Assembly: GCA_025057905.1 (NCBI GenBank)
Contig: JANWUX010000001.1
Location: 84,155 to 148,154, forward strand
Origin: Patescibacteria group bacterium
GTDB taxonomy: Bacteria > Patescibacteriota > Microgenomatia > UBA1406 > GWC2-37-13
Length of the DNA stretch: 64,000 nucleotides
Direction of reading: 5' to 3'
In this document: positions 1 to 64,000 of the stretch, in pieces
Layout of the letters: every line of letters begins with the position of its first letter
How positions within the stretch are numbered: the first letter of the stretch is position 1
The notes under the pieces: generated by a model
Database searches by the model: none
What the model was told of the DNA's origin: nothing
The model's input: only the letters and a program-made list of their open reading frames with translations
Translations under genes and position numbers: made by a program

Positions 1-1076
1 AGGCTCACCTCTTTGATGTCGTAACGAAGATAAACACCAAGCTTCTTAATTAAGAACTTGTTTATTTTCAAAAAGAAGGCCTCGAGGTTGGATTTGATGT
101 TATCAATTTTTGGAATGACAAACACGCTGTTGCCACCGAAACTTGACAGATTATTCTGAGGAATAAGATCAAACTCTTTGACAATAAGATAATTTACCAG
201 CTCAGTCATAAACTGAATAAAGAATGATCGCCCTCTTAACATCTGGGAGGCTTTTTTTACTCGAATATTAAAAATAAATTTCTGGATGCCGACAAAATCA
301 AATTTCAGCAAATATAACTTCTGATCGTCAAAACACAGACAATGAGCAAAGACAGTTGTTAACTTTAAATGATCATAAAGACTGTTAAGTTGAAAAACAT
401 CTCTTCTGTCCTCAGGAATAGTCGTCAGAAGAAAGTAAAGGATCTCGTCAAAGGCATAGAGAAAGTTCAAAAAGGTCATCTCTTTTCCAAATATGCCCTT
501 AAGTAGCCAACCAAGATTTTCTTTGGAAATCATCTCCCGGTAGAGTCTAATATTTTCACTCTCTGACTGTTTTTCAACTAAGGAGGGAAAAAACCATTCT
601 TTTTCAAAGAGGTACAACGGCGAGATTTTGTGATAGTGCCGGGGTTGAGTACTTTCCTTTTTTTGGTCAAGAAAAAGAAACTCAAAAATATCTCTCTGAT
701 TGACTAGCTCAGGTGGCTTGTCAGAGGTGATGTTGGTTTCTCTCTCTCTTGAGGCTGAGAGCCAGTCGGCTTTTTTGACAATTCTGAAAATTTTTAGATA
801 TTCCTCATCGCCCTCGATTTCTTCTTTTTTTTTGTGGTGATCTAAAATAAGTCTTTTTACTAATTCAAAATCAATCTCTTTGTCAATGATCCTAATATTC
901 TTTTTTAGTTTGTCAGTATCTTTTTTCTTCTCGATTTCCTCGATTATCCCAACAAATAAGCTTGATATCTCGCTGTGATTTTTTCCGTCAGCCTCAAAAT
1001 ACTTAGTTCGCTGGAAGAATTTGCCAAGATCATGAAAGAGAGTTGCCAGAAGAATCGAAGGCAAATATTTTTGCAT
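1..1076 (-). CDS. cas10: Cas10/Csm1, type III CRISPR effector large subunit (partial)
   Basis: The gene runs off the left edge; about 358 N-terminal residues are visible. Cas10 is the large subunit of type III interference complexes and in most systems makes cyclic oligoadenylate. An HD nuclease domain starts at once: H15-D16 in FHDLGKFFQR, H34, D79-H80-H81, and the Csm1-typical ADWLSASRER at about 103-112. Next come LYDHLKLTTVFAH and the Palm entry, where DFVGIQKFIFNI is followed by LRGRSFFIQ and FGGNSVFVIP; this order is characteristic of Csm1. The GGDD cyclase motif would lie outside the window. The start is the ATG at 1076, 33 nt after the tsaC-tsaE stop on the same strand. Subtype III-A is inferred from Csm1-like motifs only. 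No array or other cas gene is visible. Confidence 0.9.
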   Translation of the reverse strand, partial: MQKYLPSILLATLFHDLGKFFQRTKYFEADGKNHSEISSLFVGIIEEIEKKKDTDKLKKNIRIIDKEIDFELVKRLILDHHKKKEEIEGDEEYLKIFRIVKKADWLSASRERETNITSDKPPELVNQRDIFEFLFLDQKKESTQPRHYHKISPLYLFEKEWFFPSLVEKQSESENIRLYREMISKENLGWLLKGIFGKEMTFLNFLYAFDEILYFLLTTIPEDRRDVFQLNSLYDHLKLTTVFAHCLCFDDQKLYLLKFDFVGIQKFIFNIRVKKASQMLRGRSFFIQFMTELVNYLIVKEFDLIPQNNLSSFGGNSVFVIPKIDNIKSNLEAFFLKINKFLIKKLGVYLRYDIKEVS

Positions 1077-1109
1077 TGGTGATTAATATATCAAAATCGA
1101 ACTGGAAGA

Positions 1110-2180
1110 TCAATAATTAACAACAATCTTTCTTTCCCTCTTGCTTAAATACTCAATCTCAACAAAAAACAACTGGGCTCTATCCTTAAAAAGTGGAAGA
1201 AGTTTACCCCCTTTTTCGCCCCACTCAATCGCCAGTAAATTGCCCGGCACTATCTCTCTCTCAAGCTTTAGCTCATCAATCTCTTTCTCTTCCTGAAGAT
1301 TATAAAAGTCAATATGAATGAGTTTTTTGAAGGAGTATTTGACGAAATCAATTGGATACTCATAAAGAGTAACATAACTAGGTGAGACAATATTTTTCAC
1401 TCCAAGAGCCTCACCTATGCCCTTGACAAAAACTGTCTTGCCCGTGCCTATATCTCCCTTAAGAATGACAACAAGAGGTTTTGAAGTAGATTTAGCAATT
1501 TTTTCCACTAAGTAATATGCAACTCTTCGGGTTTGACTGGGCGATTTTGAGTAAAAATTTTTTTCATCGGTGAAAACAATATCGCCTTTTCGCAGGATCT
1601 TAAATTCTGGTTGGGTGATGTCAACAACCGTTGATGGCTTATTTCGAGGGAGATGGCCGGCATCAACAACAAGGTCAACTAGAAGTTTTTTTTTATTTGG
1701 AAGCTCGCTAAGAAGAGTTGAGATCCGGTAGTGAGGCGGTCGACCGAAGATGTTGGCCGAGGTCGCCGTAATTGGCTTGCCAAACTCTCTAACCAGCTCA
1801 AGCACAAGTGGAAAACTTGGCATTCTTATCCCGAGAGTTCTTCGTTCTGACTCAATCAGCGGGCAGACCTTTCGGCGAGAATTGAGAATCACGGTGAATG
1901 GACCAGGGAAGATTTTCTCTAGGATCTTTTGTTGATTTTCACCAATATAAACGTAGTCCCGAGCCATTTTCAGATCAGCAACGAAAACCGAGATTGGTTT
2001 GCCGGGCGGCCGGTTCTTAAAAGCTAGAAGCTTTTTTACCGCCTTTTCATTAGTAGCATCAACTAAAAGTCCATAAACTGTGTCTGAAGGGAAGATCACT
2101 AAGCCTCTTTGTCTTAAGACAGCCAGGGTTTCCTGGATAACCCCTTTTTGATCTTGGTTTCTTATCTTAATAACTTTCAT
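1110..2180 (-). CDS. TsaC-TsaE fusion: threonylcarbamoyl-AMP synthase plus t6A ATPase
   Basis: One 356-residue protein joins two t6A tRNA-modification enzymes. Residues 1-200 are a YrdC/Sua5 (TsaC) domain that makes L-threonylcarbamoyl-AMP; it shows FPSDTVYGL, the basic KNRPPGKP segment and TATSAN near 138-143. Residues 205-350 are TsaE, the P-loop ATPase of the TsaB-TsaD-TsaE complex, with Walker A GDIGTGKT at 242-249, SPSYVTLYEY and HIDFYNL. I prefer the ATG at 2180 over the TTG two codons upstream. Both proteins act in the cytoplasm. They are usually separate genes, and I see no stop or frameshift between the domains. It is divergent from ftsH, and cas10 follows 33 nt downstream. Confidence 0.93.
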   Translation of the reverse strand: MKVIKIRNQDQKGVIQETLAVLRQRGLVIFPSDTVYGLLVDATNEKAVKKLLAFKNRPPGKPISVFVADLKMARDYVYIGENQQKILEKIFPGPFTVILNSRRKVCPLIESERRTLGIRMPSFPLVLELVREFGKPITATSANIFGRPPHYRISTLLSELPNKKKLLVDLVVDAGHLPRNKPSTVVDITQPEFKILRKGDIVFTDEKNFYSKSPSQTRRVAYYLVEKIAKSTSKPLVVILKGDIGTGKTVFVKGIGEALGVKNIVSPSYVTLYEYPIDFVKYSFKKLIHIDFYNLQEEKEIDELKLEREIVPGNLLAIEWGEKGGKLLPLFKDRAQLFFVEIEYLSKRERKIVVNY

Positions 2181-2198
2181 TACCAACTGATCTTTTTA

Positions 2199-2236
2199 GA
2201 GGATGATTTTAGCATAAAATCTGATAGAATAAACCT
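2199..2236. promoter_or_regulatory. Divergent promoter region between tsaC-tsaE and ftsH
   Basis: On the minus strand an extended -10 box (TATGCTAAAAT, 2216-2206) would start transcription near 2199, about 19 nt before the tsaC-tsaE ATG. On the plus strand TAAAAT (2215-2220) and TAGAAT (2225-2230) are -10 candidates; the second would give an almost leaderless ftsH mRNA. No strong -35 boxes are visible. This is motif-based inference. Confidence 0.45.
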
Positions 2237-4096
2237 ATGCCATCAGAAAAGAAGATAAGAAAATTTCAGTTCAAGATTGGTCTTAACACTCTCTTTATCG
2301 TTGCCTTCTTGATTTTATTCCTTTTTCAGGTTTATCGAGCCTTCTCCGGCCAGATGCGGGGAGTGATTCCAGAAAAGCCGATCACGAATATCATCAAAGA
2401 CATTCGAGAAAAAAGAGTAGAAAAGATTGAGGTTATTGGCAATCAGCTAATTATTCACTACAAGGATAAAACTTTAGCCACCGCCTACAAAGAGCCAGGT
2501 GATACGGTGACAAAAATTTTGGCGGAAAATAAGATTGATCCCTCTCAGATTCGAGTTGAAGTTAGAAACATTGATGCCGCGGCCGGTTTTGTCAACTTAC
2601 TCGCCAACCTTTTGCCGACAATTTTATTGATTGCCTTTTTCGTTTATCTTTTTCGCCAAGCCAAAGGCGCTCAAGACTCGGTTTTTTCTTTCGGCCAGTC
2701 TCGGGCTCGGCGATTCACCAAGTCTCTTATCAAGGTCAAGTTTTTAGACGTCGCTGGTGTCGACGAGGCAAAGAAAGAGTTGGAAGAGGTTGTTGATTTC
2801 CTAAAAAATCCAGAAAAGTACAAAAAGGTTGGTGCTCGAACTCCAAAAGGTGTTCTTCTTGTTGGCCCTTCTGGCTGTGGAAAAACTCTCTTGGCCAAAG
2901 CAGTTGCCGGCGAGGCAGGGGTGCCATTTTTCTCGATAGCTGGAAGTGAGTTTATGGAGATGCTTGTCGGCATTGGTGCCGCCAGAGTAAGAGATCTTTT
3001 TGAAAACGCCAAGAAAAGCGCCCCATCAATTATTTTTATTGACGAGATTGACGCCATTGGAAGAGCCAGGTCTTATGGTCTGACGCCCTCTCATGATGAG
3101 CGGGAACAGACATTAAATCAGATCTTGGTAGAGATGGATGGTTTTGAACCGAATGAGCAGGTCGTTGTCATTGCCGCGACCAACCGTGGTGATCTTCTCG
3201 ATCCGGCTCTTCTTCGACCAGGGCGGTTTGACCGCCGAATTGTCGTTGATTATCCCGATCTTGAGGGAAGAAAAGCGATCATCAAGATTCATGCCCGAGG
3301 TAAACCATTTAGCGAAAAAGTTGATTGGGATAAAGTCGCCAAACGAACTGTTGGCTTTTCCGGCGCCGATATTGAGAACATGCTCAACGAAGCTGCCATT
3401 TATGCGGCCAGAAAAAATCAGGACAAGATAACTCAGGAAGACATTGAAGAAGCGGCCACTAAAGTGAAACTTGGCCCAGAGAAACGACGAACCCAGTCTG
3501 AATATGATAAGAAACTGACTGCCTATCACGAGGCTGGCCACGCTATCGTCTCTCACTTTCTCTCCCACACCGACCCAGTTCATCGAATCTCAATTGTCTC
3601 CAGAGGGATGGCTTTAGGCTACACTCTCATCCCCCCCTCAAAAGACAAGCTCCACGAGACGCAAACTCACCTTCTAGAAAAAATCACCGTGATGATGGGT
3701 GGCCGGGCAGCTGAGGAGGTCGTTTTTAAGGAAATCACCACCGGCGCTGCTAACGATTTTGACCAAGCAACCAACCTCGCCAGGGCAATGGTCATTGAGT
3801 ACGGTATGAGCAATCTTGGCCCAATAAATCTTGGACCAACCTTTGATGTCACTGAGTGGGGTAAATCTTTTCTTGAACAAAATTCCATTTCTCAGGAAAT
3901 GATGGCCAAGATCGATAAAGAAATAAGAAAAATAATTAGCAATTGCTACAAACAAGCTTTAAAAATCATAAGAGAAAAAAGATCTCTTCTAGACAAAGTC
4001 GCCGAGGCGCTACTCACCAGAGAAAGCCTTGATCAGGACGAGTTTGAAAAAATCGTTGGTAAGAAAAATCAGAATGAACAAACTCATCATCATTGA
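2237..4096 (+). CDS. ftsH: ATP-dependent zinc metalloprotease FtsH
   Basis: FtsH is a membrane-anchored AAA+ protease that extracts and degrades misfolded or short-lived proteins. At 619 residues it is near normal size. Two membrane segments (about 13-35 and 117-139) flank an extracytoplasmic domain. The AAA module has Walker A GPSGCGKT near 209 (the family norm is GPPGTGKT), Walker B IIFIDEID and the second region of homology [19 protein letters not shown]. The pore loop reads FMEM, close to the usual FVEM. The zinc site is HEAGH near 430, followed by MGGRAAEEV. Its 3' end overlaps the exonuclease gene by 23 nt, so its His-rich last residues come from shared sequence. Confidence 0.97.
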
Positions 4097-5027
4097 TAGC
4101 AACGGGGTAATGCATCGGGCCTACCACGCTTACCCTCACCTTTCTGCCAACAATATTCCTACAAATGTTGTTTATGGATTCTTAGCCATGATTTACAAAC
4201 TTATGATTGAATTTAGTCCCAACTACTTTATCGCCGTTTTTGACACCCCCAAACCCACTTTCAGAAAAGAACTTTATCAAGGGTATCAAATCCAGCGACC
4301 GAAAATGGAAGAAGACTTTGCCGTTCAGATTCCGCTAGTCAAAGAAGCTCTTGATTGTGCCGGAATTCTTCGACTTGAGAAAGATGGTTATGAAGCTGAC
4401 GATATTATCGGAACAATCTGTCATCGGCTAAAAAACCGACCTGATCTTCAGATAGTGATTATCTCTAGTGACCAAGATATTTTTCAACTTATCGACAAGA
4501 ACATTATCGTCGCCTCGCCAATTACCGGACTGACCAAAATAAAAATTTATGACGAAGCTGAAGTAAAAAAAAAGCTTCGCATTTCTCCAAAACAAATTGT
4601 TGATTATAAGGCCCTTGTGGGTGATGCCTCCGACAACTATCCCGGAGCGAAAGGAATTGGGCCAATGACCGCTGTCAAATTAATATCCAGGTTTGAAACC
4701 GTTGATAATCTGCTCCAAAATCTCAACCAAATCAAATCAGAAAAGATCAGGAAAATTCTTGTTGAAGAAAAAAACAATATCTACCTCTCTCGAAAACTAG
4801 CTCAAATTGTCAGAGATGTTCCCCTTGACATCGACATTGAAAAAGCAAGAATTAACGGTTTTAATCGCCAACTTGAATCTTTTCTTGAAAAATATCAAAT
4901 TTTTTCTCTTCTAAGAAGAATTTTTGGTGAAAGGCAAGATACTGATCAAATCAAGCCAAAAAAACAATCAACAGAGAAGAAAAAAAAAGAAAAAGAAAAT
5001 CAAGAAAAACAGATAGGTTTATTCTAA
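4074..5027 (+). CDS. Stand-alone 5'-3' exonuclease (Pol I N-terminal type, FEN fold)
   Basis: The 317-residue protein matches the 5'-nuclease domain of DNA polymerase I without any polymerase part. It would remove RNA primers and 5' flaps during replication and repair. Metal-site and helical-arch motifs are in order: [50 protein letters not shown] and the helix-three-turn motif in [15 protein letters not shown]. The ATG at 4074 is chosen because the family begins exactly there ([11 protein letters not shown]). The C-terminus is a lysine-rich tail ending in QIGLF, which fits the bacterial beta-clamp-binding motif. It overlaps ftsH by 23 nt and precedes glmS by 7 nt. Confidence 0.93.
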
Positions 5028-5034
5028 TCTTCTC

Positions 5035-6825
5035 ATGTGCGGAATCTTTGCCGTTGTTAATGATAAAAACGAAAACGCTCCCCAGACGGTTTTAGATGGG
5101 TTAAAAAAGCTTGAGTATCGCGGCTATGATTCTTGGGGGATTGCCGTAAGAAAACTTAAGACACCAATCATCGAGGTAGAAAAACACATCGGAAAAATCG
5201 GTGAAGCCAAAACCTCCCTCCCACCTTCAAGGGTTGGCCTTGGTCACACCCGCTGGGCCACCCATGGCGGTGTTTTTGATAAAAACGCCCACCCTCACCT
5301 TGATTCCAAAAAACAAATTGCTGTTGTTCACAACGGAATTATTGAAAATTATCTTGAGATCAAAGAAGAATTGATAAGAAAAAATCACCGTTTCTTGTCA
5401 GAAACCGACACCGAAGTTGTTGCTCACATGATCGAAGAAACACTCAAGGAAAAAAAAGATTACTCAATTGGTGATTTTGTTGCTCAAGTATTTGCTGCCT
5501 TCAAGAGATTGACCGGTTCAAACGCCATTGGCGTTCTTGATTCCAAAACTGAGACTATTGTCGCCTGTCGAAATGGCTCTCCTCTTGTTGTTGGCGTCGA
5601 TGAGAGAAACCATCAGCTTTTTTTATCAAGTGACATTCCAGCTCTTCTTAAGCACACAAAAAAAGTCTATTTTCTCAACGACAACGAAGCTGCCGTCCTG
5701 AACAAAAACTTATTTCAAGTTTATGATCTTAAGAAGGAAAAACCAAAAAAAATCATCCTAGAAACGGTCAATCTCAAAATCAGCGATGCCGAAAAAGAAG
5801 GTTACCCTCATTTTCTTTTAAAAGAAATTGAAGAGCAAAAGAGAACGATATTAAAAACAATCGAAAAAAATCAAGATCGAATAAGAGAGGCAGCCAAGTT
5901 TGTTAAGTCAAGAAAAATCATCTTCACCGGCTGCGGCACCGCCTATCACTGTGCGCTCTTGGGTAAGTATTTCTTTGCCAAATCAGGTTTAGCAGCAGAT
6001 GCCATCCAAGCCAATGAATTTTCTGCCTTCAGGTACCTGATTGACGATAAAACTACCGTTATGGCCATCTCTCAATCGGGAGAAACAGCTGACACCCTTT
6101 TGGCCGTTAAATCAGCTAAAAAAAACAAAGCCAAAGTTTTAGCGGTTATCAATAGCCGTGGCTCCACTCTTGAACGATTATCAGATTTTTTTATTCCAAT
6201 CCAAACCGGACCGGAGATTGCTGTTGTCTCAACGAAAGCTTTCACTAGCCAACTTGCGGTTCTTTACCTTCTGGCTAAAATTCTGGTTAACAAAGAAAAA
6301 GTGGCCCTGATGAAGATTCGCCTTTTGGCAAGAAAACTTAGCCACTGGCTTGATCGAGGGTTGAAAGATCAACTTATCAATCTAGCAAAGAAGCTTTTAA
6401 AGGAGAAACACCTCTACATCATCGGAAAAGAGCTCAACTATCCGGCAGCCCTTGAATTTGCTTTGAAGGTAAAGGAGACTGCCTACACCCATGCCGAAGC
6501 ATTTGCTTCCGGCGAGCTCAAGCACGGAGTCATTGCCTTAATAGAGAAGGGTATCCCTTGCTTTGTCCTAATTTCAAAAGATGAATATGAGAATGATCTT
6601 ATCTCGGCGGCCACAGAGATCAAAGCTAGAAATGGAACCATCTTTGGTGTCTCACCAGCAGATGCCCCCGTCTTTGACTACCACATCCCAACTCCCGATG
6701 TTGATGAGTTAACAATCATTCCAAATATCATTGTTGGCCAGCTACTGGCTTATTATCTCGGTGTTGGCAAAGGAGCTGATCCTGATAAACCAAGAAACCT
6801 AGCCAAAAGCGTCACGGTAAAATAA
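5035..6825 (+). CDS. glmS: Glutamine-fructose-6-phosphate aminotransferase (isomerizing)
   Basis: GlmS makes glucosamine-6-phosphate from fructose-6-phosphate and glutamine, the entry to UDP-GlcNAc and peptidoglycan. The 596-residue length is normal. The protein starts MCGIFAVV, so Cys2 becomes the N-terminal nucleophile of the class II amidotransferase domain (about 1-215), with YRGYDSWGIAV, HTRWATHG and HNGIIENY. Two SIS sugar-isomerase domains follow, with TGCGTAYH and AISQSGETADT in the first and KVKETAYTHAEAF, ASGELKHG and the C-terminal DKPRNLAKSVTVK in the second. The start is fixed by the catalytic cysteine. No glmS ribozyme can fit in the 7-nt gap upstream. Confidence 0.98.
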   Translation: MCGIFAVVNDKNENAPQTVLDGLKKLEYRGYDSWGIAVRKLKTPIIEVEKHIGKIGEAKTSLPPSRVGLGHTRWATHGGVFDKNAHPHLDSKKQIAVVHNGIIENYLEIKEELIRKNHRFLSETDTEVVAHMIEETLKEKKDYSIGDFVAQVFAAFKRLTGSNAIGVLDSKTETIVACRNGSPLVVGVDERNHQLFLSSDIPALLKHTKKVYFLNDNEAAVLNKNLFQVYDLKKEKPKKIILETVNLKISDAEKEGYPHFLLKEIEEQKRTILKTIEKNQDRIREAAKFVKSRKIIFTGCGTAYHCALLGKYFFAKSGLAADAIQANEFSAFRYLIDDKTTVMAISQSGETADTLLAVKSAKKNKAKVLAVINSRGSTLERLSDFFIPIQTGPEIAVVSTKAFTSQLAVLYLLAKILVNKEKVALMKIRLLARKLSHWLDRGLKDQLINLAKKLLKEKHLYIIGKELNYPAALEFALKVKETAYTHAEAFASGELKHGVIALIEKGIPCFVLISKDEYENDLISAATEIKARNGTIFGVSPADAPVFDYHIPTPDVDELTIIPNIIVGQLLAYYLGVGKGADPDKPRNLAKSVTVK

Positions 6826-7080
6826 CTAAGACTAATCGAAAGTAAATAGTATCTAACTACTCAAAAGATCTTAGGTAATTGTGATAAAAATCTTTAGAGA
6901 GTGAGAGTAAATGACATTGACAAGGTAAAAAGTAGAAAAAATATCACCATATTACCCACTCTCTTGATCAAAAAAGCTGGCTCTTCTTTGTCTAATTTCA
7001 AACAATTGCCCTTAGCTCATAAATAAATCGGCTGATCTCGAATAAAGAAAATTTCCAAAGACTCAACGCCAAAAAACAGA
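6826..7080. other. Intergenic spacer between convergent glmS and secA
   Basis: This 255-bp A+T-rich spacer has no credible open reading frame. AGAGAGTG near 6896 and CACTCTCT near 6957 are complementary, but the loop is about 50 nt and no U-tract follows, so it is a weak terminator candidate. Nothing else is recognisable. Confidence 0.5.
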
Positions 7081-9732
7081 TCAGTTTGGATAGTGACACT
7101 TTTTGTATTTTTTACCACTGCCGCACCAGCAAGGATCGTTGCGACCGATTTTTACTTTTCTTGTTCTTTGGGAAAAGTAACTTGTTCTTGGTCGATCACC
7201 AGCAGGTTTTTGATCGACCCCTGAAGCAGGATTGAAGATCATTTTTGACTGGTCAAAGGGTAAAAAAGCCAGGTTTTCAAGGTTAATTTCTGAGTCGATT
7301 TTAAGCAGACGTTTTGAGACTTCGTTATTTATATTAAAGATAAGATTCTCAAACATCGAAAAAGCCTCATTTTTGTATTCAACCAGTGGGTCAAGCTGGG
7401 CATAACCTCGAAGATTAATTCCCTCCCGGAGATTCTCCATTGATGTCAGATGATTCATCCAGTGCTTGTCAATTATTGATAATACAACCGTTTTAGCGAT
7501 CTCTCGCCAAATCTCTTTACCAAGTTTTTTTTCTTTTTTCTTAAAATCATTGATAATTTTTTCTTCAATCACTTTTTGAGGATTATCAGATCTTAGATCC
7601 TTTTCAGAAACATTAACGATTGCCTTTAGCTCTTCTTCAATTTTTTTCAAATCGAGTGTCTTTTCTTGTGGGCTACTCATCACTAATGAGTACGAGCTTA
7701 AGAGACTGGCGATTTCTTCTCGAAAAATGTTAAGAATTGGTTCGTAAAAATTCTCTTCTTCGCTAGCAAAAAGGATTTTTCGCCTCAGGCCATAGATAAT
7801 CTCTCGTTGTTTGTTGAGAACATCATCGAACTCGACCAAGTGTTTTCGAATGTCAAAATTAAAACCCTCAACCTTTATCTGGGCTTGCTCAATCGCCTTC
7901 GAGACCATCGGATGAGATAGAGGTTGATCCTCTGGAAAGTTAAAAAAATTCATTAATCGGGTTATTTGCTCACCACCAAAGATTCTCATCAAATCATCTT
8001 CCAGTGAAACATAAAAAACACTCTCGCCCGGGTCGCCTTGTCGACCAGAACGCCCTCGAAGCTGGTTGTCGATACGTCTTGATTCGTGCCGCTCGGTGCC
8101 AATGACTAGCAATCCGCCGAGAGCCACCACCTCTTCATGTTTTCTTTGCCACTCACGTGGTTCCTTTTGACTCGGATCGCCTCCCAGGATGATATCAACG
8201 CCTCGGCCAGCCATGTTAGTAGCAACCGTCACCGCTCCTTTTTCTCCGGCTTTGGCAATGATGAGAGCTTCTCGTTGATGATTTTTTGCGTTGAGAACCT
8301 CATGAGGAACACCTCGCTGACGCAAGAGCTCAGAGAGATGTTCGTTGTTCTCAATGGAAGTCGTTCCAATCAAAACTGGCCGGCCGATTTTGTAGTTTTT
8401 TATGATTTCTTCAACTACGGCTCGGTATTTGGCTCTTTTTGTTTTATAGACAACATCCGGCCGATCTTTTCGAATCATTGGCCGATGCGTAGGAATCACG
8501 ACAACATCAGTCTTATAGATTTTATTAAACTCCTCCGCTTCCGTCGCCGCGGTTCCGGTCATACCAGCTAGTTTTTGGTACATTCGAAAGTAATTTTGAA
8601 GAGAGATTGTTGCCAGTGTTTTTGACTCTTGCTTGATCGAAACGCCTTCTTTAGCCTCAATCGCCTGGTGAAGCCCCTCAGAAAAGCGTCGACCATAGAG
8701 AAGCCTGCCAGTAAACTCATCGACAATGATCACTTCATTGTTTTTGACGATATAATCTCGATCTTTTTTAAAGAGGGTCTTTGCTTTCAAGGCTGCTTCG
8801 ACGTGGAATAAGGTTTCGTAGTCTTTCTCGTAGAGATTTTTAACCCCTAAAATTTTTTCGACTTTTTCAATCCCCTTCTCGGTAAGGTGAGCCGTTCTCA
8901 ACTTCTCATCGACCCTGTAATCAGTGTTTTCTTCGAGCGTCTGGACGATCTTGGCATATTGATAATACTTCGAGGTGTCCTCCTCAAAAGGAGCTGAGAT
9001 TATATGAGGAGTTCGAGCCTCATCAATTAAGACTGAGTCTGCCTCATCAACAATCGCATAGTAAAAACCACGTTGAACCAGATCGATGACTCGCTGAGCC
9101 ATGTTGTCGCGAAGATAATCAAAGCCAAACTCGCTATTGATGCCGTATGTGATATCGGCTTGGTAGGCCTGTTTTCTATCTATTGGCCGAAGATGGGCCA
9201 GTCGCCAATCAACCGCTTTTTCATCAATGTAGTCTGGATCATAGAAAAAAGACTGGTCGGAGATAATTGAGGCAGTTGTCAGACCCAGAAAATGGAAAAT
9301 TTTACCCATCCAGCCGGCATCTCTTCGGGCCAGATAGTCGTTGACTGTCACCAAATGAACACCCCGGCCAACAAGAGCATTTAAATAGAGAGCCGGCACT
9401 GCTGAAAGAGTTTTTCCTTCTCCAGTTTTCTGCTCGGCAATCTTACCTTCATGAAGAGCAATGGCCGCCATTAACTGAACATCAAAATGGCGCTGACCAA
9501 GAACTCGCCGAGCCGCTTCTCTGACTAGTGCATATGCCCAACTCAGGTGATTATCTAGGTTTCTTTCATCTCCTCCAATTGACTCTCTTAGCCGTTGAGT
9601 TTCTCTGACAAAATCCTCATCTTTGAGTTTGCGAGATTTGTCTTCTAGTTTATTGATTTCCTCAACTTTTTTTCTTAGTTTCTCGACTTGTTTCTGGTTA
9701 TAGTCAAAAAATCTCTTCAAGAAACTCAGCAT
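7081..9732 (-). CDS. secA: Preprotein translocase ATPase SecA
   Basis: SecA is the cytoplasmic motor that pushes preproteins through SecYEG. The 883 residues cover the whole family: the N-terminal DEAD motor with Walker A KTGEGKT near 103, VTVNDYLARRDAGWMG, the Walker B-like segment IVDEADSVLIDEARTP, the cross-linking domain, the second motor domain (TIHQREALIIAKAG-like region, TNMAGRGVDI, GTERHESRRIDNQLRGRSGRQGD split over a few residues), and helical scaffold and wing. The C-terminus is the zinc-binding SEC-C tail with CWCGSGKKYKKCH. It is the last gene of the minus-strand run that begins at alaS, 8 nt downstream of the preceding gene. Its partner secY lies at 55873-57162. Confidence 0.98.
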   Translation of the reverse strand: MLSFLKRFFDYNQKQVEKLRKKVEEINKLEDKSRKLKDEDFVRETQRLRESIGGDERNLDNHLSWAYALVREAARRVLGQRHFDVQLMAAIALHEGKIAEQKTGEGKTLSAVPALYLNALVGRGVHLVTVNDYLARRDAGWMGKIFHFLGLTTASIISDQSFFYDPDYIDEKAVDWRLAHLRPIDRKQAYQADITYGINSEFGFDYLRDNMAQRVIDLVQRGFYYAIVDEADSVLIDEARTPHIISAPFEEDTSKYYQYAKIVQTLEENTDYRVDEKLRTAHLTEKGIEKVEKILGVKNLYEKDYETLFHVEAALKAKTLFKKDRDYIVKNNEVIIVDEFTGRLLYGRRFSEGLHQAIEAKEGVSIKQESKTLATISLQNYFRMYQKLAGMTGTAATEAEEFNKIYKTDVVVIPTHRPMIRKDRPDVVYKTKRAKYRAVVEEIIKNYKIGRPVLIGTTSIENNEHLSELLRQRGVPHEVLNAKNHQREALIIAKAGEKGAVTVATNMAGRGVDIILGGDPSQKEPREWQRKHEEVVALGGLLVIGTERHESRRIDNQLRGRSGRQGDPGESVFYVSLEDDLMRIFGGEQITRLMNFFNFPEDQPLSHPMVSKAIEQAQIKVEGFNFDIRKHLVEFDDVLNKQREIIYGLRRKILFASEEENFYEPILNIFREEIASLLSSYSLVMSSPQEKTLDLKKIEEELKAIVNVSEKDLRSDNPQKVIEEKIINDFKKKEKKLGKEIWREIAKTVVLSIIDKHWMNHLTSMENLREGINLRGYAQLDPLVEYKNEAFSMFENLIFNINNEVSKRLLKIDSEINLENLAFLPFDQSKMIFNPASGVDQKPAGDRPRTSYFSQRTRKVKIGRNDPCWCGSGKKYKKCHYPN

Positions 9733-9740
9733 AAATTAGT

Positions 9741-10475
9741 CTAGTTGATAAAGTATTCCTGAGGAATGATCAAAGTCCTAAGAGCCCGGCACAGATTATC
9801 TTCTTTTTTTGCTGGCTCTGGCTGGCAGACAAAGTGAATATAGTCACCAACAATTATCCTGGAAAAACCACCTCTTTCCAATCTCAGGTTTTTTATGTTC
9901 AGAAGCTGTTGGCGAGTGGTAGTTTCAATGCTGAGAGTGTAGGTCGTCTTGTCTGAGGTGATCACCCGAAGGTTGAAGTTTTGCTTGTCAATTTCAACCA
10001 CCCTCCCTGAATCAACAACAAAAAACTGATCGACATAGACAAAATTTGCTTGAATCGCCCTGTCGTCAGCAATTCCCAAAACAACCAAGTAATCACCTTT
10101 TTTAAGCTGAGTCTGAGGTATTTCCCTTTTTGAGTTTCTTTCGATTTTGTAGAACTTGGTTAGATTTTCATCAACAAGAATCTCTAAATCTTTGTTATTT
10201 TGGCTCTTGATTTTTATTTTCTTATCACTTAATTCCTCGACAAAGCCAGCAAAAGCGCGATTGTTCTCTTTGATTAGCTCGTCCACTTGCAAAGCCACTC
10301 TTTCCTTCAGATCCTCAATTTTTTTCTTTTCTTCTTTAGAAAGAGTCGGTGATGGTATTATTTTAGAATCGAGCTGATTTTCCTGGCCAACGATATTTCT
10401 GGTTAAGTTTAAAAGAACAAAACCAATCATCAAAAGACCAACCAAGACCATCAGCCAGAAAACAACAAATCTCAT
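9741..10475 (-). CDS. Membrane-anchored protein of unknown function, DUF5666-like
   Basis: The 244-residue protein has one N-terminal membrane segment (about 4-24), a charged helical stretch (about 45-75), then a beta-rich part. The pattern GDYLVVLGIADDRAIQANFVYV followed by VVEIDKQNFNLRVIT resembles DUF5666-type beta-barrel repeats, in which a short motif states how a residue set is permitted to vary; this assignment is weak. The protein probably faces outward. Its start overlaps the preceding gene by 4 nt and secA starts 8 nt after it, so it is probably co-expressed with secA. I cannot name a function. Confidence 0.7.
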   Translation of the reverse strand: MRFVVFWLMVLVGLLMIGFVLLNLTRNIVGQENQLDSKIIPSPTLSKEEKKKIEDLKERVALQVDELIKENNRAFAGFVEELSDKKIKIKSQNNKDLEILVDENLTKFYKIERNSKREIPQTQLKKGDYLVVLGIADDRAIQANFVYVDQFFVVDSGRVVEIDKQNFNLRVITSDKTTYTLSIETTTRQQLLNIKNLRLERGGFSRIIVGDYIHFVCQPEPAKKEDNLCRALRTLIIPQEYFIN

Positions 10476-10909
10476 AACTCTGGTTTGAGGTAATAAATTC
10501 TAAGACTTTTTTCTTTTGGACTAAGACTTCTTGACCGAGGATAGCTGACTATCTTAATAGGATTTTCACCAGGAACAAGTGAGAGATTAATTCGAAAACT
10601 CTCTCTTTCGTTTTTGTAAATGATCTCTTTTTTGGGAGTATGAATGACGATAAGTGAGTTTTTATTTGATTTACCAATGACCTCAATGACCTCTTTTCCT
10701 GTCACTAATCCATCTCTTGGCTCAGAGATCTCAAGGAAAACTTGGTCTAAGCTTTGCTTTTGATTTTTAGGTTTGACCAAGAGGGTCGGAGCTGGCTGAG
10801 AAGTTACGTTACCAACAGTCATCTCTTTGCTTTTGTTGATTATAAAAACACTGACCACTCCTGCTAAAAAAACGCCTAAAAAAACAGCAAAGATAGTTTC
10901 TCTTTTCAT
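10472..10909 (-). CDS. Membrane-anchored Ig-like domain protein, unknown function
   Basis: The 145-residue protein has an N-terminal membrane anchor (about 6-25), a Ser/Thr/Pro/Lys linker and one beta-sandwich-like domain at about 58-143. In that domain, EPRDGLVTGKEVIEVIGKS and INLSLVPGENPIKIVSY match the pattern of glucodextranase-B/Ig-like bacterial modules. It is likely an exported scaffold or adhesion domain, not an enzyme, since no catalytic motif is visible. Its start overlaps nnrD and its end overlaps the next gene, each by 4 nt, which implies translational coupling. Confidence 0.72.
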   Translation of the reverse strand: MKRETIFAVFLGVFLAGVVSVFIINKSKEMTVGNVTSQPAPTLLVKPKNQKQSLDQVFLEISEPRDGLVTGKEVIEVIGKSNKNSLIVIHTPKKEIIYKNERESFRINLSLVPGENPIKIVSYPRSRSLSPKEKSLRIYYLKPEL

Positions 10910-11829
10910 ATGGAGACAATCTTTTTTAAAGTCTGCGGCAAGTGAGCAATGATCGTACTAACATTATACCAATAGCCAAGGCGAGCGAATAATTCATCGG
11001 CCGTTCTCTTCAGAAGAATTGAGCTAAAAACTGCCGCTTCAAGGGGAGGATTTTTTGTGTAAAAACAGGCCACTAGCGAAGCTAAAACATCGCCCGTCCC
11101 CCCTTTTGTTAATCCCTGATTACCGCCCTCGATAACATAAAGCCTACTGCCATCTGAGATATAATCATCAACTGCCTTCAGGAGAATTACAGTTCGATGG
11201 GTTTTGGCAGCTATTTTGACCATCTGCCCCTTTTCCTTTTTATCTAAATGACTAACCTCGAGACTAAATAATTTTTCAAACTCTTTTTGATGAGGAGTAA
11301 CAATCGAAGGCGTTTTTAGTTTCAGGAGCCAGCTTTTTTCCATCATCTGAAGACTCCCGGCATCAAAGACAAATTTTTTTTGAGGGTATTTTTCAATTAA
11401 GTATTTTGTCAATAGATAGGTGTATTCAGCTTCATTATCCAGATCAAGAATAAGTTTTAGGTTATCAATTCTAATTTTTTTCTTTTTTTCCTTGACAGTC
11501 CCTCTCACTAAACCACTACCAACTAAAATTACGTCATCTTCCCTCGCATATTCATCTAGATCTTTTTTTTTGATGACAATGCCATTTCTGAATTTTTTTT
11601 TCAGGCTTAGGAAGATCTTTTCGTTTTCCTGAGTTGAGGAAAAGTGAACTAGATCGACAAAATAAGAGGCGGTTTCTGCAGACCAGAGAGGGGCTGAGTG
11701 AAAAAGCGATGAGCCACCGATAATCAAAAGTTTGCCGTTTTCGCCTTTGTGAGAACCTTTTTTTGGCAAAGAAAAATTCCTAAAGAATCTCTTAACAATT
11801 TCATCATCCGCCGTCTTAATTGGGATCAT
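10906..11829 (-). CDS. nnrD: ADP-dependent NAD(P)H-hydrate dehydratase
   Basis: This enzyme repairs hydrated NADH and NADPH, a cytoplasmic metabolite-repair reaction. The 307-residue protein has the ribokinase-like fold of the YjeF C-terminal family: GKLLIIGGSSLFHSAP near the N-terminus, FDAGSLQ, TPHQKEFEKL, and the anionic hole with catalytic Asp in TKGGTGDVLASLVA near 250. The YjeF N-terminal epimerase half is missing and is not nearby. It starts 15 nt after the DsbA-like gene and overlaps the next gene by 4 nt. The C-terminal HLPQTLKKI agrees with the family. Confidence 0.9.
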   Translation of the reverse strand: MIPIKTADDEIVKRFFRNFSLPKKGSHKGENGKLLIIGGSSLFHSAPLWSAETASYFVDLVHFSSTQENEKIFLSLKKKFRNGIVIKKKDLDEYAREDDVILVGSGLVRGTVKEKKKKIRIDNLKLILDLDNEAEYTYLLTKYLIEKYPQKKFVFDAGSLQMMEKSWLLKLKTPSIVTPHQKEFEKLFSLEVSHLDKKEKGQMVKIAAKTHRTVILLKAVDDYISDGSRLYVIEGGNQGLTKGGTGDVLASLVACFYTKNPPLEAAVFSSILLKRTADELFARLGYWYNVSTIIAHLPQTLKKIVSI

Positions 11830-11844
11830 ATAGAAGGATAGTTC

Positions 11845-12702
11845 TTAGAGAGATTTTGCCTTCTGCTTTTGAACCTCAAAAAGCCGATCGTGATATTCCC
11901 AGAATTTTCCTTGGTCACCTGCACATAAAGAGGCTTCGGCTGCTTTTTGAGCGTTAGGGTGATAGTTGAGGGGATAGTGAAAGTAGTAAAAACGTACCTT
12001 ATCTCCATATGTTCTGAGAATCTCTTTTACTGTGTCGTAAGATCTAAGACAGAAAGAGCACTCAAAATCAGAAAACTCAACAATTGTCACTGGGGCCATT
12101 TCTGGGCCACGCCTTTGACCCTTTTTAAGATCAATGGCCTTTGGCTCTGGATTGAAAGCCTGATTGTTCTTGTCTTGGCAGATTCTTCTTAAATTTTCAG
12201 AGTAATCAAGACAATTATTGGTTGCCGTTCCTTCTAGCTCTTTGTCAATGATCTCTTTGAAAAACTCTATCGGAAACGCGCCTCCTAAAAATCGGCCATT
12301 AATGAAAAATCCTGGAGTCCCCCTGACTCCTAAAGATGATCCATAATCAAACTCCTCTTTGACCTCTCTTACTTTTTCACCTGAGTCAAGACATCGGTTA
12401 AATCTTCTTAGATCAAGTTTAAGCTCTTTAGCGTATTTTTTTAGATTCTTGACTGACAAAGGCGACACGTTTTGAGACTGATCTTCGGTTTTAGCCTGGC
12501 CTTGGCCGCCAAAACTTGAATTGACTTTTTTTTCAAGATTAAAAACTGTGATTGCCAAAAAAATGTTAAAAAGCAAAAGAGCTGCCAGTGAAAAGAGAGA
12601 AAAATAAACAAACTTGCTTGAGGTAGGCTGATTTATAGAAGATGATTGGCTTGTCTTTTTTTTTTGATTTAGGTCTTCTGATCTTTTTGATCTTTTTTCC
12701 AT
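11845..12702 (-). CDS. DsbA-like thiol oxidoreductase with permuted domain order
   Basis: This 285-residue membrane-anchored protein has a cytoplasmic basic N-terminus and a membrane segment at about 31-54. The family order is then reversed. Residues 80-157 match the usual C-terminal half of DsbA/BdbD proteins: LKKYAKELKLDL, FNRCLDSG, and the cis-proline loop GTPGFFINGRFLGGA with T129-P130. Residues 199-283 match the usual N-terminal half: APVTIVEFSDFECSFC with the redox pair C215/C218, then NAQKAAEASLCAGDQGKFWEYHDRLFE. Together they make one complete fold, so a circular permutation or a trimmed tandem duplication is likely. The linker carries extra cysteines (164, 175). It probably forms disulfides in exported proteins. 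Confidence 0.88.
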   Translation of the reverse strand: MEKRSKRSEDLNQKKKTSQSSSINQPTSSKFVYFSLFSLAALLLFNIFLAITVFNLEKKVNSSFGGQGQAKTEDQSQNVSPLSVKNLKKYAKELKLDLRRFNRCLDSGEKVREVKEEFDYGSSLGVRGTPGFFINGRFLGGAFPIEFFKEIIDKELEGTATNNCLDYSENLRRICQDKNNQAFNPEPKAIDLKKGQRRGPEMAPVTIVEFSDFECSFCLRSYDTVKEILRTYGDKVRFYYFHYPLNYHPNAQKAAEASLCAGDQGKFWEYHDRLFEVQKQKAKSL

Positions 12703-12728
12703 TTATCTAGATGATAGTTAATACAGTC

Positions 12729-12754
12729 GGGCAGAATGAATTTTTGTTCTACCC
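12729..12754 (-). promoter_or_regulatory. Hairpin in the leader of the DsbA-like gene
   Basis: In minus-strand RNA, GGGUAGAA pairs with UUCUGCCC (8 bp including one G-U) around a 10-nt loop. The plus-strand version has an A-C mismatch, so the structure favours the transcribed strand. It sits between the tRNA-binding gene stop and the dsbA-like start. No U-tract follows, so it may set mRNA stability or processing instead of ending transcription. Confidence 0.4.
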
Positions 12755-12756
12755 AG

Positions 12757-13095
12757 TCATCTAATAATTTTCCCAGGTTTTATGTTATTGTCAAGAGTGA
12801 TTAAGGTGACTTTTTCCACATCGTCAATCAGCAAAAGCATTCCCTCAGAAAGTTCTCCCCTAATTTTTTTTGGTTCAAGATTCGCAAGAAAAGGATAAAG
12901 ATTGCCAACGAGATCTTCTGGTTGATGCTGATCGCCTATCCCGGTAATTATCTGAACTATGCCGTAGTCCTCTCCCAGATCAACTTTTAGCTTTATTAGT
13001 CGATCGGTGTGAGGAACTTTTGAGGCCTCGATTACCTTTCCAACTCTAATGTCAAATTTCTCAAAATCAGCCAGGTTAATGATTGGTTTTTTCAT
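12757..13095 (-). CDS. Free-standing tRNA-binding domain protein (EMAP/Trbp111 type)
   Basis: The 112-residue protein is a single OB-fold tRNA-binding domain like the C-terminus of bacterial MetG, Trbp111 and CsaA: FDIRVGKVIEASKVPHTDRL, then IVQIITGI, and the end LSEGMLLLIDD. It would bind tRNA non-specifically as a dimer. No methionyl-tRNA synthetase body is attached. Its start codon overlaps the alaS stop by 4 nt, so the two are probably translated together. This suggests it serves as a tRNA-binding partner in trans for the shortened AlaRS; that is inference. Confidence 0.9.
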   Translation of the reverse strand: MKKPIINLADFEKFDIRVGKVIEASKVPHTDRLIKLKVDLGEDYGIVQIITGIGDQHQPEDLVGNLYPFLANLEPKKIRGELSEGMLLLIDDVEKVTLITLDNNIKPGKIIR

Positions 13096-14918
13096 TCTTC
13101 TAGCTTTTTTGTGTTACCGGCGTAAATTCGGTATATGTTTGTGCCAATTTTCTCCCATTTAAAAATTTTAATCGGCTCAATCTCTCGGGTATTTTGGACA
13201 TGAGGGCCGCCGCAAAACTCTTTAGAGTAGGCGGTTTCCAGAGACGGTCCGATATAGTAAACTTTTACTCTTTCTGGGTATTTCTCTCTAAAAAGAGCTC
13301 TTGCGCCGATTCGAAACGCCTCTTCTCTATCAAGGAAAACAAAATAAACAGGCAGTTCTTTCTTTATTTTCTCGTTAATGATTGCCTCGATTTTTTTTAT
13401 TTTTTCCTCATCAGGTTTTACTAAAGAAAAAAAATCAAACCTGAGTCGCTCGCCGGTGATGTGAGAACCCTCCTGCCTTACTGATTCGCCAAGAACATCA
13501 AAAAGTGCCTGATGTAGAAGATGAGTGGCGGTGTGATACTTTATTGTTTTTTCCGAGTGATCGGCCAATCCCCCTCTAAAGACACCGGCCGAGAGCTTTC
13601 GAGAAAGTTGTCGGTGTTTTTCAAATTCCTTGTCAAACTCTACTTGCGAGAAAGTTAAGCCTCGCTCTCTAAGAATCTCTTCCGATAACTCTTTTGGGAA
13701 ACCGTAGGATTGATAGAGATCAAAAATTTTTTTTCCGGCCGGGTTGTTCAAATTTAAAAGTAAAGTCATTCCTTTCTTAAGGGTTTTATTGAACCTATGG
13801 ATTTCTTCCCTAATCACCTCGGCAATCGAGGTGAGATCTTTGTCCTGAAAATAGAGATGTTTGTAAATCTCAAGAATTTTCTCGACGACAAACAATAACT
13901 CTTTTACCTCAGCAGTTTTAGCAGTCAGCTGGTAAATCTTGACAGCGACTCTTCTTAAAAGCCGGCGAAGATAATAGCCTCTCTCTTTATTTGATGGATA
14001 AATACCAGCTTTTATTAAAAAAACCGTCGCCTTGAGATGATCAGCAATGATTCTCAATTTTTGTTTGTTTTCTGCCTCTTCATACTTCGTTAAGGTGATC
14101 GATTCCAGAGCCTTAATAATCGGCAAATAGACATCGCTAAGAAAGATATCCGGCTCGTCATTCAAGGCCGCCAAAATACGCTCTAACCCACCACCAAAAT
14201 CAACATTCTTTGCTGGTAACTCCTCAAATCCATTCTTAGTTTTTTTGTACTCCATAAAAACCGAATTGCCGATCTCTAAAAACCGGCCACAGTCGCAGTT
14301 TGGATGACAAGGCAGATTTCGAAAGGGAGAGCGCTCGTGGATTTTTCTTTTTACTCCAAAGTCATAGAAAACTTCACTGTCAGGTCCACCGGGCTCTCCC
14401 TCTGGCATCTTTGCTGGCTCACCAGCTCTTGACCACCAGTTTTTTGAAGGACCATACGAGAAAATGTGATCATTTCCAACGCCAATTTCTTTCCATATCT
14501 TTTTTGATTCAAAATCATGAGAAAGCTTGTTCTCAGGGTCGCCTTCGAAAATGGTTACATATAATCTCTCTTTTTCAAAACCGAGGACCTTGGTCAAAAA
14601 ATCCCAAAACCAATTAAGCTGCTCTTTTTTAAAATAATCCCCAAGCGACCAGTTACCCATCATCTCAAAAAAAGTCGTGTGACGATTGTCGCCGACCTCA
14701 AGAATATCTTGGCTTCGAAAACACGGTTGGATATTATAAAGCCGACGGCCAAGAGGATGGGGTTCGCCAAGAAGATAGACTACTAGTTGTTGCATCCCGC
14801 TTCCGGTGAAGAGAGTCGTTGAGTCATCTTGAGGAATAAGAGAAATTGGGGGTACTTCTCGGTGATTTTTACTTTTCCAGAACTCTTCAAATTTTTTTCT
14901 AAGCTCTCGATGAGTCAT
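13092..14918 (-). CDS. alaS: Alanyl-tRNA synthetase, short form lacking C-Ala
   Basis: AlaRS charges tRNA-Ala and edits mischarged Ser and Gly. The class II catalytic domain is complete at the N-terminus (LFTGSGMQQLV, RSQDILEVGDNRHTTFFEM, GGGLERILAAL), followed by the helical recognition domain. The editing domain follows with zinc-site HTATH near 461 and CGGPH near 570. The protein stops at 608 residues, whereas bacterial AlaRS is usually about 850-880; the coiled C-Ala dimerisation and tRNA-binding domain is absent. The next gene encodes a free tRNA-binding domain and overlaps by 4 nt. A hairpin lies immediately before the start codon. Confidence 0.96.
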   Translation of the reverse strand: MTHRELRKKFEEFWKSKNHREVPPISLIPQDDSTTLFTGSGMQQLVVYLLGEPHPLGRRLYNIQPCFRSQDILEVGDNRHTTFFEMMGNWSLGDYFKKEQLNWFWDFLTKVLGFEKERLYVTIFEGDPENKLSHDFESKKIWKEIGVGNDHIFSYGPSKNWWSRAGEPAKMPEGEPGGPDSEVFYDFGVKRKIHERSPFRNLPCHPNCDCGRFLEIGNSVFMEYKKTKNGFEELPAKNVDFGGGLERILAALNDEPDIFLSDVYLPIIKALESITLTKYEEAENKQKLRIIADHLKATVFLIKAGIYPSNKERGYYLRRLLRRVAVKIYQLTAKTAEVKELLFVVEKILEIYKHLYFQDKDLTSIAEVIREEIHRFNKTLKKGMTLLLNLNNPAGKKIFDLYQSYGFPKELSEEILRERGLTFSQVEFDKEFEKHRQLSRKLSAGVFRGGLADHSEKTIKYHTATHLLHQALFDVLGESVRQEGSHITGERLRFDFFSLVKPDEEKIKKIEAIINEKIKKELPVYFVFLDREEAFRIGARALFREKYPERVKVYYIGPSLETAYSKEFCGGPHVQNTREIEPIKIFKWEKIGTNIYRIYAGNTKKLEE

Positions 14919-14920
14919 AA

Positions 14921-14973
14921 CTGAGAAATCTAAGCAGAATGAGGACTCCTTGGGTGATTTTGCTTTTTCTCAG
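14921..14973 (-). promoter_or_regulatory. Leader hairpin directly upstream of alaS
   Basis: In minus-strand RNA, CUGAGAAA (14973-14966) pairs with UUUCUCAG (14928-14921), and inner AAGCA pairs with UGCUU, giving about 13 pairs with a small internal loop. The apical loop holds AAGGAG (14950-14945), a Shine-Dalgarno-like sequence that also overlaps a small AGGA/UCCU stem. The base of the stem ends 2 nt before the alaS ATG. Folding would bring the purine tract toward the start or occlude it. An autoregulatory role is inference. Confidence 0.45.
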
Positions 14974-15060
14974 GGTTTTAAGTTTATAAAATTCCAAGAA
15001 GAAAAACAATAACTAAGTCAACTGAGAGATTTAAGATGTTTTATAATAACAACCTATAAT

Positions 15061-16638
15061 ATGAGCATCGAGAGAGACCTAAACCCGACAACACTAAAAT
15101 CAAACGAAAATTTGCCATATGTCGAGAGTAAGTTTCCTTTATGTAAAACTAGCATCGGTGAGTTGAGTTTTTTAATCATTGGTGTTTAGCCATCTCTTGG
15201 AAGAAAAGATACAGAGCGTCATTTTCAAACTGTAGGCAATGTCATAAAATCACAAATTGATGATCCTCGAAAATGTTTTTTTGTCATTGGTGAAGAATTT
15301 TCGATAAACTAGCCAACCGTCTTCGCCAAAAAGCTAACTATTAAAAAAGATATCGACATAATTGATCTCATTGTCAATCTTTTTTGAAAAAAAGGATTAT
15401 CTATTAGGGGTAGCTCTGAAAAATATCAAGCTGTGTGTGGCTCTATAAATAGACTTCTTGCAGAAGAACTCATTATCAGAGAAATTGAAAAATTTTTAAG
15501 ATCGAAAAAGAGATTAATCAAATTCTGATGAAAAAAATTACAAAAATTCGAAATTTCAGCCCTCAATTTGATGATTCAATCAGAGATTCCTTTGAATAAT
15601 GTTTGCTCATTACTAATATAATAACAAAACAGTTTCTTGACCTTTACTTAAGAAATCACCTCGAGATGAACAGAGTGATTTTTATCCAGGCAATGTCTTC
15701 CTAATACAGGTCTTTCAAGAGATCTCAAGAATGGATATTTCTGAAATTCCAGATAATCTCAGGTTGACTGAGAAAAAATAGATGGCTTATTGAAAAGAAT
15801 GTTGGGCAAAAAAATTTTCAAGTACCAAAGCTAGCAAACAAGAGAGTTATCCATGGGTAACTGACTCGATCAAGTGAGTTTTAAGCGTCCTCAGTGAGAA
15901 GGTAGAAAAGTAAAAGCAAAGACCGCCAACGTTGATGGTAAAATCAAAAAGCAATCGATGAAGAAATATTGAAGCTCGTTATCGAAGACTCGCTTTCTGA
16001 CAATGAGTCACCATTGACTTTGGAACTAAAAATCACCTAAATAAATGGAAAAAATTTTTCAAGAGAAGAAAGACAAACAAAATAAGAAAGACCAAAAGCC
16101 ACTAAAACTACCTTAGAAAGCTCGAACCCCGGGCTACGCTGAAAAGAACTGTTATGCATCTAGAAGGAATAGTCACCAGAGCAACTTTACAAAGAAGAGA
16201 AAAGTTGAACCCGGAAGAGAGAGATGAAAAAAAATTCCCACATGGGTGTGATCAGGCAAGATAGTTAGGAGATGATCTCTACAAAGATCTTCCTGAGACA
16301 GAACTAAACATGACTCCTAAATAGATTATTTGTTGGAAGGTTTGTTCAAAATTTCAAAGACGATCGTACCCGAAGTTAAGGTTAGAGCTCTAGATAAAAT
16401 TTAAGGTTACTTTGTCAAGTTTGAAAAATTAAAATTATGAATCTTATATCCAAAAAAAAAGAAAGTAAAGTGTTAAAGTTAACAAGCGTTAATGATTGGA
16501 TCGACGATTTCAAAACAATCTTATTCACCTTAATGCTGTTCTCGAGATAAAACCTCTTCTTTCAAAGCTAAAGAACCAATATCTGGCTCTTGGAGACAGG
16601 AGCGGAAAGCGACCTTGAAATTGAAAAAAACTTTTTGA
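15061..16638 (+). pseudogene. Heavily decayed protein gene (or two), unidentified
   Basis: No open frame of normal size survives, yet protein-like stretches follow one another on the plus strand while switching frame. From the ATG at 15061 one frame reads about 155 codons with only three stops (TAG 15187, TAG 15310, TGA 15385). Near 15528 the sense moves to another frame, near 15700 to a third, near 15950 back (a lost A in an A-run would explain it), and again near 16100 and 16320. Segments such as ISRMDISEIPDNLRLTEKK and EKLNPEERDEKKFPHG look like real protein. TATAAT boxes at 15042 and 15055 precede the ATG. I do not recognise the family. From about 15530 on, stop density is near what non-coding DNA would give. 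Confidence 0.5.
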
Positions 16639-16648
16639 ACTAAAAAAG

Positions 16649-16722
16649 TGCTCTCAGCGGGATTCGAACCCGCGATTTACAGGTTGAGAACCTGTCGTCC
16701 TTGGCCACTAGACGATGAGAGC
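16649..16722 (-). tRNA. tRNA-Glu (anticodon CUC)
   Basis: On the minus strand the cloverleaf is complete: acceptor GCTCTCA/TGAGAGC, D-arm GTCTAGTGGCCAAGGAC typical of tRNA-Glu, anticodon stem ACAGG/CCTGT with loop TTCTCAA (anticodon CTC), T-arm GCGGG-TTCGAAT-CCCGC and discriminator A. CCA is not encoded. It reads GAG codons. It lies between two decayed genes and is antisense to their direction. Confidence 0.96.
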
Positions 16723-16788
16723 AATTTGACAAGAAAACTTTAATATTATATCATTTTAACATCCTTCTTAAAATTTCAAAACAACCAG

Positions 16789-17250
16789 ATGAACAATCAA
16801 ATCACCAGAAATGGTTTTGAAAAACTAAAAAAAGAATTAGAAGAACTCAAAGAAAAGAGGCGTCCCAAAGTTGTCGAAAGGCTTACCAAAGCGAGAGCGA
16901 TGGGCGATTTATCTGAAAACAGCGAGTACACCGCCGCTCGGGAGGAACTTAATTTTATTGAAGGGAGAATTGAAGAGATTGAAAGAATATTAAGAGAAGT
17001 TAAAGTCGTTGAGGACAATGATGACAACCAAGTAATTCAACTTGGACAGACTGTTATTCTTGAGAGAGATAGTCAAAAAATCACTCTCACTCTCGTAGGC
17101 GAATATGAGGCTGATCCAATGAATGGCAAGATATCCGTCAACTCCCCTATTGGCAAAAATTTAATCGGCAGAAAAACCGGCGAGATTATCAGGGTTGAAA
17201 CACCTTCAGGAATCGTAACATACAAAGTTTTGGAGATAAGAAAAAATTAA
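16789..17250 (+). CDS. greA: Transcription elongation factor GreA
   Basis: GreA rescues backtracked RNA polymerase by stimulating transcript cleavage in the secondary channel. The 153-residue length is typical. The N-terminal coiled coil carries the acidic tip signature in ARAMGDLSENSEYTAAREE, with the catalytic acidic residues; the C-terminal FKBP-like domain has VGEYEADPMNGKISVNSPIG and LIGRKTGEII. It is intact although the flanking regions are decayed. TATTATAT about 40 nt upstream may be its -10 region. Confidence 0.97.
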   Translation: MNNQITRNGFEKLKKELEELKEKRRPKVVERLTKARAMGDLSENSEYTAAREELNFIEGRIEEIERILREVKVVEDNDDNQVIQLGQTVILERDSQKITLTLVGEYEADPMNGKISVNSPIGKNLIGRKTGEIIRVETPSGIVTYKVLEIRKN

Positions 17251-17259
17251 GAAGAGAAA

Positions 17260-18687
17260 ACTATTTTTAACTCTAAAGATAAAAAAGCACTCCATTTCAA
17301 AAAGAAACGCAAAGATCGCTAAAGCTAGAGGACATTAGCCTCACTGCTTTCTTTATCTTTACCAAATCAAGCCTTTGAAAACTTTTTTAGAAAGTTGATA
17401 TTCACAAGTTAATTTTCTAACCAACATCAAAAATTATCAAATTTGCTAAAAAAGTTAAAAATCATTAAGACTGAATAAAACCCAATAGTCTTTTGTAGAG
17501 AAAGAAATTTTGACTAGCCTAGGAGAAGTCGGGAGGCCCCAGGAGAGAATTTTCGGAAGAAAATATTATACACCTAATAAGCAACTTGAGTCAAAAGACG
17601 ATTTAGACGCTATATAGAAAAGTTCAAGAATTTATAGAAAGACTTATTAAGCCAAGAATAGTTGTCATAAGAGACATATTTTGAATCAATTGCTGAATGA
17701 GATCTAACCGTCGCGCCATCTGAAGATACACCAGAAGAAAGCCTCCTCAGATTTTTCATCTCTAAAGTTGGCTGAGAGTTTTTTTCTTAGCCAGACTTGG
17801 AAGGATTAATTCCTTTGAAATGGATTTGGGAAAACGAGACAAATTTTGAAAATTTTTCTCTTGAATATTTTGGACAAAATTTTCATCCATCCCCTCATCA
17901 AGGATTGAGTGATGATAGATTGTTTTCCCTTATCGAGGGAAATGAAACCAGAATCGAGTTAGAAAATATAAATTACATATTGAATAAGGCAACAAAGATC
18001 ACGGAGCAAGGTTTCTACTTGTTTAACATTTTGGAAGAAAGTGATTCTGAGGACCTGGAGTCTTTATGGGCAATCTTTAGATGGACACTTAAGGAAGTTC
18101 GTCAATTCTCTTCTTTGATTAACTCGCATCATCCATAATTGTGGTTTAATGCCATAAGAAACCGCCAAGGCAAAATGGTATCTGCGTGTATGGCAGAGAG
18201 GGCTAAAGTTGCTGGATTTGATCTGGTTGAGGTGACCGAGTTTAGCACTTCGCCTAAATTCGAAGGACATGGATTGATAACTGCAAACGTCATGGGATTA
18301 GTCTCTCAAGTCCTGAGTGATAAACAATATTCAAAAAATTCCCAATCGACTTCTCCTCCTGTGATAATAAGTGAGTTGAACACTTCATCAACTGCATTTT
18401 ATATAGGAGCAAAAGTTAGTCTAAGTAAATCTCAATTTTCAGAGCCAAGCGGCAAAGGAAGATTCTGAGTTCTGAAGTATAATGTTGATGTTTGTGATTG
18501 TCAAAAAAGAAATGAGGTAGATTGGGTTAAAATTTTTTGAACGACTCCAGATTACAGAGAAATTTCTTATGATTATCTTCGAAACTTTGCTTTAGCATAT
18601 TTACCTGATAAAAGAATCAAAAGATTATATGATCCAGAAACCGTCAAAAAGGTTCTGAGTTTATATCGCCAAAAGAAATGGTTTTAG
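17260..18687 (+). pseudogene. Decayed gene with C-terminal GNAT acetyltransferase domain
   Basis: One frame stays clearly protein-like from about 17640 to its TAG at 18685, but it is broken by stops, including TGA 17776, TAG 17788, TAA 18136, TGA 18466 and TGA 18538. Upstream, 17480-17630 is most protein-like in a second frame (LTSLGEVGRPQERIFGRKYY). The part after 18139 looks like a GNAT fold: GKMVSACMAER, then LVEVTEFSTSPKFEGHGL with the acetyl-CoA loop pattern K/RxxGxG, then a strand ending in YIGAKV. The AblB/YodP-type acetyltransferases are the closest pattern I recall. Its end overlaps the deacetylase start by 10 nt, as in an operon. Each stop could have come from a Gln, Trp or Arg codon by one transition. 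Confidence 0.7.
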
Positions 18688-19685
18688 TTAGAATTCTCTA
18701 CTCTTGCGATCATCTCCTTCATCGGCCAAGATTTGAGTTCTTTAACGGCCTCCTTGAGCCTCATGCTGAGGTCCCCGAACGAATTGAAAATATTAGAAAG
18801 AGCCTGCAGGAAAATGGTTTCAAAATCGAGTCATCAAAGAAACTTGTCCCATTCTCATTGCTGACTCAAGTTCATGACAAAGATTACCTGAGATTTTTAA
18901 GTCAAGACCATCCTTTATCCTATCCTTCATTAATTCTCAACTCAAACCAGAAAACTATGCCAACAAAAAAGAGTCATTCTATTGTTAAATTGAGTCATTA
19001 TTCATTTGATACCTACACACCCGTTATGCCCTGGATTTTTCCGATAGCCCGGCGATCTGGCTCCCTTGCTTATGAGCTGGCGGAGGATTTGGTAAAGAAT
19101 CGAATTAAACTTGGTTACGCCCTTTGTCGTCCTCCTGGCCATCATGCCCAGAGGGCAAAAATGGGTGGTTATTGTTATCTCAATAACGCAGCCATTGCTG
19201 GCCATCTTCTTTCTAAATCAGCTAAAGTTGCCATTCTCGATCTTGATTTTCATCACGGCAACGGCTCTCAGGAAATTTTCTATCATCAAGATGATGTCCT
19301 GACAATTTCAATTCATGCTCACCCGGGTTGGAAATTTCCCTACACAAGCGGTTTTAAGGAAGAAATCGGCATTAGTAAAGGGACCAATTTCAATTTTAAT
19401 TTTCCTCACTTGGACCAAGTCACGGATCAGCAGTATCAACGCGTCTTGAAAAAAGCCCTTGGAATAATTGTCTCTTTTCAGCCTCAGTATCTAGTGGTTG
19501 CCTTTGGTGCCGACACTCATCAAGAAGATCCAATCGGCGGTTTTCGACTGACTACCGTCAACTACACCCAGATGGCAAAAGCAATCAAATCTCTAAACTT
19601 ACCCACTCTTATCATCCAGGAGGGAGGTTATAATACAAAACTTATCGGAGAAATTGTCGTTGCTTTTCTGAGAGGGTTTCTTTAA
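18678..19685 (+). CDS. Histone-deacetylase-family enzyme, acetylpolyamine amidohydrolase-like
   Basis: This 335-residue arginase/deacetylase-fold enzyme would remove acetyl groups from acetyl-lysine or acetylpolyamines using zinc. The active site is intact: RPPGHHA with tandem His, GGYCYLNNAAIA, the metal ligands in DLDFHHGNGSQEIF, a further Asp in FGADTHQEDPIGGF, and EGGYN. FPYTSGFKEEIG resembles the acetylpolyamine amidohydrolase branch more than AcuC. The start overlaps the end of a decayed acetyltransferase gene, suggesting a former acetylation/deacetylation pair. Class I LysRS follows 10 nt later. The substrate is unknown. Confidence 0.92.
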   Translation: MVLVRILYSCDHLLHRPRFEFFNGLLEPHAEVPERIENIRKSLQENGFKIESSKKLVPFSLLTQVHDKDYLRFLSQDHPLSYPSLILNSNQKTMPTKKSHSIVKLSHYSFDTYTPVMPWIFPIARRSGSLAYELAEDLVKNRIKLGYALCRPPGHHAQRAKMGGYCYLNNAAIAGHLLSKSAKVAILDLDFHHGNGSQEIFYHQDDVLTISIHAHPGWKFPYTSGFKEEIGISKGTNFNFNFPHLDQVTDQQYQRVLKKALGIIVSFQPQYLVVAFGADTHQEDPIGGFRLTTVNYTQMAKAIKSLNLPTLIIQEGGYNTKLIGEIVVAFLRGFL

Positions 19686-19695
19686 TATCTAGCTT

Positions 19696-21327
19696 ATGAT
19701 CTGGGCTGACCGAGAGGCAAAAAAAATTAAAGAAAAAGGTTCTCCCCGGGAGTGGGTTGACGACATGAAAACCCCCTCCGGCAGAGTTCACTTCGGTTCT
19801 CTCAGGGGTATTGTCATTCATGATATCATCTACAAGGCTCTAAAAGAAATTGAGGTCAAAGTCGGCTTTTCTTATGTTTTCAATGATATGGACCCCCTCG
19901 ATACCATTCCTCCCTATCTTAACAAAAAACACTGGTCAAAGTATCTAGGGATGCCTCTCTATCGAGTCCCTTCGCCGGTGAAAGGTTACTCTTCCTTTGC
20001 GCATTACTTTGCTCAAGAGTTCATTGAGGTGTTTCTCTCGATAAACTGCCAGCCAAAAATTTTCTGGTCAAGCCAGTTATACCGCTCTGGAAAGATGGAC
20101 CAAATCATCCGCGAGTTTCTCAAGAATGTAAAAAAAGTCAGAGAAATCTATCAAAGAGTTGCCAAAGCAAAAAAGCCGTCTTTTTGGTTTCCTTATCATC
20201 CCGTTTGTCATCACTGTGGAAAAATCGGGACCACTGATGTTCATCATTGGGACGGCCAGTTCGTCTACTATCGCTGTCAACCAAGATTAGTCAGTTGGGC
20301 TCAAGGGTGTGGGTATGAAGGCAAAGTTGAACCAGTTGGAGAAAACGGCAAACTTCCTTGGAAAGTTGACTGGCCGGGTCACTGGCGAGCTATTGGCGTT
20401 ACAATTGAGTCAGCCGGCAAAGACCACATGTCAGCTGGCGGATCTTATGAAATCGCCTCTCATCTTGCCCAAGAAATCCTTGACTATCCCCCCCCAGAAA
20501 CATTCGGTGGTTACGAGTGGTTTACCATAGGCGGAAAAAAAATGTCTTCCTCGAAAGGTATTGGTGTCTCAGCTAAAGAGGTATCGGAATTTCTCCCCCC
20601 TTCTCTCCTTCGCTTCTTAATTGCCAGAATTCCAATCCAGATTCATTTTGATTTCAATCCTTACGGCCAGACAATACCCCGACTTTACGATGAATACGAT
20701 CGCTGCCTCGGGGCATATTTTGACAAAATTGAAGGTAAAATCCCAGCTGGAAAAAAGGGTGAGGTTATCGTTGATCTGGCTCGAATTGTTGAGTTTTCTC
20801 AGGTTAGCCCGCTACCAAAAAAAAGACTATTTCTTCCTCGTTTCAAAACAATTGTCAATCTCATAGACCATCACAAGGAGGATCAATTAAAAAGTTTTTT
20901 TAAGAACCAAAAAGGCAAATCACTCACTTTGGAAGAAAATCAAATTCTCGAAGAGAGGTATCACTACGCCAAAATCTATCTTGAAAAATACTCTCTGTCC
21001 TCAGAAAAAAATTCAGCTTTTTCCTCAACTCTTAATGAAAACCAAAAAAAATTTCTCCTCGCTCTAGCCCAAAAGCTTGAAGAAAACTTCCCCGCAGAAA
21101 AAGATCAAGCCCAGGCTATGATTCTTAAGACAATTCATAAGTTGAACACAAATCCAAGAGAAGCATTTTCCTCAATCTATTTAGCCTTGACGGGAAAAAC
21201 TTCTGGTCCGCGAGCTGGTGAGTTAATAGTCAAACTTGGAAAGGAAAAAACCCTAAAAAAAATATTTGATTTAAAAGATCAAAAACACACATCAGATAAT
21301 GGGTCTCCAAAATTCACTCTTAAGTGA
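19696..21327 (+). CDS. lysK: Lysyl-tRNA synthetase, class I (archaeal type)
   Basis: The enzyme charges tRNA-Lys but belongs to the class I fold found in archaea and some bacteria, unlike the usual class II LysS. The 543 residues start with the Rossmann domain and HIGH-equivalent in TPSGRVHFGSLRG, then a zinc-finger region (HPVCHHCGKIG and a CQP/GCGYEG pair), AGKDHMSAGGSY, and the KMSKS motif as KKMSSSKG. A helical anticodon-binding part follows. It starts 10 nt after the deacetylase gene and its last 8 nt overlap the convergent hydrolase gene. Confidence 0.96.
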   Translation: MIWADREAKKIKEKGSPREWVDDMKTPSGRVHFGSLRGIVIHDIIYKALKEIEVKVGFSYVFNDMDPLDTIPPYLNKKHWSKYLGMPLYRVPSPVKGYSSFAHYFAQEFIEVFLSINCQPKIFWSSQLYRSGKMDQIIREFLKNVKKVREIYQRVAKAKKPSFWFPYHPVCHHCGKIGTTDVHHWDGQFVYYRCQPRLVSWAQGCGYEGKVEPVGENGKLPWKVDWPGHWRAIGVTIESAGKDHMSAGGSYEIASHLAQEILDYPPPETFGGYEWFTIGGKKMSSSKGIGVSAKEVSEFLPPSLLRFLIARIPIQIHFDFNPYGQTIPRLYDEYDRCLGAYFDKIEGKIPAGKKGEVIVDLARIVEFSQVSPLPKKRLFLPRFKTIVNLIDHHKEDQLKSFFKNQKGKSLTLEENQILEERYHYAKIYLEKYSLSSEKNSAFSSTLNENQKKFLLALAQKLEENFPAEKDQAQAMILKTIHKLNTNPREAFSSIYLALTGKTSGPRAGELIVKLGKEKTLKKIFDLKDQKHTSDNGSPKFTLK

Positions 21328-22039
21328 AATTAGAGATCTCTCCCAGTATGATTTGATAGATGAGTTTTGTTAGTTTCAATTCTGATGGTCGACCTTTGAT
21401 TCTTTTGAATTGATGATCAACACCCCTCAATAAAATCAACTTTGTTAATGGAGCTTTATTTTTATGGTATGTAATAATTTCTCTTGCTTCTTCAATGGGA
21501 ACAACATCATCATAGGTTCCTTGAACTAAGATAATCTTACCGCTATAACTGGAGAAATTATTCAATATAAGGCTTTTCTCGGGAAATCTATTAACTATAG
21601 GCCGATTTTTATTCTTCGTACTCAGTCCACTCCCGAATAAAAAAATTGTTTTGAGGTACGAATTAAAATTTTTCACCAAAAATGAACTTAGAGTTCCACC
21701 TAGTGAGAAACCCGCGTAGTGTACCTTCCTTAATCTACTTATCCTTAAAAAATGTTTTAGGGCAATTTTGACATCTTCTATCTCGTCATTGAAACTTTTG
21801 CCTTGAAATTGATTCTGCCTATTTTCGTTAATCAAAATTTCATGATCAAGTCTACTTCTGTTAAAAAGAAAGACACTGTAACCTTTTTTATTAAGAAAAT
21901 TAGATAGCTTTCTGTATTTCTCGTCGAAACAATTACCATAGAGGCCATGGACAAAGAAAACCCCCTCTTTTTTTTCTCCCTTTAAATAAACTCCCTTTTG
22001 AATTTTTTCCCCAAAAACTCCCTCAAAATCAATTATCAT
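21320..22039 (-). CDS. Alpha/beta hydrolase
   Basis: The 239-residue protein has the serine-hydrolase core: VFFVHGLYGN (oxyanion region), nucleophile elbow GFSLGG, the acid in QGTYDDVVP and the base in VDHQF. The substrate cannot be told; YqiA-like and acylglycerol-lipase-like enzymes share this layout. I chose the ATG at 22039, just after the upstream stop. A longer form from 22114 would overlap the upstream gene by 68 nt and add a lysine-rich segment. No signal peptide is seen, so it is probably cytoplasmic. Confidence 0.88.
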   Translation of the reverse strand: MIIDFEGVFGEKIQKGVYLKGEKKEGVFFVHGLYGNCFDEKYRKLSNFLNKKGYSVFLFNRSRLDHEILINENRQNQFQGKSFNDEIEDVKIALKHFLRISRLRKVHYAGFSLGGTLSSFLVKNFNSYLKTIFLFGSGLSTKNKNRPIVNRFPEKSLILNNFSSYSGKIILVQGTYDDVVPIEEAREIITYHKNKAPLTKLILLRGVDHQFKRIKGRPSELKLTKLIYQIILGEISNFT

Positions 22040-22046
22040 TGGTTTT

Positions 22047-23363
22047 TTAGTCTTTTTTATTAACTTTAAACTCTTGTCTTCTAGTTCTAATTCCTCTTGC
22101 ATCATGATAGTCAATCTTGGCAGATTCTCTTTTTCCGTGTAGATCTTCTAGAATTCGAGGTAATTTTTTTAAAAAATTCTCAAAAGAATATTCTCCCACA
22201 ATCGGCAAGAAAATCCCCCCTCCTCTTTTCTGAATTTGAATACCTCCTCTGCTCTTATCGGAAACCATTTTTTCTGCGTAGTATGCAATTTTTCCATCTG
22301 AATTATTTTTACCTAATTCAATTGATGATCTAATTAAACTTGAACAAGGGATGGGATAGGGAATAGTCAAACCAGGGTCGAAAATGAATCTGCCTAACAG
22401 CACCGCTGAGTGGCCTTCATCTGAGTTGGGCATTTTTGATTCTAGAGTCAGAATTTTTGGACTATAACCTCTTTTTTTTGCTTCCTCGAAAAAGAACAAA
22501 GAGTGAAATGAACAATTCCCACCATGTTTTTGAAAAATATCTCTCCAGTCACTAACGATTTCTTCGTAACTCAATCCTTTATTCCTCAGATCATAAAAAA
22601 TAGCAGTATTGAAAGGATATTTTGATATTTGGGCACTGAGTAATTCTTCTAACTGGAAGAGATTTAGGTACTCCAAAGCAAAACTAATCACTTCAGGAGT
22701 AAGTCCCGAAATGAACGCTCGCCCATTCAAAAAATCGTTTTCCCCTTTTTTTATGAGTTTTCCCGAAGAATCTATGAAACCAAACTCATGAGGCGTGTCT
22801 GCAAGATTATTAATGTTGATAGGAAAGGTTAAATTTTGACCATCGATCTTAAAATTAAAATATGTTATTGCTTGGTAAACTGGATATCCATCAATTAATC
22901 TTCCAAATGAGGACACTCCAACAAAATAAACAGGTCTCTTATTAAGCTCTGCTTCTCTTTTTGCTTCTTGGAAAATTTCCTTAGGTGAGTCTTTGTTAAC
23001 AACGAGTCCATTTCCTGGTTCACCGACAATAATCACCGAATCACTAGTAATGATAACTGAATAAGGATCGATCTGGTCTTGCGCCTCTTTACTTCTTTGC
23101 TCTAATAATTTTTCACAAGAGACAAAAACTGGATGGAAGTATCCAGAATTTAAACCACCAAGTTTTTCTAAAACTCGATTTTGTATTGAGGATTCATCGA
23201 ATAGAGGGTTTAAATTATCTACCGGAGTTCTTACTCCTAATGTTTTCAAAGAATGAAAAAGAGCTGCTAACTTTGATCCATTTGAAGTCACTGTATATAA
23301 TTTTAAATTGGGTATTCGTTCACCGGACTCTTTTGTAATGGGCTCTTCTTCTTTCCCGGCCAT
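22047..23363 (-). CDS. Maf/ITPase-like domain fused to a transglutaminase/NAT-like domain
   Basis: This 438-residue protein is not one I know as a family. Residues 20-170 resemble the Maf/HAM1 nucleotide-pyrophosphatase superfamily: YTVTSNGSKLAAL corresponds to the SxNxxK opening, ITSDSVIIV (D108) to the Maf ADTVV strand, and KDSPKEIFQEAKREAELNKRP to the following helix. The C-terminal half has a Cys-His-Asp arrangement typical of transglutaminase-like and arylamine N-acetyltransferase folds: GGNCSFHSLFFFEEAKKRGY (C284), EGHSAVLL (H318) and FIFDPG (D329). Both parts are pattern-level calls. It is divergent from a HAM1 gene, and the hydrolase follows within 10 nt. Confidence 0.75.
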   Translation of the reverse strand: MAGKEEEPITKESGERIPNLKLYTVTSNGSKLAALFHSLKTLGVRTPVDNLNPLFDESSIQNRVLEKLGGLNSGYFHPVFVSCEKLLEQRSKEAQDQIDPYSVIITSDSVIIVGEPGNGLVVNKDSPKEIFQEAKREAELNKRPVYFVGVSSFGRLIDGYPVYQAITYFNFKIDGQNLTFPININNLADTPHEFGFIDSSGKLIKKGENDFLNGRAFISGLTPEVISFALEYLNLFQLEELLSAQISKYPFNTAIFYDLRNKGLSYEEIVSDWRDIFQKHGGNCSFHSLFFFEEAKKRGYSPKILTLESKMPNSDEGHSAVLLGRFIFDPGLTIPYPIPCSSLIRSSIELGKNNSDGKIAYYAEKMVSDKSRGGIQIQKRGGGIFLPIVGEYSFENFLKKLPRILEDLHGKRESAKIDYHDARGIRTRRQEFKVNKKD

Positions 23364-23438
23364 TTTAAGTTTTTTATTTAAAATTTTTAAAATTCTAACA
23401 CATTAATTTAAGGACGCAAATGTTAATTTGCAACCTGA

Positions 23439-24086
23439 ATGATGAGGATGGTAAACAAAATACTTATCGCATCCCACAACCTAGCTAAAATTAAAGAGAT
23501 AAAAAAAGGACTAAAACCTCTGGAAGAGAAAGGAGTCAAGACTGTTACTCTTGAGGATTTTAACATCAAAACTGCGCCTTCAGAAACTGGAACCAGCTTT
23601 GAAGAAAATGCCTTTCTTAAGGCAAGATTCTACGCCAAAAAGGCTGGACTTGCGACAATTGCCGATGATGGTGGTTTGATTATTCCCTATCTCAACAACG
23701 AGCCCGGTGTTAAGTCCCGATTGTGGCTGGGTTATCCAACCACTGACGAAGAACTCATTAACCACACCCTCAAGCGGCTCAAAAACTGCTCCCTTCCTCA
23801 AAGAAAGGCTTTCCTTCAGACCTGTGTTTGCTTTTACCTGCCAAAAAATCTCTCGCCCCTGAATAAAGAACTCAAACTATTTCAGGAAGAGAGAATTAGC
23901 GGCTACATAGCTTTCTCCTCCTCATCAAAGAGAGTTGCTGGCTACCCTTTCCGAGCTCTTTTTATCGTTGAAAAGTTCCAAAAATATTATGACGAATTAA
24001 CTGAGGAAGAACATGAACAGGTCAATCATCGCTTGAACGCAGTTAAAAAACTAGTTTGGCAGATTGAAGAAAAATTGAAAATCTGA
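23439..24086 (+). CDS. rdgB: Non-canonical purine NTP pyrophosphatase (RdgB/HAM1)
   Basis: The enzyme hydrolyses ITP, dITP and XTP so that they do not enter nucleic acids. The 215-residue protein begins with ILIASHNLAKIKEIKKGL (SxNxxK motif), then the signature TGTSFEENAFLKARFYAKKAGLATIADDGGL with the metal-binding acids, and ends with a helix that includes HRLNAVKKL. The middle is somewhat divergent from RdgB. Several ATGs lie close together; 23439 and 23448 are both possible. It is divergent from the Maf-like fusion and 23 nt ahead of serS. Confidence 0.9.
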   Translation: MMRMVNKILIASHNLAKIKEIKKGLKPLEEKGVKTVTLEDFNIKTAPSETGTSFEENAFLKARFYAKKAGLATIADDGGLIIPYLNNEPGVKSRLWLGYPTTDEELINHTLKRLKNCSLPQRKAFLQTCVCFYLPKNLSPLNKELKLFQEERISGYIAFSSSSKRVAGYPFRALFIVEKFQKYYDELTEEEHEQVNHRLNAVKKLVWQIEEKLKI

Positions 24087-24109
24087 AAGCCGCAATTTAA
24101 AATTTCGGT

Positions 24110-25369
24110 ATGCTTGATGCTGATTTTATCAAGAAAAATAAAGACCTTGTCATTCAGTCGACCAAAAACAAAAATCGTCAAGTTGATATCGAAAGGATTA
24201 TTGATCTTGATGAAAAAAAAGGCAAGTTAATATTTGAGATTCAAAAATTAAGAAATCAAAGAAACAGACTTGCCAAAAAAAAACCAACGCCATCGCATGT
24301 CTCTGAAGGTCGACTTCTGAAAGAGCAAATCAAAGTAAAGGAAAGTCAACTTCGAGAGATTGATTCTGAGTTGGAAAGCCTTATCTCTCACGTCCCAAAC
24401 GTGGTCTTTGAGGAGATACCGATTGGACCAGACGCTTCTTATAATCTCGAGGTAAAACGTTGGGGCCAACCAAGAAAATTTGACTTTCTGCCAAAATCTC
24501 ACCTTCAGCTTGGTCTGGAGCTTGATATTATTGACTTTGATCGTGGGGCAAAGATTTCAGGGTTTCGCGGCTATTTCCTCAAAAACGAAGGAGCAATTCT
24601 TCACTTGGCAATCATCTTTTGGGCCTTCCAAAAGCTCGTTATAAAAGGCTACCAACCAATCATCCCCCCGGCTATCGTCAAAAAATTCACTCTATTTGGC
24701 TCGGGTCAGTTCCCCTGGGGTGAGACCGAAGTTTACAAACTTAATGATGATGATGCTTATCTGGCCGGAACAGCTGAAGTGCCAGTTACTGCATATTTTG
24801 CCAACGAAATTCTAAACGAAAATGAGCTACCCAAGAAATTTGTCGCACTCTCCCCTTGTTATCGACGAGAGGCAGGCAGTTACGGGAAGGACAGACGAGG
24901 TCTGTATCGAGTTCATGAGTTTTTAAAAGTTGAACAAGTGATCATCGCTCAAAACGATCGTCAGGTTGCTTCGACTCTTCATGAAGAACTTCAAGAAAAT
25001 ACTGAGTCCCTGCTTGAGGAGCTTAACTTGTGTTACCGGCGGGTTTTATTGGCTAGTGGCGAGATGGGTGAACCCCAAGCAAAGAAATACGACACCGAAG
25101 TTTGGATGCCTTATCGAAATGACTGGGGAGAGGTCGCCTCCAACTCAATTATGACTGATTTTCAATCTCGCAGGCTCAACATTCGTTATCGAAAGAAGAC
25201 AGGTAAAGCTGAGTTTTGCTTTACCCTAAACAATACTGCCATCGCCTCGCCGAGGATTTTGATTGCTCTTTTAGAAAACAATCAGCAATCTGATGGCTCA
25301 ATCATAGTTCCTAAAGTTCTTCGACCGCTAACGGGCTTTAAGGTAATTAAAAAAAAGCCTAATCACTAA
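24110..25369 (+). CDS. serS: Seryl-tRNA synthetase
   Basis: SerRS charges tRNA-Ser. The 419-residue length is normal. An N-terminal coiled-coil arm at about 30-105 binds the long variable arm of the tRNA. The class II core has motif 2 in PCYRREAGSYGKDRRGLYRVHEF and motif 3 in TLNNTAIASPRILIALLEN, with TAEVPVTAYFANE before them. The start MLDADFIKKN matches the family. Its 3' end overlaps the convergent PBP gene by 11 nt. Confidence 0.98.
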   Translation: MLDADFIKKNKDLVIQSTKNKNRQVDIERIIDLDEKKGKLIFEIQKLRNQRNRLAKKKPTPSHVSEGRLLKEQIKVKESQLREIDSELESLISHVPNVVFEEIPIGPDASYNLEVKRWGQPRKFDFLPKSHLQLGLELDIIDFDRGAKISGFRGYFLKNEGAILHLAIIFWAFQKLVIKGYQPIIPPAIVKKFTLFGSGQFPWGETEVYKLNDDDAYLAGTAEVPVTAYFANEILNENELPKKFVALSPCYRREAGSYGKDRRGLYRVHEFLKVEQVIIAQNDRQVASTLHEELQENTESLLEELNLCYRRVLLASGEMGEPQAKKYDTEVWMPYRNDWGEVASNSIMTDFQSRRLNIRYRKKTGKAEFCFTLNNTAIASPRILIALLENNQQSDGSIIVPKVLRPLTGFKVIKKKPNH

Positions 25370-27626
25370 CTAGGTTTACTGGCGTTGGGGTTGGAAGTTG
25401 CGTTGGTCGTGGAAAAGAACACAGAACGTTTGTTTCGGTTCCTTTAATAAAATACTCTCGGCGTCCAAAGAAGCAGTTTTTTTCGACAACATTCTCAGGC
25501 GGTTGACGGAACCAATGATCACCTTCTTGATAATTATTCAAAAGAAAGCTCATCATTCGATTCCAGATCGGAGCAGCTCCAGTGATTCCCGAAGCAAGAT
25601 ATTGATTCATTGCTGATCCGTCATTATTGCCTACCCAAACAACTACAAGAAAATCTTTCGTGTACCCGATGGTCCAGTTATCTTTCTTGTTGTCAGTGGT
25701 TCCAGTCTTGACCGCCACTTTGTAACCAGGAATTTCTAGAGCCGAATTTTCTCCAAAAGCCCAAATGCGGGCCTGGTTATCTGAAAGAATATCAGAGATG
25801 ATATAGGCAACACCAGGATTAATCTTTTTCGTTCTTATTGGCTTAATTTCCTTCAATACTCGACCGTCGCTGTCTTCGATTTTGAGATATGAGTTTAATT
25901 TAACATGATAGCTCAAATTTGCCAAAACCCCAAACGCCTCGGCCATGTCCACCATAGTCACTTCGCCTCCACCTAAAGCCAGCGAAAGACCATACCGATT
26001 TCTCTCTTTCCATGTTGAGATACCCAAATTCTCGGCATAGTCAATAAAGTTATCAACACCGATTTTTTCAAGTACTTTGACGGCAGGGATGTTGTAGGAG
26101 TTAGCAAGAGCATAGCGAAGTGGCACTTTACCGTGAAATCGGCCGTCATAATTAACCGGCCGATACGGCGGACTACCAGGTATGTAGAAAATTGTTGGAG
26201 TATCATCGATAATTGTTGCTGGTGTATAACCATTTTCTAAAGCGAGAGAATACAGGAGCGGCTTGATCGCTGAGCCTGGTTGACGAAGAGCCGTCGTGAC
26301 ATTAAAAGCCCCCCACGGTTGCTTAAAGTAGTCAACTGACCCGACCATAGCCAGGATCTCGCCGGTTGCCGGTCGAGTAACGAGAATGGCACCATTGGTC
26401 AGATTAAGATGGGTGTTTTTTTCTATCTCTTCCTTCAAGATTTTTTCTGCCTGCCTTTGAATTTCTAGGTCGAGAGTAGTCGTCACTCTCAGCCCACCTT
26501 CTTCAACTAGCCTCGTTCCAAAAAAATCTTCCAACTGGCTTTTAACATAAAAGACAAAATGAGGTGCCAAAATCTCATTCTTGAGCGGAATTACCCTAAG
26601 TTCTTCTTTTTGAGCTGCTATCTTGGTTTCCTTGTCAATGTATCCTTCCTGGTACATCGCCTCAAGAACTTGATTTCTTCTTTCAATAGCTTTTCTTGGA
26701 TTGACATGGGGAGAGTAAAGAGATGGTGCCTGAGGTAAACCTGCCAAAAGGGCTGCCTCAGCCAGGCTGAGATTTTTTGCCGACTTGCCAAAGTAAGTTT
26801 TTGCCGCTTCCTCAACTCCATAGGCTGACCCGCCATAGGCGACCTGGTTGAGATACATCTCTAGGATCTGGTCCTTAGTGTAAACTCTCTCTGTCCAAAA
26901 AGCTAAAATAATTTCCCTAATTTTTCTTTCAATCGTCCTCTCTGGAGACAAAAGGGCTGTTTTGACAAGTTGTTGAGTGATAGTTGATCCGCCTTGAAGT
27001 TGATTATCACTTTTAAGATTTTCTTTGATTGCTCTGAGAATCCCTCCAAAAAGATTCACACCTCGATGACGATAGAAGTCTTTGTCTTCAATGGCAATCG
27101 TCGCTTGAACAAGTTCTTTTGGGACTTCCTTCAAAGAAATTTTAGTTCGGTTTTCTTCTTTGAAGATTTCATAAAGGATTCTTCCCTTTCGGTCATAAAT
27201 ATGAGTTGACAACCGATAGTTAACCTTGCCGAGATTTTTTGGGGAAGGTAAATTCTTTATCATTTGATATGTTTGAAGCAAAAAAGAGATCATTAAGGTA
27301 AACAAGCAACCTAAAAAGAAATACTTGATTTTCTCGACAAAGAGCAATGGCTGGGAGTCTTTTTTTATCTTCAGGGGAGTGTAACACTTTTTGAACTTCA
27401 AAAGAAGATTTTTTTTCAGTGCTTTTTTTAGCCACAAAAGTAGGGTCAGAAAGATATTCAGAGTTTTTTTGAGTTGTCTGGTCAGATTGATAATCAAGAA
27501 AAAAAACAAGCGAAGCAAAAGCCAAAAGACCTTTCTGGAAAACTCACCAACAAAAACGAAAAAGAACGTTACGTAGTAAATAAATCTGAAAACTAAGTGA
27601 AGTAATTCATTCTTGATCTTTGCCAT
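25359..27626 (-). CDS. Class A penicillin-binding protein (transglycosylase/transpeptidase)
   Basis: The 755-residue bifunctional enzyme polymerises and cross-links peptidoglycan outside the membrane. The GT51 domain has IEDKDFYRHRG near 180, GGSTITQQLVK and a run ending LNQVAYGGSAYGVEEAA. The transpeptidase domain has SxxK as SAIK near 454, SYN in ANSYNIPAVK, and KTGTTDNKKDNW. Before the usual anchor (about 87-108) is an unusual hydrophobic stretch at 8-68 that could form one or two further membrane segments. A Pro/Thr-rich tail ends the protein. It sits 26 nt from the sortase gene on the same strand. Confidence 0.95.
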   Translation of the reverse strand: MAKIKNELLHLVFRFIYYVTFFFVFVGEFSRKVFWLLLRLFFFLIINLTRQLKKTLNIFLTLLLWLKKALKKNLLLKFKKCYTPLKIKKDSQPLLFVEKIKYFFLGCLFTLMISFLLQTYQMIKNLPSPKNLGKVNYRLSTHIYDRKGRILYEIFKEENRTKISLKEVPKELVQATIAIEDKDFYRHRGVNLFGGILRAIKENLKSDNQLQGGSTITQQLVKTALLSPERTIERKIREIILAFWTERVYTKDQILEMYLNQVAYGGSAYGVEEAAKTYFGKSAKNLSLAEAALLAGLPQAPSLYSPHVNPRKAIERRNQVLEAMYQEGYIDKETKIAAQKEELRVIPLKNEILAPHFVFYVKSQLEDFFGTRLVEEGGLRVTTTLDLEIQRQAEKILKEEIEKNTHLNLTNGAILVTRPATGEILAMVGSVDYFKQPWGAFNVTTALRQPGSAIKPLLYSLALENGYTPATIIDDTPTIFYIPGSPPYRPVNYDGRFHGKVPLRYALANSYNIPAVKVLEKIGVDNFIDYAENLGISTWKERNRYGLSLALGGGEVTMVDMAEAFGVLANLSYHVKLNSYLKIEDSDGRVLKEIKPIRTKKINPGVAYIISDILSDNQARIWAFGENSALEIPGYKVAVKTGTTDNKKDNWTIGYTKDFLVVVWVGNNDGSAMNQYLASGITGAAPIWNRMMSFLLNNYQEGDHWFRQPPENVVEKNCFFGRREYFIKGTETNVLCSFPRPTQLPTPTPVNLVSD

Positions 27627-27652
27627 TAATTAATTATAACAAATATTATAGG

Positions 27653-28387
27653 CTAAATCAATCTCAGCTTTGCCTTGACTATTAGTCTTTTGAGGTAAGT
27701 TCCTGGCGGAACACAAGTGATAAGCGTCAGATAGGCGGCGTCTTTTTGCTGTCGGAGAACCCAAACATCATCTGGATCAACAACAAACATATCAAGCACA
27801 ACATATTCATAGGTCACATCACCGATCTTAACAAGAATTACATCTCCTTTCTCTAACGATGGCAGAAAGGTGAAGATTGTTTTGTAATCTTTTGGATTGT
27901 AAAGCTGTGGCAAAGATGAGTGACCCAAGATGACAACATTGCCATACTCGCCTGGAAGAGTTTCTGGAAGATAGTGAACAAGACTCTTAGACAAATCCTC
28001 TTCGCCAATAACCACCCTTGCTTCGCTAATGTTAAGTTTCGGGATCGAAAGAGAGTATTCCTTAACTAAGTGGTTTGACTTTAGATCAACTTTTTTCAAG
28101 GTAGGAAACCAGATACTGGCCCGGGTAAAGTCGCTAAGATTGTTGGAAAAAATGTTAAAAGAACCAAGAAGACTGTTGGCTTCAGAAATGATATTCTTCT
28201 CTTCCGAATAGACCGGAGAGATAATTTTTCTGGAGAGAAATAAGCGGGAGTATATCTCAAAGGAAACGATCGGATAAACCGACCAAAAAAGAATTAATGA
28301 ACCAGCAATCAGAAATAGGTAAGAAAGATAACCGATAACCTTTTTTTTAACAGTAATCTTCTCTTTTTGGTAAATATAGAGAGCCAT
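27653..28387 (-). CDS. Sortase family transpeptidase
   Basis: Sortases cut LPxTG-like signals and attach proteins to the cell wall or to each other. The 244-residue protein has an N-terminal anchor (about 17-40) and the sortase barrel from about 112. Active-site residues are H156 in ILGHSS, C225 in TLITCVPPG and R234 in YLKR. The TLITC signature and the short beta6-beta7 region fit the class D/E group, but the class is not certain. Possible substrates in this window are the proteins at 36808-37521 and 37535-38878, which end in LPISG and LPSSG followed by a hydrophobic segment. Confidence 0.93.
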   Translation of the reverse strand: MALYIYQKEKITVKKKVIGYLSYLFLIAGSLILFWSVYPIVSFEIYSRLFLSRKIISPVYSEEKNIISEANSLLGSFNIFSNNLSDFTRASIWFPTLKKVDLKSNHLVKEYSLSIPKLNISEARVVIGEEDLSKSLVHYLPETLPGEYGNVVILGHSSLPQLYNPKDYKTIFTFLPSLEKGDVILVKIGDVTYEYVVLDMFVVDPDDVWVLRQQKDAAYLTLITCVPPGTYLKRLIVKAKLRLI

Positions 28388-28413
28388 ATCAGTAACAAAA
28401 TTCTCTCTGGCAA

Positions 28414-30441
28414 CTAAAGATATTTAATCTCGATCTTGAGATTTTTTTCAAAAAACGGCAAGTAATTACCGACGATCGGCAAAGCGTTTTTTTGATCTAG
28501 ATGATAATTCCCGACCTTGAATTCTTCTTTAAGGATTAAGTCAGCCTTTTTAAGGTTTTTTCCCCTTAAACTCCTGACAATCTGGCGCTGATCGAGGTTG
28601 GGAATAGCCCGGGCGTTGACCGCAATCGAAGCCTGAATCTGCGAGTCGATTTTTTTGGGATTATTAACTTTTATCTCTATTGTCTCTTTTGGAATGATAA
28701 AGTTCTTGTCGACTTCACGACTGATTTTTTCTTTTAGAACCTCTCTAAGATTTTCTCCGTCAAATGAGTAAAAATTTACCGTTACTGTTGCCGTAAGTGT
28801 TAACGATTCAGCCTCTTCGCCTACCTCTTTAGAAGAGTTTTTTTTGGTGATTTGATACTCACTTAGATCGTTTATCAACTTCTCGGTTTTCTTTAAATTC
28901 AGGCTGAATTGATGATCTTTCGCTTTTTTGAGAATACGCTCTTCAGCTTTTCTCAAATCAGTTGGACTGACAATTCTTAATTGTTTTTTTAGACCCCCGG
29001 ATAAATCTCTTTCATTGACACCAAAGCAAATGGTTTCTGGGATGCCACTGATCTTGAAGCGCGTGCCCCGAGGTAGATTTCCTTCTTCGCCAATCTGTAG
29101 AGCAATGAGAGACACCTCTTTCTTTCCTGGTAATTTAGCCGAACCATCAGGCACGAGAGTTGCCGAGGCAACTTTGATGTCGTCTTCAGTCAAAAATTTT
29201 ATTCCTTTTGCCTCAACAGTAGTTCCCTTGCCCAAAGTTATCTCTCGGTCGTCAAAATTGTGAATTTTTATTGTTCCTCGAGCTTTTTCTCCGATTTCTT
29301 TTTTTCCGGTAGTTGAGAGAGTTTCGGAAAACTCAGCGGATGCTGTCAGAACTTGATATGGAAGTTTGTCTTCGAGAGTCTTTTGAATTGATCTTGAGGG
29401 TAGATAAAGAGTCAGAGTTGAACTTCTTAAAAAATACTCATTGGCAAAGACAAATGAAGACAAGAAAGAAAGAAGAAAAATCACAATTAAAATTTTTTTT
29501 CTGAAAACAAAGAATCTGGACCAGTTGCGATCCACCAACCATTGAAAGTCAAATGAGGGAGGGGACAAAAATTTTTTTGCTAATAAAAAAGGGACTTTGA
29601 CCAAGGCCGTGTCTTCTTTTAGATCGCTGTCTAATCCAGGCTCAACCACGAAACCAAATCTCTCGTTCTTTTTGGAATTCTTTGCCTCCTCTTTTTTTCC
29701 TTTTTCTTGAGTCATCATTTCCTCTGAAAAAGCGTCAACAAGATTATTAATTAGCTCTTCCTGATTGACAAGAACAATTTGGGGCAGATCAACAAAGTAA
29801 CCATCCGGCCAATGATAGTTAAGTATTTTTTCTGACTCTTTGTCCAGATGGTCTGAATTATAGATAAGGATCCGGGACGGCAGAAGGAGTTTTTTCTCTC
29901 GAATAGCCTCAGTGGCCAAGATAAAATCCTCAACAAGATTTTCAGTTCGAGAGACTCTCCTCTTTTCCAAAACTTTTCCTCCTTGAAAGGCGAAAACTCC
30001 TAACTGAGTTTTATCGATCTCCAGAAGAATCCCCGTGAATGGCAAATTGTCCTTTTTCTCAATGGACAAAGCCAAAGCTTCAGAGCACTCAACATATCCT
30101 AACACCGTAAACTTAAACTCCTTGACGATGGTTTTGATTTTGTTCAAGTAAGGCTCTCTTATGGTGTTTCTTTTTTCATCAATCAAAAATGAATAGGCAA
30201 AGAAAATTACTTTTGTTAAGGTAATCTTATTTCTTTCTTCCAGAAGATAAAGATTTTCATCAATGTCTTGAAAAAGATTTTCCCAGCCGTTCTGATAAGA
30301 AAAATCAGTTCTATCTTTGGCGATAAAGACCTGATCTTCTCTTTCTATCAAAATAAGCGAACCAGAGGTCTCTCTCAAAAGAATTCCTAAAAAAATTTCT
30401 CTTTTTTGACCACCTTCTTTGACAATTAAAGGTAGATTCAT
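28414..30441 (-). CDS. Membrane protein with PilM-like N-terminus and baseplate-J-like exterior
   Basis: The 675-residue protein has a cytoplasmic part (1-310), one membrane segment (about 318-337) and a long exterior part. The exterior part, with ARGTIKIHNFDDREITLGKG, then FLTEDDIKVAS and GEEGNLPRGTRFKIS, matches the baseplate-J-like proteins common in Patescibacteria. The cytoplasmic part shows alternating strands such as FTGILLEIDKTQLGVFAF that recall actin-like PilM/FtsA ATPases, but I see no clear nucleotide-binding motif. The ATG at 30441 is preferred over the TTG at 30453. The job is unknown; a role in an envelope-spanning assembly is plausible. Confidence 0.72.
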   Translation of the reverse strand: MNLPLIVKEGGQKREIFLGILLRETSGSLILIEREDQVFIAKDRTDFSYQNGWENLFQDIDENLYLLEERNKITLTKVIFFAYSFLIDEKRNTIREPYLNKIKTIVKEFKFTVLGYVECSEALALSIEKKDNLPFTGILLEIDKTQLGVFAFQGGKVLEKRRVSRTENLVEDFILATEAIREKKLLLPSRILIYNSDHLDKESEKILNYHWPDGYFVDLPQIVLVNQEELINNLVDAFSEEMMTQEKGKKEEAKNSKKNERFGFVVEPGLDSDLKEDTALVKVPFLLAKKFLSPPSFDFQWLVDRNWSRFFVFRKKILIVIFLLSFLSSFVFANEYFLRSSTLTLYLPSRSIQKTLEDKLPYQVLTASAEFSETLSTTGKKEIGEKARGTIKIHNFDDREITLGKGTTVEAKGIKFLTEDDIKVASATLVPDGSAKLPGKKEVSLIALQIGEEGNLPRGTRFKISGIPETICFGVNERDLSGGLKKQLRIVSPTDLRKAEERILKKAKDHQFSLNLKKTEKLINDLSEYQITKKNSSKEVGEEAESLTLTATVTVNFYSFDGENLREVLKEKISREVDKNFIIPKETIEIKVNNPKKIDSQIQASIAVNARAIPNLDQRQIVRSLRGKNLKKADLILKEEFKVGNYHLDQKNALPIVGNYLPFFEKNLKIEIKYL

Positions 30442-30449
30442 TTTATTAA

Positions 30450-31934
30450 TCAATTTATATTATATTTTTCAAAAACTTGCTTTACTCCTTGATCAGCTGT
30501 TCTTAAAGCTTCTTCGTAGCTAACTCCCTGAATCGTGCTGTTGATTGCGTTTTCGAGGTAGCTAATTATCTTGTCATTTAGGCCATTATCAAAGGTTTGA
30601 CTAATCAAAGGAAGAGAGACAAGATTGTCTGCTTGCTTCATCACTGGCCCAAGATACTGATTTTGAACAAGAAGATCTCTCAGATCAACTCGAGGATAAG
30701 GCAAACCAAAAAGACGATAACGAGTTGTGATCTCGTAAAGTTTGGTCAGATTTTCTTTCTCGATCAAAAACTTTAAAAATCTCCAAGCCTCAACCTGATC
30801 TTTACTGTAGCGAGAAACTCCCTCCACCCAGTAAGTGGCTAAGGAGACAAGGTCTGAGCCGGGCACTCGAGGAACAGTCGTTACTTTGAGATTGAGATCA
30901 GGATTAGCGGCTTTGATAGCCAAAATTTGCCATGACGGAACGATAATCATGGCCACTTTTTCTTGAATAAAAGCATTGATTGAGTTGGGCATCTTTTCAT
31001 TCCAGAACTCATTGGGTGGCTCGGCAAACCTTCTAAAAACCTCCAAGGCGCCAACCGCCTCTGAAGAGGTCAGATCGGTGATCGAGGCTCCATTTTGAAC
31101 AAGCAAAAGACCAAAAATGTCAGAAAAGTGTTCTAGATTGCTTACCGTTCCGATAGCCAGGCCAGAAGTGATTAGGTTGTTTTGGGGATCTTTAACCGTT
31201 AATTTAGGAACGATATTCGTTACTTCTTCCCAGGTGAGGATCTCGCTGTTGATACCGGCTTTTTTGAAAAGATCTTGGTTGTAAACCAAAACTAGACTAT
31301 CAATCATCAGCGGTATTCCGTAATAGTATTTGTCGATTTTTAGATCTTTTTGGTGAATCGGATAAAAAATTTTTTCAAATTCCTGGCTGGACATAATCTC
31401 TTCAGGTATTGGAGCAACGATTTCTCTCAGTTGAGGTAACCAAGTATTGTGGAAGCGAAAGATATCTGGTCCTTGACCTAGTCGACTTCGGGCTAAAAGT
31501 TTTTCTCGATAGTTCTCTGGTGACATCCTTATGTACTCAATCTTGACGTGAGGGTAGCGACGTTGGTAATCATCTATCAACGGCTGAAAAATCTCTCGTT
31601 GGTCCCACAATCCCCAATAAACAAGCTTCACTTCTTTAGCTGATCCTCTACTACTAAAAAAAGCATTAAGAATAAGAACAAAAAAAACAAAAAACAACAA
31701 GGATCCAAGAGCAGCAACTAAGAGATATTTTTTTCGATTTTCACGAAAAACTGGAGGGGTTGCGTAAAGGGAGCCCGTTTCTTCTCTCGGATAATCAACG
31801 GCAGGGGTAGAAATTTCTTCTGGAGTCTCCTCAATTGGAAGATTTTCCGGAGAGTTTTCATCGACAGTCACCGTCTCTAAGATTGGCTTCCCTGGCGATT
31901 GATTTTCACCTTTTTTTTGGTTATTATCATCCAT
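30450..31934 (-). CDS. Membrane-anchored extracellular solute-binding protein (family 1)
   Basis: The 494-residue protein has a long acidic cytoplasmic N-terminus, a membrane segment near 69-92 and a sugar-type periplasmic-binding fold: VKLVYWGLWDQREIFQPLIDDY split at the family start, GQGPDIFRFHNTWLP, YGIPLMIDSLVLVYNQDLF and LTWEEV. Family members capture maltose-like or oligosaccharide ligands for ABC importers. No lipobox is present, so it is held by the membrane helix. No permease or ATPase gene is near, so it may act as a receptor or work with a distant transporter. It ends where the baseplate-like gene begins. Confidence 0.9.
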   Translation of the reverse strand: MDDNNQKKGENQSPGKPILETVTVDENSPENLPIEETPEEISTPAVDYPREETGSLYATPPVFRENRKKYLLVAALGSLLFFVFFVLILNAFFSSRGSAKEVKLVYWGLWDQREIFQPLIDDYQRRYPHVKIEYIRMSPENYREKLLARSRLGQGPDIFRFHNTWLPQLREIVAPIPEEIMSSQEFEKIFYPIHQKDLKIDKYYYGIPLMIDSLVLVYNQDLFKKAGINSEILTWEEVTNIVPKLTVKDPQNNLITSGLAIGTVSNLEHFSDIFGLLLVQNGASITDLTSSEAVGALEVFRRFAEPPNEFWNEKMPNSINAFIQEKVAMIIVPSWQILAIKAANPDLNLKVTTVPRVPGSDLVSLATYWVEGVSRYSKDQVEAWRFLKFLIEKENLTKLYEITTRYRLFGLPYPRVDLRDLLVQNQYLGPVMKQADNLVSLPLISQTFDNGLNDKIISYLENAINSTIQGVSYEEALRTADQGVKQVFEKYNIN

Positions 31935-31944
31935 ACTAATTTTT

Positions 31945-33354
31945 ATGGTATCAAAAAGCGCCAGAAAAATTCTAGTAATTGTTTGCTTTTCAAGCTTGAT
32001 ATTATTTCTGAATCTTAGCCTGATGGCTTTTTTTTTGATTTTTTATCAATTTGCCCAAGAACACCAAGAAAAAATTTTTCCTCAAGTTTTGATTGACGGG
32101 ATTGATTTTTCGGGAAAAACAAAGAAAGAGGTAGAGAATTTTTTTAAAGAGAAACTAACTCAACTGGAGAGAGTTAATTTAGTCTTGACTCTTGAAAATA
32201 AAGAAGTCGCTAGTTTCTCCGCTATGCAATTAGGATTAGGCTACAATGTAGAGATTGTCTGGAAAAATGCCTATAAAGTCGGTCGTCGATCCTCAAATAT
32301 CGCATCATTTAGCGACCGACTTCTGAGTTTTCTTGGTTTAAAAAAAATCATGATCGAAAGCAACTTAATTTTTGACGATGATTTAATAAGGAACCATCTA
32401 TTTCGTTTAAAACAAGAGTATGACAAACCAGCAAAAAATGCCTTGTTCGAATTTACTAACAATCGAGTAACAACTTTTCGAAAAGAAGAAGAAGGTCGAG
32501 AGATCGAAGTAGAAGAGTTACTCTCACAGGTAAAAAAAGAGATTAACTCTCTTAAATTTAAGGCCGAAGATAAGATCTTTTACATCAAGCCAAAAATTAT
32601 CAAACCAGAGATTACCCTTGCTCAGGCTAATCAATTTGGGATCGAGGAGTTGTTAGGTTCCGGTCAGTCAAACTTCTCGGGTTCACCGCCCAACCGGATT
32701 CATAACATAAAACTAGCTAGTTCAAAGTTTCATGGAGTATTAATCCCGCCAGAAAGAGTTTTTTCTTTTAATGAAACTTTAGGTGAGGTGTCACATCTTA
32801 CGGGTTATCAGCCAGCTTACATTATCAAAGACGGGAAAACGATTTTAGGCGATGGGGGAGGTGTTTGTCAAGTGTCGACGACTCTTTTCCGAGCCGCCCT
32901 AAATGCTGGCTTAGATATAAAAGAACGAGTTCCTCATGCCTATCGGGTTACCTATTATGAAAGCGACCTTGGTCCCGGCTTTGATGCCACGGTTTATCAA
33001 CCCGAAGTTGATCTAAAAATCAAAAATAACACGCTAGCTTATGTTCTGATTCAAACTACTATCGATGAAACGACTAATCTTCTGACTTTTACTCTTTACG
33101 GCAAAAAAGATAATCGCCAAGTAGAGATAACTAAGCCACAAATTTGGGACTTAATTCCCCCGCCAGCGCCCCGCTACCAGGAAGACCCAACTCTAAAAAA
33201 AGGAATGATCAGACAAGTTGAATTTCCTGCTTGGGGTGGGAAAGTCTCCTTTCGTTACCGGGTACATCAAAACAACCGCCTGATAATAGATAAGGAGTTT
33301 TTCTCCTCTTACCTCCCCTGGCAAGCGGTTTTTCTGATTGGCAATAGCGAGTAG
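31945..33354 (+). CDS. VanW family membrane-anchored cell-wall protein
   Basis: The 469-residue protein has a membrane segment at about 8-34, a region like the putative peptidoglycan-binding domain that often precedes VanW (VLIDGIDFSGKTKKEVENFF), and the VanW core at about 240-370: FHGVLIPPERVFSFNETLG, GDGGGVCQVSTTLFRAAL and RVPHAYRVTYYE. The end has a short beta domain resembling G5. VanW proteins accompany envelope genes, but their reaction is not established. It is divergent from the solute-binding gene with 10 nt between starts, so the promoters must lie inside the neighbours. Confidence 0.93.
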   Translation: MVSKSARKILVIVCFSSLILFLNLSLMAFFLIFYQFAQEHQEKIFPQVLIDGIDFSGKTKKEVENFFKEKLTQLERVNLVLTLENKEVASFSAMQLGLGYNVEIVWKNAYKVGRRSSNIASFSDRLLSFLGLKKIMIESNLIFDDDLIRNHLFRLKQEYDKPAKNALFEFTNNRVTTFRKEEEGREIEVEELLSQVKKEINSLKFKAEDKIFYIKPKIIKPEITLAQANQFGIEELLGSGQSNFSGSPPNRIHNIKLASSKFHGVLIPPERVFSFNETLGEVSHLTGYQPAYIIKDGKTILGDGGGVCQVSTTLFRAALNAGLDIKERVPHAYRVTYYESDLGPGFDATVYQPEVDLKIKNNTLAYVLIQTTIDETTNLLTFTLYGKKDNRQVEITKPQIWDLIPPPAPRYQEDPTLKKGMIRQVEFPAWGGKVSFRYRVHQNNRLIIDKEFFSSYLPWQAVFLIGNSE

Positions 33355-33364
33355 ATTTACCTTC

Positions 33365-33961
33365 TCACCTGAACCAGCGGGCTCGGCCAAGTCGGTAACT
33401 TAAAATTTTTGTTTTCCGTTCACCAATTATCTTAGCCGGCACACCACCAACAATGGCATAAGGCGGAACATCTTTGGTCACAACCGCACCTGCTGCAACA
33501 ACAGCACCTTTGCCTATCTTTACTCCTGGCAGAATAATTGACCGCGGACCGACGAAAACATAATCTTCAATGATCACTTGACCATAAATGGGCTCAAAGC
33601 TAGGTGAATGAATATCGTGTTCACTGTTGTAAATCATCACCTCGCTGGCTACCGCCACATGATTGCCAATAATTAATTTGTCTCGGCCGTCAAGAACGGC
33701 ACCCTCACCAATGATCGTGTCTTCGCCAATGACTATGTTTCTTGGATCGTAAAACCGGGCGCCGGTATGAATCGTTGATCCTTTACCGATCTTAACTCCG
33801 GCTAAGCGGTAGCAAAATCTTCTGAAGTGATGAGAGGGAACTAAGCTCACTAGGTGAAGGAAAAAAACTTCCAGCTCAAGAAAAATGCTTTTTATTCTGT
33901 TAATAATTTTTCTGATGAACTCTTTTGAGCTAAGTGATCTTCCTGTTTTATCTTTGAACAT
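33365..33961 (-). CDS. Hexapeptide-repeat acyltransferase (LbH fold)
   Basis: The 198-residue protein has an N-terminal helix region (about 1-45) and then a left-handed beta-helix of hexapeptide repeats from [15 protein letters not shown] to [16 protein letters not shown], ending in [21 protein letters not shown] holds the likely catalytic His of the maltose/galactoside O-acetyltransferase group. It probably acetylates a sugar or envelope glycan. It is convergent with vanW and lies downstream of uvrD with 33 nt between. Confidence 0.9.
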
Positions 33962-33994
33962 ACGATTTATTTAAAATTAAAAGATAAATTGGCC

Positions 33995-35743
33995 TTAGTC
34001 CAAAAAACGAGACTTTGATGAGAAAGAAATTGCTCCGAAAATAAATCTTTTTTTCGTATAACTAATAAATAACCTCTCTTTGGCCCGGGTAATCGCTACA
34101 TAAAAAAGCCTTCTTTCTTCCTCAATGGCTAGATCATCATCAAGAGACTTGATGTGAGGAAGAAGACCTTCTTCAACACCAGGAATGAAAACAATTGAGA
34201 ACTCCAAGCCTTTTGCCTGGTGGATAGTCATTAGTCTGACACCAACCTTGTTAATTTGATTTTTCTCCTTCTCAAAATATTCAGACTCAACTAGTGATAC
34301 TTGCTCCAAAAAATCAATCAAATAAGGAAAAGAGATCGCAACCGACTTAAGCTCTTTTATATTCTCTAGTCGTGAATAATCTTCAGGATCATATGGATCA
34401 AAAAGACTCAAGTAATCAGTGAGTTTTAAGATATCATCGATGATGTCAATTGTTGCTTTTTTTTTAATGACCTCTTCATTGTTTTTTAGATACTTCTGGA
34501 ACTTTGCTAATCTTTTTTTTCCGATTTTTTTGGCTCTTTCGAAAGAGATTTCATCTTTTGGATTAATTAATAAGCGAAGATAGGCTAAAATGTCCTTGAT
34601 TTCTTTTCTTTCGTAGAATCTAACGCCGCCGATAAGAAGATAGGGAATTTTTCGATGCAAGAAAACTTCTTCAACAAGACGAGACTGAGCATTGGTTCGG
34701 TAAAGAACTGCCATTTGCTCAAAAGGATAAGTTTGTGAAAGCTCAATCACTGTATCAGCAATAAAAAACCCCTCCTCCTCTTCATTCTCAGCCTGATAAA
34801 AGATTATCTCCTCGCCTTTGGGATTATCAGTCTCCAATTCAAGAATCGGATGGGTTTGGTTTTTAGAAATAACCTGAAATGCAAAGTTAAGAATAGTTTT
34901 CGTTGAGCGATAATTTTTCTTAAGAAAAAAAACTTTTCTTTCTGGAAAATCTCTTTCAAACCTTTTTAAATTCTCAATCTCAGCTCCCCGCCAGGAGTAG
35001 ATGCTTTGTGAAAAATCACCGACAACAGTTATTTTTCGATTTTTTTCAGCCAGTAGTTTTGTCAACCAATACTGGGAAAGATTGGTATCTTGAAATTCGT
35101 CCACAAGAACATATTTGTAGAGTTTTTGATACTTCTCTAGAACTTTTTTTTCCTTTAAGAAAAGTTGAATAGTTTTAGTTATAAGGTCATCAAAATCAAC
35201 GGCGTTATTTCTTTCGAGAGCTTGTTGGTATCTATTGTAAATCATCGCCGTATTTAACGCCTGGAGGTCATTAAAATAATCGAGATATTTACTGGGAGGT
35301 ATAAACTTATTCTTTGCCGTCGAAATTCGGTTCAGAAGATAGGCCGGGGAAATTATTTTCGACAAATTTAACTCTTCTAGAACTGACTTTATAATTTCTA
35401 ATTGATCTGATTCATCATAAATAAGAAAGTTTCTTCTGAGATTAACCGAGAAACCATCAGCTCTTAAAATTCGAGCAGAAAACGAATGAAAGGTACCAAC
35501 AAAACCAAGCTGAAATTCACTAATTCTTCTCTTCATCTCTTCAGCTGCCTTGTTGGTAAAAGTGATCATCAGAATATTTTTAGGTTGAACTCTCTTTTTT
35601 CTAATCAGATAAACAACTTTTGCTGCTAGAACTCTCGTTTTTCCACTACCGGCGCCAGCCAGGATAAGCGAAGGCTTTTCGGTAAAAAAAACAGCCTCTT
35701 TTTGATAACAGTTTAAGCCATCAAGAAGGTCTTTAGCCATCAT
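33995..35743 (-). CDS. UvrD/PcrA-type superfamily 1 DNA helicase, short form
   Basis: The 582-residue helicase unwinds DNA 3'-5' in repair. SF1A motifs are in order: Q-motif LNCYQKEAV, Walker A ILAGAGSGKTRV near 30, TFTNKAAEEM, VDEFQDTN, GDFSQSIYSWRGAE, FLKKNYRS, GVRFYERKEIKD, VRLMTIHQAKGLEF, and EERRLFYVAITRAKERL. It ends about 25 residues after motif VI, so the C-terminal RNA-polymerase-binding tail of UvrD and PcrA is missing, which accounts for much of the length deficit. It is divergent from the LCP gene. Confidence 0.94.
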   Translation of the reverse strand: MMAKDLLDGLNCYQKEAVFFTEKPSLILAGAGSGKTRVLAAKVVYLIRKKRVQPKNILMITFTNKAAEEMKRRISEFQLGFVGTFHSFSARILRADGFSVNLRRNFLIYDESDQLEIIKSVLEELNLSKIISPAYLLNRISTAKNKFIPPSKYLDYFNDLQALNTAMIYNRYQQALERNNAVDFDDLITKTIQLFLKEKKVLEKYQKLYKYVLVDEFQDTNLSQYWLTKLLAEKNRKITVVGDFSQSIYSWRGAEIENLKRFERDFPERKVFFLKKNYRSTKTILNFAFQVISKNQTHPILELETDNPKGEEIIFYQAENEEEEGFFIADTVIELSQTYPFEQMAVLYRTNAQSRLVEEVFLHRKIPYLLIGGVRFYERKEIKDILAYLRLLINPKDEISFERAKKIGKKRLAKFQKYLKNNEEVIKKKATIDIIDDILKLTDYLSLFDPYDPEDYSRLENIKELKSVAISFPYLIDFLEQVSLVESEYFEKEKNQINKVGVRLMTIHQAKGLEFSIVFIPGVEEGLLPHIKSLDDDLAIEEERRLFYVAITRAKERLFISYTKKRFIFGAISFSSKSRFLD

Positions 35744-35747
35744 CGGG

Positions 35748-35753
35748 TATAAT
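35748..35753 (+). promoter_or_regulatory. -10 box of the LCP gene
   Basis: A perfect TATAAT lies 16 nt before the LCP ATG at 35770, preceded by GG. Transcription would start near 35760 with a leader of about 10 nt. No good -35 is seen; the upstream part lies within the start of uvrD on the other strand. Confidence 0.5.
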
Positions 35754-35769
35754 TGAATTGAGTTTTTTT

Positions 35770-36819
35770 ATGGTTATCCTTAATTTAAAAAAAAAGATTA
35801 CTCTCTTTTTTCTCCTCTCTCTAATCTTAGCATATCTTCTAATGAAACCTTATCTAGATTTTCTTCATCAAGACCTAAAAGTTTCAATTATAAAAACTTT
35901 GTTTTTCAAGAACTTAGTAAAAAAATATAATGACCAAGTTAACATCTTAGTTTTGGGGATCGCTGGCGAAAATTATGACGGACCGAATCTGTCTGACTCA
36001 ATCAGCATCTTCAATTACAATTTCAAAACTAATCTCTTGACGACAATCTCAATTCCCCGAGATATTTGGAGCGTGACTTTAAATGACAAAATTAACTCGG
36101 CCTACGCCTATGGTGAAGCCAAGAAACCAAATCATGGTGGAGTGATCTTGGCGAAAGCCGAAATTTCTGACATTGTTGGAATGCCAATCCACTATGCCCT
36201 CGTAATCAAAATTGACCAATTGAAAGAGTTGATTGATTATCTTGGGGGAATAGAAATTGAGGTTGAAAATTCCTTTATCGACGATAAATTTCCTATCAAA
36301 GGAAAGGAAAATGATTCCTGCAATGGCGATCCTCAATTAAAATGTCGCTACGAGACGGTCATCTTCAACAGAGGAAAGAATTATATGAGTGGAGAAACTG
36401 CCCTAAAATTCATTAGATCAAGAAATGCCCAGGGAAAAGAAGGAAGTGATTTTGCTCGAGAAAAAAGACAACAAAAAGTTATCGAAGGAATAAGGTATAA
36501 GCTCATAGAAAAAATAAAAAAATTAAATTTAGAGGAATTCCGCCAAACCCATCAAATCCTTGACCGATTGATAAAAAGAGACATCTCAAATCAACAAGTA
36601 GCAATAATTTTAAGAAATATCTTTCTTCATCAAAACCAGTTCCGGCAACGAAACGTCAGCCTCGATGAGAAATTTTTTATTAACCCCCCACTAAGCAGTG
36701 AATATCGAAATCTTTGGGTTCTTGTACCAAAAGGAAAAGACTACAGGAAAATTCACCACTACCTCCAATGCCATCTTGAGGAAAAAAATGACTGTCAATC
36801 TCTCATATTAAATAACTAA
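35770..36819 (+). CDS. LytR-CpsA-Psr (LCP) family cell-wall glycopolymer ligase
   Basis: LCP enzymes transfer lipid-linked glycopolymers onto peptidoglycan. The 349-residue protein has a membrane segment at about 8-26 and the LCP domain with VLGIAGENYDGPNLSDSI, the IPRDIW motif, INSAYAYG, and the arginines in KFIRSRNAQGKEGSDFAREKRQQ split across the phosphate-binding site. I use the ATG at 35770, not the upstream TTG at 35758. The glycan made by the gene cluster at 44843-49688 may be its substrate. Its end overlaps the convergent gene by 12 nt. Confidence 0.93.
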   Translation: MVILNLKKKITLFFLLSLILAYLLMKPYLDFLHQDLKVSIIKTLFFKNLVKKYNDQVNILVLGIAGENYDGPNLSDSISIFNYNFKTNLLTTISIPRDIWSVTLNDKINSAYAYGEAKKPNHGGVILAKAEISDIVGMPIHYALVIKIDQLKELIDYLGGIEIEVENSFIDDKFPIKGKENDSCNGDPQLKCRYETVIFNRGKNYMSGETALKFIRSRNAQGKEGSDFAREKRQQKVIEGIRYKLIEKIKKLNLEEFRQTHQILDRLIKRDISNQQVAIILRNIFLHQNQFRQRNVSLDEKFFINPPLSSEYRNLWVLVPKGKDYRKIHHYLQCHLEEKNDCQSLILNN

Positions 36820-37521
36820 AGAAATCAGAATGATTGATAAACCAAGAATAATAAAAACTAGGTTTTTGTCAATAGTGCCAGAAATTGGCAACTGAGTGAT
36901 TTTTGTTGGCGAGGCGGTCAAATTCTCTCTAAGAGGATTAAAATTGGCAGCTTGAGTTGATTGATCAAAAAGATTTGATTGATCATTTGAAGAAAAAATT
37001 ATCGGTGAGGGAGTTGGAGTCACAGAAAATATTCCCGACTCAGTTGCAGCGACAAAACTAGTTAGTGTAACTGGCGGTGTTGGTTTAATAGTTGAGTGAG
37101 TCGGCGAAGCAGATATTGTCGGCTCATCAGCCGTTGGCACCAGCGTGGCTTCAGTTGGTGTCGGTGAAAGAAGTGAATTTTCCATCAAAGTGATCTTTGA
37201 CTCCTGCTGACTAATCTGGTAATTAATAATCAAAAAAAGAAGAAAGATGCCAATTAAAAAAAGAACAATGACCACGAAGGATAATTTTTGGTCGTTAGGT
37301 TTTTCAGGACTAACTTCAGGGAGTCTACTATTTTTGATCGGGGTATAGTTAATTTTGTTCTCAATTTTTTCACTAAAGAAGGGGATCTTGATCATTTTTC
37401 TGTTTTTTTTTGTCAGATCCTTTCTGAAGAGATAAATTTGGTAGAAAAGAAAACCCAGAGTTAAAACAAGAAAAAAAACACTCACTCGGCCAAAAAAAGA
37501 GAGTAAATCAAAAATTGACAT
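36808..37521 (-). CDS. Surface protein with LPISG-type C-terminal sorting signal
   Basis: The 237-residue protein has membrane segments at about 10-29 and 82-102, a Ser/Thr/Pro-rich low-complexity exterior region (about 118-205) and the C-terminal pattern QLPISGT followed by a hydrophobic helix. This resembles an LPxTG-like sorting signal, although no basic tail follows the helix. The sortase at 27653-28387 could process it. No globular enzyme domain is seen. The gene downstream of the FN3 protein shares the same C-terminal plan, which supports a shared anchoring route. Confidence 0.72.
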   Translation of the reverse strand: MSIFDLLSFFGRVSVFFLVLTLGFLFYQIYLFRKDLTKKNRKMIKIPFFSEKIENKINYTPIKNSRLPEVSPEKPNDQKLSFVVIVLFLIGIFLLFLIINYQISQQESKITLMENSLLSPTPTEATLVPTADEPTISASPTHSTIKPTPPVTLTSFVAATESGIFSVTPTPSPIIFSSNDQSNLFDQSTQAANFNPLRENLTASPTKITQLPISGTIDKNLVFIILGLSIILISLVI

Positions 37522-37534
37522 AAAAAATAATTTG

Positions 37535-38878
37535 TCAAAAAACTAGCCAAAAAAAAACTCCCACGGCAATGATGATTAGGCTAAGCAATAGAGAAAAAGA
37601 GGAAATACTTCCCGAAGAAGGCAAGGTAACTACCGCTTCAGTCACAGAAGGCGAAAGAGTAAAACTAGCGTCATAACTTGGTGTAGGCGAAGGTAATGGT
37701 GTAGGTGAGGGAGTCTGCAGAGCTGCTGGTATTGTCGCAGTGCCAAGAACTCTTCCCTCGAAGGCATCATTGCCAATAACTCTAAAATTAACAACTTTCC
37801 TCACTTCTTTTTTATTTTCATCTGTTGTCAAAAGAATCAACTGATTATCACCTAAAGGCAGATCGCTAGGGACAAGATAACTCCACTCACCGTCTTTGTT
37901 GACAGAAAGAACCTGAGAGAGATTCACTTGATTGTCTCTGGAAATAATTCTAAGAAAAACTTTTTCTATAGGTAAAGCAGTTCCCTTAATCAAGGGTCTC
38001 CGGCCGGGGATTAACGAACCTTCTTTCGGATAGATAATCTCTATTTTACTCCTCTCTTCAGAAGTGGAAAATAAAGATAATACTTCTCCCTTTATTTCAC
38101 TTACCTGATAATCTTTACCAACAATGACAGTGTGGTTTTTTTTCGTTAACTGACCTAAATCACCAACAATTGATGTCTTCTTTCCTTGTTCATCAAAAAT
38201 CTCCAACCTAACTTTTTCATTACCTGTTAAACCTTTTTCCTCAAGAGTTTCCTTATTAAAAAATGAACTCAAGGTAAGCAACCATTCGCCTGATTCTTTG
38301 ACTAGGGTTGAGAGAGGAAAAATCTTCTCTTCGGTGAAGCTTAAAATAACCACCCCCGCCGATAAGGGGGATAAGTTTTCTTTCAAAACTTTTCCACTGA
38401 TTGGCTCAAGTCGAGTCAAGCTAGAAATCGTTTTTGGAGTCTTGAATCTGAAGGGTTGGTTACCATTGCTACCGATCTTAACGTTATTACTGATTATGAA
38501 AAAGAAATATTCTTTATCTGGTCTTAGACCCCTCAAATTAATGATATGATTAAAGTAAGAGTTTTTTTTATCCGAGGTATCTCTCTCATCAAATACTGGG
38601 GTACTAATTGTCTCTTTTTTCTCACCAAAAACAACCCAGCCCGTGGTTTTTTCCTCAGTCTGCCAAAAGATTGTCGTTTGAACAGGCGATAGATTGGTAA
38701 TCTCTAGTCTTTTTAACTCCATCTTTGAAGCCCGAGTGTTTTTAGAGATCAACCCTAGGCGTTGATTAAATGACAAACCTAAAAAAAAATTGACGATAAA
38801 TAAGAAGAAGATGAACAAGAAAATAGATTTTGAGATTTGGTATTTTTTTTTAAGAAAGATCTTTGAGTAAACAATCAT
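37535..38878 (-). CDS. FN3/Ig-like surface protein with LPSSG-type C-terminus
   Basis: The 447-residue exported protein has an N-terminal membrane or signal segment (about 19-38), a fibronectin-III-like domain at about 50-150 (LEITNLSPVQTTIFWQTEE, LRGLRPDKEYFFFI), a second beta domain, and an Ig-like module near 280-370 (IIYPKEGSLIPGRRPLIKG). A Pro/Ser/Thr linker with TPSPTPLPSPTPS leads to TLPSSG and a C-terminal hydrophobic helix ending FWLVF. The ending looks like a sortase signal without a basic tail. It is probably an adhesin or pilus-associated surface protein. Confidence 0.78.
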   Translation of the reverse strand: MIVYSKIFLKKKYQISKSIFLFIFFLFIVNFFLGLSFNQRLGLISKNTRASKMELKRLEITNLSPVQTTIFWQTEEKTTGWVVFGEKKETISTPVFDERDTSDKKNSYFNHIINLRGLRPDKEYFFFIISNNVKIGSNGNQPFRFKTPKTISSLTRLEPISGKVLKENLSPLSAGVVILSFTEEKIFPLSTLVKESGEWLLTLSSFFNKETLEEKGLTGNEKVRLEIFDEQGKKTSIVGDLGQLTKKNHTVIVGKDYQVSEIKGEVLSLFSTSEERSKIEIIYPKEGSLIPGRRPLIKGTALPIEKVFLRIISRDNQVNLSQVLSVNKDGEWSYLVPSDLPLGDNQLILLTTDENKKEVRKVVNFRVIGNDAFEGRVLGTATIPAALQTPSPTPLPSPTPSYDASFTLSPSVTEAVVTLPSSGSISSFSLLLSLIIIAVGVFFWLVF

Positions 38879-38883
38879 TGGTT

Positions 38884-39069
38884 TTAGTCTCTTTTCTTTT
38901 CAAGAGTCTTAAGAATTTCTTTATCGATTGAGTAATCAACCACCATTGGAGATTCAATCCTCTTTTCGAGTATTTTTTGACTTTCAAGAAATTTAATATC
39001 AGCGATTACCCAAGCAATGACAGTAAGGAAAATTCCAATGGAAAGATAAAAGAGTTCTTTCCTGTTCAT
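38884..39069 (-). CDS. Small single-pass membrane protein
   Basis: The 61-residue protein has a membrane helix at about 6-25 and a charged exterior tail. It lies 14 nt after the PilO-like gene and 5 nt before the FN3 surface protein on the same strand, so it is probably part of the same transcript. I do not recognise a family. Its size and place resemble accessory proteins of type IV pilus PilN/PilO modules, but no motif supports that. Confidence 0.6.
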   Translation of the reverse strand: MNRKELFYLSIGIFLTVIAWVIADIKFLESQKILEKRIESPMVVDYSIDKEILKTLEKKRD

Positions 39070-39083
39070 ATTCTCTATTTTAA

Positions 39084-39653
39084 CTAAAGATAAAAACTAT
39101 TTATTTTCATTAAAACATCAAGCTTGCCTGATTCAGTTGTCTCTTTGTCTTGAGTTATCGTTAAAGCTTCAATTGTCTTCAGTCGTCGTTGATTAAAAAG
39201 ATCGTCAATGAATCGATTAAGATCATCAAAAGTCACCGTTCCTTCCAGGATTAAACTAACAGTTCCAGAATCGTTCTTTTTGATAATCAAATTGATATCA
39301 GAGATACTGGCTTTTCTGATAAATAAATTGTTTTTGTCGGCAAGACTTTTTACATCGTCGGTGATCTTGTTGACCTGAGGAAAAAGGGAGATAGCCTGAT
39401 CAACTAAGTAAAGTTTATCTCGATTTTCTTCTATCTCACTCATCATCTGATAAATATTGGCAATTTGGCTATTATAACTAGCTTCTATTTCTCTAAGTTC
39501 ATCTCTTTCTTTTATCAAAAGAAGAATTGTCTTCAGAGAAGGATAAATTGCAAAGAGAATAAAAATAGAAAAAGTAAAAAAGAAAAGAGTAAAGTAGATG
39601 TATCTTTTCCCCTTGCGACCAAAAAATAACTCTTTGATTCTTTCTTTCTCCAT
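39084..39653 (-). CDS. PilO-like type IV pilus assembly protein
   Basis: The 189-residue protein has a short basic cytoplasmic N-terminus, a membrane segment at about 20-43, a coiled coil near 45-85 (LIKERDELREIEASYNSQI) and a ferredoxin-like exterior domain with SDINLIIKKNDSGTVSLILE and FDDLNRFIDDL. That plan is PilO. With PilN it forms the inner-membrane alignment complex of type IV pili. It follows the PilN-like gene by 12 nt. No pilus ATPase, PilC or PilM gene is in the window. Confidence 0.75.
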   Translation of the reverse strand: MEKERIKELFFGRKGKRYIYFTLFFFTFSIFILFAIYPSLKTILLLIKERDELREIEASYNSQIANIYQMMSEIEENRDKLYLVDQAISLFPQVNKITDDVKSLADKNNLFIRKASISDINLIIKKNDSGTVSLILEGTVTFDDLNRFIDDLFNQRRLKTIEALTITQDKETTESGKLDVLMKINSFYL

Positions 39654-39665
39654 AGATAAGCTCGT

Positions 39666-40181
39666 TTAATTCTCAAGGGAAATTAAAAACTGATAGTTGC
39701 TTCCGTCTTTAGTCAGATTCTTCAAATCGACTCGCTTGAACTTTTTTTTGGCTTCGAGAACATCAATCAACAATTCAATATCTGCTGGCTGGTTGGTTTT
39801 TCCCTTTGCTAAAATTAAATTGTTTTTCATCTCAAAATTCTCAATGGTTACTGACTTTGGAATAATCGAAAAAAAATACAGGGTTGATTCCTTAAAAGTC
39901 TCTTGCTTTTTTAGAACTCCTTTAATCTCTTTTGTCTTGTTTTCAATGCGAGCCAGTTCTTTAACCATTGGCAAAACCAAACGAACGATTTCCCTTTTTT
40001 GAGTGACTGACTCTTTTAAATCAATTACCTGCTGATCAATCGAAAATCGATAAAAGAAGACAAAGATAACCACCAACTGTGTAATGACGAGAATGTATTT
40101 GAGATAGTTTTCAACAAAATAAAAAAAATCGCCACCAAGCGAGATTTTTTTCTCTGGTAGCAGATTAATTCGATACTTCAT
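39666..40181 (-). CDS. PilN-like type IV pilus assembly protein
   Basis: The 171-residue protein starts with MKYRINLLPE, the cytoplasmic INLLP motif by which PilN binds PilM, then a membrane segment at about 28-47, a coiled coil and a ferredoxin-like domain (IPKSVTIENFEMKNNLILAKG). Its start overlaps the rpsT stop by 4 nt. The order PilN then PilO is the usual one. A PilM partner is not adjacent; the cytoplasmic part of the protein at 28414-30441 is a possible stand-in, which is inference. Confidence 0.82.
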   Translation of the reverse strand: MKYRINLLPEKKISLGGDFFYFVENYLKYILVITQLVVIFVFFYRFSIDQQVIDLKESVTQKREIVRLVLPMVKELARIENKTKEIKGVLKKQETFKESTLYFFSIIPKSVTIENFEMKNNLILAKGKTNQPADIELLIDVLEAKKKFKRVDLKNLTKDGSNYQFLISLEN

Positions 40182-40444
40182 TGTCGTTTATTCTTATTTA
40201 TTAATTTCATAACTCTCGATTTTAGCCGGCTTCCTTTATTTTTGTGAATTATGTGTTTTTTTTCCATTTTATCGACAACTGAATAATACTTTTTAATAAG
40301 TTCAGATATGTCTTTTTGGTTTTTTTTGAGACTTTTCTTTATTTGATCGAGGATCTTTTCAGCAAGATTGAGGATCGTCAAATTTTCTTTTGTTCTTTTT
40401 TTGTCTTTTCTGAGCTTTTTTTTTGCCGATTTGGTATTTGGCAT
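40178..40444 (-). CDS. rpsT: Small ribosomal subunit protein bS20
   Basis: The 88-residue helical, lysine-rich protein binds 16S rRNA early in 30S assembly. MPNTKSAKKKLRKDKKR at the start and the C-terminal IHKNKGSRLKSRVMKLINK are family-typical. It overlaps the PilN-like gene by 4 nt, an uncommon neighbour. A gap of 36 nt separates it from the upstream exported protein, with GGAGG about 7 nt before the ATG as a good ribosome-binding site. Confidence 0.93.
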   Translation of the reverse strand: MPNTKSAKKKLRKDKKRTKENLTILNLAEKILDQIKKSLKKNQKDISELIKKYYSVVDKMEKKHIIHKNKGSRLKSRVMKLINKNKRQ

Positions 40445-40480
40445 CTATGAAAAACCACCTCCTTTCTTCAGTGAAAAAAA

Positions 40481-41023
40481 CTAGATCTGATATTCTTTGT
40501 CAAAAATTTTCTGGCCATAACCACCCTTAAATTTAAGAATCAACCTCAGATTGCCGACAATATTATGATACCGGCAAACCCCTGAAGAGCAAGTCCCCAG
40601 AACAATTTTTCTGCCAAAGTTTTTATCCTCTTCCCCACACTGCCAGAGACTATTCTTTTGGTAGCATTTTCCAATCACCCCTTGGTCAACTGTGTTTTCT
40701 TCATTCGGTTGAAGCCAAGCATCAATCAATGACTTGTAAATCAACTCAAAATCTATTTCTTGGGTGCCTTTTGGAGAGTTGGAAATCTGCAACTGAATCT
40801 CACCTTTTTTTATTGGCTTTATCTCAACCCTCACCGAGGAATTGACGGTTGGAATAACGTTACTTGCGGTTGAGCCGCCGATTGTCGAAAGATTGTCTTT
40901 ATTTTTGACTTGAGATCTTAACCGTGGCAGAATGATAAAAAAATAATTTAAAGAAAGTAGAATTATTACGATAACGATCACCAAACCCGTGAAAAAAGGT
41001 TTTTTCTTTATGAATTTCATCAT
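40481..41023 (-). CDS. Exported single-pass protein with four cysteines, unknown function
   Basis: I prefer the ATG at 41023, because an earlier start (41071) would overlap glyS. The 180-residue protein has a basic start, a membrane segment at about 10-32, a Ser/Thr linker and a C-terminal domain with four cysteines in KCYQKNSLWQC and GTCSSGVC. Two disulfides are likely if it is outside the cell, which would make it a candidate client of the DsbA-like protein. No family is recognised. It lies between glyS and rpsT on the same strand. Confidence 0.7.
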   Translation of the reverse strand: MMKFIKKKPFFTGLVIVIVIILLSLNYFFIILPRLRSQVKNKDNLSTIGGSTASNVIPTVNSSVRVEIKPIKKGEIQLQISNSPKGTQEIDFELIYKSLIDAWLQPNEENTVDQGVIGKCYQKNSLWQCGEEDKNFGRKIVLGTCSSGVCRYHNIVGNLRLILKFKGGYGQKIFDKEYQI

Positions 41024-41039
41024 TTTTTTAGCTGCTAAC

Positions 41040-42398
41040 TTAAAAAGCCAATTTCTCTTTAAGATAATCAATCACTTTATTAATAGCAACTCTTTCCTGT
41101 TTCATGGAGTCTCTATCTCTGATGGTGATAGTCTTATCATCAAGTGTCTGGTAATCAATAGTCAGACAGAAAGGTGTGCCAATTTCATCTTGTCGTCGAT
41201 ACATCTTGCCGATATTGCCTGAGTCGTCAAACTCGCACGAAAACTCATGTCTTAACCTTAAATAAAGAGAGAAAGCAACCTGACGGAGTTTTTCATCCTT
41301 CTGAAGAGAAAAAACGGCAACCTTGACTGGAGCTAAGAAAGGTTTAATTTTCAGAACTACCCTTTTTTTCTGGTTAACAATTTCCTCATGATAGCCGTTC
41401 ATTAAAATAACCAAAATCAATCTCGAAAGTCCAAAAGTGGGCTCAATGACATGGGGGACAAATTTTTCCCCAGTTAATGGATCAAAATAATGAAGATCGA
41501 CATTCGAGTTTTTCATGTGATTTGAAAGATCAAAATCACCACGGTAAGCAAGCCCCCAGATTTCTTTCCAGCCCGAGGGAAACTGATATTCAATGTCCAT
41601 TGTCTTTTTTGAATAATGGGACCGCTCAAATTCTTCGTGCTCTCGCCAACGAATCTTATCAGAAGAAAGTCCAATCTCAAGAGCCATCGACCACATCTTT
41701 TCTTGCCAGTATTGATAGTACTTCTTCCACTCATTTGGCCTGATAAAGTACTCAAACTCCATAAGATCGAACTGAAGGGTTCGAAAAACTCCTTGACCAA
41801 GAGTGATCTCATTTCTAAAAACTACACCAGTCGAGGCAATTCCGAATGGTAGTTTGGGAGAAAGAGTGTTGACTATTTGTTTAAAGTTCATAAAAATTCC
41901 TTGTGCTAGTTCGCCCCGAAGAAAGACTTTTGATTTTTTTTCCTCGATGATACCGATATGAGTTTCAAAAAGAAGATTAAATTTTCTTACTTCAGTAAGG
42001 CGATAAGATTGGCAGACAGGACACTTGATGCTATTTTCTTTAATTATCTCCGTAAGTTTTTCTGGCGGTAGACCCTCGACTTTTTTCTTGAGAGTTCCTT
42101 CAATTAAGTGATCGGCGCGAGTTCGGTAGTGACAATCTCGGCAGTCAACTAGATTATCATTGAAACTTTTGACGTGGCCAGAAGCTTCCCAGACTCTAGG
42201 ATTGAGAATGACTGAGCTATCAATTAAAAAAATATCGTCTCGTTCTTGAATGATTCGCTTTAACCACCAATTTCTCAGATTTTCCTTCAAGAGGACGCCG
42301 TAGTGGCCAAAATCCCAGCAATTGGCGACACCACCATAAATCTCCGATGACTGATAAAAAAAACCTCTTCTTTTAGCGAAAGAAAGGATTTTCTCCAT
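41040..42398 (-). CDS. glyS: Glycyl-tRNA synthetase, homodimeric type
   Basis: The 452-residue enzyme is the alpha2 (eukaryal/archaeal-like) GlyRS, not the alpha2-beta2 bacterial form. It begins with FAKRRGFFYQSSEIYGG, has FETHIGIIEEKKSKVFLRGELAQG in the class II core (motif 2 region FRNEITLGQGVFRTLQFDLMEFEYF split across two turns), DIEYQFPSGWKEIWGLAYRGDFDL and FVPHVIEPTFGLSRL as motif 3, then the C-terminal anticodon-binding domain (APVKVAVFSL). Cysteines in CRDC and CPVC may bind zinc. recO lies 9 nt upstream on the same strand. Confidence 0.97.
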   Translation of the reverse strand: MEKILSFAKRRGFFYQSSEIYGGVANCWDFGHYGVLLKENLRNWWLKRIIQERDDIFLIDSSVILNPRVWEASGHVKSFNDNLVDCRDCHYRTRADHLIEGTLKKKVEGLPPEKLTEIIKENSIKCPVCQSYRLTEVRKFNLLFETHIGIIEEKKSKVFLRGELAQGIFMNFKQIVNTLSPKLPFGIASTGVVFRNEITLGQGVFRTLQFDLMEFEYFIRPNEWKKYYQYWQEKMWSMALEIGLSSDKIRWREHEEFERSHYSKKTMDIEYQFPSGWKEIWGLAYRGDFDLSNHMKNSNVDLHYFDPLTGEKFVPHVIEPTFGLSRLILVILMNGYHEEIVNQKKRVVLKIKPFLAPVKVAVFSLQKDEKLRQVAFSLYLRLRHEFSCEFDDSGNIGKMYRRQDEIGTPFCLTIDYQTLDDKTITIRDRDSMKQERVAINKVIDYLKEKLAF

Positions 42399-42407
42399 AA
42401 CAAAAAA

Positions 42408-42944
42408 TTATACACCAATTGATGAAATCTCCTGATCTATAAGTTGTGAAATTAGTCGATTAGCTTCTTCTCTGGCCAAGAAATGCCTAGTATAGCCAAG
42501 ATTAAAAAAGAGTCTGTTCAAGTTTTGATAAAAAAAATTTCCTATTTTTTTTTCTTCGATCTTTGCTAATTCGTCAAGAAATTTTTTCAGAATAAAAAAA
42601 ATCCTGGGCTCCGCTTGATTTTCAGGTAAAAGTCTATCAAGGAGATATAGAAACTGATAAAAAATCCTTATCTGGCTAAGAGTCAAACGGTAAAAAGCTT
42701 GATGTTTAATCAGCTGAACTTCCTTCAAAAACAAAGAACCGTTGCTTGAGTGCAAAATAAGCTTGACAAAATTACCTGTCTCCAAAAAAGACAGTCTTCG
42801 ACTAGTGATCTTTTTTGCACCCTTGGCAATAATGAAAATTTTTCCCCTCTCTTTGGTAAAAACAGAAGAAAGGACATCATTTTCCAGAAGAGATTTCTTT
42901 TTAAGAATAAATCCTTCAACCTTGAGGAGATTTCTAAAGAACAT
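42408..42944 (-). CDS. recO: DNA repair protein RecO, short form
   Basis: RecO loads RecA on SSB-coated gaps together with RecR. The 178-residue protein has the N-terminal OB domain (VEGFILKKKSLLENDVLSSVFTKERGKI, AKGAKK) and a helical C-terminal part, but it is shorter than the usual 230-250 residues, and no zinc cysteines are seen. It starts 2 nt after the DUF4012 gene ends and is followed by glyS after 9 nt. The N-terminal match is good; the rest is diverged. Confidence 0.82.
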   Translation of the reverse strand: MFFRNLLKVEGFILKKKSLLENDVLSSVFTKERGKIFIIAKGAKKITSRRLSFLETGNFVKLILHSSNGSLFLKEVQLIKHQAFYRLTLSQIRIFYQFLYLLDRLLPENQAEPRIFFILKKFLDELAKIEEKKIGNFFYQNLNRLFFNLGYTRHFLAREEANRLISQLIDQEISSIGV

Positions 42945-42946
42945 TT

Positions 42947-44767
42947 CTAATTGATCTTGAGCACTTGATCAGTCTTGAGATAATCATCAAAAATTTTCTG
43001 ACCGTTTAGGTTAATTATCCACCTCTGTTCAATCACCCCTGGTTGTTTTTGGATCATCAGTGCTTTTTGACTAATCGCTGATGGCAACTCGTAAGTGACA
43101 TTAACTATCGCTTTTCCTTGAGTTGGTACTTCAAGATAGCCTTCAAAAACAGTCTTTCCTAAATCTTCGTACACATTCACCTTTCTCAATGAACCTCTGA
43201 AGTTAATTAACTTCGATCCTTTAGGGACATACACCCTCAACCAATTTCTGAGAGTGGCATTAAGACACAAACCACCTCTTTCGAGATTACAGTCTGAGTG
43301 AGGATAAGGATTTCGGTAAGTGATTATCAGGTTTCTTTTATTTCCTTCTAACCTTAACTCAATAATTTCCCTTACAAAAAGATTTGATTTGGCACCGGCA
43401 AAATTCACATTATTGATATGAAGATAATCTTCATCAAAATCTTTAATTCTGCCAGCAAAGTTGACCTGCTCAACCGCTTTTTGAATCTCTTCGTCAACGA
43501 AGTATACCAGTATATGCTTTTGCTGGAGATTTTCAATCAAATTTGAGATAAAGGGACCCCAATATTGAGAAGGTGAAGATTTGAGAGCTTTCTCAACTAG
43601 AGCAAACATTAGACTGCCCAAGATTCCTTTGCGGTTTTCTTTTATGTAGCCGACTGGCCTACCAACGATGTCAAAAAGAGTATAGAGCACCTGAGGACAG
43701 TCACAACGACGATCAATTCTCGAAGAAAAGTTGATGCCTTCAGCATAAGTATCACCAAAGATAGTGAGCATATCGACTAACACTTTTGAGTCAATAGCAA
43801 TAATTCCATCATACTTTATCTTTTGATTACTCCTTTGGTAAAGAGATTCAAAAATCTTTACCGATTGATAAAAGTCAGGGGAAAGATTACTGTCTCTTAT
43901 GTAAAAAAAGGGGACATTTTTGTGATAGGTGGCAATCTCTCTAGGTGCCTTCGAATGAGAAGAAATGGAAGCATCAAGAGCATAGATATCATCAGATTTG
44001 ACGATACTAATTCTGCCATCTTTTATTTTAAAGACGGCGTAGAAAGTCAGGAAACCACCGGTGGCTCTTCTCTCTTTGTCATTTTGATAGAGAACAAGAT
44101 ATGTTTTTTCTTCCTTGCTGCCAAAAATTTCTGCCAGATTTTTTAATAGCGGTTGCGCGTCAACAAAAAGAGAGGCCAAACCGTCAAAGGTCTCTCTGGC
44201 ATTCTTTATGGATTTTCTTATCTCGAAGTTAAAGATTTTCTCTGGATATTTTTCGTTGTTAATTTTATTGACTTTCTCTCTTGCTTTATCGATATTAATC
44301 GCTATCTTATCAATTTTTTCTGTCAGCTTATCGAGCGTTAAAATTGCCGTTTGTAACCTTTCTTCGGCTGATTTTTTGATGAATGACGCCCCCCCTTTTT
44401 TAAAACCAATTAAATCAGCATAGGGCTCTACAGCGTTTATTGCTTCGGTTGCCGCCATTATCACATAATCTCCCGCTTCAATACCATGTTTGAGATCAGA
44501 AACATAGGGAATAAATGAAGCCCAATAAATAGACTGAGCAGCCTCTTTTAAATTTTGGTATTCTTGAAAGAATTTCTCAAGTCTATGTTTAAGAAGAGAA
44601 AGATCATTTTTGGAGAAATCAGCCTTGATTTGTTGAGCACTGCTGATGATTAATTGAGTTCTTTTGATAATGTTCATCACTGGAGAAATCACTAAAAAAT
44701 AACTCACTAGCGAAAGAAGAACAACTCCGATCACCAAACCAGTGAAAACTTTCTTTTTTTTCGTCAT
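42947..44767 (-). CDS. DUF4012 family membrane protein
   Basis: The 606-residue protein has an N-terminal membrane segment (about 7-29) and a large exterior domain of the DUF4012 family, which is common in Patescibacteria and Actinobacteria near polysaccharide genes. Recognisable segments are LVLYQNDKERRATGGFLTFYAVF, the following DDIYALD and the C-terminal beta domain with YRNPYPHSDC. The reaction is unknown. It follows the sugar-transferase cluster on the same strand. I use the ATG at 44767 over an upstream TTG. Confidence 0.87.
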   Translation of the reverse strand: MTKKKKVFTGLVIGVVLLSLVSYFLVISPVMNIIKRTQLIISSAQQIKADFSKNDLSLLKHRLEKFFQEYQNLKEAAQSIYWASFIPYVSDLKHGIEAGDYVIMAATEAINAVEPYADLIGFKKGGASFIKKSAEERLQTAILTLDKLTEKIDKIAINIDKAREKVNKINNEKYPEKIFNFEIRKSIKNARETFDGLASLFVDAQPLLKNLAEIFGSKEEKTYLVLYQNDKERRATGGFLTFYAVFKIKDGRISIVKSDDIYALDASISSHSKAPREIATYHKNVPFFYIRDSNLSPDFYQSVKIFESLYQRSNQKIKYDGIIAIDSKVLVDMLTIFGDTYAEGINFSSRIDRRCDCPQVLYTLFDIVGRPVGYIKENRKGILGSLMFALVEKALKSSPSQYWGPFISNLIENLQQKHILVYFVDEEIQKAVEQVNFAGRIKDFDEDYLHINNVNFAGAKSNLFVREIIELRLEGNKRNLIITYRNPYPHSDCNLERGGLCLNATLRNWLRVYVPKGSKLINFRGSLRKVNVYEDLGKTVFEGYLEVPTQGKAIVNVTYELPSAISQKALMIQKQPGVIEQRWIINLNGQKIFDDYLKTDQVLKIN

Positions 44768-44842
44768 GTCTTTCAATCAGTCAACTCCTAATGTAAATCG
44801 TACGTTAATCAAATTAATTATAAGTTTCTTCTCTCTTAAAAA

Positions 44843-45505
44843 TCAAACGGCACCTCTTCCCGAAATCATAACAAAAGGAGTTTTAAGGATGATCTTTAGA
44901 TCGTTCCACAAAGAGATATTATCTACATAACTCGCATCAATCTCAATTCTTTTATCGAAATTAACCTCCGACCTGCCTGAGACCTGCCACAGTCCCGTTA
45001 TTCCTGGTTTGACGGATAAGACTTTTTTCACTAGTTTCCTTGTTTGTGGATACTTCTTTAATTGATCTCTCAACTCATCAGGATAATAGGCTCTTGGACC
45101 AACAATGCTCATTTCCCCCTTAAGAACATTTATAAACTGTGGAATCTCATCTATAGAGTGTTTCCTGATAAACTTGCCGACCCGGGTAACTCGCGGATCT
45201 TCTTTTAGTTTATAACTGCCTCTTTTGTATTTGACAAAGAGAGTTTTATACTTTGGGTCGGTTCTAAGAAGAAAATGAGCATTGGCGATCATTGATCTGA
45301 ATTTATACATCTTGAATTTTTTTCCGTCTTGTCCAACTCGCTCAGGGACATCAGCTAAGACTGGTCCCGGAGAGTCGAGTTTTATCAAAATAGCCGTTAT
45401 CATGGAAATTGGGGCAAAAAAAACCAAGAGAATTAGACTCAGAACGATATCAAAAACTCTTTTCGTGAGTCTTTGATAGCTTTCTCCTTCAAAAAGAGTC
45501 TTCAT
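44843..45505 (-). CDS. Undecaprenyl-phosphate sugar phosphotransferase
   Basis: The 220-residue protein is a monotopic bacterial sugar transferase (WcaJ/WbaP catalytic domain). It loads the first sugar phosphate on the lipid carrier of a surface glycan. The hydrophobic reentrant helix is at about 16-37 (VFDIVLSLILLVFFAPIS); the conserved core includes DSPGPVLADVPERVGQDGKKF split by a short loop, KFRSM, RKHSIDEIPQFINVLKGEMS, VGPRAY, PGITGLWQVSGRS, and YVDNISLWNDLKIILKT. The multi-pass N-terminal region of WcaJ is absent, which is normal for the short subclass. It follows manC by 2 nt. Confidence 0.95.
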   Translation of the reverse strand: MKTLFEGESYQRLTKRVFDIVLSLILLVFFAPISMITAILIKLDSPGPVLADVPERVGQDGKKFKMYKFRSMIANAHFLLRTDPKYKTLFVKYKRGSYKLKEDPRVTRVGKFIRKHSIDEIPQFINVLKGEMSIVGPRAYYPDELRDQLKKYPQTRKLVKKVLSVKPGITGLWQVSGRSEVNFDKRIEIDASYVDNISLWNDLKIILKTPFVMISGRGAV

Positions 45506-45507
45506 TT

Positions 45508-46593
45508 CTAAACGTGTTTTTCGATTAAAGTCCCGGCGAAATTCTCGACCATCTCTTTAATCTTTGAGATTGATTTTTTTTTTGCAATCAAGATAACATC
45601 ATTGGTGTTGACAACAATATTCTCATCGAGATCAACAGCGACAACTAGCTTGTCAAATTGATAGTTATAGATCAAGGAATCTTTCACATCCTTGAGAAAA
45701 ACCTTTCCTCTAACAACATTTTCTTCTTCATAATTTTGAAGCGCCTCTTTTAATGCTTCCCAGCTCCCCACATCACTCCAGCCAATATCCTCAACCACCA
45801 CTAGACCTTCTTCTGGATTTAGTTTCTCCAGAATCAGATTATCAAAACTAACACTAGGCAGCTCTTGATATACTCTTTCTAAAATCCGGAGGTAATCACT
45901 TGTCCCGTAGGCATCAATGATTTTTTTTAATTTCTGGTAAAGCTCTGGGGCGAATTTTTTAAAACAGCCGCTAACAAAACTTGGCATTGTCACAAAATAG
46001 CCTAAGTTCCAGCAGTGATGGCCGCTAATGAAAAATTTCTTCGCTGTTTTTTCATCAGGCTTGTACTTGAATCCATTAAACTCATAAAAAGATACATCAT
46101 CCAACCTTCTTATTTGTTTACCAAAATTAATATAACCCAGATTAACACTTGGGAACCTTGGTTTGTGACCAATGAAAATGATTTTGTCCCTTTCTTTTTC
46201 AATCAGAGAGGCAGATTTGATAATGACTTTTTTAAATCGATCGACATCCTTGACCAAATGATCGCTCCAGAGAATCACTACTGGTTTATCAGGAAATTTT
46301 TTTTCGATAATGCCAATTGCCAACCCAACCGCTGGTCCGACGTCTCTCTTCTCTGGTTCAAAGATTAGGTTTTGATCAGGAATCTTTGGCAGTTGCTTCT
46401 TAACAATTTTTTGATATAGAAAGTTAGTGGAAATATAAATGTCCTCATAATCAAACGCCGGAATTAGTCTCTTCACCGCTAATTGAAGAGTCGACTGATC
46501 ATCAACTATTTTTTCAAATTGTTTAGGGGATTTTTTTCTTGATAAAGGCCAGAGTCTTGTCCCCGTCCCACCGGCGAAAATGATCGCTTTCAT
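45508..46593 (-). CDS. manC: Mannose-1-phosphate guanylyltransferase
   Basis: The enzyme makes GDP-mannose for surface glycans. The 361-residue protein has the nucleotidyltransferase start AIIFAGGTGTRLWPLSRKKSPKQF, LIFEPEKRDVGPAVGLAIG, WSDHLVKD, and the C-terminal DIGWSDVGSWEAL. It lacks the phosphomannose-isomerase cupin that many ManC proteins carry, so a separate ManA would be needed. It overlaps the upstream glycosyltransferase by 4 nt and precedes the sugar transferase by 2 nt, giving a tight envelope-glycan operon. Confidence 0.95.
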   Translation of the reverse strand: MKAIIFAGGTGTRLWPLSRKKSPKQFEKIVDDQSTLQLAVKRLIPAFDYEDIYISTNFLYQKIVKKQLPKIPDQNLIFEPEKRDVGPAVGLAIGIIEKKFPDKPVVILWSDHLVKDVDRFKKVIIKSASLIEKERDKIIFIGHKPRFPSVNLGYINFGKQIRRLDDVSFYEFNGFKYKPDEKTAKKFFISGHHCWNLGYFVTMPSFVSGCFKKFAPELYQKLKKIIDAYGTSDYLRILERVYQELPSVSFDNLILEKLNPEEGLVVVEDIGWSDVGSWEALKEALQNYEEENVVRGKVFLKDVKDSLIYNYQFDKLVVAVDLDENIVVNTNDVILIAKKKSISKIKEMVENFAGTLIEKHV

Positions 46594-47696
46594 AAACTCG
46601 CCAGAAAATTTTTAATAAATTTTTTTTTGTCAAATCTTTGGAGAAATTTACCCGTATCTTGTTTTTTCCTTAGATTGTACTTTAATTGATTAAATCTTTC
46701 AATCGCTTCTCTAAGAGCTGTTTCATTTTGATCTTCGAAAAAAATTCCTGTTTGTTTATCAATGACAGTTTCGGTCGCCCCTCCTTTTCGGTAGGCAATT
46801 ACCGGACAGGAAAAAAACTGGGCTTCAAGAGAAACAAGACCAAAGTCTTCTTCTTGAGGCATAATTAGAGCCTCAGCCCTTGAATAAAGATAAGCAAGTT
46901 CTTCATCTCTTAAATCAGAAAGAAAAAAAATATTCCCTCTGGTCATTTTTTTCAGTTTGTTTGCCTGCGTTCCTTGACCAACAACAATCAAGGGCAATCT
47001 CAAATCGCTAAATACTCTGACCGCTAGGTCAATTCTTTTATACGGTTCAAGGCGGGAAACAACGAGAAAAAACTTCTGATGAAATTCTTTCAAAAAGTTT
47101 GGGGGTGATTTTTTTTTGCCAACCTTATACCAATAATCTAAATCAAAGGGAGGATAGACTACCTTTGCATCTCTTCCATAGATCTTTAGACATCTTTCTC
47201 TTACTGTTTTTGAAATGGCAATCATCTTATCTGGGCGCTGACTAGCAACAAGGTCCCATTTTCGCAGATACTCAATGTAGGCCATTAGTAAACGATTTGT
47301 TTTTTTCATGTAATCACTCAAATGAGTCCACAAAAATCTTGTTGGCGTTAAGAGGTAACAAATGTGCCGTGTCTGCGGCTGAACAATTATTCCTTTAGAA
47401 AAAGAAGATGAAACTGAAATAACTAACTCAAAATTTTTGAAAGAAAAACTCTCAAAAGCAAAGGGAAGGAAAGGTAGGGAAAGCAGTCGATTGTTTCTGA
47501 TGAAACTGGGGAATTTTTGAAGAAAAGAGAGTTCTTTTGGCAAGCCTTTTGCCCACCAGGCTCTCGTTTCATCATAGATAGAACCAAAAAAAATCGCCTG
47601 AGGAAAAATCTCTCTTAAAACTAGAAGAACTCTCTCAACACCTCCCCACTTATCTAGCCAGTCGTAGACAATCGCAACTCGTTTTTGGTGTCTCAT
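46590..47696 (-). CDS. Glycosyltransferase family 4 (mannosyltransferase-like)
   Basis: The 368-residue GT-B enzyme begins with VAIVYDWLDKWGGVERVL, the usual acceptor-side loop of WbaZ-like mannosyltransferases, and has donor-side motifs FLVVSRLEPYKRIDLAVRVF and the EX7E region EDFGLVSLEAQFFSCPVIAY. SQRPDKMIAISKTVRERC lies between the domains. With ManC next door the donor is probably GDP-mannose, which is inference. It overlaps both neighbours by 4 nt. Confidence 0.93.
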   Translation of the reverse strand: MRHQKRVAIVYDWLDKWGGVERVLLVLREIFPQAIFFGSIYDETRAWWAKGLPKELSFLQKFPSFIRNNRLLSLPFLPFAFESFSFKNFELVISVSSSFSKGIIVQPQTRHICYLLTPTRFLWTHLSDYMKKTNRLLMAYIEYLRKWDLVASQRPDKMIAISKTVRERCLKIYGRDAKVVYPPFDLDYWYKVGKKKSPPNFLKEFHQKFFLVVSRLEPYKRIDLAVRVFSDLRLPLIVVGQGTQANKLKKMTRGNIFFLSDLRDEELAYLYSRAEALIMPQEEDFGLVSLEAQFFSCPVIAYRKGGATETVIDKQTGIFFEDQNETALREAIERFNQLKYNLRKKQDTGKFLQRFDKKKFIKNFLASL

Positions 47697-48805
47697 TTGG
47701 CTGTCAGAAGTTTAAGATAAGCTTTCACCGTCTCCGCGGTCATTTTTCTAAAGGAGAGTTTCTTCAAGACCGAAGAATAAACAAATTTGTTTTTCTTTTT
47801 GAGAAATAAATTAATCTTTGCCCGCATGTCTTTAACGCTTCGAGGGTCAAAAGCTAAGTAGTTATGATCCCAAATCTCCTCAAAAACCTCAATCTTTGAG
47901 GCAAGAATTGGCTTCTTGAAGTAAGCCGCTTCAGCCAAGGTCAAGCCAAATCCTTCTGCCAAGGAAGGATGAATAAGAGCCAAACAGTTTTTGTACAACC
48001 AAGAAATTTCTTCTTGGCAACGGTTTGTTAGTAAAAAAACTCTTTTTTCTAAAGAAAAATTACTTATTTGCTTCTTTATTTTTTTAGCAAAAAAATCATC
48101 TGGACCGACAAGGACTAACTGGCAGTTTCGAGGAACATCTTTGAAAACAGCGATTAATCTCTCAACATTTTTGTGAGGATAGAAATTTCCAACATATAAA
48201 AAAAAATTTTTAAGTTTCCAACTTAAAATTGGCCTTATAATTTTTTTTATTTTTATTTGAAAATCAACCCCTTCGTAGATAACTTTTATCTTATTTTTTA
48301 GGTTTAAAAACCAAAAATGCTTTTCCAGCTGATCTCTAACGGAAAAAGTTGGCGTAATAATCATTTCCGCTCGGATAAGAGAAACGAAAAAAAATATTCT
48401 GAAAATCAATTGCCTAAAAAAATAGAAGAAGAAATTTCTTGTTGAGGCCTTCCCCGTTCGAAAAAAAACTAAAGTTAAATCATGAACCGTCAAAACATAT
48501 TTCCTTGGATAAAGAAAAGGAAAAGTAAAGTAAGGGAAGTGAACTAAATCGAGATTATCTTTAGTTAATAGCCGGAGAAAACCAATTTGTTCAGATAAGG
48601 TATGCCAACGAAAGTTAGCTAGCCTTTTTTTTATGTTTTTTCTTTTAAAATTAAGCCTTTCAAAGTCATCCTTGAGAAGGTAGACGTAGAAAATAATCTC
48701 AGACCTGTTCATCTTGTCCAAGTAGAAAAGAAGATTTCTCAAGTAGGTACCAATACCCGTCTGACGATAAAGTCTGGCATCAATGCCGATTCGCCACACT
48801 ACCAT
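47693..48805 (-). CDS. Glycosyltransferase family 4
   Basis: The 370-residue GT-B enzyme starts VVWRIGIDARLYRQTGIGTY, the common opening of this group, then VHFPYFTFPFLYPRKYVLTVHDL, LYVGNFYPHKNVERLI and the EX7E segment HPSLAEGFGLTLAEAA. I chose the ATG at 48805 because the longer form from 48880 would add residues encoded inside the upstream gene. It still overlaps that gene by 26 nt and the next gene by 4 nt. It builds part of the surface glycan; donor and acceptor are unknown. Confidence 0.9.
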   Translation of the reverse strand: MVVWRIGIDARLYRQTGIGTYLRNLLFYLDKMNRSEIIFYVYLLKDDFERLNFKRKNIKKRLANFRWHTLSEQIGFLRLLTKDNLDLVHFPYFTFPFLYPRKYVLTVHDLTLVFFRTGKASTRNFFFYFFRQLIFRIFFFVSLIRAEMIITPTFSVRDQLEKHFWFLNLKNKIKVIYEGVDFQIKIKKIIRPILSWKLKNFFLYVGNFYPHKNVERLIAVFKDVPRNCQLVLVGPDDFFAKKIKKQISNFSLEKRVFLLTNRCQEEISWLYKNCLALIHPSLAEGFGLTLAEAAYFKKPILASKIEVFEEIWDHNYLAFDPRSVKDMRAKINLFLKKKNKFVYSSVLKKLSFRKMTAETVKAYLKLLTAK

Positions 48806-49688
48806 AGAGAGCAAGTTTTTTCTTAATGTCGATAAGAAGATAGACCAATTGATTAAAGAGCCATGGATACTGACAAGCATAGTGCCTACGGTAAAAAATC
48901 TTCATCGCCTCATAGAAATGCCAAACAGTCTGTTTTTTTATTCTTGGATCATCTTCTTTTAGACCAGAAACTGACTTAAAGTGGATTACCGACCAAAGTG
49001 GATAAAAAACAATCTGGTAACCAAGTTTTTTCATCTGCCAGCAAAGATCTATATCCTCACCGTAGGCAAAATAGTCCTCACAAAAACCACCCACTTTCTC
49101 AATGATCGATTTTCTTGAAAACAAAAACGCTCCAGTTAAGGAATCAATTTCATGAATTTCTTCCTTGTTTAAGTATGTCATATGATAACCACCAAAAATC
49201 CTGTTCAGTAATGGAAAAGAGGAAAAAATTTTTTCCAAGCCAGTAAAATAACAAAAAGATCGCCACGGTGTCGGAAAACCTCGATGACAAGCTGGATCTA
49301 ACTGGCCACTAGGCAGAATAACCTTCACTGTTAAAGCCCCTATCTGAGGGTAGCGATTGAGTAAGAAGATTAAATCACAAAAATCAATCTCTGAGACAAT
49401 GACATCGGGATTAAGAAAAAGAAGATAAACACCTCTAGCCTTCCTAAGACCAACGTTGCATGCTTTAGAAAAACCAAGATTATCTCTAAGAAAAACTGGC
49501 TTTAATTCTCTCCATGAATTAGCAAACTGCCTGAGAAGATCAACTGTTTTCTCCTCTGAACCATTATCAACGACAATTACTTCGTAATTTATCGGGTATT
49601 TTCTGAAGTTTTCCTTCAAGGAAAGAAGTGATTTTTTTAGCACCTGATCAGCATTAAAGGAGACAATAACAACAGATAAAATCTCCAT
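48780..49688 (-). CDS. Glycosyltransferase family 2 (rhamnosyltransferase-like)
   Basis: The 302-residue GT-A enzyme has SVVIVSFNADQVLKKSL, VIVVDNGSEEKT, DNLGFSKACNVGLRKARG and FLNPDVIV (metal-binding D-x-D-like site), and DYFAYGEDIDLCWQMKKLGY, typical of dTDP-rhamnosyltransferases of the WbbL group. The C-terminus could associate with the membrane but has no clear helix. It is the first gene of the glycan cluster and starts only 9 nt after rpsI, so the cluster may be read from the ribosomal operon. Confidence 0.93.
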   Translation of the reverse strand: MEILSVVIVSFNADQVLKKSLLSLKENFRKYPINYEVIVVDNGSEEKTVDLLRQFANSWRELKPVFLRDNLGFSKACNVGLRKARGVYLLFLNPDVIVSEIDFCDLIFLLNRYPQIGALTVKVILPSGQLDPACHRGFPTPWRSFCYFTGLEKIFSSFPLLNRIFGGYHMTYLNKEEIHEIDSLTGAFLFSRKSIIEKVGGFCEDYFAYGEDIDLCWQMKKLGYQIVFYPLWSVIHFKSVSGLKEDDPRIKKQTVWHFYEAMKIFYRRHYACQYPWLFNQLVYLLIDIKKKLALYGSVANRH

Positions 49689-49697
49689 AAAAATCGG

Positions 49698-50150
49698 TTA
49701 CCGCTTTGGAGATTGTTTCTCTCTTCTGGCTTTTCCGCCCAGTCCGACCTTTCGCCTCTCTTTCTCGCGAGGATCACGAGTTAAAAGACCTTCTTTTTTT
49801 AGAATTGGCTTGTAACTTTGGTCAACAAGAACAAGGGCGCGGGCAAGACCATGTATAATTGCTTCTTTTTGACCAGTCTTTCCTCCTCCTTTAACTAGAA
49901 TACTGATTGCAAATCTGTCTTCGTTGTTTGTCAGGTTCAGAGGTTTTTTTATCAAATCAATCTCATAATCTCGAGAGTAAAGATTTTCAAGTTTCTTCTT
50001 GTTTACATAGATTTCACCTTTTTTTATTTTCTGACCGTTGACCTCGACTTGATTTTTTTTTGAATCAACTAAATACAATCTTATGCGAGCAACAGCTCTC
50101 TTTCTTCGACCAACGCTTTCGTAGTAAAAAAGCTCTTTTGATTTTCTCAT
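49698..50150 (-). CDS. rpsI: Small ribosomal subunit protein uS9
   Basis: The 150-residue protein carries YESVGRRKRAVARIRLY near the start and the C-terminal tail GLGGKARREKQSPKR, which reaches the P-site tRNA. The C-terminal arginine follows a lysine (KR), the family ending. It overlaps rplM by 1 nt, the usual uL13-uS9 pair, here placed at the end of the alpha operon. Confidence 0.97.
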   Translation of the reverse strand: MRKSKELFYYESVGRRKRAVARIRLYLVDSKKNQVEVNGQKIKKGEIYVNKKKLENLYSRDYEIDLIKKPLNLTNNEDRFAISILVKGGGKTGQKEAIIHGLARALVLVDQSYKPILKKEGLLTRDPREKERRKVGLGGKARREKQSPKR

Positions 50151-50590
50151 TAACGATCCCTCCCAAGAAACTTGTCCTTAAAAGGATGATCTTCACTAGG
50201 ATAAACAAAAAGTCTCTTCAATCTCTCTTTTCTAAATTTGTTTTTTGGTAGCATTCCCGAGACCGCTTTCTTGATCACAAAATCTGGTTTGGTCTCAATT
50301 AGATCCCGAAACTTTCTAATTTTTAGACCGCCAGGGTAGCCCGAGTAACTAGTGTAAACTTTTGTTTCTTTTTTCTTACCAGTGATAATAATTTTCTTTG
50401 CATTAATAACGACCACATAATCGCCAACATCTAGATAAGGAACATAGCTAGGCTTATTCTTTCCTTGAAGAAACTTCGTGATTTGTGAGGCCAGACGGCC
50501 TAGAATCTTATCCTTAGCATCAATCAAGTGCCAGTATCGCTCTACTTCTTGGAGTTTTACTGGAGTTGTCTGTTGAGTTAGTTTTTTCAT
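50150..50590 (-). CDS. rplM: Large ribosomal subunit protein uL13
   Basis: The 146-residue protein has the family motifs WHLIDAKDKILGRLASQI, GDYVVVINAKKIIITGKK and KAVSGMLPKNKFRKERLKRLFVY split by no gap. It binds 23S rRNA early in assembly. It overlaps rplQ by 4 nt upstream and rpsI by 1 nt downstream. Confidence 0.97.
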   Translation of the reverse strand: MKKLTQQTTPVKLQEVERYWHLIDAKDKILGRLASQITKFLQGKNKPSYVPYLDVGDYVVVINAKKIIITGKKKETKVYTSYSGYPGGLKIRKFRDLIETKPDFVIKKAVSGMLPKNKFRKERLKRLFVYPSEDHPFKDKFLGRDR

Positions 50591-51024
50591 TGTTTATCTT
50601 TTTTTTTCAATTTAAGCTCCGTCGATGGGGGTTTTCTTGTCACAGGTTTATTCTCAGACCTCTTTGTCAAAGGATGAGCCCACTCAATCCTCGCTATGAC
50701 CGCTCCATCACCGGCACGAAAATCAACTCTTCTTATTCTAACATAGCCACCAACAATTCCCGAAAAGGAGGGACTTATCTCTTCAAATATCTTCTTTACC
50801 AGTCGAGGATCCATCAGGTAACGAAGGAGATAGTTTTTATTTGCCTCGTTGAAAATCTTTCCCCTAGAGATTATCCGATCCACCATTCTTTTGAGAAGCT
50901 TGGCTTTTTCAAGGGTAGTGGTCAATTGATTTCTCTCAATAAAATTTATCAGAAGTTTTCTAATCAACATCTTATTTGAGTCCTTGCCGAGTCTGAATTT
51001 TACTTTTTCAACTCGATGTCTCAT
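50587..51024 (-). CDS. rplQ: Large ribosomal subunit protein bL17
   Basis: The 145-residue protein matches bL17: FRLGKDSNKMLIRKLLINFI, TTLEKAKLLKRMVDRIISRG and VRIRRVDFRAGDGAVIARIEW. The C-terminal 25 residues are an added basic tail. It overlaps rpoA and rplM by 4 nt each, as expected at the end of the alpha operon. Confidence 0.97.
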   Translation of the reverse strand: MRHRVEKVKFRLGKDSNKMLIRKLLINFIERNQLTTTLEKAKLLKRMVDRIISRGKIFNEANKNYLLRYLMDPRLVKKIFEEISPSFSGIVGGYVRIRRVDFRAGDGAVIARIEWAHPLTKRSENKPVTRKPPSTELKLKKKDKQ

Positions 51025-51944
51025 AGCTCAAGATTGATTTTCTTTAACTCATTTTCGATTAGTTCAATTGATTTCTTGCCTACACCTTTCATTTTCATCA
51101 ATTTTTCCTTACCCACCTTTATCAGATCGGCCACCGTTTCGATATTTTCTTTGAGAAGAGCATTAACAACTCTTGAAGGGAGGTTAAGTTCGTCAATAAT
51201 CATCTCGTAATACTTCTTCTCGATTGACTTTTTTCCTTCCTCATCTCCTGGTTTCTGTTCCGATTTCTTTTCATCAGCCTTAGAGGTAATAACTAGAAAG
51301 TACCTTGAAAGCAAATCGCTTGATTGCTGAAGAGCTTGATTTGGACTAATTGTTCCATCTGTCCAGATCTCAATGATCAATTTCTCGAAATTTGATCTTC
51401 TTCCTACACGCGTGTTTTCGACTCGAGTGTTGACTCTTCTTATTGGCGAAAAAAAAGCATCCACTGGTATAAACCCAGGCTCCCTATCTTCTCTTTCTTG
51501 AGCGGTTATATATCCATAACCGATTTCAACAATGGCCTCAATTACCAGTTCAGTTTTCTCTCCAGTAATTTCAGCAATGTAAAGATCGCTGTTGATTGGT
51601 TTTATCTCGCCTTCAAAATCCTTTCCGTAGATCTTCCTTGGGCCTTTTAACTCAAGAGAGATTTTAAATTTTTTTTGACTGGTTTCATCAATCTTAAACT
51701 TTAGTTGCTTCATATTCATAACGATCTCTAGTGCTGATTCCTTGACTCCTTCTATTGGCATGAAAAAATGAGGAACACCAATGATTCTTATTTGGGTGAC
51801 AGCCGCGCCTCTTAGAGAAGACAAAAGAGTTCTTCTGAGAGCGTTGCCTAGACTGTTGGCAAAACTTGGCGGCAGAGGTTCGATGACAAAATTGCCATAA
51901 TTTTCAGATTCGGTTTTTTTTATCTCAAAATTTGGTTCTAGCAT
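51021..51944 (-). CDS. rpoA: RNA polymerase alpha subunit
   Basis: The 307-residue protein has the dimerising N-terminal domain (FVIEPLPPSFANSLGNALRRTLLSS, AAVTQIRI) and a C-terminal DNA-binding domain with two helix-hairpin-helix elements (LNLPSRVVNALLKENIETVADL, LMKMKGVGKKSIELIENEL). Both domains are present, so UP-element and activator contact remain possible. A lysine- and glutamate-rich linker joins them. It lies 27 nt after rpsD. Confidence 0.98.
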   Translation of the reverse strand: MLEPNFEIKKTESENYGNFVIEPLPPSFANSLGNALRRTLLSSLRGAAVTQIRIIGVPHFFMPIEGVKESALEIVMNMKQLKFKIDETSQKKFKISLELKGPRKIYGKDFEGEIKPINSDLYIAEITGEKTELVIEAIVEIGYGYITAQEREDREPGFIPVDAFFSPIRRVNTRVENTRVGRRSNFEKLIIEIWTDGTISPNQALQQSSDLLSRYFLVITSKADEKKSEQKPGDEEGKKSIEKKYYEMIIDELNLPSRVVNALLKENIETVADLIKVGKEKLMKMKGVGKKSIELIENELKKINLEL

Positions 51945-51971
51945 ATCCTTGTAAAAAACTTCTAATTTTTT

Positions 51972-52598
51972 TCATTTTGAATAATACTCTATCACTAGCC
52001 TTAAGTTAACTTGTTTGCTGATTTCTTGACCATCAGGCAAAGCAACTATTTCTCCCCTCAAATTTTCTCGTTTGAGCCAAGAAGGTACGACAACATTAGT
52101 GCTTTTTTCGATAAACTCTTTCAAGTATGGAATGCCCAAGATTTTTTTTTCATCAAGAAATGCGATCTGATCACCAATCTTAACTTGATAGGAAGGGATC
52201 GTTACTTTCTTCCCGTTGACCATAACATGGCCATGAGTGATCAATTGTCGACCAGAACTTCGAGTTGGGACAAAGCCTAACCGATAGAGAACATTATCTA
52301 ATCGTCTCTCAAGAAACTGACACAATAAGAGGGAAGTGTTCCCTTTTGCAGAGGAGGCCTTTTTGAAATAGTTTTTCAATTGTCTTTCGTTGATTCCAAA
52401 AATATATTTTATTTTTTGCTTCTCTTTTAACTGAAGTCCATACTCAGAGATCTTTCTTATTTTTTTGTTTCCGTGTTGACCTGGAGGAATATTTATTCTT
52501 CTTAAAAGTCGAACATGAGCGTTAGTCCCTGGCGTTTTCAGCCCAAGATCGACTCCCAGTTGCCGAGCCAATCGATTCTTTGGACCAGTGTCTCTCAT
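51972..52598 (-). CDS. rpsD: Small ribosomal subunit protein uS4
   Basis: The 208-residue protein has a basic N-terminus without zinc cysteines, YGLQLKEKQKIKYIFGINERQLKNYF, and the S4 RNA-binding domain RRLDNVLYRLGFVPTRSSGRQLITHGHVMVNGKKV. It is a primary 16S binder and in many bacteria represses the alpha operon. It sits 11 nt after rpsK. Confidence 0.97.
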   Translation of the reverse strand: MRDTGPKNRLARQLGVDLGLKTPGTNAHVRLLRRINIPPGQHGNKKIRKISEYGLQLKEKQKIKYIFGINERQLKNYFKKASSAKGNTSLLLCQFLERRLDNVLYRLGFVPTRSSGRQLITHGHVMVNGKKVTIPSYQVKIGDQIAFLDEKKILGIPYLKEFIEKSTNVVVPSWLKRENLRGEIVALPDGQEISKQVNLRLVIEYYSK

Positions 52599-52609
52599 TT
52601 TCTAAAAAA

Positions 52610-52990
52610 TCAAACTCGTCTCACCTTTGGTGGTCTCACCCCATTATGGGGTATGGGGGTTATGTCAATAATTCGACTTACTTCAATCTTTGAGTTTTTT
52701 ATTGATCTGATAGCTGCTTCTCTGCCCGGCCCAACACCTTTAATAAAAACATCAGCACTGAGCATGTTAAAATCTTCGATAGCTTTTTTTAGGGCTGACT
52801 CGATTGTCACTGTTGCCGCGTAAGGGGTCGATTTTCTTGTTCCAGAAAAACCATGCTTGCCGCATGAATCTACCAAGATAACCTGACCCCTATCGTCAGT
52901 TATGGTGATAATGGTATTGTTAAATGTCGCTACCAGATAAATTTTCCCCTTCTCGACAACTTTTTTTGACAGTTTTTTGGATGATTTCAT
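52610..52990 (-). CDS. rpsK: Small ribosomal subunit protein uS11
   Basis: The 126-residue protein has ATFNNTIITITDDRGQ, GFSGTRKSTPYAA and the C-terminal IDITPIPHNGVRPPKVRRV, all family hallmarks. It forms the platform of the 30S subunit. It is 6 nt after rpsM. Confidence 0.97.
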   Translation of the reverse strand: MKSSKKLSKKVVEKGKIYLVATFNNTIITITDDRGQVILVDSCGKHGFSGTRKSTPYAATVTIESALKKAIEDFNMLSADVFIKGVGPGREAAIRSIKNSKIEVSRIIDITPIPHNGVRPPKVRRV

Positions 52991-52996
52991 AAAACC

Positions 52997-53422
52997 TTAC
53001 TTCGATTCCTTGCTACCGGCAGAACTTGACTTGCTTGATTCTAGCTTTGCCCAAACCTCTTTTCGAAGGGCTCCAACTGTCTTCCGCTTACCTCTTTTGG
53101 TTCGCGCATTGGAACGGGTTCTTTGGCCCCTCACGGGCAAATTCCTTATATGTCTTATGCCTCGGTAAGCACCAATTTGCTTTAGCCGGTTTATATTTTC
53201 AGCAATTTCTTCTCTTAGAGCCCCTTCTATTTTATAGTTTTTTTCAATAACTTCAGAGATTTTTTTGAATTCTTCTTCGGTGACTTCTCTGACTCTTTTT
53301 TGAGAGTCGACATTTGCTTCTTTGAGAATTTTATAGACATTGCGCCACCCTATTCCGTAAACCAAAGTCAGAGCGTAGTGAATTTTTTTTTCGTCCGGTA
53401 AATTTACCCCAAATAATCTCAT
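52997..53422 (-). CDS. rpsM: Small ribosomal subunit protein uS13
   Basis: The 141-residue protein begins MRLFGVNLPDEKKIHYALTLVYGIG and has the tRNA-contacting tail with YRGIRHIRNLPVRGQRTRSNARTKRG split around one glycine. It carries about 20 more Ser/Lys-rich residues at the end than most uS13. It lies 13 nt after rpmJ. Confidence 0.97.
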   Translation of the reverse strand: MRLFGVNLPDEKKIHYALTLVYGIGWRNVYKILKEANVDSQKRVREVTEEEFKKISEVIEKNYKIEGALREEIAENINRLKQIGAYRGIRHIRNLPVRGQRTRSNARTKRGKRKTVGALRKEVWAKLESSKSSSAGSKESK

Positions 53423-53435
53423 AAACCTAGATCAA

Positions 53436-53549
53436 CTAAGACTGTCTCTGCTTACACTTGGGATTGGAACAAATAACGTAAAGCCTCCCTTTTCTCTTTA
53501 CGAGTTTGCACTTGGGACACCGTTTTTTTATTGAAGAAACAACCTTCAT
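53436..53549 (-). CDS. rpmJ: Large ribosomal subunit protein bL36
   Basis: This 37-residue protein is typical of bL36: [21 protein letters not shown] followed by [14 protein letters not shown]. Zinc ligands are four cysteines; the usual final His is a Cys here. Its start overlaps the infA stop by 4 nt, and rpsM follows, the standard alpha-operon order. Confidence 0.93.
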
Positions 53550-53767
53550 ATTCGAAAAATAATTCTTCCGCGATTAAGATCATAGGGAGTGATTTCGACT
53601 TTAACTTTATCCCCAGGTAATATTTTAATGAAGTTTTTCCTCATTCTTCCCGATAGATAGCAAAGAATAACCTTATTAGAGTTTTGAAGCTTCACTCGGA
53701 ATAAGGTATTTGGAAGACTCTCAACGACCTCACCTTCAATGATTAAATTATTTCCCTCCATAAGCAT
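53546..53767 (-). CDS. infA: Translation initiation factor IF-1
   Basis: The 73-residue OB-fold protein occupies the A site during initiation. [38 protein letters not shown] and [11 protein letters not shown] are diagnostic. Two in-frame ATGs lie at 53767 and 53761; either fits. It is 23 nt after map and overlaps rpmJ by 4 nt. Confidence 0.96.
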
Positions 53768-53790
53768 AAGCTACATATTTTATCAAAATT

Positions 53791-54546
53791 CTAGGTTAAA
53801 ACCAAGACTTTTTTTTCGGTAACAGCAATTGTGTGCTCAAAGCAAGCAGACAAACTCTTGTCAGCGGTTACAATTGACCATGGATTACCATCTTCATACC
53901 TTATTTCCTCTGTTCCCATAGAGTAAATAATCTCAATCGCTAAAGTTAAACCAGGCTTGATGATTAAAGTTTTCTCTACCGGCCTATCAAGATAATTAAA
54001 AACGAAGGGCTCCATGTGAAGTTTTTTACCAATCCCATGACCAGTAAGTTCTTTAATGATGTAAAAGCCTGCTTTGGTAATTTCTTTTTCGATTAGAGCC
54101 GAGACTTTTCCCAAGCGCTCACCTGGTTTTATTGTCATTATCGCTTTCTTGAGAGTTCTTCTCCCAACTTCAAGAAAATGGTTAATCTTTCGGTCGCAGA
54201 TGCTACCGACGACAATTGTCGTCGCAAAGTCAGTATGATAGCCTTCAAAGTACATTCCGATATCGATGGTCAACAAATCGCCTGCTTTAAGAACTCTTTT
54301 TGACGGTGGAGTATGAACGACTTGTTCATTAACTGGTAAGCAAGTTGACCAATGATAGTTCTGAACTCTCTTAAAGGATGATTCGCCGCCGACCTCTTTA
54401 ATTAATTGCTCAGCTTGTCTGTCAATTTCCTCAGTAGTTATTCCCTCTCTTATTTCCTTAGTCAACTTGCTAACTACCTTCCTTAGTCTTTTTCCTCCTT
54501 CAATCATGATCCCAATCTCTTCTTCGGTCTTTAGATCAATCATCAA
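53791..54546 (-). CDS. map: Methionine aminopeptidase, type I
   Basis: The 251-residue metalloenzyme removes initiator Met. The metal ligands are in place: Asp in LLTIDIGMYFEGYHTDFATT (two Asp), His in LTGHGIGKKLH, Glu in LAIEIIY and Glu in CFEHTIAVTE. The substrate His and NEQVVHTPPS resemble the type I pattern. There is no N-terminal zinc extension. It overlaps the adenylate kinase fusion by 4 nt, in the usual secY-adk-map order. Confidence 0.96.
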   Translation of the reverse strand: MMIDLKTEEEIGIMIEGGKRLRKVVSKLTKEIREGITTEEIDRQAEQLIKEVGGESSFKRVQNYHWSTCLPVNEQVVHTPPSKRVLKAGDLLTIDIGMYFEGYHTDFATTIVVGSICDRKINHFLEVGRRTLKKAIMTIKPGERLGKVSALIEKEITKAGFYIIKELTGHGIGKKLHMEPFVFNYLDRPVEKTLIIKPGLTLAIEIIYSMGTEEIRYEDGNPWSIVTADKSLSACFEHTIAVTEKKVLVLT

Positions 54547-55673
54547 TCAGTGTAATATATCGCTCGATAGACTTCTTCTAATTTGTCATGAAAGTCTTCA
54601 ATTGAAAAGTTGTTTTTCACTAATAAATCAGCGTAAGCGACTGTTGGTGCCATATTTATACCAATCAGTTCGTCAAGATCTCTTTTTTCTCCATACAGAT
54701 TGTTTCTCTCTTTCCTTTGGGCCAATCTTTTTTGTCTTAGCTCTTTGTCAGCGTAGATTGCCAGAATGTATAGTTTAACATCGCTAAACTTCTCTCTTAG
54801 ATAAAGATACTCCTCCCAAGATCGAAGACCATCAATAACCACAATCATACTCTCCTTAAAGAGATTACGGATTTTTTCTTCGTTTAAAATTGCCATAGCT
54901 GCCATTCCATATTTTTCCCTTAGCTCCGTCCTTACCTTCTTGTGAACATCCCTAGTGTGAGGCAAGTTGTTTCTGCTGATGTAATCATTAATTATCTTTC
55001 CAAAAGAGATAACCGGTAAGCCCTTATTTTTGAAAAAATTTGCCGCATCCGTTTTACCTGCTCCTGGCAGTCCAACTATAGCGATTATTTTTTTGGTTTT
55101 CATTCTCCAATCTTTTACCTTGTTTTTTACCAAATGCTTACCAAGATGCTTCAAAATTTGCTGATTTACCGCCTCAATCGACTGAGTGCCATCTATCCTT
55201 AATAATTTATTTTGCTTTTGATAATAGTCTAAAACTGGTAGAGTGAATTCCTTAAATTGTTCAATTCTCTTCTTAATTGCCGTCACCGTCTCATCATCTC
55301 TTCCTTCGTTATTCCTGTAGACTAATCTGTAAATTGCTTCCTTATCTGGAACATCCAAATAGATAACTTTGTCAACATTGTTGATGAATCTCTTCGCCTG
55401 ATAGACAGTTCTTGGAAAACCATCGAGAATGTAGCCATTGCGATACTCTGGTCTTTTTATGTAGTCATTAACAATCTCGATAGTCTTGTCATCAGGAACA
55501 AGCAAGCCACTGTTGATGATGACTTTGATGTATTGACCAAGCTTAGTTTTTTCTTTTGCCAACTGCCTAAAAATATGGCCAGTCGAAAGATAGGGAAGAT
55601 TTAACTGCTTTGAGAGGAGATTGCCTTGCGTCGATTTTCCTGAACCCTGGATACCAATTAGAACCAACCTCAT
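54543..55673 (-). CDS. adk: Adenylate kinase fused to a UPF0200-type P-loop kinase
   Basis: Residues 1-180 are adenylate kinase: P-loop GIQGSGKST at 7-15, STGHIFRQLA, GYILDGFPRT (R88), and a short LID without zinc cysteines (R120, R125, R136). It converts AMP and ATP to two ADP. Residues 191-376 are a second P-loop kinase: IVGLPGAGKTDAANFF at 199 on, RTELREKYGMAAMAIL, VVIDGLRSWEEY and GINMAPTVAYADLLVKN, a pattern of the UPF0200/dephospho-CoA-kinase-like family known mainly from archaea. An ATG codes residue 191 and could start the second domain alone. It overlaps map by 4 nt. Confidence 0.9.
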   Translation of the reverse strand: MRLVLIGIQGSGKSTQGNLLSKQLNLPYLSTGHIFRQLAKEKTKLGQYIKVIINSGLLVPDDKTIEIVNDYIKRPEYRNGYILDGFPRTVYQAKRFINNVDKVIYLDVPDKEAIYRLVYRNNEGRDDETVTAIKKRIEQFKEFTLPVLDYYQKQNKLLRIDGTQSIEAVNQQILKHLGKHLVKNKVKDWRMKTKKIIAIVGLPGAGKTDAANFFKNKGLPVISFGKIINDYISRNNLPHTRDVHKKVRTELREKYGMAAMAILNEEKIRNLFKESMIVVIDGLRSWEEYLYLREKFSDVKLYILAIYADKELRQKRLAQRKERNNLYGEKRDLDELIGINMAPTVAYADLLVKNNFSIEDFHDKLEEVYRAIYYTD

Positions 55674-55693
55674 AAATAAAAATGCCCAAATTT

Positions 55694-55867
55694 TTAATCA
55701 AGTTTTTTTGTCTCTCGATGTGTTTTATACGCCCGGCATTTTTGGCAAAACTTTTTTAATACCAGCGGATCGGTTTTTTTCAGTTTATTTTTGCTGACGA
55801 CATAGTTAACTGAGCGACAGTCCTCACAGGCTAAACCGATTAAAATTCTTCCGCTCTTTTTTGCCAT
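55694..55867 (-). CDS. rpmG: Large ribosomal subunit protein bL33
   Basis: The 57-residue protein has two CxxC pairs, GLACEDCRSVNYV and KKFCQKCRAYKTHRETK, and the bL33 opening MAKKSGRILIGL. It is zinc-binding. It lies between secY and adk, where most bacteria have no ribosomal protein gene, and starts 5 nt after secY ends. Confidence 0.93.
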   Translation of the reverse strand: MAKKSGRILIGLACEDCRSVNYVVSKNKLKKTDPLVLKKFCQKCRAYKTHRETKKLD

Positions 55868-55872
55868 CTTCT

Positions 55873-57162
55873 TTATCTTAAAAACTTTTCGTAATTTTTC
55901 ATCGCCAAGTGGGCTTCGATTAACTTAAAAGTTTCTAAAACCACTGACACAACAATTAGAATCCCCGTCCCACCGATAACTAAATCCTCAATCCCCGTGA
56001 TCCTTGACACGACAACAGGCAAAATGGCAATCACTCCCAGAAAAAGAGCTCCAAATGTCGTTAATCTCAGAACGATTTTCTGGAGGTAGTTCTTTGTCGC
56101 TAAGCCAGGTCTAATGCCGGGGATGAAACCACCATGTTTTTGAATCTCTTCACTGATTTTTTGGGGATTGAAGATTATCACTGTGTAAAAATAAGTAAAG
56201 CCAACGACAAGAAAAAAATAAATCAGATTATACAAAAGACCTGTAGGAGAAAATAGATTGAGAAAAAAGTTACCGACGTTGACTAAAAATTGATTCTTGA
56301 CATTAGCCAAGAAATTAGCAACAATCTGAGGAAGTAAAACGAAGTAAATAGCAAAGATTATTGGGATGACACCAGCCTGATTGAGTCTTAAAGGAAGATA
56401 ATTAGTCATAGGCTGGTAGAGACGGTTTCCTCGAATAATTTTGGCATAGAAGACCGGAATTTTTCGCACTGACTCGTTAATGAAGACAACACCGGCGATG
56501 ACGACTACCGAAAGAACAAAGAAAATGCTTAAGTTAACAATGATCTCCTGAGTTAGAATCGAAAGAGTTTGAGATGCGAGAACTGGCAGTCGACCAACAA
56601 TTCCGGCAAAGATTAAGAGAGAAATACCATTGCCAATTCCATACTCAGAGATCAACTCTCCAAACCATACCAAAATAAAAGTCCCAGCAGTTATCGTCAT
56701 CACAAAAGAAAGAAACTCAAGAAAATTAAGGTTAGTAACGATCTTCTGATTTCTCAGGAGTAAATACATTCCAATTGATTGAACAATGGTTAGAGGAAGG
56801 GTCAAAGCTCGGGTGTACTGATTTATCTTATATCGACCATATTCTCCCTCCTTTGACAATTGTTCTAGTTTGGGAAATAGAATTGTCATCAACTGAAGAG
56901 CAATCGAGGCACTGATGTAAGGTCCAAGGCCAAGGGCCATAATCGAAAAATTGATCAGCGTCCCTCCAGAAAATATATCGAGAATAGCAAAGAACTGATT
57001 ACCGGCAAAAAAAGATTTTAACTTGTCAAGATCAATTACCGAAACTGGCACAAAACTAAATACTCTAAAAATAAAAAAAACAAACAGAGTAAAAAGTATC
57101 CTCGATCTGAGATTTTTATCCGAGAAAATCAACTTAAGTTTTTGACTGATGTTTTTTTTCAT
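55873..57162 (-). CDS. secY: Protein translocase subunit SecY
   Basis: The 429-residue channel protein has ten membrane helices. The plug region [28 protein letters not shown] and the cytoplasmic loop with [18 protein letters not shown] that docks SecA are clear. It works with SecA (7081-9732). Its first 29 nt overlap the end of the shortened rplO. bL33 follows. Confidence 0.97.
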
Positions 57163-57415
57163 AAAAAAGTCTTTTCTTGGCTTTTTTCGATAACTTTGGT
57201 TTATTTCTTCCTTTACCTCTCAAGAGAGGAAATCTCTTCACTATCCTTCCTTGCCCACCCTCAAAATGAAGAGGGATGTCTTCTCTCGCTTTTTGATTTC
57301 TTGTTGTCCCTCGGCCTGACTTAGCACCTTTTCCACTTCCTAAACCTCGCCCGACTCTCTTCTTCCTTTTCCCAACAATTTTTGGCAATTGGCTAAAAAA
57401 AGTACTCATGGACAT
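57134..57415 (-). CDS. rplO: Large ribosomal subunit protein uL15, C-terminally truncated
   Basis: Only 93 residues are present; uL15 is usually about 140-150. The N-terminal rRNA-threading part is intact ([41 protein letters not shown]), but the globular C-terminal domain with the usual VNL and GVKVLG-type segments is absent. The reading frame ends inside secY, whose N-terminus overlaps by 29 nt. It may be a minimal form or the result of a deletion; the intact start, end and coupling suggest it is expressed. Confidence 0.9.
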
Positions 57416-57416
57416 T

Positions 57417-57914
57417 CTATTGTGTTAATTTTTTTCTTTCCTTCATTACTTGATATCGTCTTGATAGAGTATCCAGGGCTTTTATAACTGCCTGGGCATT
57501 GGCAACCTGATTTCTTGAACCAATTATCTTGCCGGTAGCGTTCTCAACTCCAACAAGATCAAGAATTAACCGAGCGACACTACCGACTTTTAGCCCCGTT
57601 CCTTCTGGTGCTGGCTTGAGAAGAACTTTCGCTGCTTTATATTTGCAAAAAATCTCTACAGGAAGAGTTTTGTTGACAACAGGTACTTTGATGAGATGTT
57701 TTTTAGCATAATTTATCGCTTTCTGAATAGCTGGCGGAACTTCAAGAGAACTTCCTAAACCAATGCCCACTCTTCCATTTCGATCTCCAACCGCAACCAA
57801 AGCCGAAAAGGTAATGTAATTTCCTCCGGGTACTTTCTTTGATACCCGTCTTACGAGCAATACCTTTTCTTTAAATTTTTTTTCGTTATTGGTTTTTTGA
57901 TCTTTGTCTTCCAT
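57417..57914 (-). CDS. rpsE: Small ribosomal subunit protein uS5
   Basis: The 165-residue protein has [40 protein letters not shown] and [36 protein letters not shown] split by short breaks, as in the family. A single nucleotide separates it from rplO, so the uL30 gene that normally lies here is missing. Confidence 0.97.
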
Positions 57915-57921
57915 AAAAAAA

Positions 57922-58263
57922 CTAAACTTTTATTCCACCTTCTCTCAAACCGTCGGCCAAGGCCTTAACTCTACCTTTGTAGGGATAGATATTTCTGTTA
58001 AAAATTACCTCCCGAATATTTCTTTCAATAAGTTTCTTTGCTAGATCAAGACCAACTTTTCTAGCTTGCTCCACTTTTTTTTCTCTAGGAAGTTTCAAAC
58101 TTGAAGAAGAAACAATTGTGATCCTTTTTTTATCATCTATCGCCTGGGCATAAATGTATTTATTTGATCGAAAGACAGAGATTCTCGGTCTTTCGCTTGT
58201 TCCTTTAATATTAGCACTAAATCTTCTTTTTTTTCTAAGTTTTTTGTCGAGATTAACTCTCAT
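57922..58263 (-). CDS. rplR: Large ribosomal subunit protein uL18
   Basis: The 113-residue protein has the basic start RRFSANIKGTSERPRISVFRS, IYAQAIDD and the end YPYKGRVKALADGLREGGI. It binds 5S rRNA with uL5. It lies 14 nt after rplF and 7 nt before rpsE. Confidence 0.97.
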   Translation of the reverse strand: MRVNLDKKLRKKRRFSANIKGTSERPRISVFRSNKYIYAQAIDDKKRITIVSSSSLKLPREKKVEQARKVGLDLAKKLIERNIREVIFNRNIYPYKGRVKALADGLREGGIKV

Positions 58264-58277
58264 ATTTTCTGCTTTTT

Positions 58278-58829
58278 TTATGTGGCTGACCCTGCTTTAG
58301 CTTTTTTTCCGGGCTTAATTCTTAATTTTTCGCCGACGTATAGGATCCCTTTTCCTTTGTAAGGATCCGGTTTTTTTATCTTTCTAATTTGATAGGCAAC
58401 TTCGCCAACCTTTTGCTTATCACAACCAGAGACGATAATAACAGTATTTTCTTTCGCTTGAAAATCAATCCCCTCAACTCTTTTGAAGATAACCGGGTGA
58501 GAATAGCCGATTTTTAGGACAAGATCACCGTTCTCGACCCTAGCGTTGTAGCCGGTGCCGACTAACTTTAGTTGCTTTTCCCATTTTTTACAAACTCCGA
58601 TAACCGCGTTGGCAAATAGCTGGCGATACAAGCCATGAAGAGACTTTGCTTCTTTGTCATCTGTTAGTCTTCTAACAACCAAATAGTTTTCTTTTTTTTC
58701 TACCCTTAATGACTCGGGTAGGTGGTAACTAAGCTCTCCCTGTGGTCCCTTGATTCTTATCTGATTATCTTGGATGTCAATTACCACATCTTTCCTAAGT
58801 TCGATTGATTTGTTGCCTATTCTCGACAT
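58278..58829 (-). CDS. rplF: Large ribosomal subunit protein uL6
   Basis: The 183-residue protein starts MSRIGNKSIEL at 58829; a start at 58889 would read back into rpsH. Both alpha/beta repeats are present, with KGPQGELSYHLPESLRV and the C-terminal signature IRKIKKPDPYKGKGILY. It binds domain VI of 23S rRNA near the sarcin-ricin loop. Confidence 0.96.
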   Translation of the reverse strand: MSRIGNKSIELRKDVVIDIQDNQIRIKGPQGELSYHLPESLRVEKKENYLVVRRLTDDKEAKSLHGLYRQLFANAVIGVCKKWEKQLKLVGTGYNARVENGDLVLKIGYSHPVIFKRVEGIDFQAKENTVIIVSGCDKQKVGEVAYQIRKIKKPDPYKGKGILYVGEKLRIKPGKKAKAGSAT

Positions 58830-58836
58830 TTTTGAG

Positions 58837-59226
58837 TCACCAAATTTCAAACAATAACTCCCCACCGACTTTTTTAGCGAGCGCTTCATTGTTGGTGATC
58901 ACTCCTTGTGAAGTTGAAAGAATGGAGTGTCCTTGACCAGTCATGACTGGCTTAATATCTTTATAGGAAACATAGTATCGCCTTCCGGGTTTGGAAAAGA
59001 TTTTAACATCAGTTAAAGCTGGTTCTTTGTTAATGTATAGAAGATCGACAATGATCTTCTTCAGACCTCTTTCTTCTTCTATTCGGTAGTCTTTTACGTA
59101 CTTTAGCTCTTTAAGTTTCTCAACAATTTTTTCTTTAAATTTACTGTATCCACAAACTACCTGATCTTTTCCAGCCAGATAGCCATTTTTGACTCTGATA
59201 ACAAGATCGGTTACTGGACTTTCCAT
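58837..59226 (-). CDS. rpsH: Small ribosomal subunit protein uS8
   Basis: The 129-residue protein has DLVIRVKNGYLAGKDQVV, GRRYYVSYKDIKPVMTGQGH and the C-terminal signature ILSTSQGVITNNEALAKKVGGELL without change. It is a primary 16S binder. Unlike the standard spc order, the gene upstream of it is rpsS, 6 nt away. Confidence 0.97.
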   Translation of the reverse strand: MESPVTDLVIRVKNGYLAGKDQVVCGYSKFKEKIVEKLKELKYVKDYRIEEERGLKKIIVDLLYINKEPALTDVKIFSKPGRRYYVSYKDIKPVMTGQGHSILSTSQGVITNNEALAKKVGGELLFEIW

Positions 59227-59232
59227 AGAGTT

Positions 59233-59523
59233 TTAGGTTGGTTCAACAATTCTTTTAGTTACTTTGCCATGACTTCTAAAAGTTCGGGTCGGAGCAAACT
59301 CACCAAGCCGATGGCCAACCATGGACTCGGTTATAAAAATTTCGATAAACTTTCTGCCATTATGAACGCCAATTTGATGACCGACAAACTCCGGTGGAAT
59401 TTGAGAGTCTCTTGCCCAAGTTTTAATCACACTCCGATCATTAGTCTCTTTTTGTTTGAGGACTTTTTTTAATAACTTCTTATCAACGTATGGACCTTTT
59501 TTTAATGACCGACTCATAGGCAT
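59233..59523 (-). CDS. rpsS: Small ribosomal subunit protein uS19 (moved gene)
   Basis: The 96-residue protein is a clear uS19: [39 protein letters not shown] and [18 protein letters not shown]. An ATG two codons later (59517) fits the family start better. It normally lies between rplB and rplV in the S10 operon; here it is between rpsN and rpsH in the spc part, in the same direction, with gaps of 4 and 6 nt. Confidence 0.97.
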
Positions 59524-59527
59524 CTAA

Positions 59528-59713
59528 CTACCAAGAAATTTTTTTTACTCCCGGAATTTCTCCTATTAAGGCCTTTTGTCGAAAACAGATCCGACACACG
59601 CCAAAGCTCCTCATAAACGCTCGGGTTCGGCCACAGAAAGGACAACGGTTTCGAATTCTAACTTTATACTTTTGTCTTTTTAAAAATTTTACCTCATCTG
59701 ATTTTTTTGCCAT
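59528..59713 (-). CDS. rpsN: Small ribosomal subunit protein uS14, zinc type
   Basis: The 61-residue protein is the zinc form of uS14, with CPFC in [18 protein letters not shown] and CRIC in [19 protein letters not shown] at 59713 is the usual start; a start at 59728 would overlap rplE. The ending IPGVKKISW is typical. Confidence 0.96.
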
Positions 59714-59724
59714 AGAAAATACTA

Positions 59725-60264
59725 TCAACTTTTCCGAAATGGGATACCTAACAGTTCAAAGAGTCTTTTTCCCTTTTTGAAATCTCGGGTGTTAGTCACG
59801 ATCGTTACTTGTAAGCCTCTGATCTTATCAATTTTATCAAAATCAATTTCAGGGAAGATTGTCTGTTCAGGAATGCCAATGTTTAAATTTCCATCCTTAT
59901 CGAGACTCTTGAGTGAAAGACCCCGAAAATCCTTAAAGCGGGGAAGAATAATTTTGATGAGCTTTTCCAAAAAAAACTCCATTCTTCTGCCCCTAAGGGT
60001 TACCTTGACACCAATCGGGAAACCCTTTCTTATTTTGAAAGCTGATATTGATACTCTTGCCTTGGTAATCACCGGTTTTTGGCCAGTAATCAAAGCTATC
60101 TGATCACTTATTTTGTCAAGAACTCCTCGGTTGTTAACCGCTTCGCCCGCGCCAACATTAACAACAATTTTAGTCACTTTGGGGACAGCCATGACATTTC
60201 TAATCCCAAACTCTTCGATTAATTTTTTTCTAACTTCTTTTTGATAATATTCTCTTAAGCTCAT
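59725..60264 (-). CDS. rplE: Large ribosomal subunit protein uL5
   Basis: The 179-residue protein has [42 protein letters not shown] and [20 protein letters not shown] broken only by short spacers. It binds 5S rRNA and contacts P-site tRNA. It is 8 nt after rplX. Confidence 0.97.
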
Positions 60265-60272
60265 AGACAGAA

Positions 60273-60593
60273 TTAATCAATTATCTCCTGGCACTTTTTG
60301 CAGTATCTAAGCTTTTTCTTTCTTAATTTTTGCTTTTCAATTTTAAATCCGAGTCGTGTTGGCTTTTTGCATTTTGGACAAATTAACATTACTTTTGATA
60401 TATCAAGAGGTCGAGAAAACTCGACAATTCCTCCCTGGTTAGTTTTAGGATCTTTTTTTAAATGACGCTTAAAAACATTGATGCCGGGAATAAACACTTT
60501 TCTTGATTTTTGATAAACTTTCTCTACAGTCCCATCTCTTCCCTTATCTTTTCCTGAGATCACTCTTACCTTGTCTTTTTTTCTAATTTTCAT
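60273..60593 (-). CDS. rplX: Large ribosomal subunit protein uL24
   Basis: The 106-residue protein has the KOW motif in VRVISGKDKGRDGTVEKVY, VNVFKRHLKKDPKTNQGGIV and a C-terminal zinc ribbon with CPKC and CKKC. It starts 50S assembly. It lies 4 nt after rplN. Confidence 0.96.
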   Translation of the reverse strand: MKIRKKDKVRVISGKDKGRDGTVEKVYQKSRKVFIPGINVFKRHLKKDPKTNQGGIVEFSRPLDISKVMLICPKCKKPTRLGFKIEKQKLRKKKLRYCKKCQEIID

Positions 60594-60597
60594 AAGC

Positions 60598-60972
60598 TCA
60601 GTAAATTTCCTCAGCTAAACTGGCAATTTTAGTAAAGCCATTGTCCTTGACTTCTTTAGCAATTGGGCCAAAAATTCTTGTGCCTTTTGGATCTTTGACA
60701 TCTTTCCCAACAAGAAGAACACAAGCATTATCATCAAATCTAATATAGCTGCCATCTAGCCGTCTTTTCTCTTTCTTGGTTCTAACAATGACTGCCCGAT
60801 GTGTCTCTCCTTTTTTCACTGATGAATGAGGAATAGCTTCTTTGATCGTAACCATAATCACTTCTCCCAAATAGGCATACCGACGATTGCCTTTTTTTGG
60901 AATGCCAATAAGACAGGCTTTCTTTGCCCCTGTGTTGTCAGCGACATTTAAGATCGATCTCAATTGCATCAT
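60598..60972 (-). CDS. rplN: Large ribosomal subunit protein uL14
   Basis: The 124-residue protein starts MMQLRSILNVADNTGAKKAC, with IRFDDNACVLL and RIFGPIAKEVKDNGFTKIASLA, all family-typical. It forms the bridge to the 30S subunit. It follows rpsQ by 1 nt. Confidence 0.97.
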   Translation of the reverse strand: MMQLRSILNVADNTGAKKACLIGIPKKGNRRYAYLGEVIMVTIKEAIPHSSVKKGETHRAVIVRTKKEKRRLDGSYIRFDDNACVLLVGKDVKDPKGTRIFGPIAKEVKDNGFTKIASLAEEIY

Positions 60973-60973
60973 T

Positions 60974-61204
60974 TCAGGATATTTTTCTTAAAACTTTAAA
61001 ATGCTTCTCTTTTGATATTGGCCTGGTTTCAACAATTTCAACAACATCTCCAACCTTGATAGTGCTGTCACGATTGTCAACCTTGTACTTCTTATGTCGG
61101 GTTATCACTTTGCGATATTTAGGGTGGACGAATTTGCGCTCAACTTGAACGACAATCGTGTTGGTCATTTTTATCGAAACAACTTTTCCTATCAGTTTTT
61201 TCAT
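60974..61204 (-). CDS. rpsQ: Small ribosomal subunit protein uS17
   Basis: The 76-residue OB-fold protein has GKVVSIKMTNTIVVQVERKF, VHPKYRKVITRHKKYKVDN and VGDVVEIVETRPISKEKHFKV. It is a primary 16S binder. It is 5 nt after rpmC. Confidence 0.96.
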   Translation of the reverse strand: MKKLIGKVVSIKMTNTIVVQVERKFVHPKYRKVITRHKKYKVDNRDSTIKVGDVVEIVETRPISKEKHFKVLRKIS

Positions 61205-61209
61205 ATTTC

Positions 61210-61422
61210 TTATTTACCTAGATTTTCCTCAAGCTTTTTTTCAGAGAGAACTGTTAACAAGACTGCTAAATTTTTTCTCTTTTTCATCAGTAGATTAGTG
61301 TCTTTAGGTGGGTTAACCTTACTTTCAATTTTGAGTTTAGCAATCTCTTGCTCGAGAATTTTTTTTTCTTTCTCCAGCTCAATTATTGTTTTCTGTCGGT
61401 ATTCGCGAGCGATTTTTTTCAT
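61210..61422 (-). CDS. rpmC: Large ribosomal subunit protein uL29
   Basis: The 70-residue helical protein fits uL29 by position between rplP and rpsQ and by helix pattern (ELEKEKKILEQEIAKLKIE, RKNLAVLLTVLSEKKLEE), although its sequence is diverged. It sits near the exit tunnel. Its start overlaps rplP by 4 nt. Confidence 0.88.
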   Translation of the reverse strand: MKKIAREYRQKTIIELEKEKKILEQEIAKLKIESKVNPPKDTNLLMKKRKNLAVLLTVLSEKKLEENLGK

Positions 61423-61832
61423 ATTGTCTCTCGGCTTATAATTTTTGTTTTAATTGAAAGCTTTGAAGACACGGTTTCCAGAACTTTAATTGCCTCTTCT
61501 TTAGCAAGACCATCGATCTCAAAGAGAATTCTCCCTGGAGACACCGGAGAAACAAAAAAAGCGACGTCACCTTTGCCAGCACCCATTGTCACTTCGGGGG
61601 GTTTTTTTGTGTAAGGTTTATCGGGGAAAATTCTTATCCAAAACTTACCCTCCTTCTTTGTTGCTCGAGCTAATATGACTCTAGAAGCTTCTATTTCTCT
61701 ATCCTTTATCCACCCTGCTTCAATCGCTTTCAGCCCATAAGCGCCAAAACTAATCTTGTCTCCTTTTGTAGAAATTCGCCTTAGAACGCCTCGATACTGT
61801 TTTCGATACTTTTGTCTCTTGGGAGCTAACAT
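61419..61832 (-). CDS. rplP: Large ribosomal subunit protein uL16
   Basis: The 137-residue protein has MLAPKRQKYRKQYRG, ISFGAYGLKAIEAGWI, RKVILARATKKEGKFWIRIF-like segment, and KPPEVTMGAGKGDVAFFVSP. It contacts A-site tRNA. It is 1 nt after rpsC. Confidence 0.97.
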   Translation of the reverse strand: MLAPKRQKYRKQYRGVLRRISTKGDKISFGAYGLKAIEAGWIKDREIEASRVILARATKKEGKFWIRIFPDKPYTKKPPEVTMGAGKGDVAFFVSPVSPGRILFEIDGLAKEEAIKVLETVSSKLSIKTKIISRETI

Positions 61833-61833
61833 A

Positions 61834-62472
61834 TCATTTGCAGATCCAAACTTTCACACCAACATATCCTGAACGAGTAAGTGCTGGATAACTAGCAAAA
61901 TCAATCTCTTCCCGCATAGTCGAGGTGGGAATTGTTCCTTGAAAATATTTTTCCCGGCGAGAAATTTCTGCTCCAGCAATTCTTCCTCCAAGCTGAACCT
62001 TAACACCTTTTGCACCACTTTCCATCACTTTGTTCATTGCCAAATGAACAACAGACCGATGGGGAAGATTTTTTATCAATCTCTCCGCAATCCATTGAGC
62101 AACATAGTAGGCGCTTAGATAAGGCTTTTTTACCTGTTCGATTTTTATGTCAATTTTGATATCTCTTCCTTTTTCTGTTTTTTTCAGAATCGGCTCAATC
62201 ATTTTCTTAATTTCCTCTAACCCTTTACCGCCTTTGCCGATTATAACTCCTGGTTTTACTGAGTGAATAATCAAAGTAATTTTGTTTATCGCTCTTTCGA
62301 TCTCAATTTGGGTGACAGCAGCGAACGAAAGTTTCTCTCTTAAGACCTCTCTTATCTTGAGATCAGAAATCAGCGTCTCTCGATATCTTTTTTTGTCAGA
62401 AAAAAACCATCTTGATGACCAATTGTAGAGGCCACCCAGCCTAAATCCAATCGGATGGACTTTTTGACCCAT
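61834..62472 (-). CDS. rpsC: Small ribosomal subunit protein uS3
   Basis: The 212-residue protein starts MGQKVHPIGFRLG, then the KH domain with VIIGKGGKGLEEIKK, and the C-terminal GAKGVKVQLGGRIAGAEISR. It lines the mRNA entry tunnel. It is 12 nt after rplV. Confidence 0.97.
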   Translation of the reverse strand: MGQKVHPIGFRLGGLYNWSSRWFFSDKKRYRETLISDLKIREVLREKLSFAAVTQIEIERAINKITLIIHSVKPGVIIGKGGKGLEEIKKMIEPILKKTEKGRDIKIDIKIEQVKKPYLSAYYVAQWIAERLIKNLPHRSVVHLAMNKVMESGAKGVKVQLGGRIAGAEISRREKYFQGTIPTSTMREEIDFASYPALTRSGYVGVKVWICK

Positions 62473-62484
62473 ACCTTATAAAAA

Positions 62485-62925
62485 CTATTTTTTCAGAATT
62501 TGTGTCTTCTTTTGAGAAATTTGATTTTTTTCTAACGATCTCTTAGCAAGTTCCGGTAATTGACTTTCTTTTACCAAAGATCGATCCCCAATCTTTGGTT
62601 CAAGAACAATCTCAAGGTGACTTCTTCGCCTTTTAATTGGTCTGATTGTTCCTCGTGGACCTGGACGATATCTTTTTAACTTTATACCTTCATCAACTTT
62701 TAAGGTCTTAAATTTTAGCAAATTAGCATCTAATTTTAAAGCCTGCTTAGCGTTGTTTATTGCTGATTTGATTGCCTGGTAAAGAATCTTGGCCGCTTTA
62801 AGCCGAGAGTAAAAAAGATAATCAAGACTTTTCATTGGCGAAAGATTTTTTATTGATGGTAGTAATGATCTCAATTTTTTTGGAGGAATAGGTAAGTTCC
62901 TGAGATAAGTTTTTGACTTACTCAT
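62485..62925 (-). CDS. rplV: Large ribosomal subunit protein uL22
   Basis: The 146-residue protein has YLRNLPIPPKKLRSLLPSIK, the exit-tunnel hairpin region KTLKVDEGIKLKRYRPGPRG and RRRSHLEIVLE. A basic C-terminal extension of about 30 residues follows. It starts only 3 nt after rplB, where uS19 normally lies, so rpsS has left this place. Confidence 0.96.
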   Translation of the reverse strand: MSKSKTYLRNLPIPPKKLRSLLPSIKNLSPMKSLDYLFYSRLKAAKILYQAIKSAINNAKQALKLDANLLKFKTLKVDEGIKLKRYRPGPRGTIRPIKRRRSHLEIVLEPKIGDRSLVKESQLPELAKRSLEKNQISQKKTQILKK

Positions 62926-62928
62926 TTT

Positions 62929-63699
62929 TTATTTTCTTCTTTTAACAATTAAATAATCAGTTCGATGGTTCTTCTTTCTTGTTTTCTTGCCCCGAGCTGG
63001 TTTTCCCCATGGAGTTTTTGGCGGCATACCCTCACCAGTTCTTCCCTCTCCGCCCCCATGAGGATGGCTGCGTGGATTTTGAGCTGTCCCTCTAACGGTG
63101 GGTCTTATCCCCATCAATCTACTTCGCCCAGCTTTACCAATTTTTTCTTCTTTTTTTTCTATGTTACCTACCTGACCAATGGTGGCAAAACAATCGTTTA
63201 AAAATCTTTTTATCTCTCCAGAAGGGAGCTTTATTTGTGTGTACTTTTCTTCATGGGCAACCACAATACCACTGGCACCAGCACTTCTGATCACTTGCCC
63301 TCCTTGACCTGGATATTTCTCAATGTTGTGAACATTGATACTAACAGGTATGTTTTTCAATGGCAGAGCATTTCCAACCTTTATCTCAGCTTTCTCACTA
63401 GCGATGATCTTGTCACCTACCTTCAAGCCATTGGGTTGAAGAATGTATCTGAGTTCTCCATCGGTGTATTTGATCAGGGCGATAAAGCAGTTTCTATTTG
63501 GATCTTTTTCTATTCTGATTATTTCTCCTTCAATATCTCTTTTGTCTCGACGAAAGTCGATTATTCGATAGTATCTTTTCTGGCGACCACCTTGGTGCCG
63601 AACCGAGATTCTACCTTGATTGTCTCTGCCAGAGTGTTTTTTTAGGATGACTCTCAGGCTTTTGACTGGTTGAGCGCTTTTGTTAACTAACTCATTCAT
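62929..63699 (-). CDS. rplB: Large ribosomal subunit protein uL2
   Basis: The 256-residue protein has GRDNQGRISVRHQGGRQKRY, GNALPLKNIPVSINVHNIE, and the peptidyl-transferase-side HPHGGGEGRTGEGMPPKTPW. The first 15-20 residues of the usual protein are missing, giving a shorter start. It lies 3 nt after rplW. Confidence 0.97.
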   Translation of the reverse strand: MNELVNKSAQPVKSLRVILKKHSGRDNQGRISVRHQGGRQKRYYRIIDFRRDKRDIEGEIIRIEKDPNRNCFIALIKYTDGELRYILQPNGLKVGDKIIASEKAEIKVGNALPLKNIPVSINVHNIEKYPGQGGQVIRSAGASGIVVAHEEKYTQIKLPSGEIKRFLNDCFATIGQVGNIEKKEEKIGKAGRSRLMGIRPTVRGTAQNPRSHPHGGGEGRTGEGMPPKTPWGKPARGKKTRKKNHRTDYLIVKRRK

Positions 63700-63702
63700 A
63701 GC

Positions 63703-63993
63703 TTAGGTCTTTGGAAAAACTTCTATCTTACCCTCCTCTAGCTTTACAAAGGCTATCTTTTCTGGCGATTGACTTTTTTGTTTTAATCTATTTTTTCCCA
63801 CTCTAATTTTTTTTCCTTTTCTTATGAATGTCCTGACAATCTTTACTTTCACCTGGTATAACTGCTCAATCGCTTGTTTTATCTGAGTTTTTCTGGCTCT
63901 CAGGTTAACTTTGAAGGCATAATGATCATCTTTAACAAGATTTGTCGTTTTTTCAGTTATGATAGGCTCAATGATGATATCCTTTAGATTCAT
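63703..63993 (-). CDS. rplW: Large ribosomal subunit protein uL23
   Basis: The 96-residue protein has IIEPIITEKTTNLVKDDHYAFKV near the start and QAIEQLYQVKVKIVRTFI, both typical of uL23. It docks trigger factor and SRP at the tunnel exit. It is the first complete gene at the right edge; rplD should lie beyond it if the S10 order holds. Confidence 0.95.
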   Translation of the reverse strand: MNLKDIIIEPIITEKTTNLVKDDHYAFKVNLRARKTQIKQAIEQLYQVKVKIVRTFIRKGKKIRVGKNRLKQKSQSPEKIAFVKLEEGKIEVFPKT

Positions 63994-64000
63994 CTCTTAA

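Follow-up and report, generated by a model that had tools for sequence, protein, structure and literature searches.

An adenylate kinase fused to a UPF0200-related P-loop kinase in Roizmanbacteria and a possible substitute for CMP kinase

Introduction

In a survey of Parcubacteria, Nelson and Stegen found it a puzzle that cmk, gmk, and tmk are scarce although adk is conserved, and they guessed that the specificity of Adk may be relaxed (PMC4508563). A second line of work concerns a superfamily of P-loop kinases to which the archaeal UPF0200 protein SSO1041 belongs. The structure 3lw7 of SSO1041 was deposited with AMP as its named ligand, not CMP, and we found no function for this protein in the searchable literature. 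Shimosaka et al. purified TK1334 and TK2192 of T. kodakarensis, two homologues of dephospho-CoA kinase assigned to arCOG01045, and observed no such activity (PMC6650551).

Here, we analyze a gene that joins an adenylate kinase to a relative of SSO1041. It lies in a window of 64,000 nucleotides from a Roizmanbacteria-type genome (Patescibacteria; a lineage with tiny genomes) whose named relatives are Ca. Roizmanbacteria. We refer to the second kinase domain as kinI; judging from homology, kinI and SSO1041 probably both fall into arCOG01045. We did not find a paper describing the fusion or assigning a function to kinI in the searchable literature, which covered few subscription papers.

Results

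Architecture of the fused gene

The original prediction of an adenylate kinase fused to a complete P-loop kinase related to UPF0200 was borne out, including its coordinates; the gene lies on the minus strand (Table 1). The TGA stop codon of the fusion overlaps the ATG of map (TGATG). The N-terminal half matches Pfam ADK over residues 5–155 (1.4e-38; 132.8 bits against a cut-off of 26.8) and PDB entry 8pvw (1.2e-31), and its catalytic columns K13, R36, D84, R88, R120, R125, and R136 are invariant among 21 aligned homologues. This half is a full member of the short-lid adenylate kinases and is predicted to phosphorylate AMP. The linker is predicted to form a short beta hairpin, and the P-loop of the second half is complete, as had been proposed. 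A separate product starting at the internal ATG at residue 191 had also been suggested, but this ATG is present in the source sequence only, with Met at this position in none of 20 aligned homologues, and the sole purine-rich stretch preceding it (GGAGA) directly abuts it.

Table 1. Position of the fusion, its parts, and its neighbors in the window
Feature	Position	Strand	Remarks
Fused Adk::kinI ORF	54543..55673	-	376 aa, ATG start
Adenylate kinase domain, residues 1-178	55140..55673	-	Short-lid type; Pfam ADK, PDB 8pvw
Linker, residues 179-193	55095..55139	-	L181, N184, W189 nearly invariant
Second kinase domain (kinI), residues 194-375	54549..55094	-	AAA_18, SSO1041, profile, AF2, Foldseek
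kinI P-loop GLPGAGKT, residues 201-208	55050..55073	-	G201, G204, G206, K207 invariant 21/21
DGLRSWEE motif, residues 281-288	54810..54833	-	G282, S285, W286, E288 invariant
Arg-rich LID-like segment, residues 313-335	54669..54737	-	R313, R316, R320, R323, R331, D332, E335
Internal ATG, residue 191	55101..55103	-	Formerly proposed second start; not conserved
secY, upstream neighbor	55873..57162	-	
map (methionine aminopeptidase), downstream neighbor	53791..54543	-	Start overlaps fusion stop

The second domain is a relative of SSO1041

kinI matches AAA_18 over residues 197–327 and SSO1041 with an E-value of 9e-15 from the single sequence and 5.5e-38 with a profile of 37 sequences. When its AlphaFold2 model (pLDDT 93) was compared with known structures by Foldseek, SSO1041 (3lw7) was the top match (9e-12, TM 0.79), followed by adenylate and UMP-CMP kinases and then by dephospho-CoA kinases, and the viral structures matched included deoxynucleoside monophosphate kinases. 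At the profile level, the whole domain (residues 1–184) matches the phage deoxynucleoside monophosphate kinases of phrog_139 (3.7e-11), and there are weak matches to the Zeta toxin, adenylylsulfate kinase, and CoaE models. No match to Cmk (PF02224) was listed for the second domain, the only one being sub-threshold and located in the Adk half.

In a tree of these domains, which we read for topology only because the ADK profile also matches kinase domains in the set, three groups were evident, i.e. kinI, the SSO1041 group, and a second paralogue that we refer to as kinII. kinI forms its own clade (SH-aLRT 100), sister to the SSO1041/UPF0200 clade, while four archaeal rows join SSO1041 (88% SH-aLRT) to the exclusion of kinI. 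The label UPF0200-type thus holds for the superfamily and not for the narrow SSO1041 clade. Nor could the description of the family as mainly archaeal be upheld, as relatives of kinI are found in many Patescibacteria, Chloroflexota, Bacillota, and Cyanobacteria in addition to DPANN archaea. Within the kinI clade, the fused proteins carry a His-containing motif in place of an N-E-R motif that is conserved in unfused kinI. By analogy with other NMP kinases, the exchanged region should lie near the NMP site and, because the motif is replaced, the specificity of the fused domain may differ from that of unfused kinI.

The fusion is old and conserved in the order

A search in other genomes, as originally recommended, identified the same single-frame fusion in 43 of the 48 genomes of the order, a count that includes two fusions that are incomplete, either close to a contig end or within the match itself. 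Because of this conservation, the ORF is no chance read-through, and we conclude that the fusion is real and old. The remaining genomes each differ in their own way: in G011, both the fusion and map are frameshifted, so that a sequencing error is probably responsible; in G028, the fusion is cut by a contig end; in G039, Adk and kinI are split into two adjacent, overlapping genes; in G046 (L039:4643-5638), the fusion is kept with a degenerate second half in which the P-loop Lys is changed to Val and the RD motif is gone; and in its sister G044, Adk stands alone and kinI is lost. G046 and G044 gave no match for tmk, cmk, or gmk, and in genus g25, in which kinI is degenerate or lost, tmk was also not found. 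All fused domains fall into one clade of the domain tree (SH-aLRT 99), which also includes the unfused copy of G039 and, from G032, the second of two tandem copies; this topology is consistent with a single fusion event. Both halves are under purifying selection, with a dN/dS of 0.04–0.07 for the second half where it could be computed, synonymous sites being mostly saturated.

kinI and cmk exchange in the secY-map slot

kinI is located between adk and map, where relatives carry cmk. The fusion in the secY-map position had been called unusual; for adk this position is the usual one, and it is the extra kinase in the slot that is unusual. Unfused, freestanding kinI is common, and the order secY-adk-kinI-map occurs in Gottesmanbacteria, Levybacteria, and others, while close relatives have secY-adk-cmk-map. 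In the outgroup families, adk is followed by cmk, by kinI, by kinII and cmk, by kinII and a second Adk, by a second Adk and cmk, or by nothing. The exchange is also seen within a single genus of Gottesmanbacteria, g80, in which G094, G109, G154, G226, and G252 have adk-kinI-map and G129 and G174 have adk-cmk-map. In the secY tree, the cmk genome G174 has a kinI genome, G154, as its sister, and the other cmk genome, G129, clusters with two kinI genomes, G094 and G109. That an apparently active nucleotide-type kinase occupies an operon slot held by cmk in relatives suggests that kinI stands in for an enzyme these bacteria lack, a role that has gone unrecognised.

Two further proteins deserve mention here. 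In some Microgenomates, the secY-map slot holds a second, divergent paralogue of Adk (L165:4826-5395, L162:3227-3787, L163:3475-4029, L225:2816-3427) that partly matches the UMP-CMP kinase family model and is possibly another substitute for cmk. In addition, all seven sampled g80 genomes, in both slot states, encode a divergent cytidylate-kinase-like protein of about 266–300 aa with an altered P-loop, DGSTTAGKR (e.g. L230:1747-2604, L231:1850-2650); its gene adjoins genes for an MFS transporter and a Nudix-like protein, and it might have some activity.

kinI and canonical cmk are mutually exclusive

Among 233 genomes of the class, most of them drafts, kinI is present in 56 and canonical cmk in 43, and no genome has both. 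The overlap expected at random is 10.3 (Fisher 1.8e-6), and that expected when cmk is shuffled within families is 3.9 (permutation p=0.00075). For these counts, kinI was scored at an A2 match of about 1e-28 or better and canonical cmk at about 1e-29 or better, cut-offs that were set at score gaps after seeing the match lists and that leave out the divergent Cmk-like protein of g80. Among the kinI genomes examined for the slot, which were all except G264, five carry kinI outside the secY-map slot (G131, G253, G255, G215, and G167), and dropping these five left the exclusion unchanged. In a pairs test on the secY tree, the five independent pairs on starred branches were all consistent or neutral, with none in the same direction and a mean of 2.8 in opposite directions; the test is too small for significance alone (median p 0.25). 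As would be expected of a functional equivalent, kinI replaces cmk in the slot as well as in distribution.

Canonical cmk is absent from all 48 genomes of the order and was not found in 190 of the 233 genomes of the class. It is important to consider that 134 of the 233 have neither gene; therefore, lack of cmk alone does not demand a replacement, and the bacteria could make do with NTP import, an Adk of relaxed specificity, or a paralogue of Adk. gmk was not found in 198 of the 233 genomes and is lacking in almost every genome of the order; no clear substitute for it was found among the 233. kinI and gmk showed no exclusion, with 6 co-occurrences and 5.4 expected within families, and for this reason CMP fits better than GMP as the substrate of kinI. 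Similarly, the coexistence of tmk with kinI argues against dTMP.

kinII showed no exclusion with cmk in the within-class tests, and it occurs together with kinI in 9 genomes versus 12.3 expected within families (p 0.009). We considered kinII as a replacement for gmk, as the two appeared exclusive by eye in family f18, but we rejected this idea because they occur together in 5 genomes of the class versus 7.7 expected (p 0.17). The kinII gene of the source genome (L054:4817-5410; about 47813-48388 of contig C3) adjoins tmk and two different tandem nucleoside diphosphate kinase genes (L054:5385-5981 and 5986-6570), which are kept in L049-L052 and L190. The best NCBIfam match of this kinII, at 2.2e-20 and far below the cut-off, is to the N-terminal part of an anti-phage dCTP deaminase.

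kinI is linked to nucleotide genes elsewhere

Beyond the class, Parcubacteria-type genomes have kinI-adk-tmk (L103), kinI-adk-tmk::dUTPase (L116), kinI-kinII-tmk (L096), and kinI-tmk::dUTPase (L111), and in an archaeon kinI adjoins adk (L089). These are separate placements of kinI in gene sets for nucleotide, and partly pyrimidine, metabolism. That kinI recurs beside adk, tmk, dUTPase, and kinII and is exchanged with cmk points to NMP phosphorylation. The tmk::dUTPase fusions are themselves found in Parcubacteria- and Falkowbacteria-type genomes (L111, L116, L128), with Pfam confirmation for L111 and L116. They lie downstream of kinI itself or of an adk that adjoins it, a place taken by plain tmk in L103.

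Discussion

Our working hypothesis, which we consider slightly better than an even bet, is that the fusion is a bifunctional NMP kinase composed of Adk and kinI, in which kinI phosphorylates NMPs, with CMP as the most likely substrate, and displaced cmk before it was fused to Adk. What we show is the fusion with its conservation, the intact kinase motifs, the predicted fold, the slot exchange, and the exclusion; the activity of kinI is inferred, as is its substrate, for which we rely on the facts that kinI excludes cmk but not gmk and that it coexists with tmk. The N-terminal half would convert AMP and ATP to two ADP, while the C-terminal half would phosphorylate CMP, and perhaps also UMP or dCMP, with the gamma phosphate of ATP, using the P-loop, the DGLRSWEE motif, and the Arg-rich lid. 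kinI would have taken the place of canonical cmk between adk and map in the ribosomal operon, with the fusion to Adk arising later in the Roizmanbacteria lineage. We speculate that the fusion ensures equal dosage and allows Adk to locally recycle the ADP released by kinI.

Other substrates have to be weighed against CMP. That kinI is a GMP, or broad purine NMP, kinase standing in for the missing guanylate kinase would account for the scarcity of gmk in the order and the class and would agree with the purine in the SSO1041 structure and with the situation in archaea, where superfamily relatives are near universal and Guanylate_kin was found in none of four control genomes; yet kinI does not track gmk, which co-occurs with it as often as expected and was not found in g80 in either slot state, and it is with cmk, not gmk, that the slot is exchanged. 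We therefore regard a GMP kinase as unlikely. To a similar degree, we doubt that the slot is incidental and that kinI acts on something other than a ribonucleoside monophosphate, such as a nucleoside, another small molecule, an RNA end, or deoxy-NMPs only: the functional diversity of the superfamily, reflected in the weak matches of kinI, and the lack of a published function for SSO1041 would leave room for such a substrate, but the recurrent neighbors of kinI and its exchange with cmk argue against it.

The original prediction envisaged a role in nucleotide or CoA supply, and it is the nucleotide role that is most likely. A dephospho-CoA kinase replacing coaE was conceivable given the remote homology of kinI to CoaE and given that, as originally asked, no CoaE over cut-off is present in the source genome. 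However, kinI itself scores below the cut-offs of both PF01121 (23.6 versus 27 bits, Pfam) and TIGR00152 (37 versus 65.55 bits, NCBIfam); CoaE passed its cut-off in only 1 of 57 genomes (0 of 48 in the order and 1 of 9 other genomes of the class), regardless of kinI; the archaeal homologues TK1334 and TK2192 were negative (PMC6650551); and the recurrent neighbors of kinI are nucleotide kinases, with no pointers to CoA seen in its neighborhoods. We therefore reject a CoA role, which we hold to be very improbable. The least credible reading, and only just so, is that kinI serves Adk in structure or regulation and has no catalysis of its own; an Adk extension lacking kinase activity had originally been named as what would overturn the prediction, and our data do not bear it out. 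The broken P-loop in G046 and the loss of kinI from its sister would be compatible with it, but the P-loop Lys is invariant and the Arg and Asp residues checked are invariant or nearly so in all 21 aligned fusions, the P-loop and the Arg-rich positions are under purifying selection, and kinI is common as a freestanding protein.

A nucleotide kinase acting on CMP would be a concrete alternative, as far as CMP is concerned, to the relaxed Adk invoked for the missing kinases of these bacteria (PMC4508563), and it provides a functional lead for the UPF0200-type superfamily, two archaeal members of which were negative as dephospho-CoA kinases. There is a fair chance that the kinI proteins make up a CMP kinase family of a new kind. 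The wider proposal, to which we give a little less than even weight, is that kinI represents an overlooked family of CMP (pyrimidine) kinases, which repeatedly displaced cmk in candidate-phyla bacteria, that the SSO1041/UPF0200 proteins phosphorylate NMPs as well and possibly include the GMP kinase missing from archaea, and that the fusion joins both activities in one polypeptide. If kinI does act on CMP, metabolic models in which these bacteria cannot make CDP would be wrong, and CoaE-like annotations should be dropped.

Compared with described systems, the N-terminal half resembles short-lid Adk in full and it is the extra kinase domain that sets the fusion apart. SSO1041/UPF0200 (PDB 3lw7, 3h0k; arCOG01045-type) is the closest to kinI in length, motifs, sequence, and fold, but kinI is a separate, mostly bacterial and DPANN clade that is here fused to Adk. 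With CoaE, kinI shares the P-loop kinase superfamily and a weak N-terminal similarity, but neither scores over the cut-offs nor links to CoA genes. The phrog_139 kinases and the N-terminal part of the anti-phage dCTP deaminase (NF041025) have profile similarity over the kinI domain but belong to a phage or defence context, with other lengths and partners. With CMP kinase (Cmk, PF02224), finally, kinI shares the adk-map slot, a mutually exclusive distribution, and, as we propose, the reaction, while belonging to a different P-loop family.
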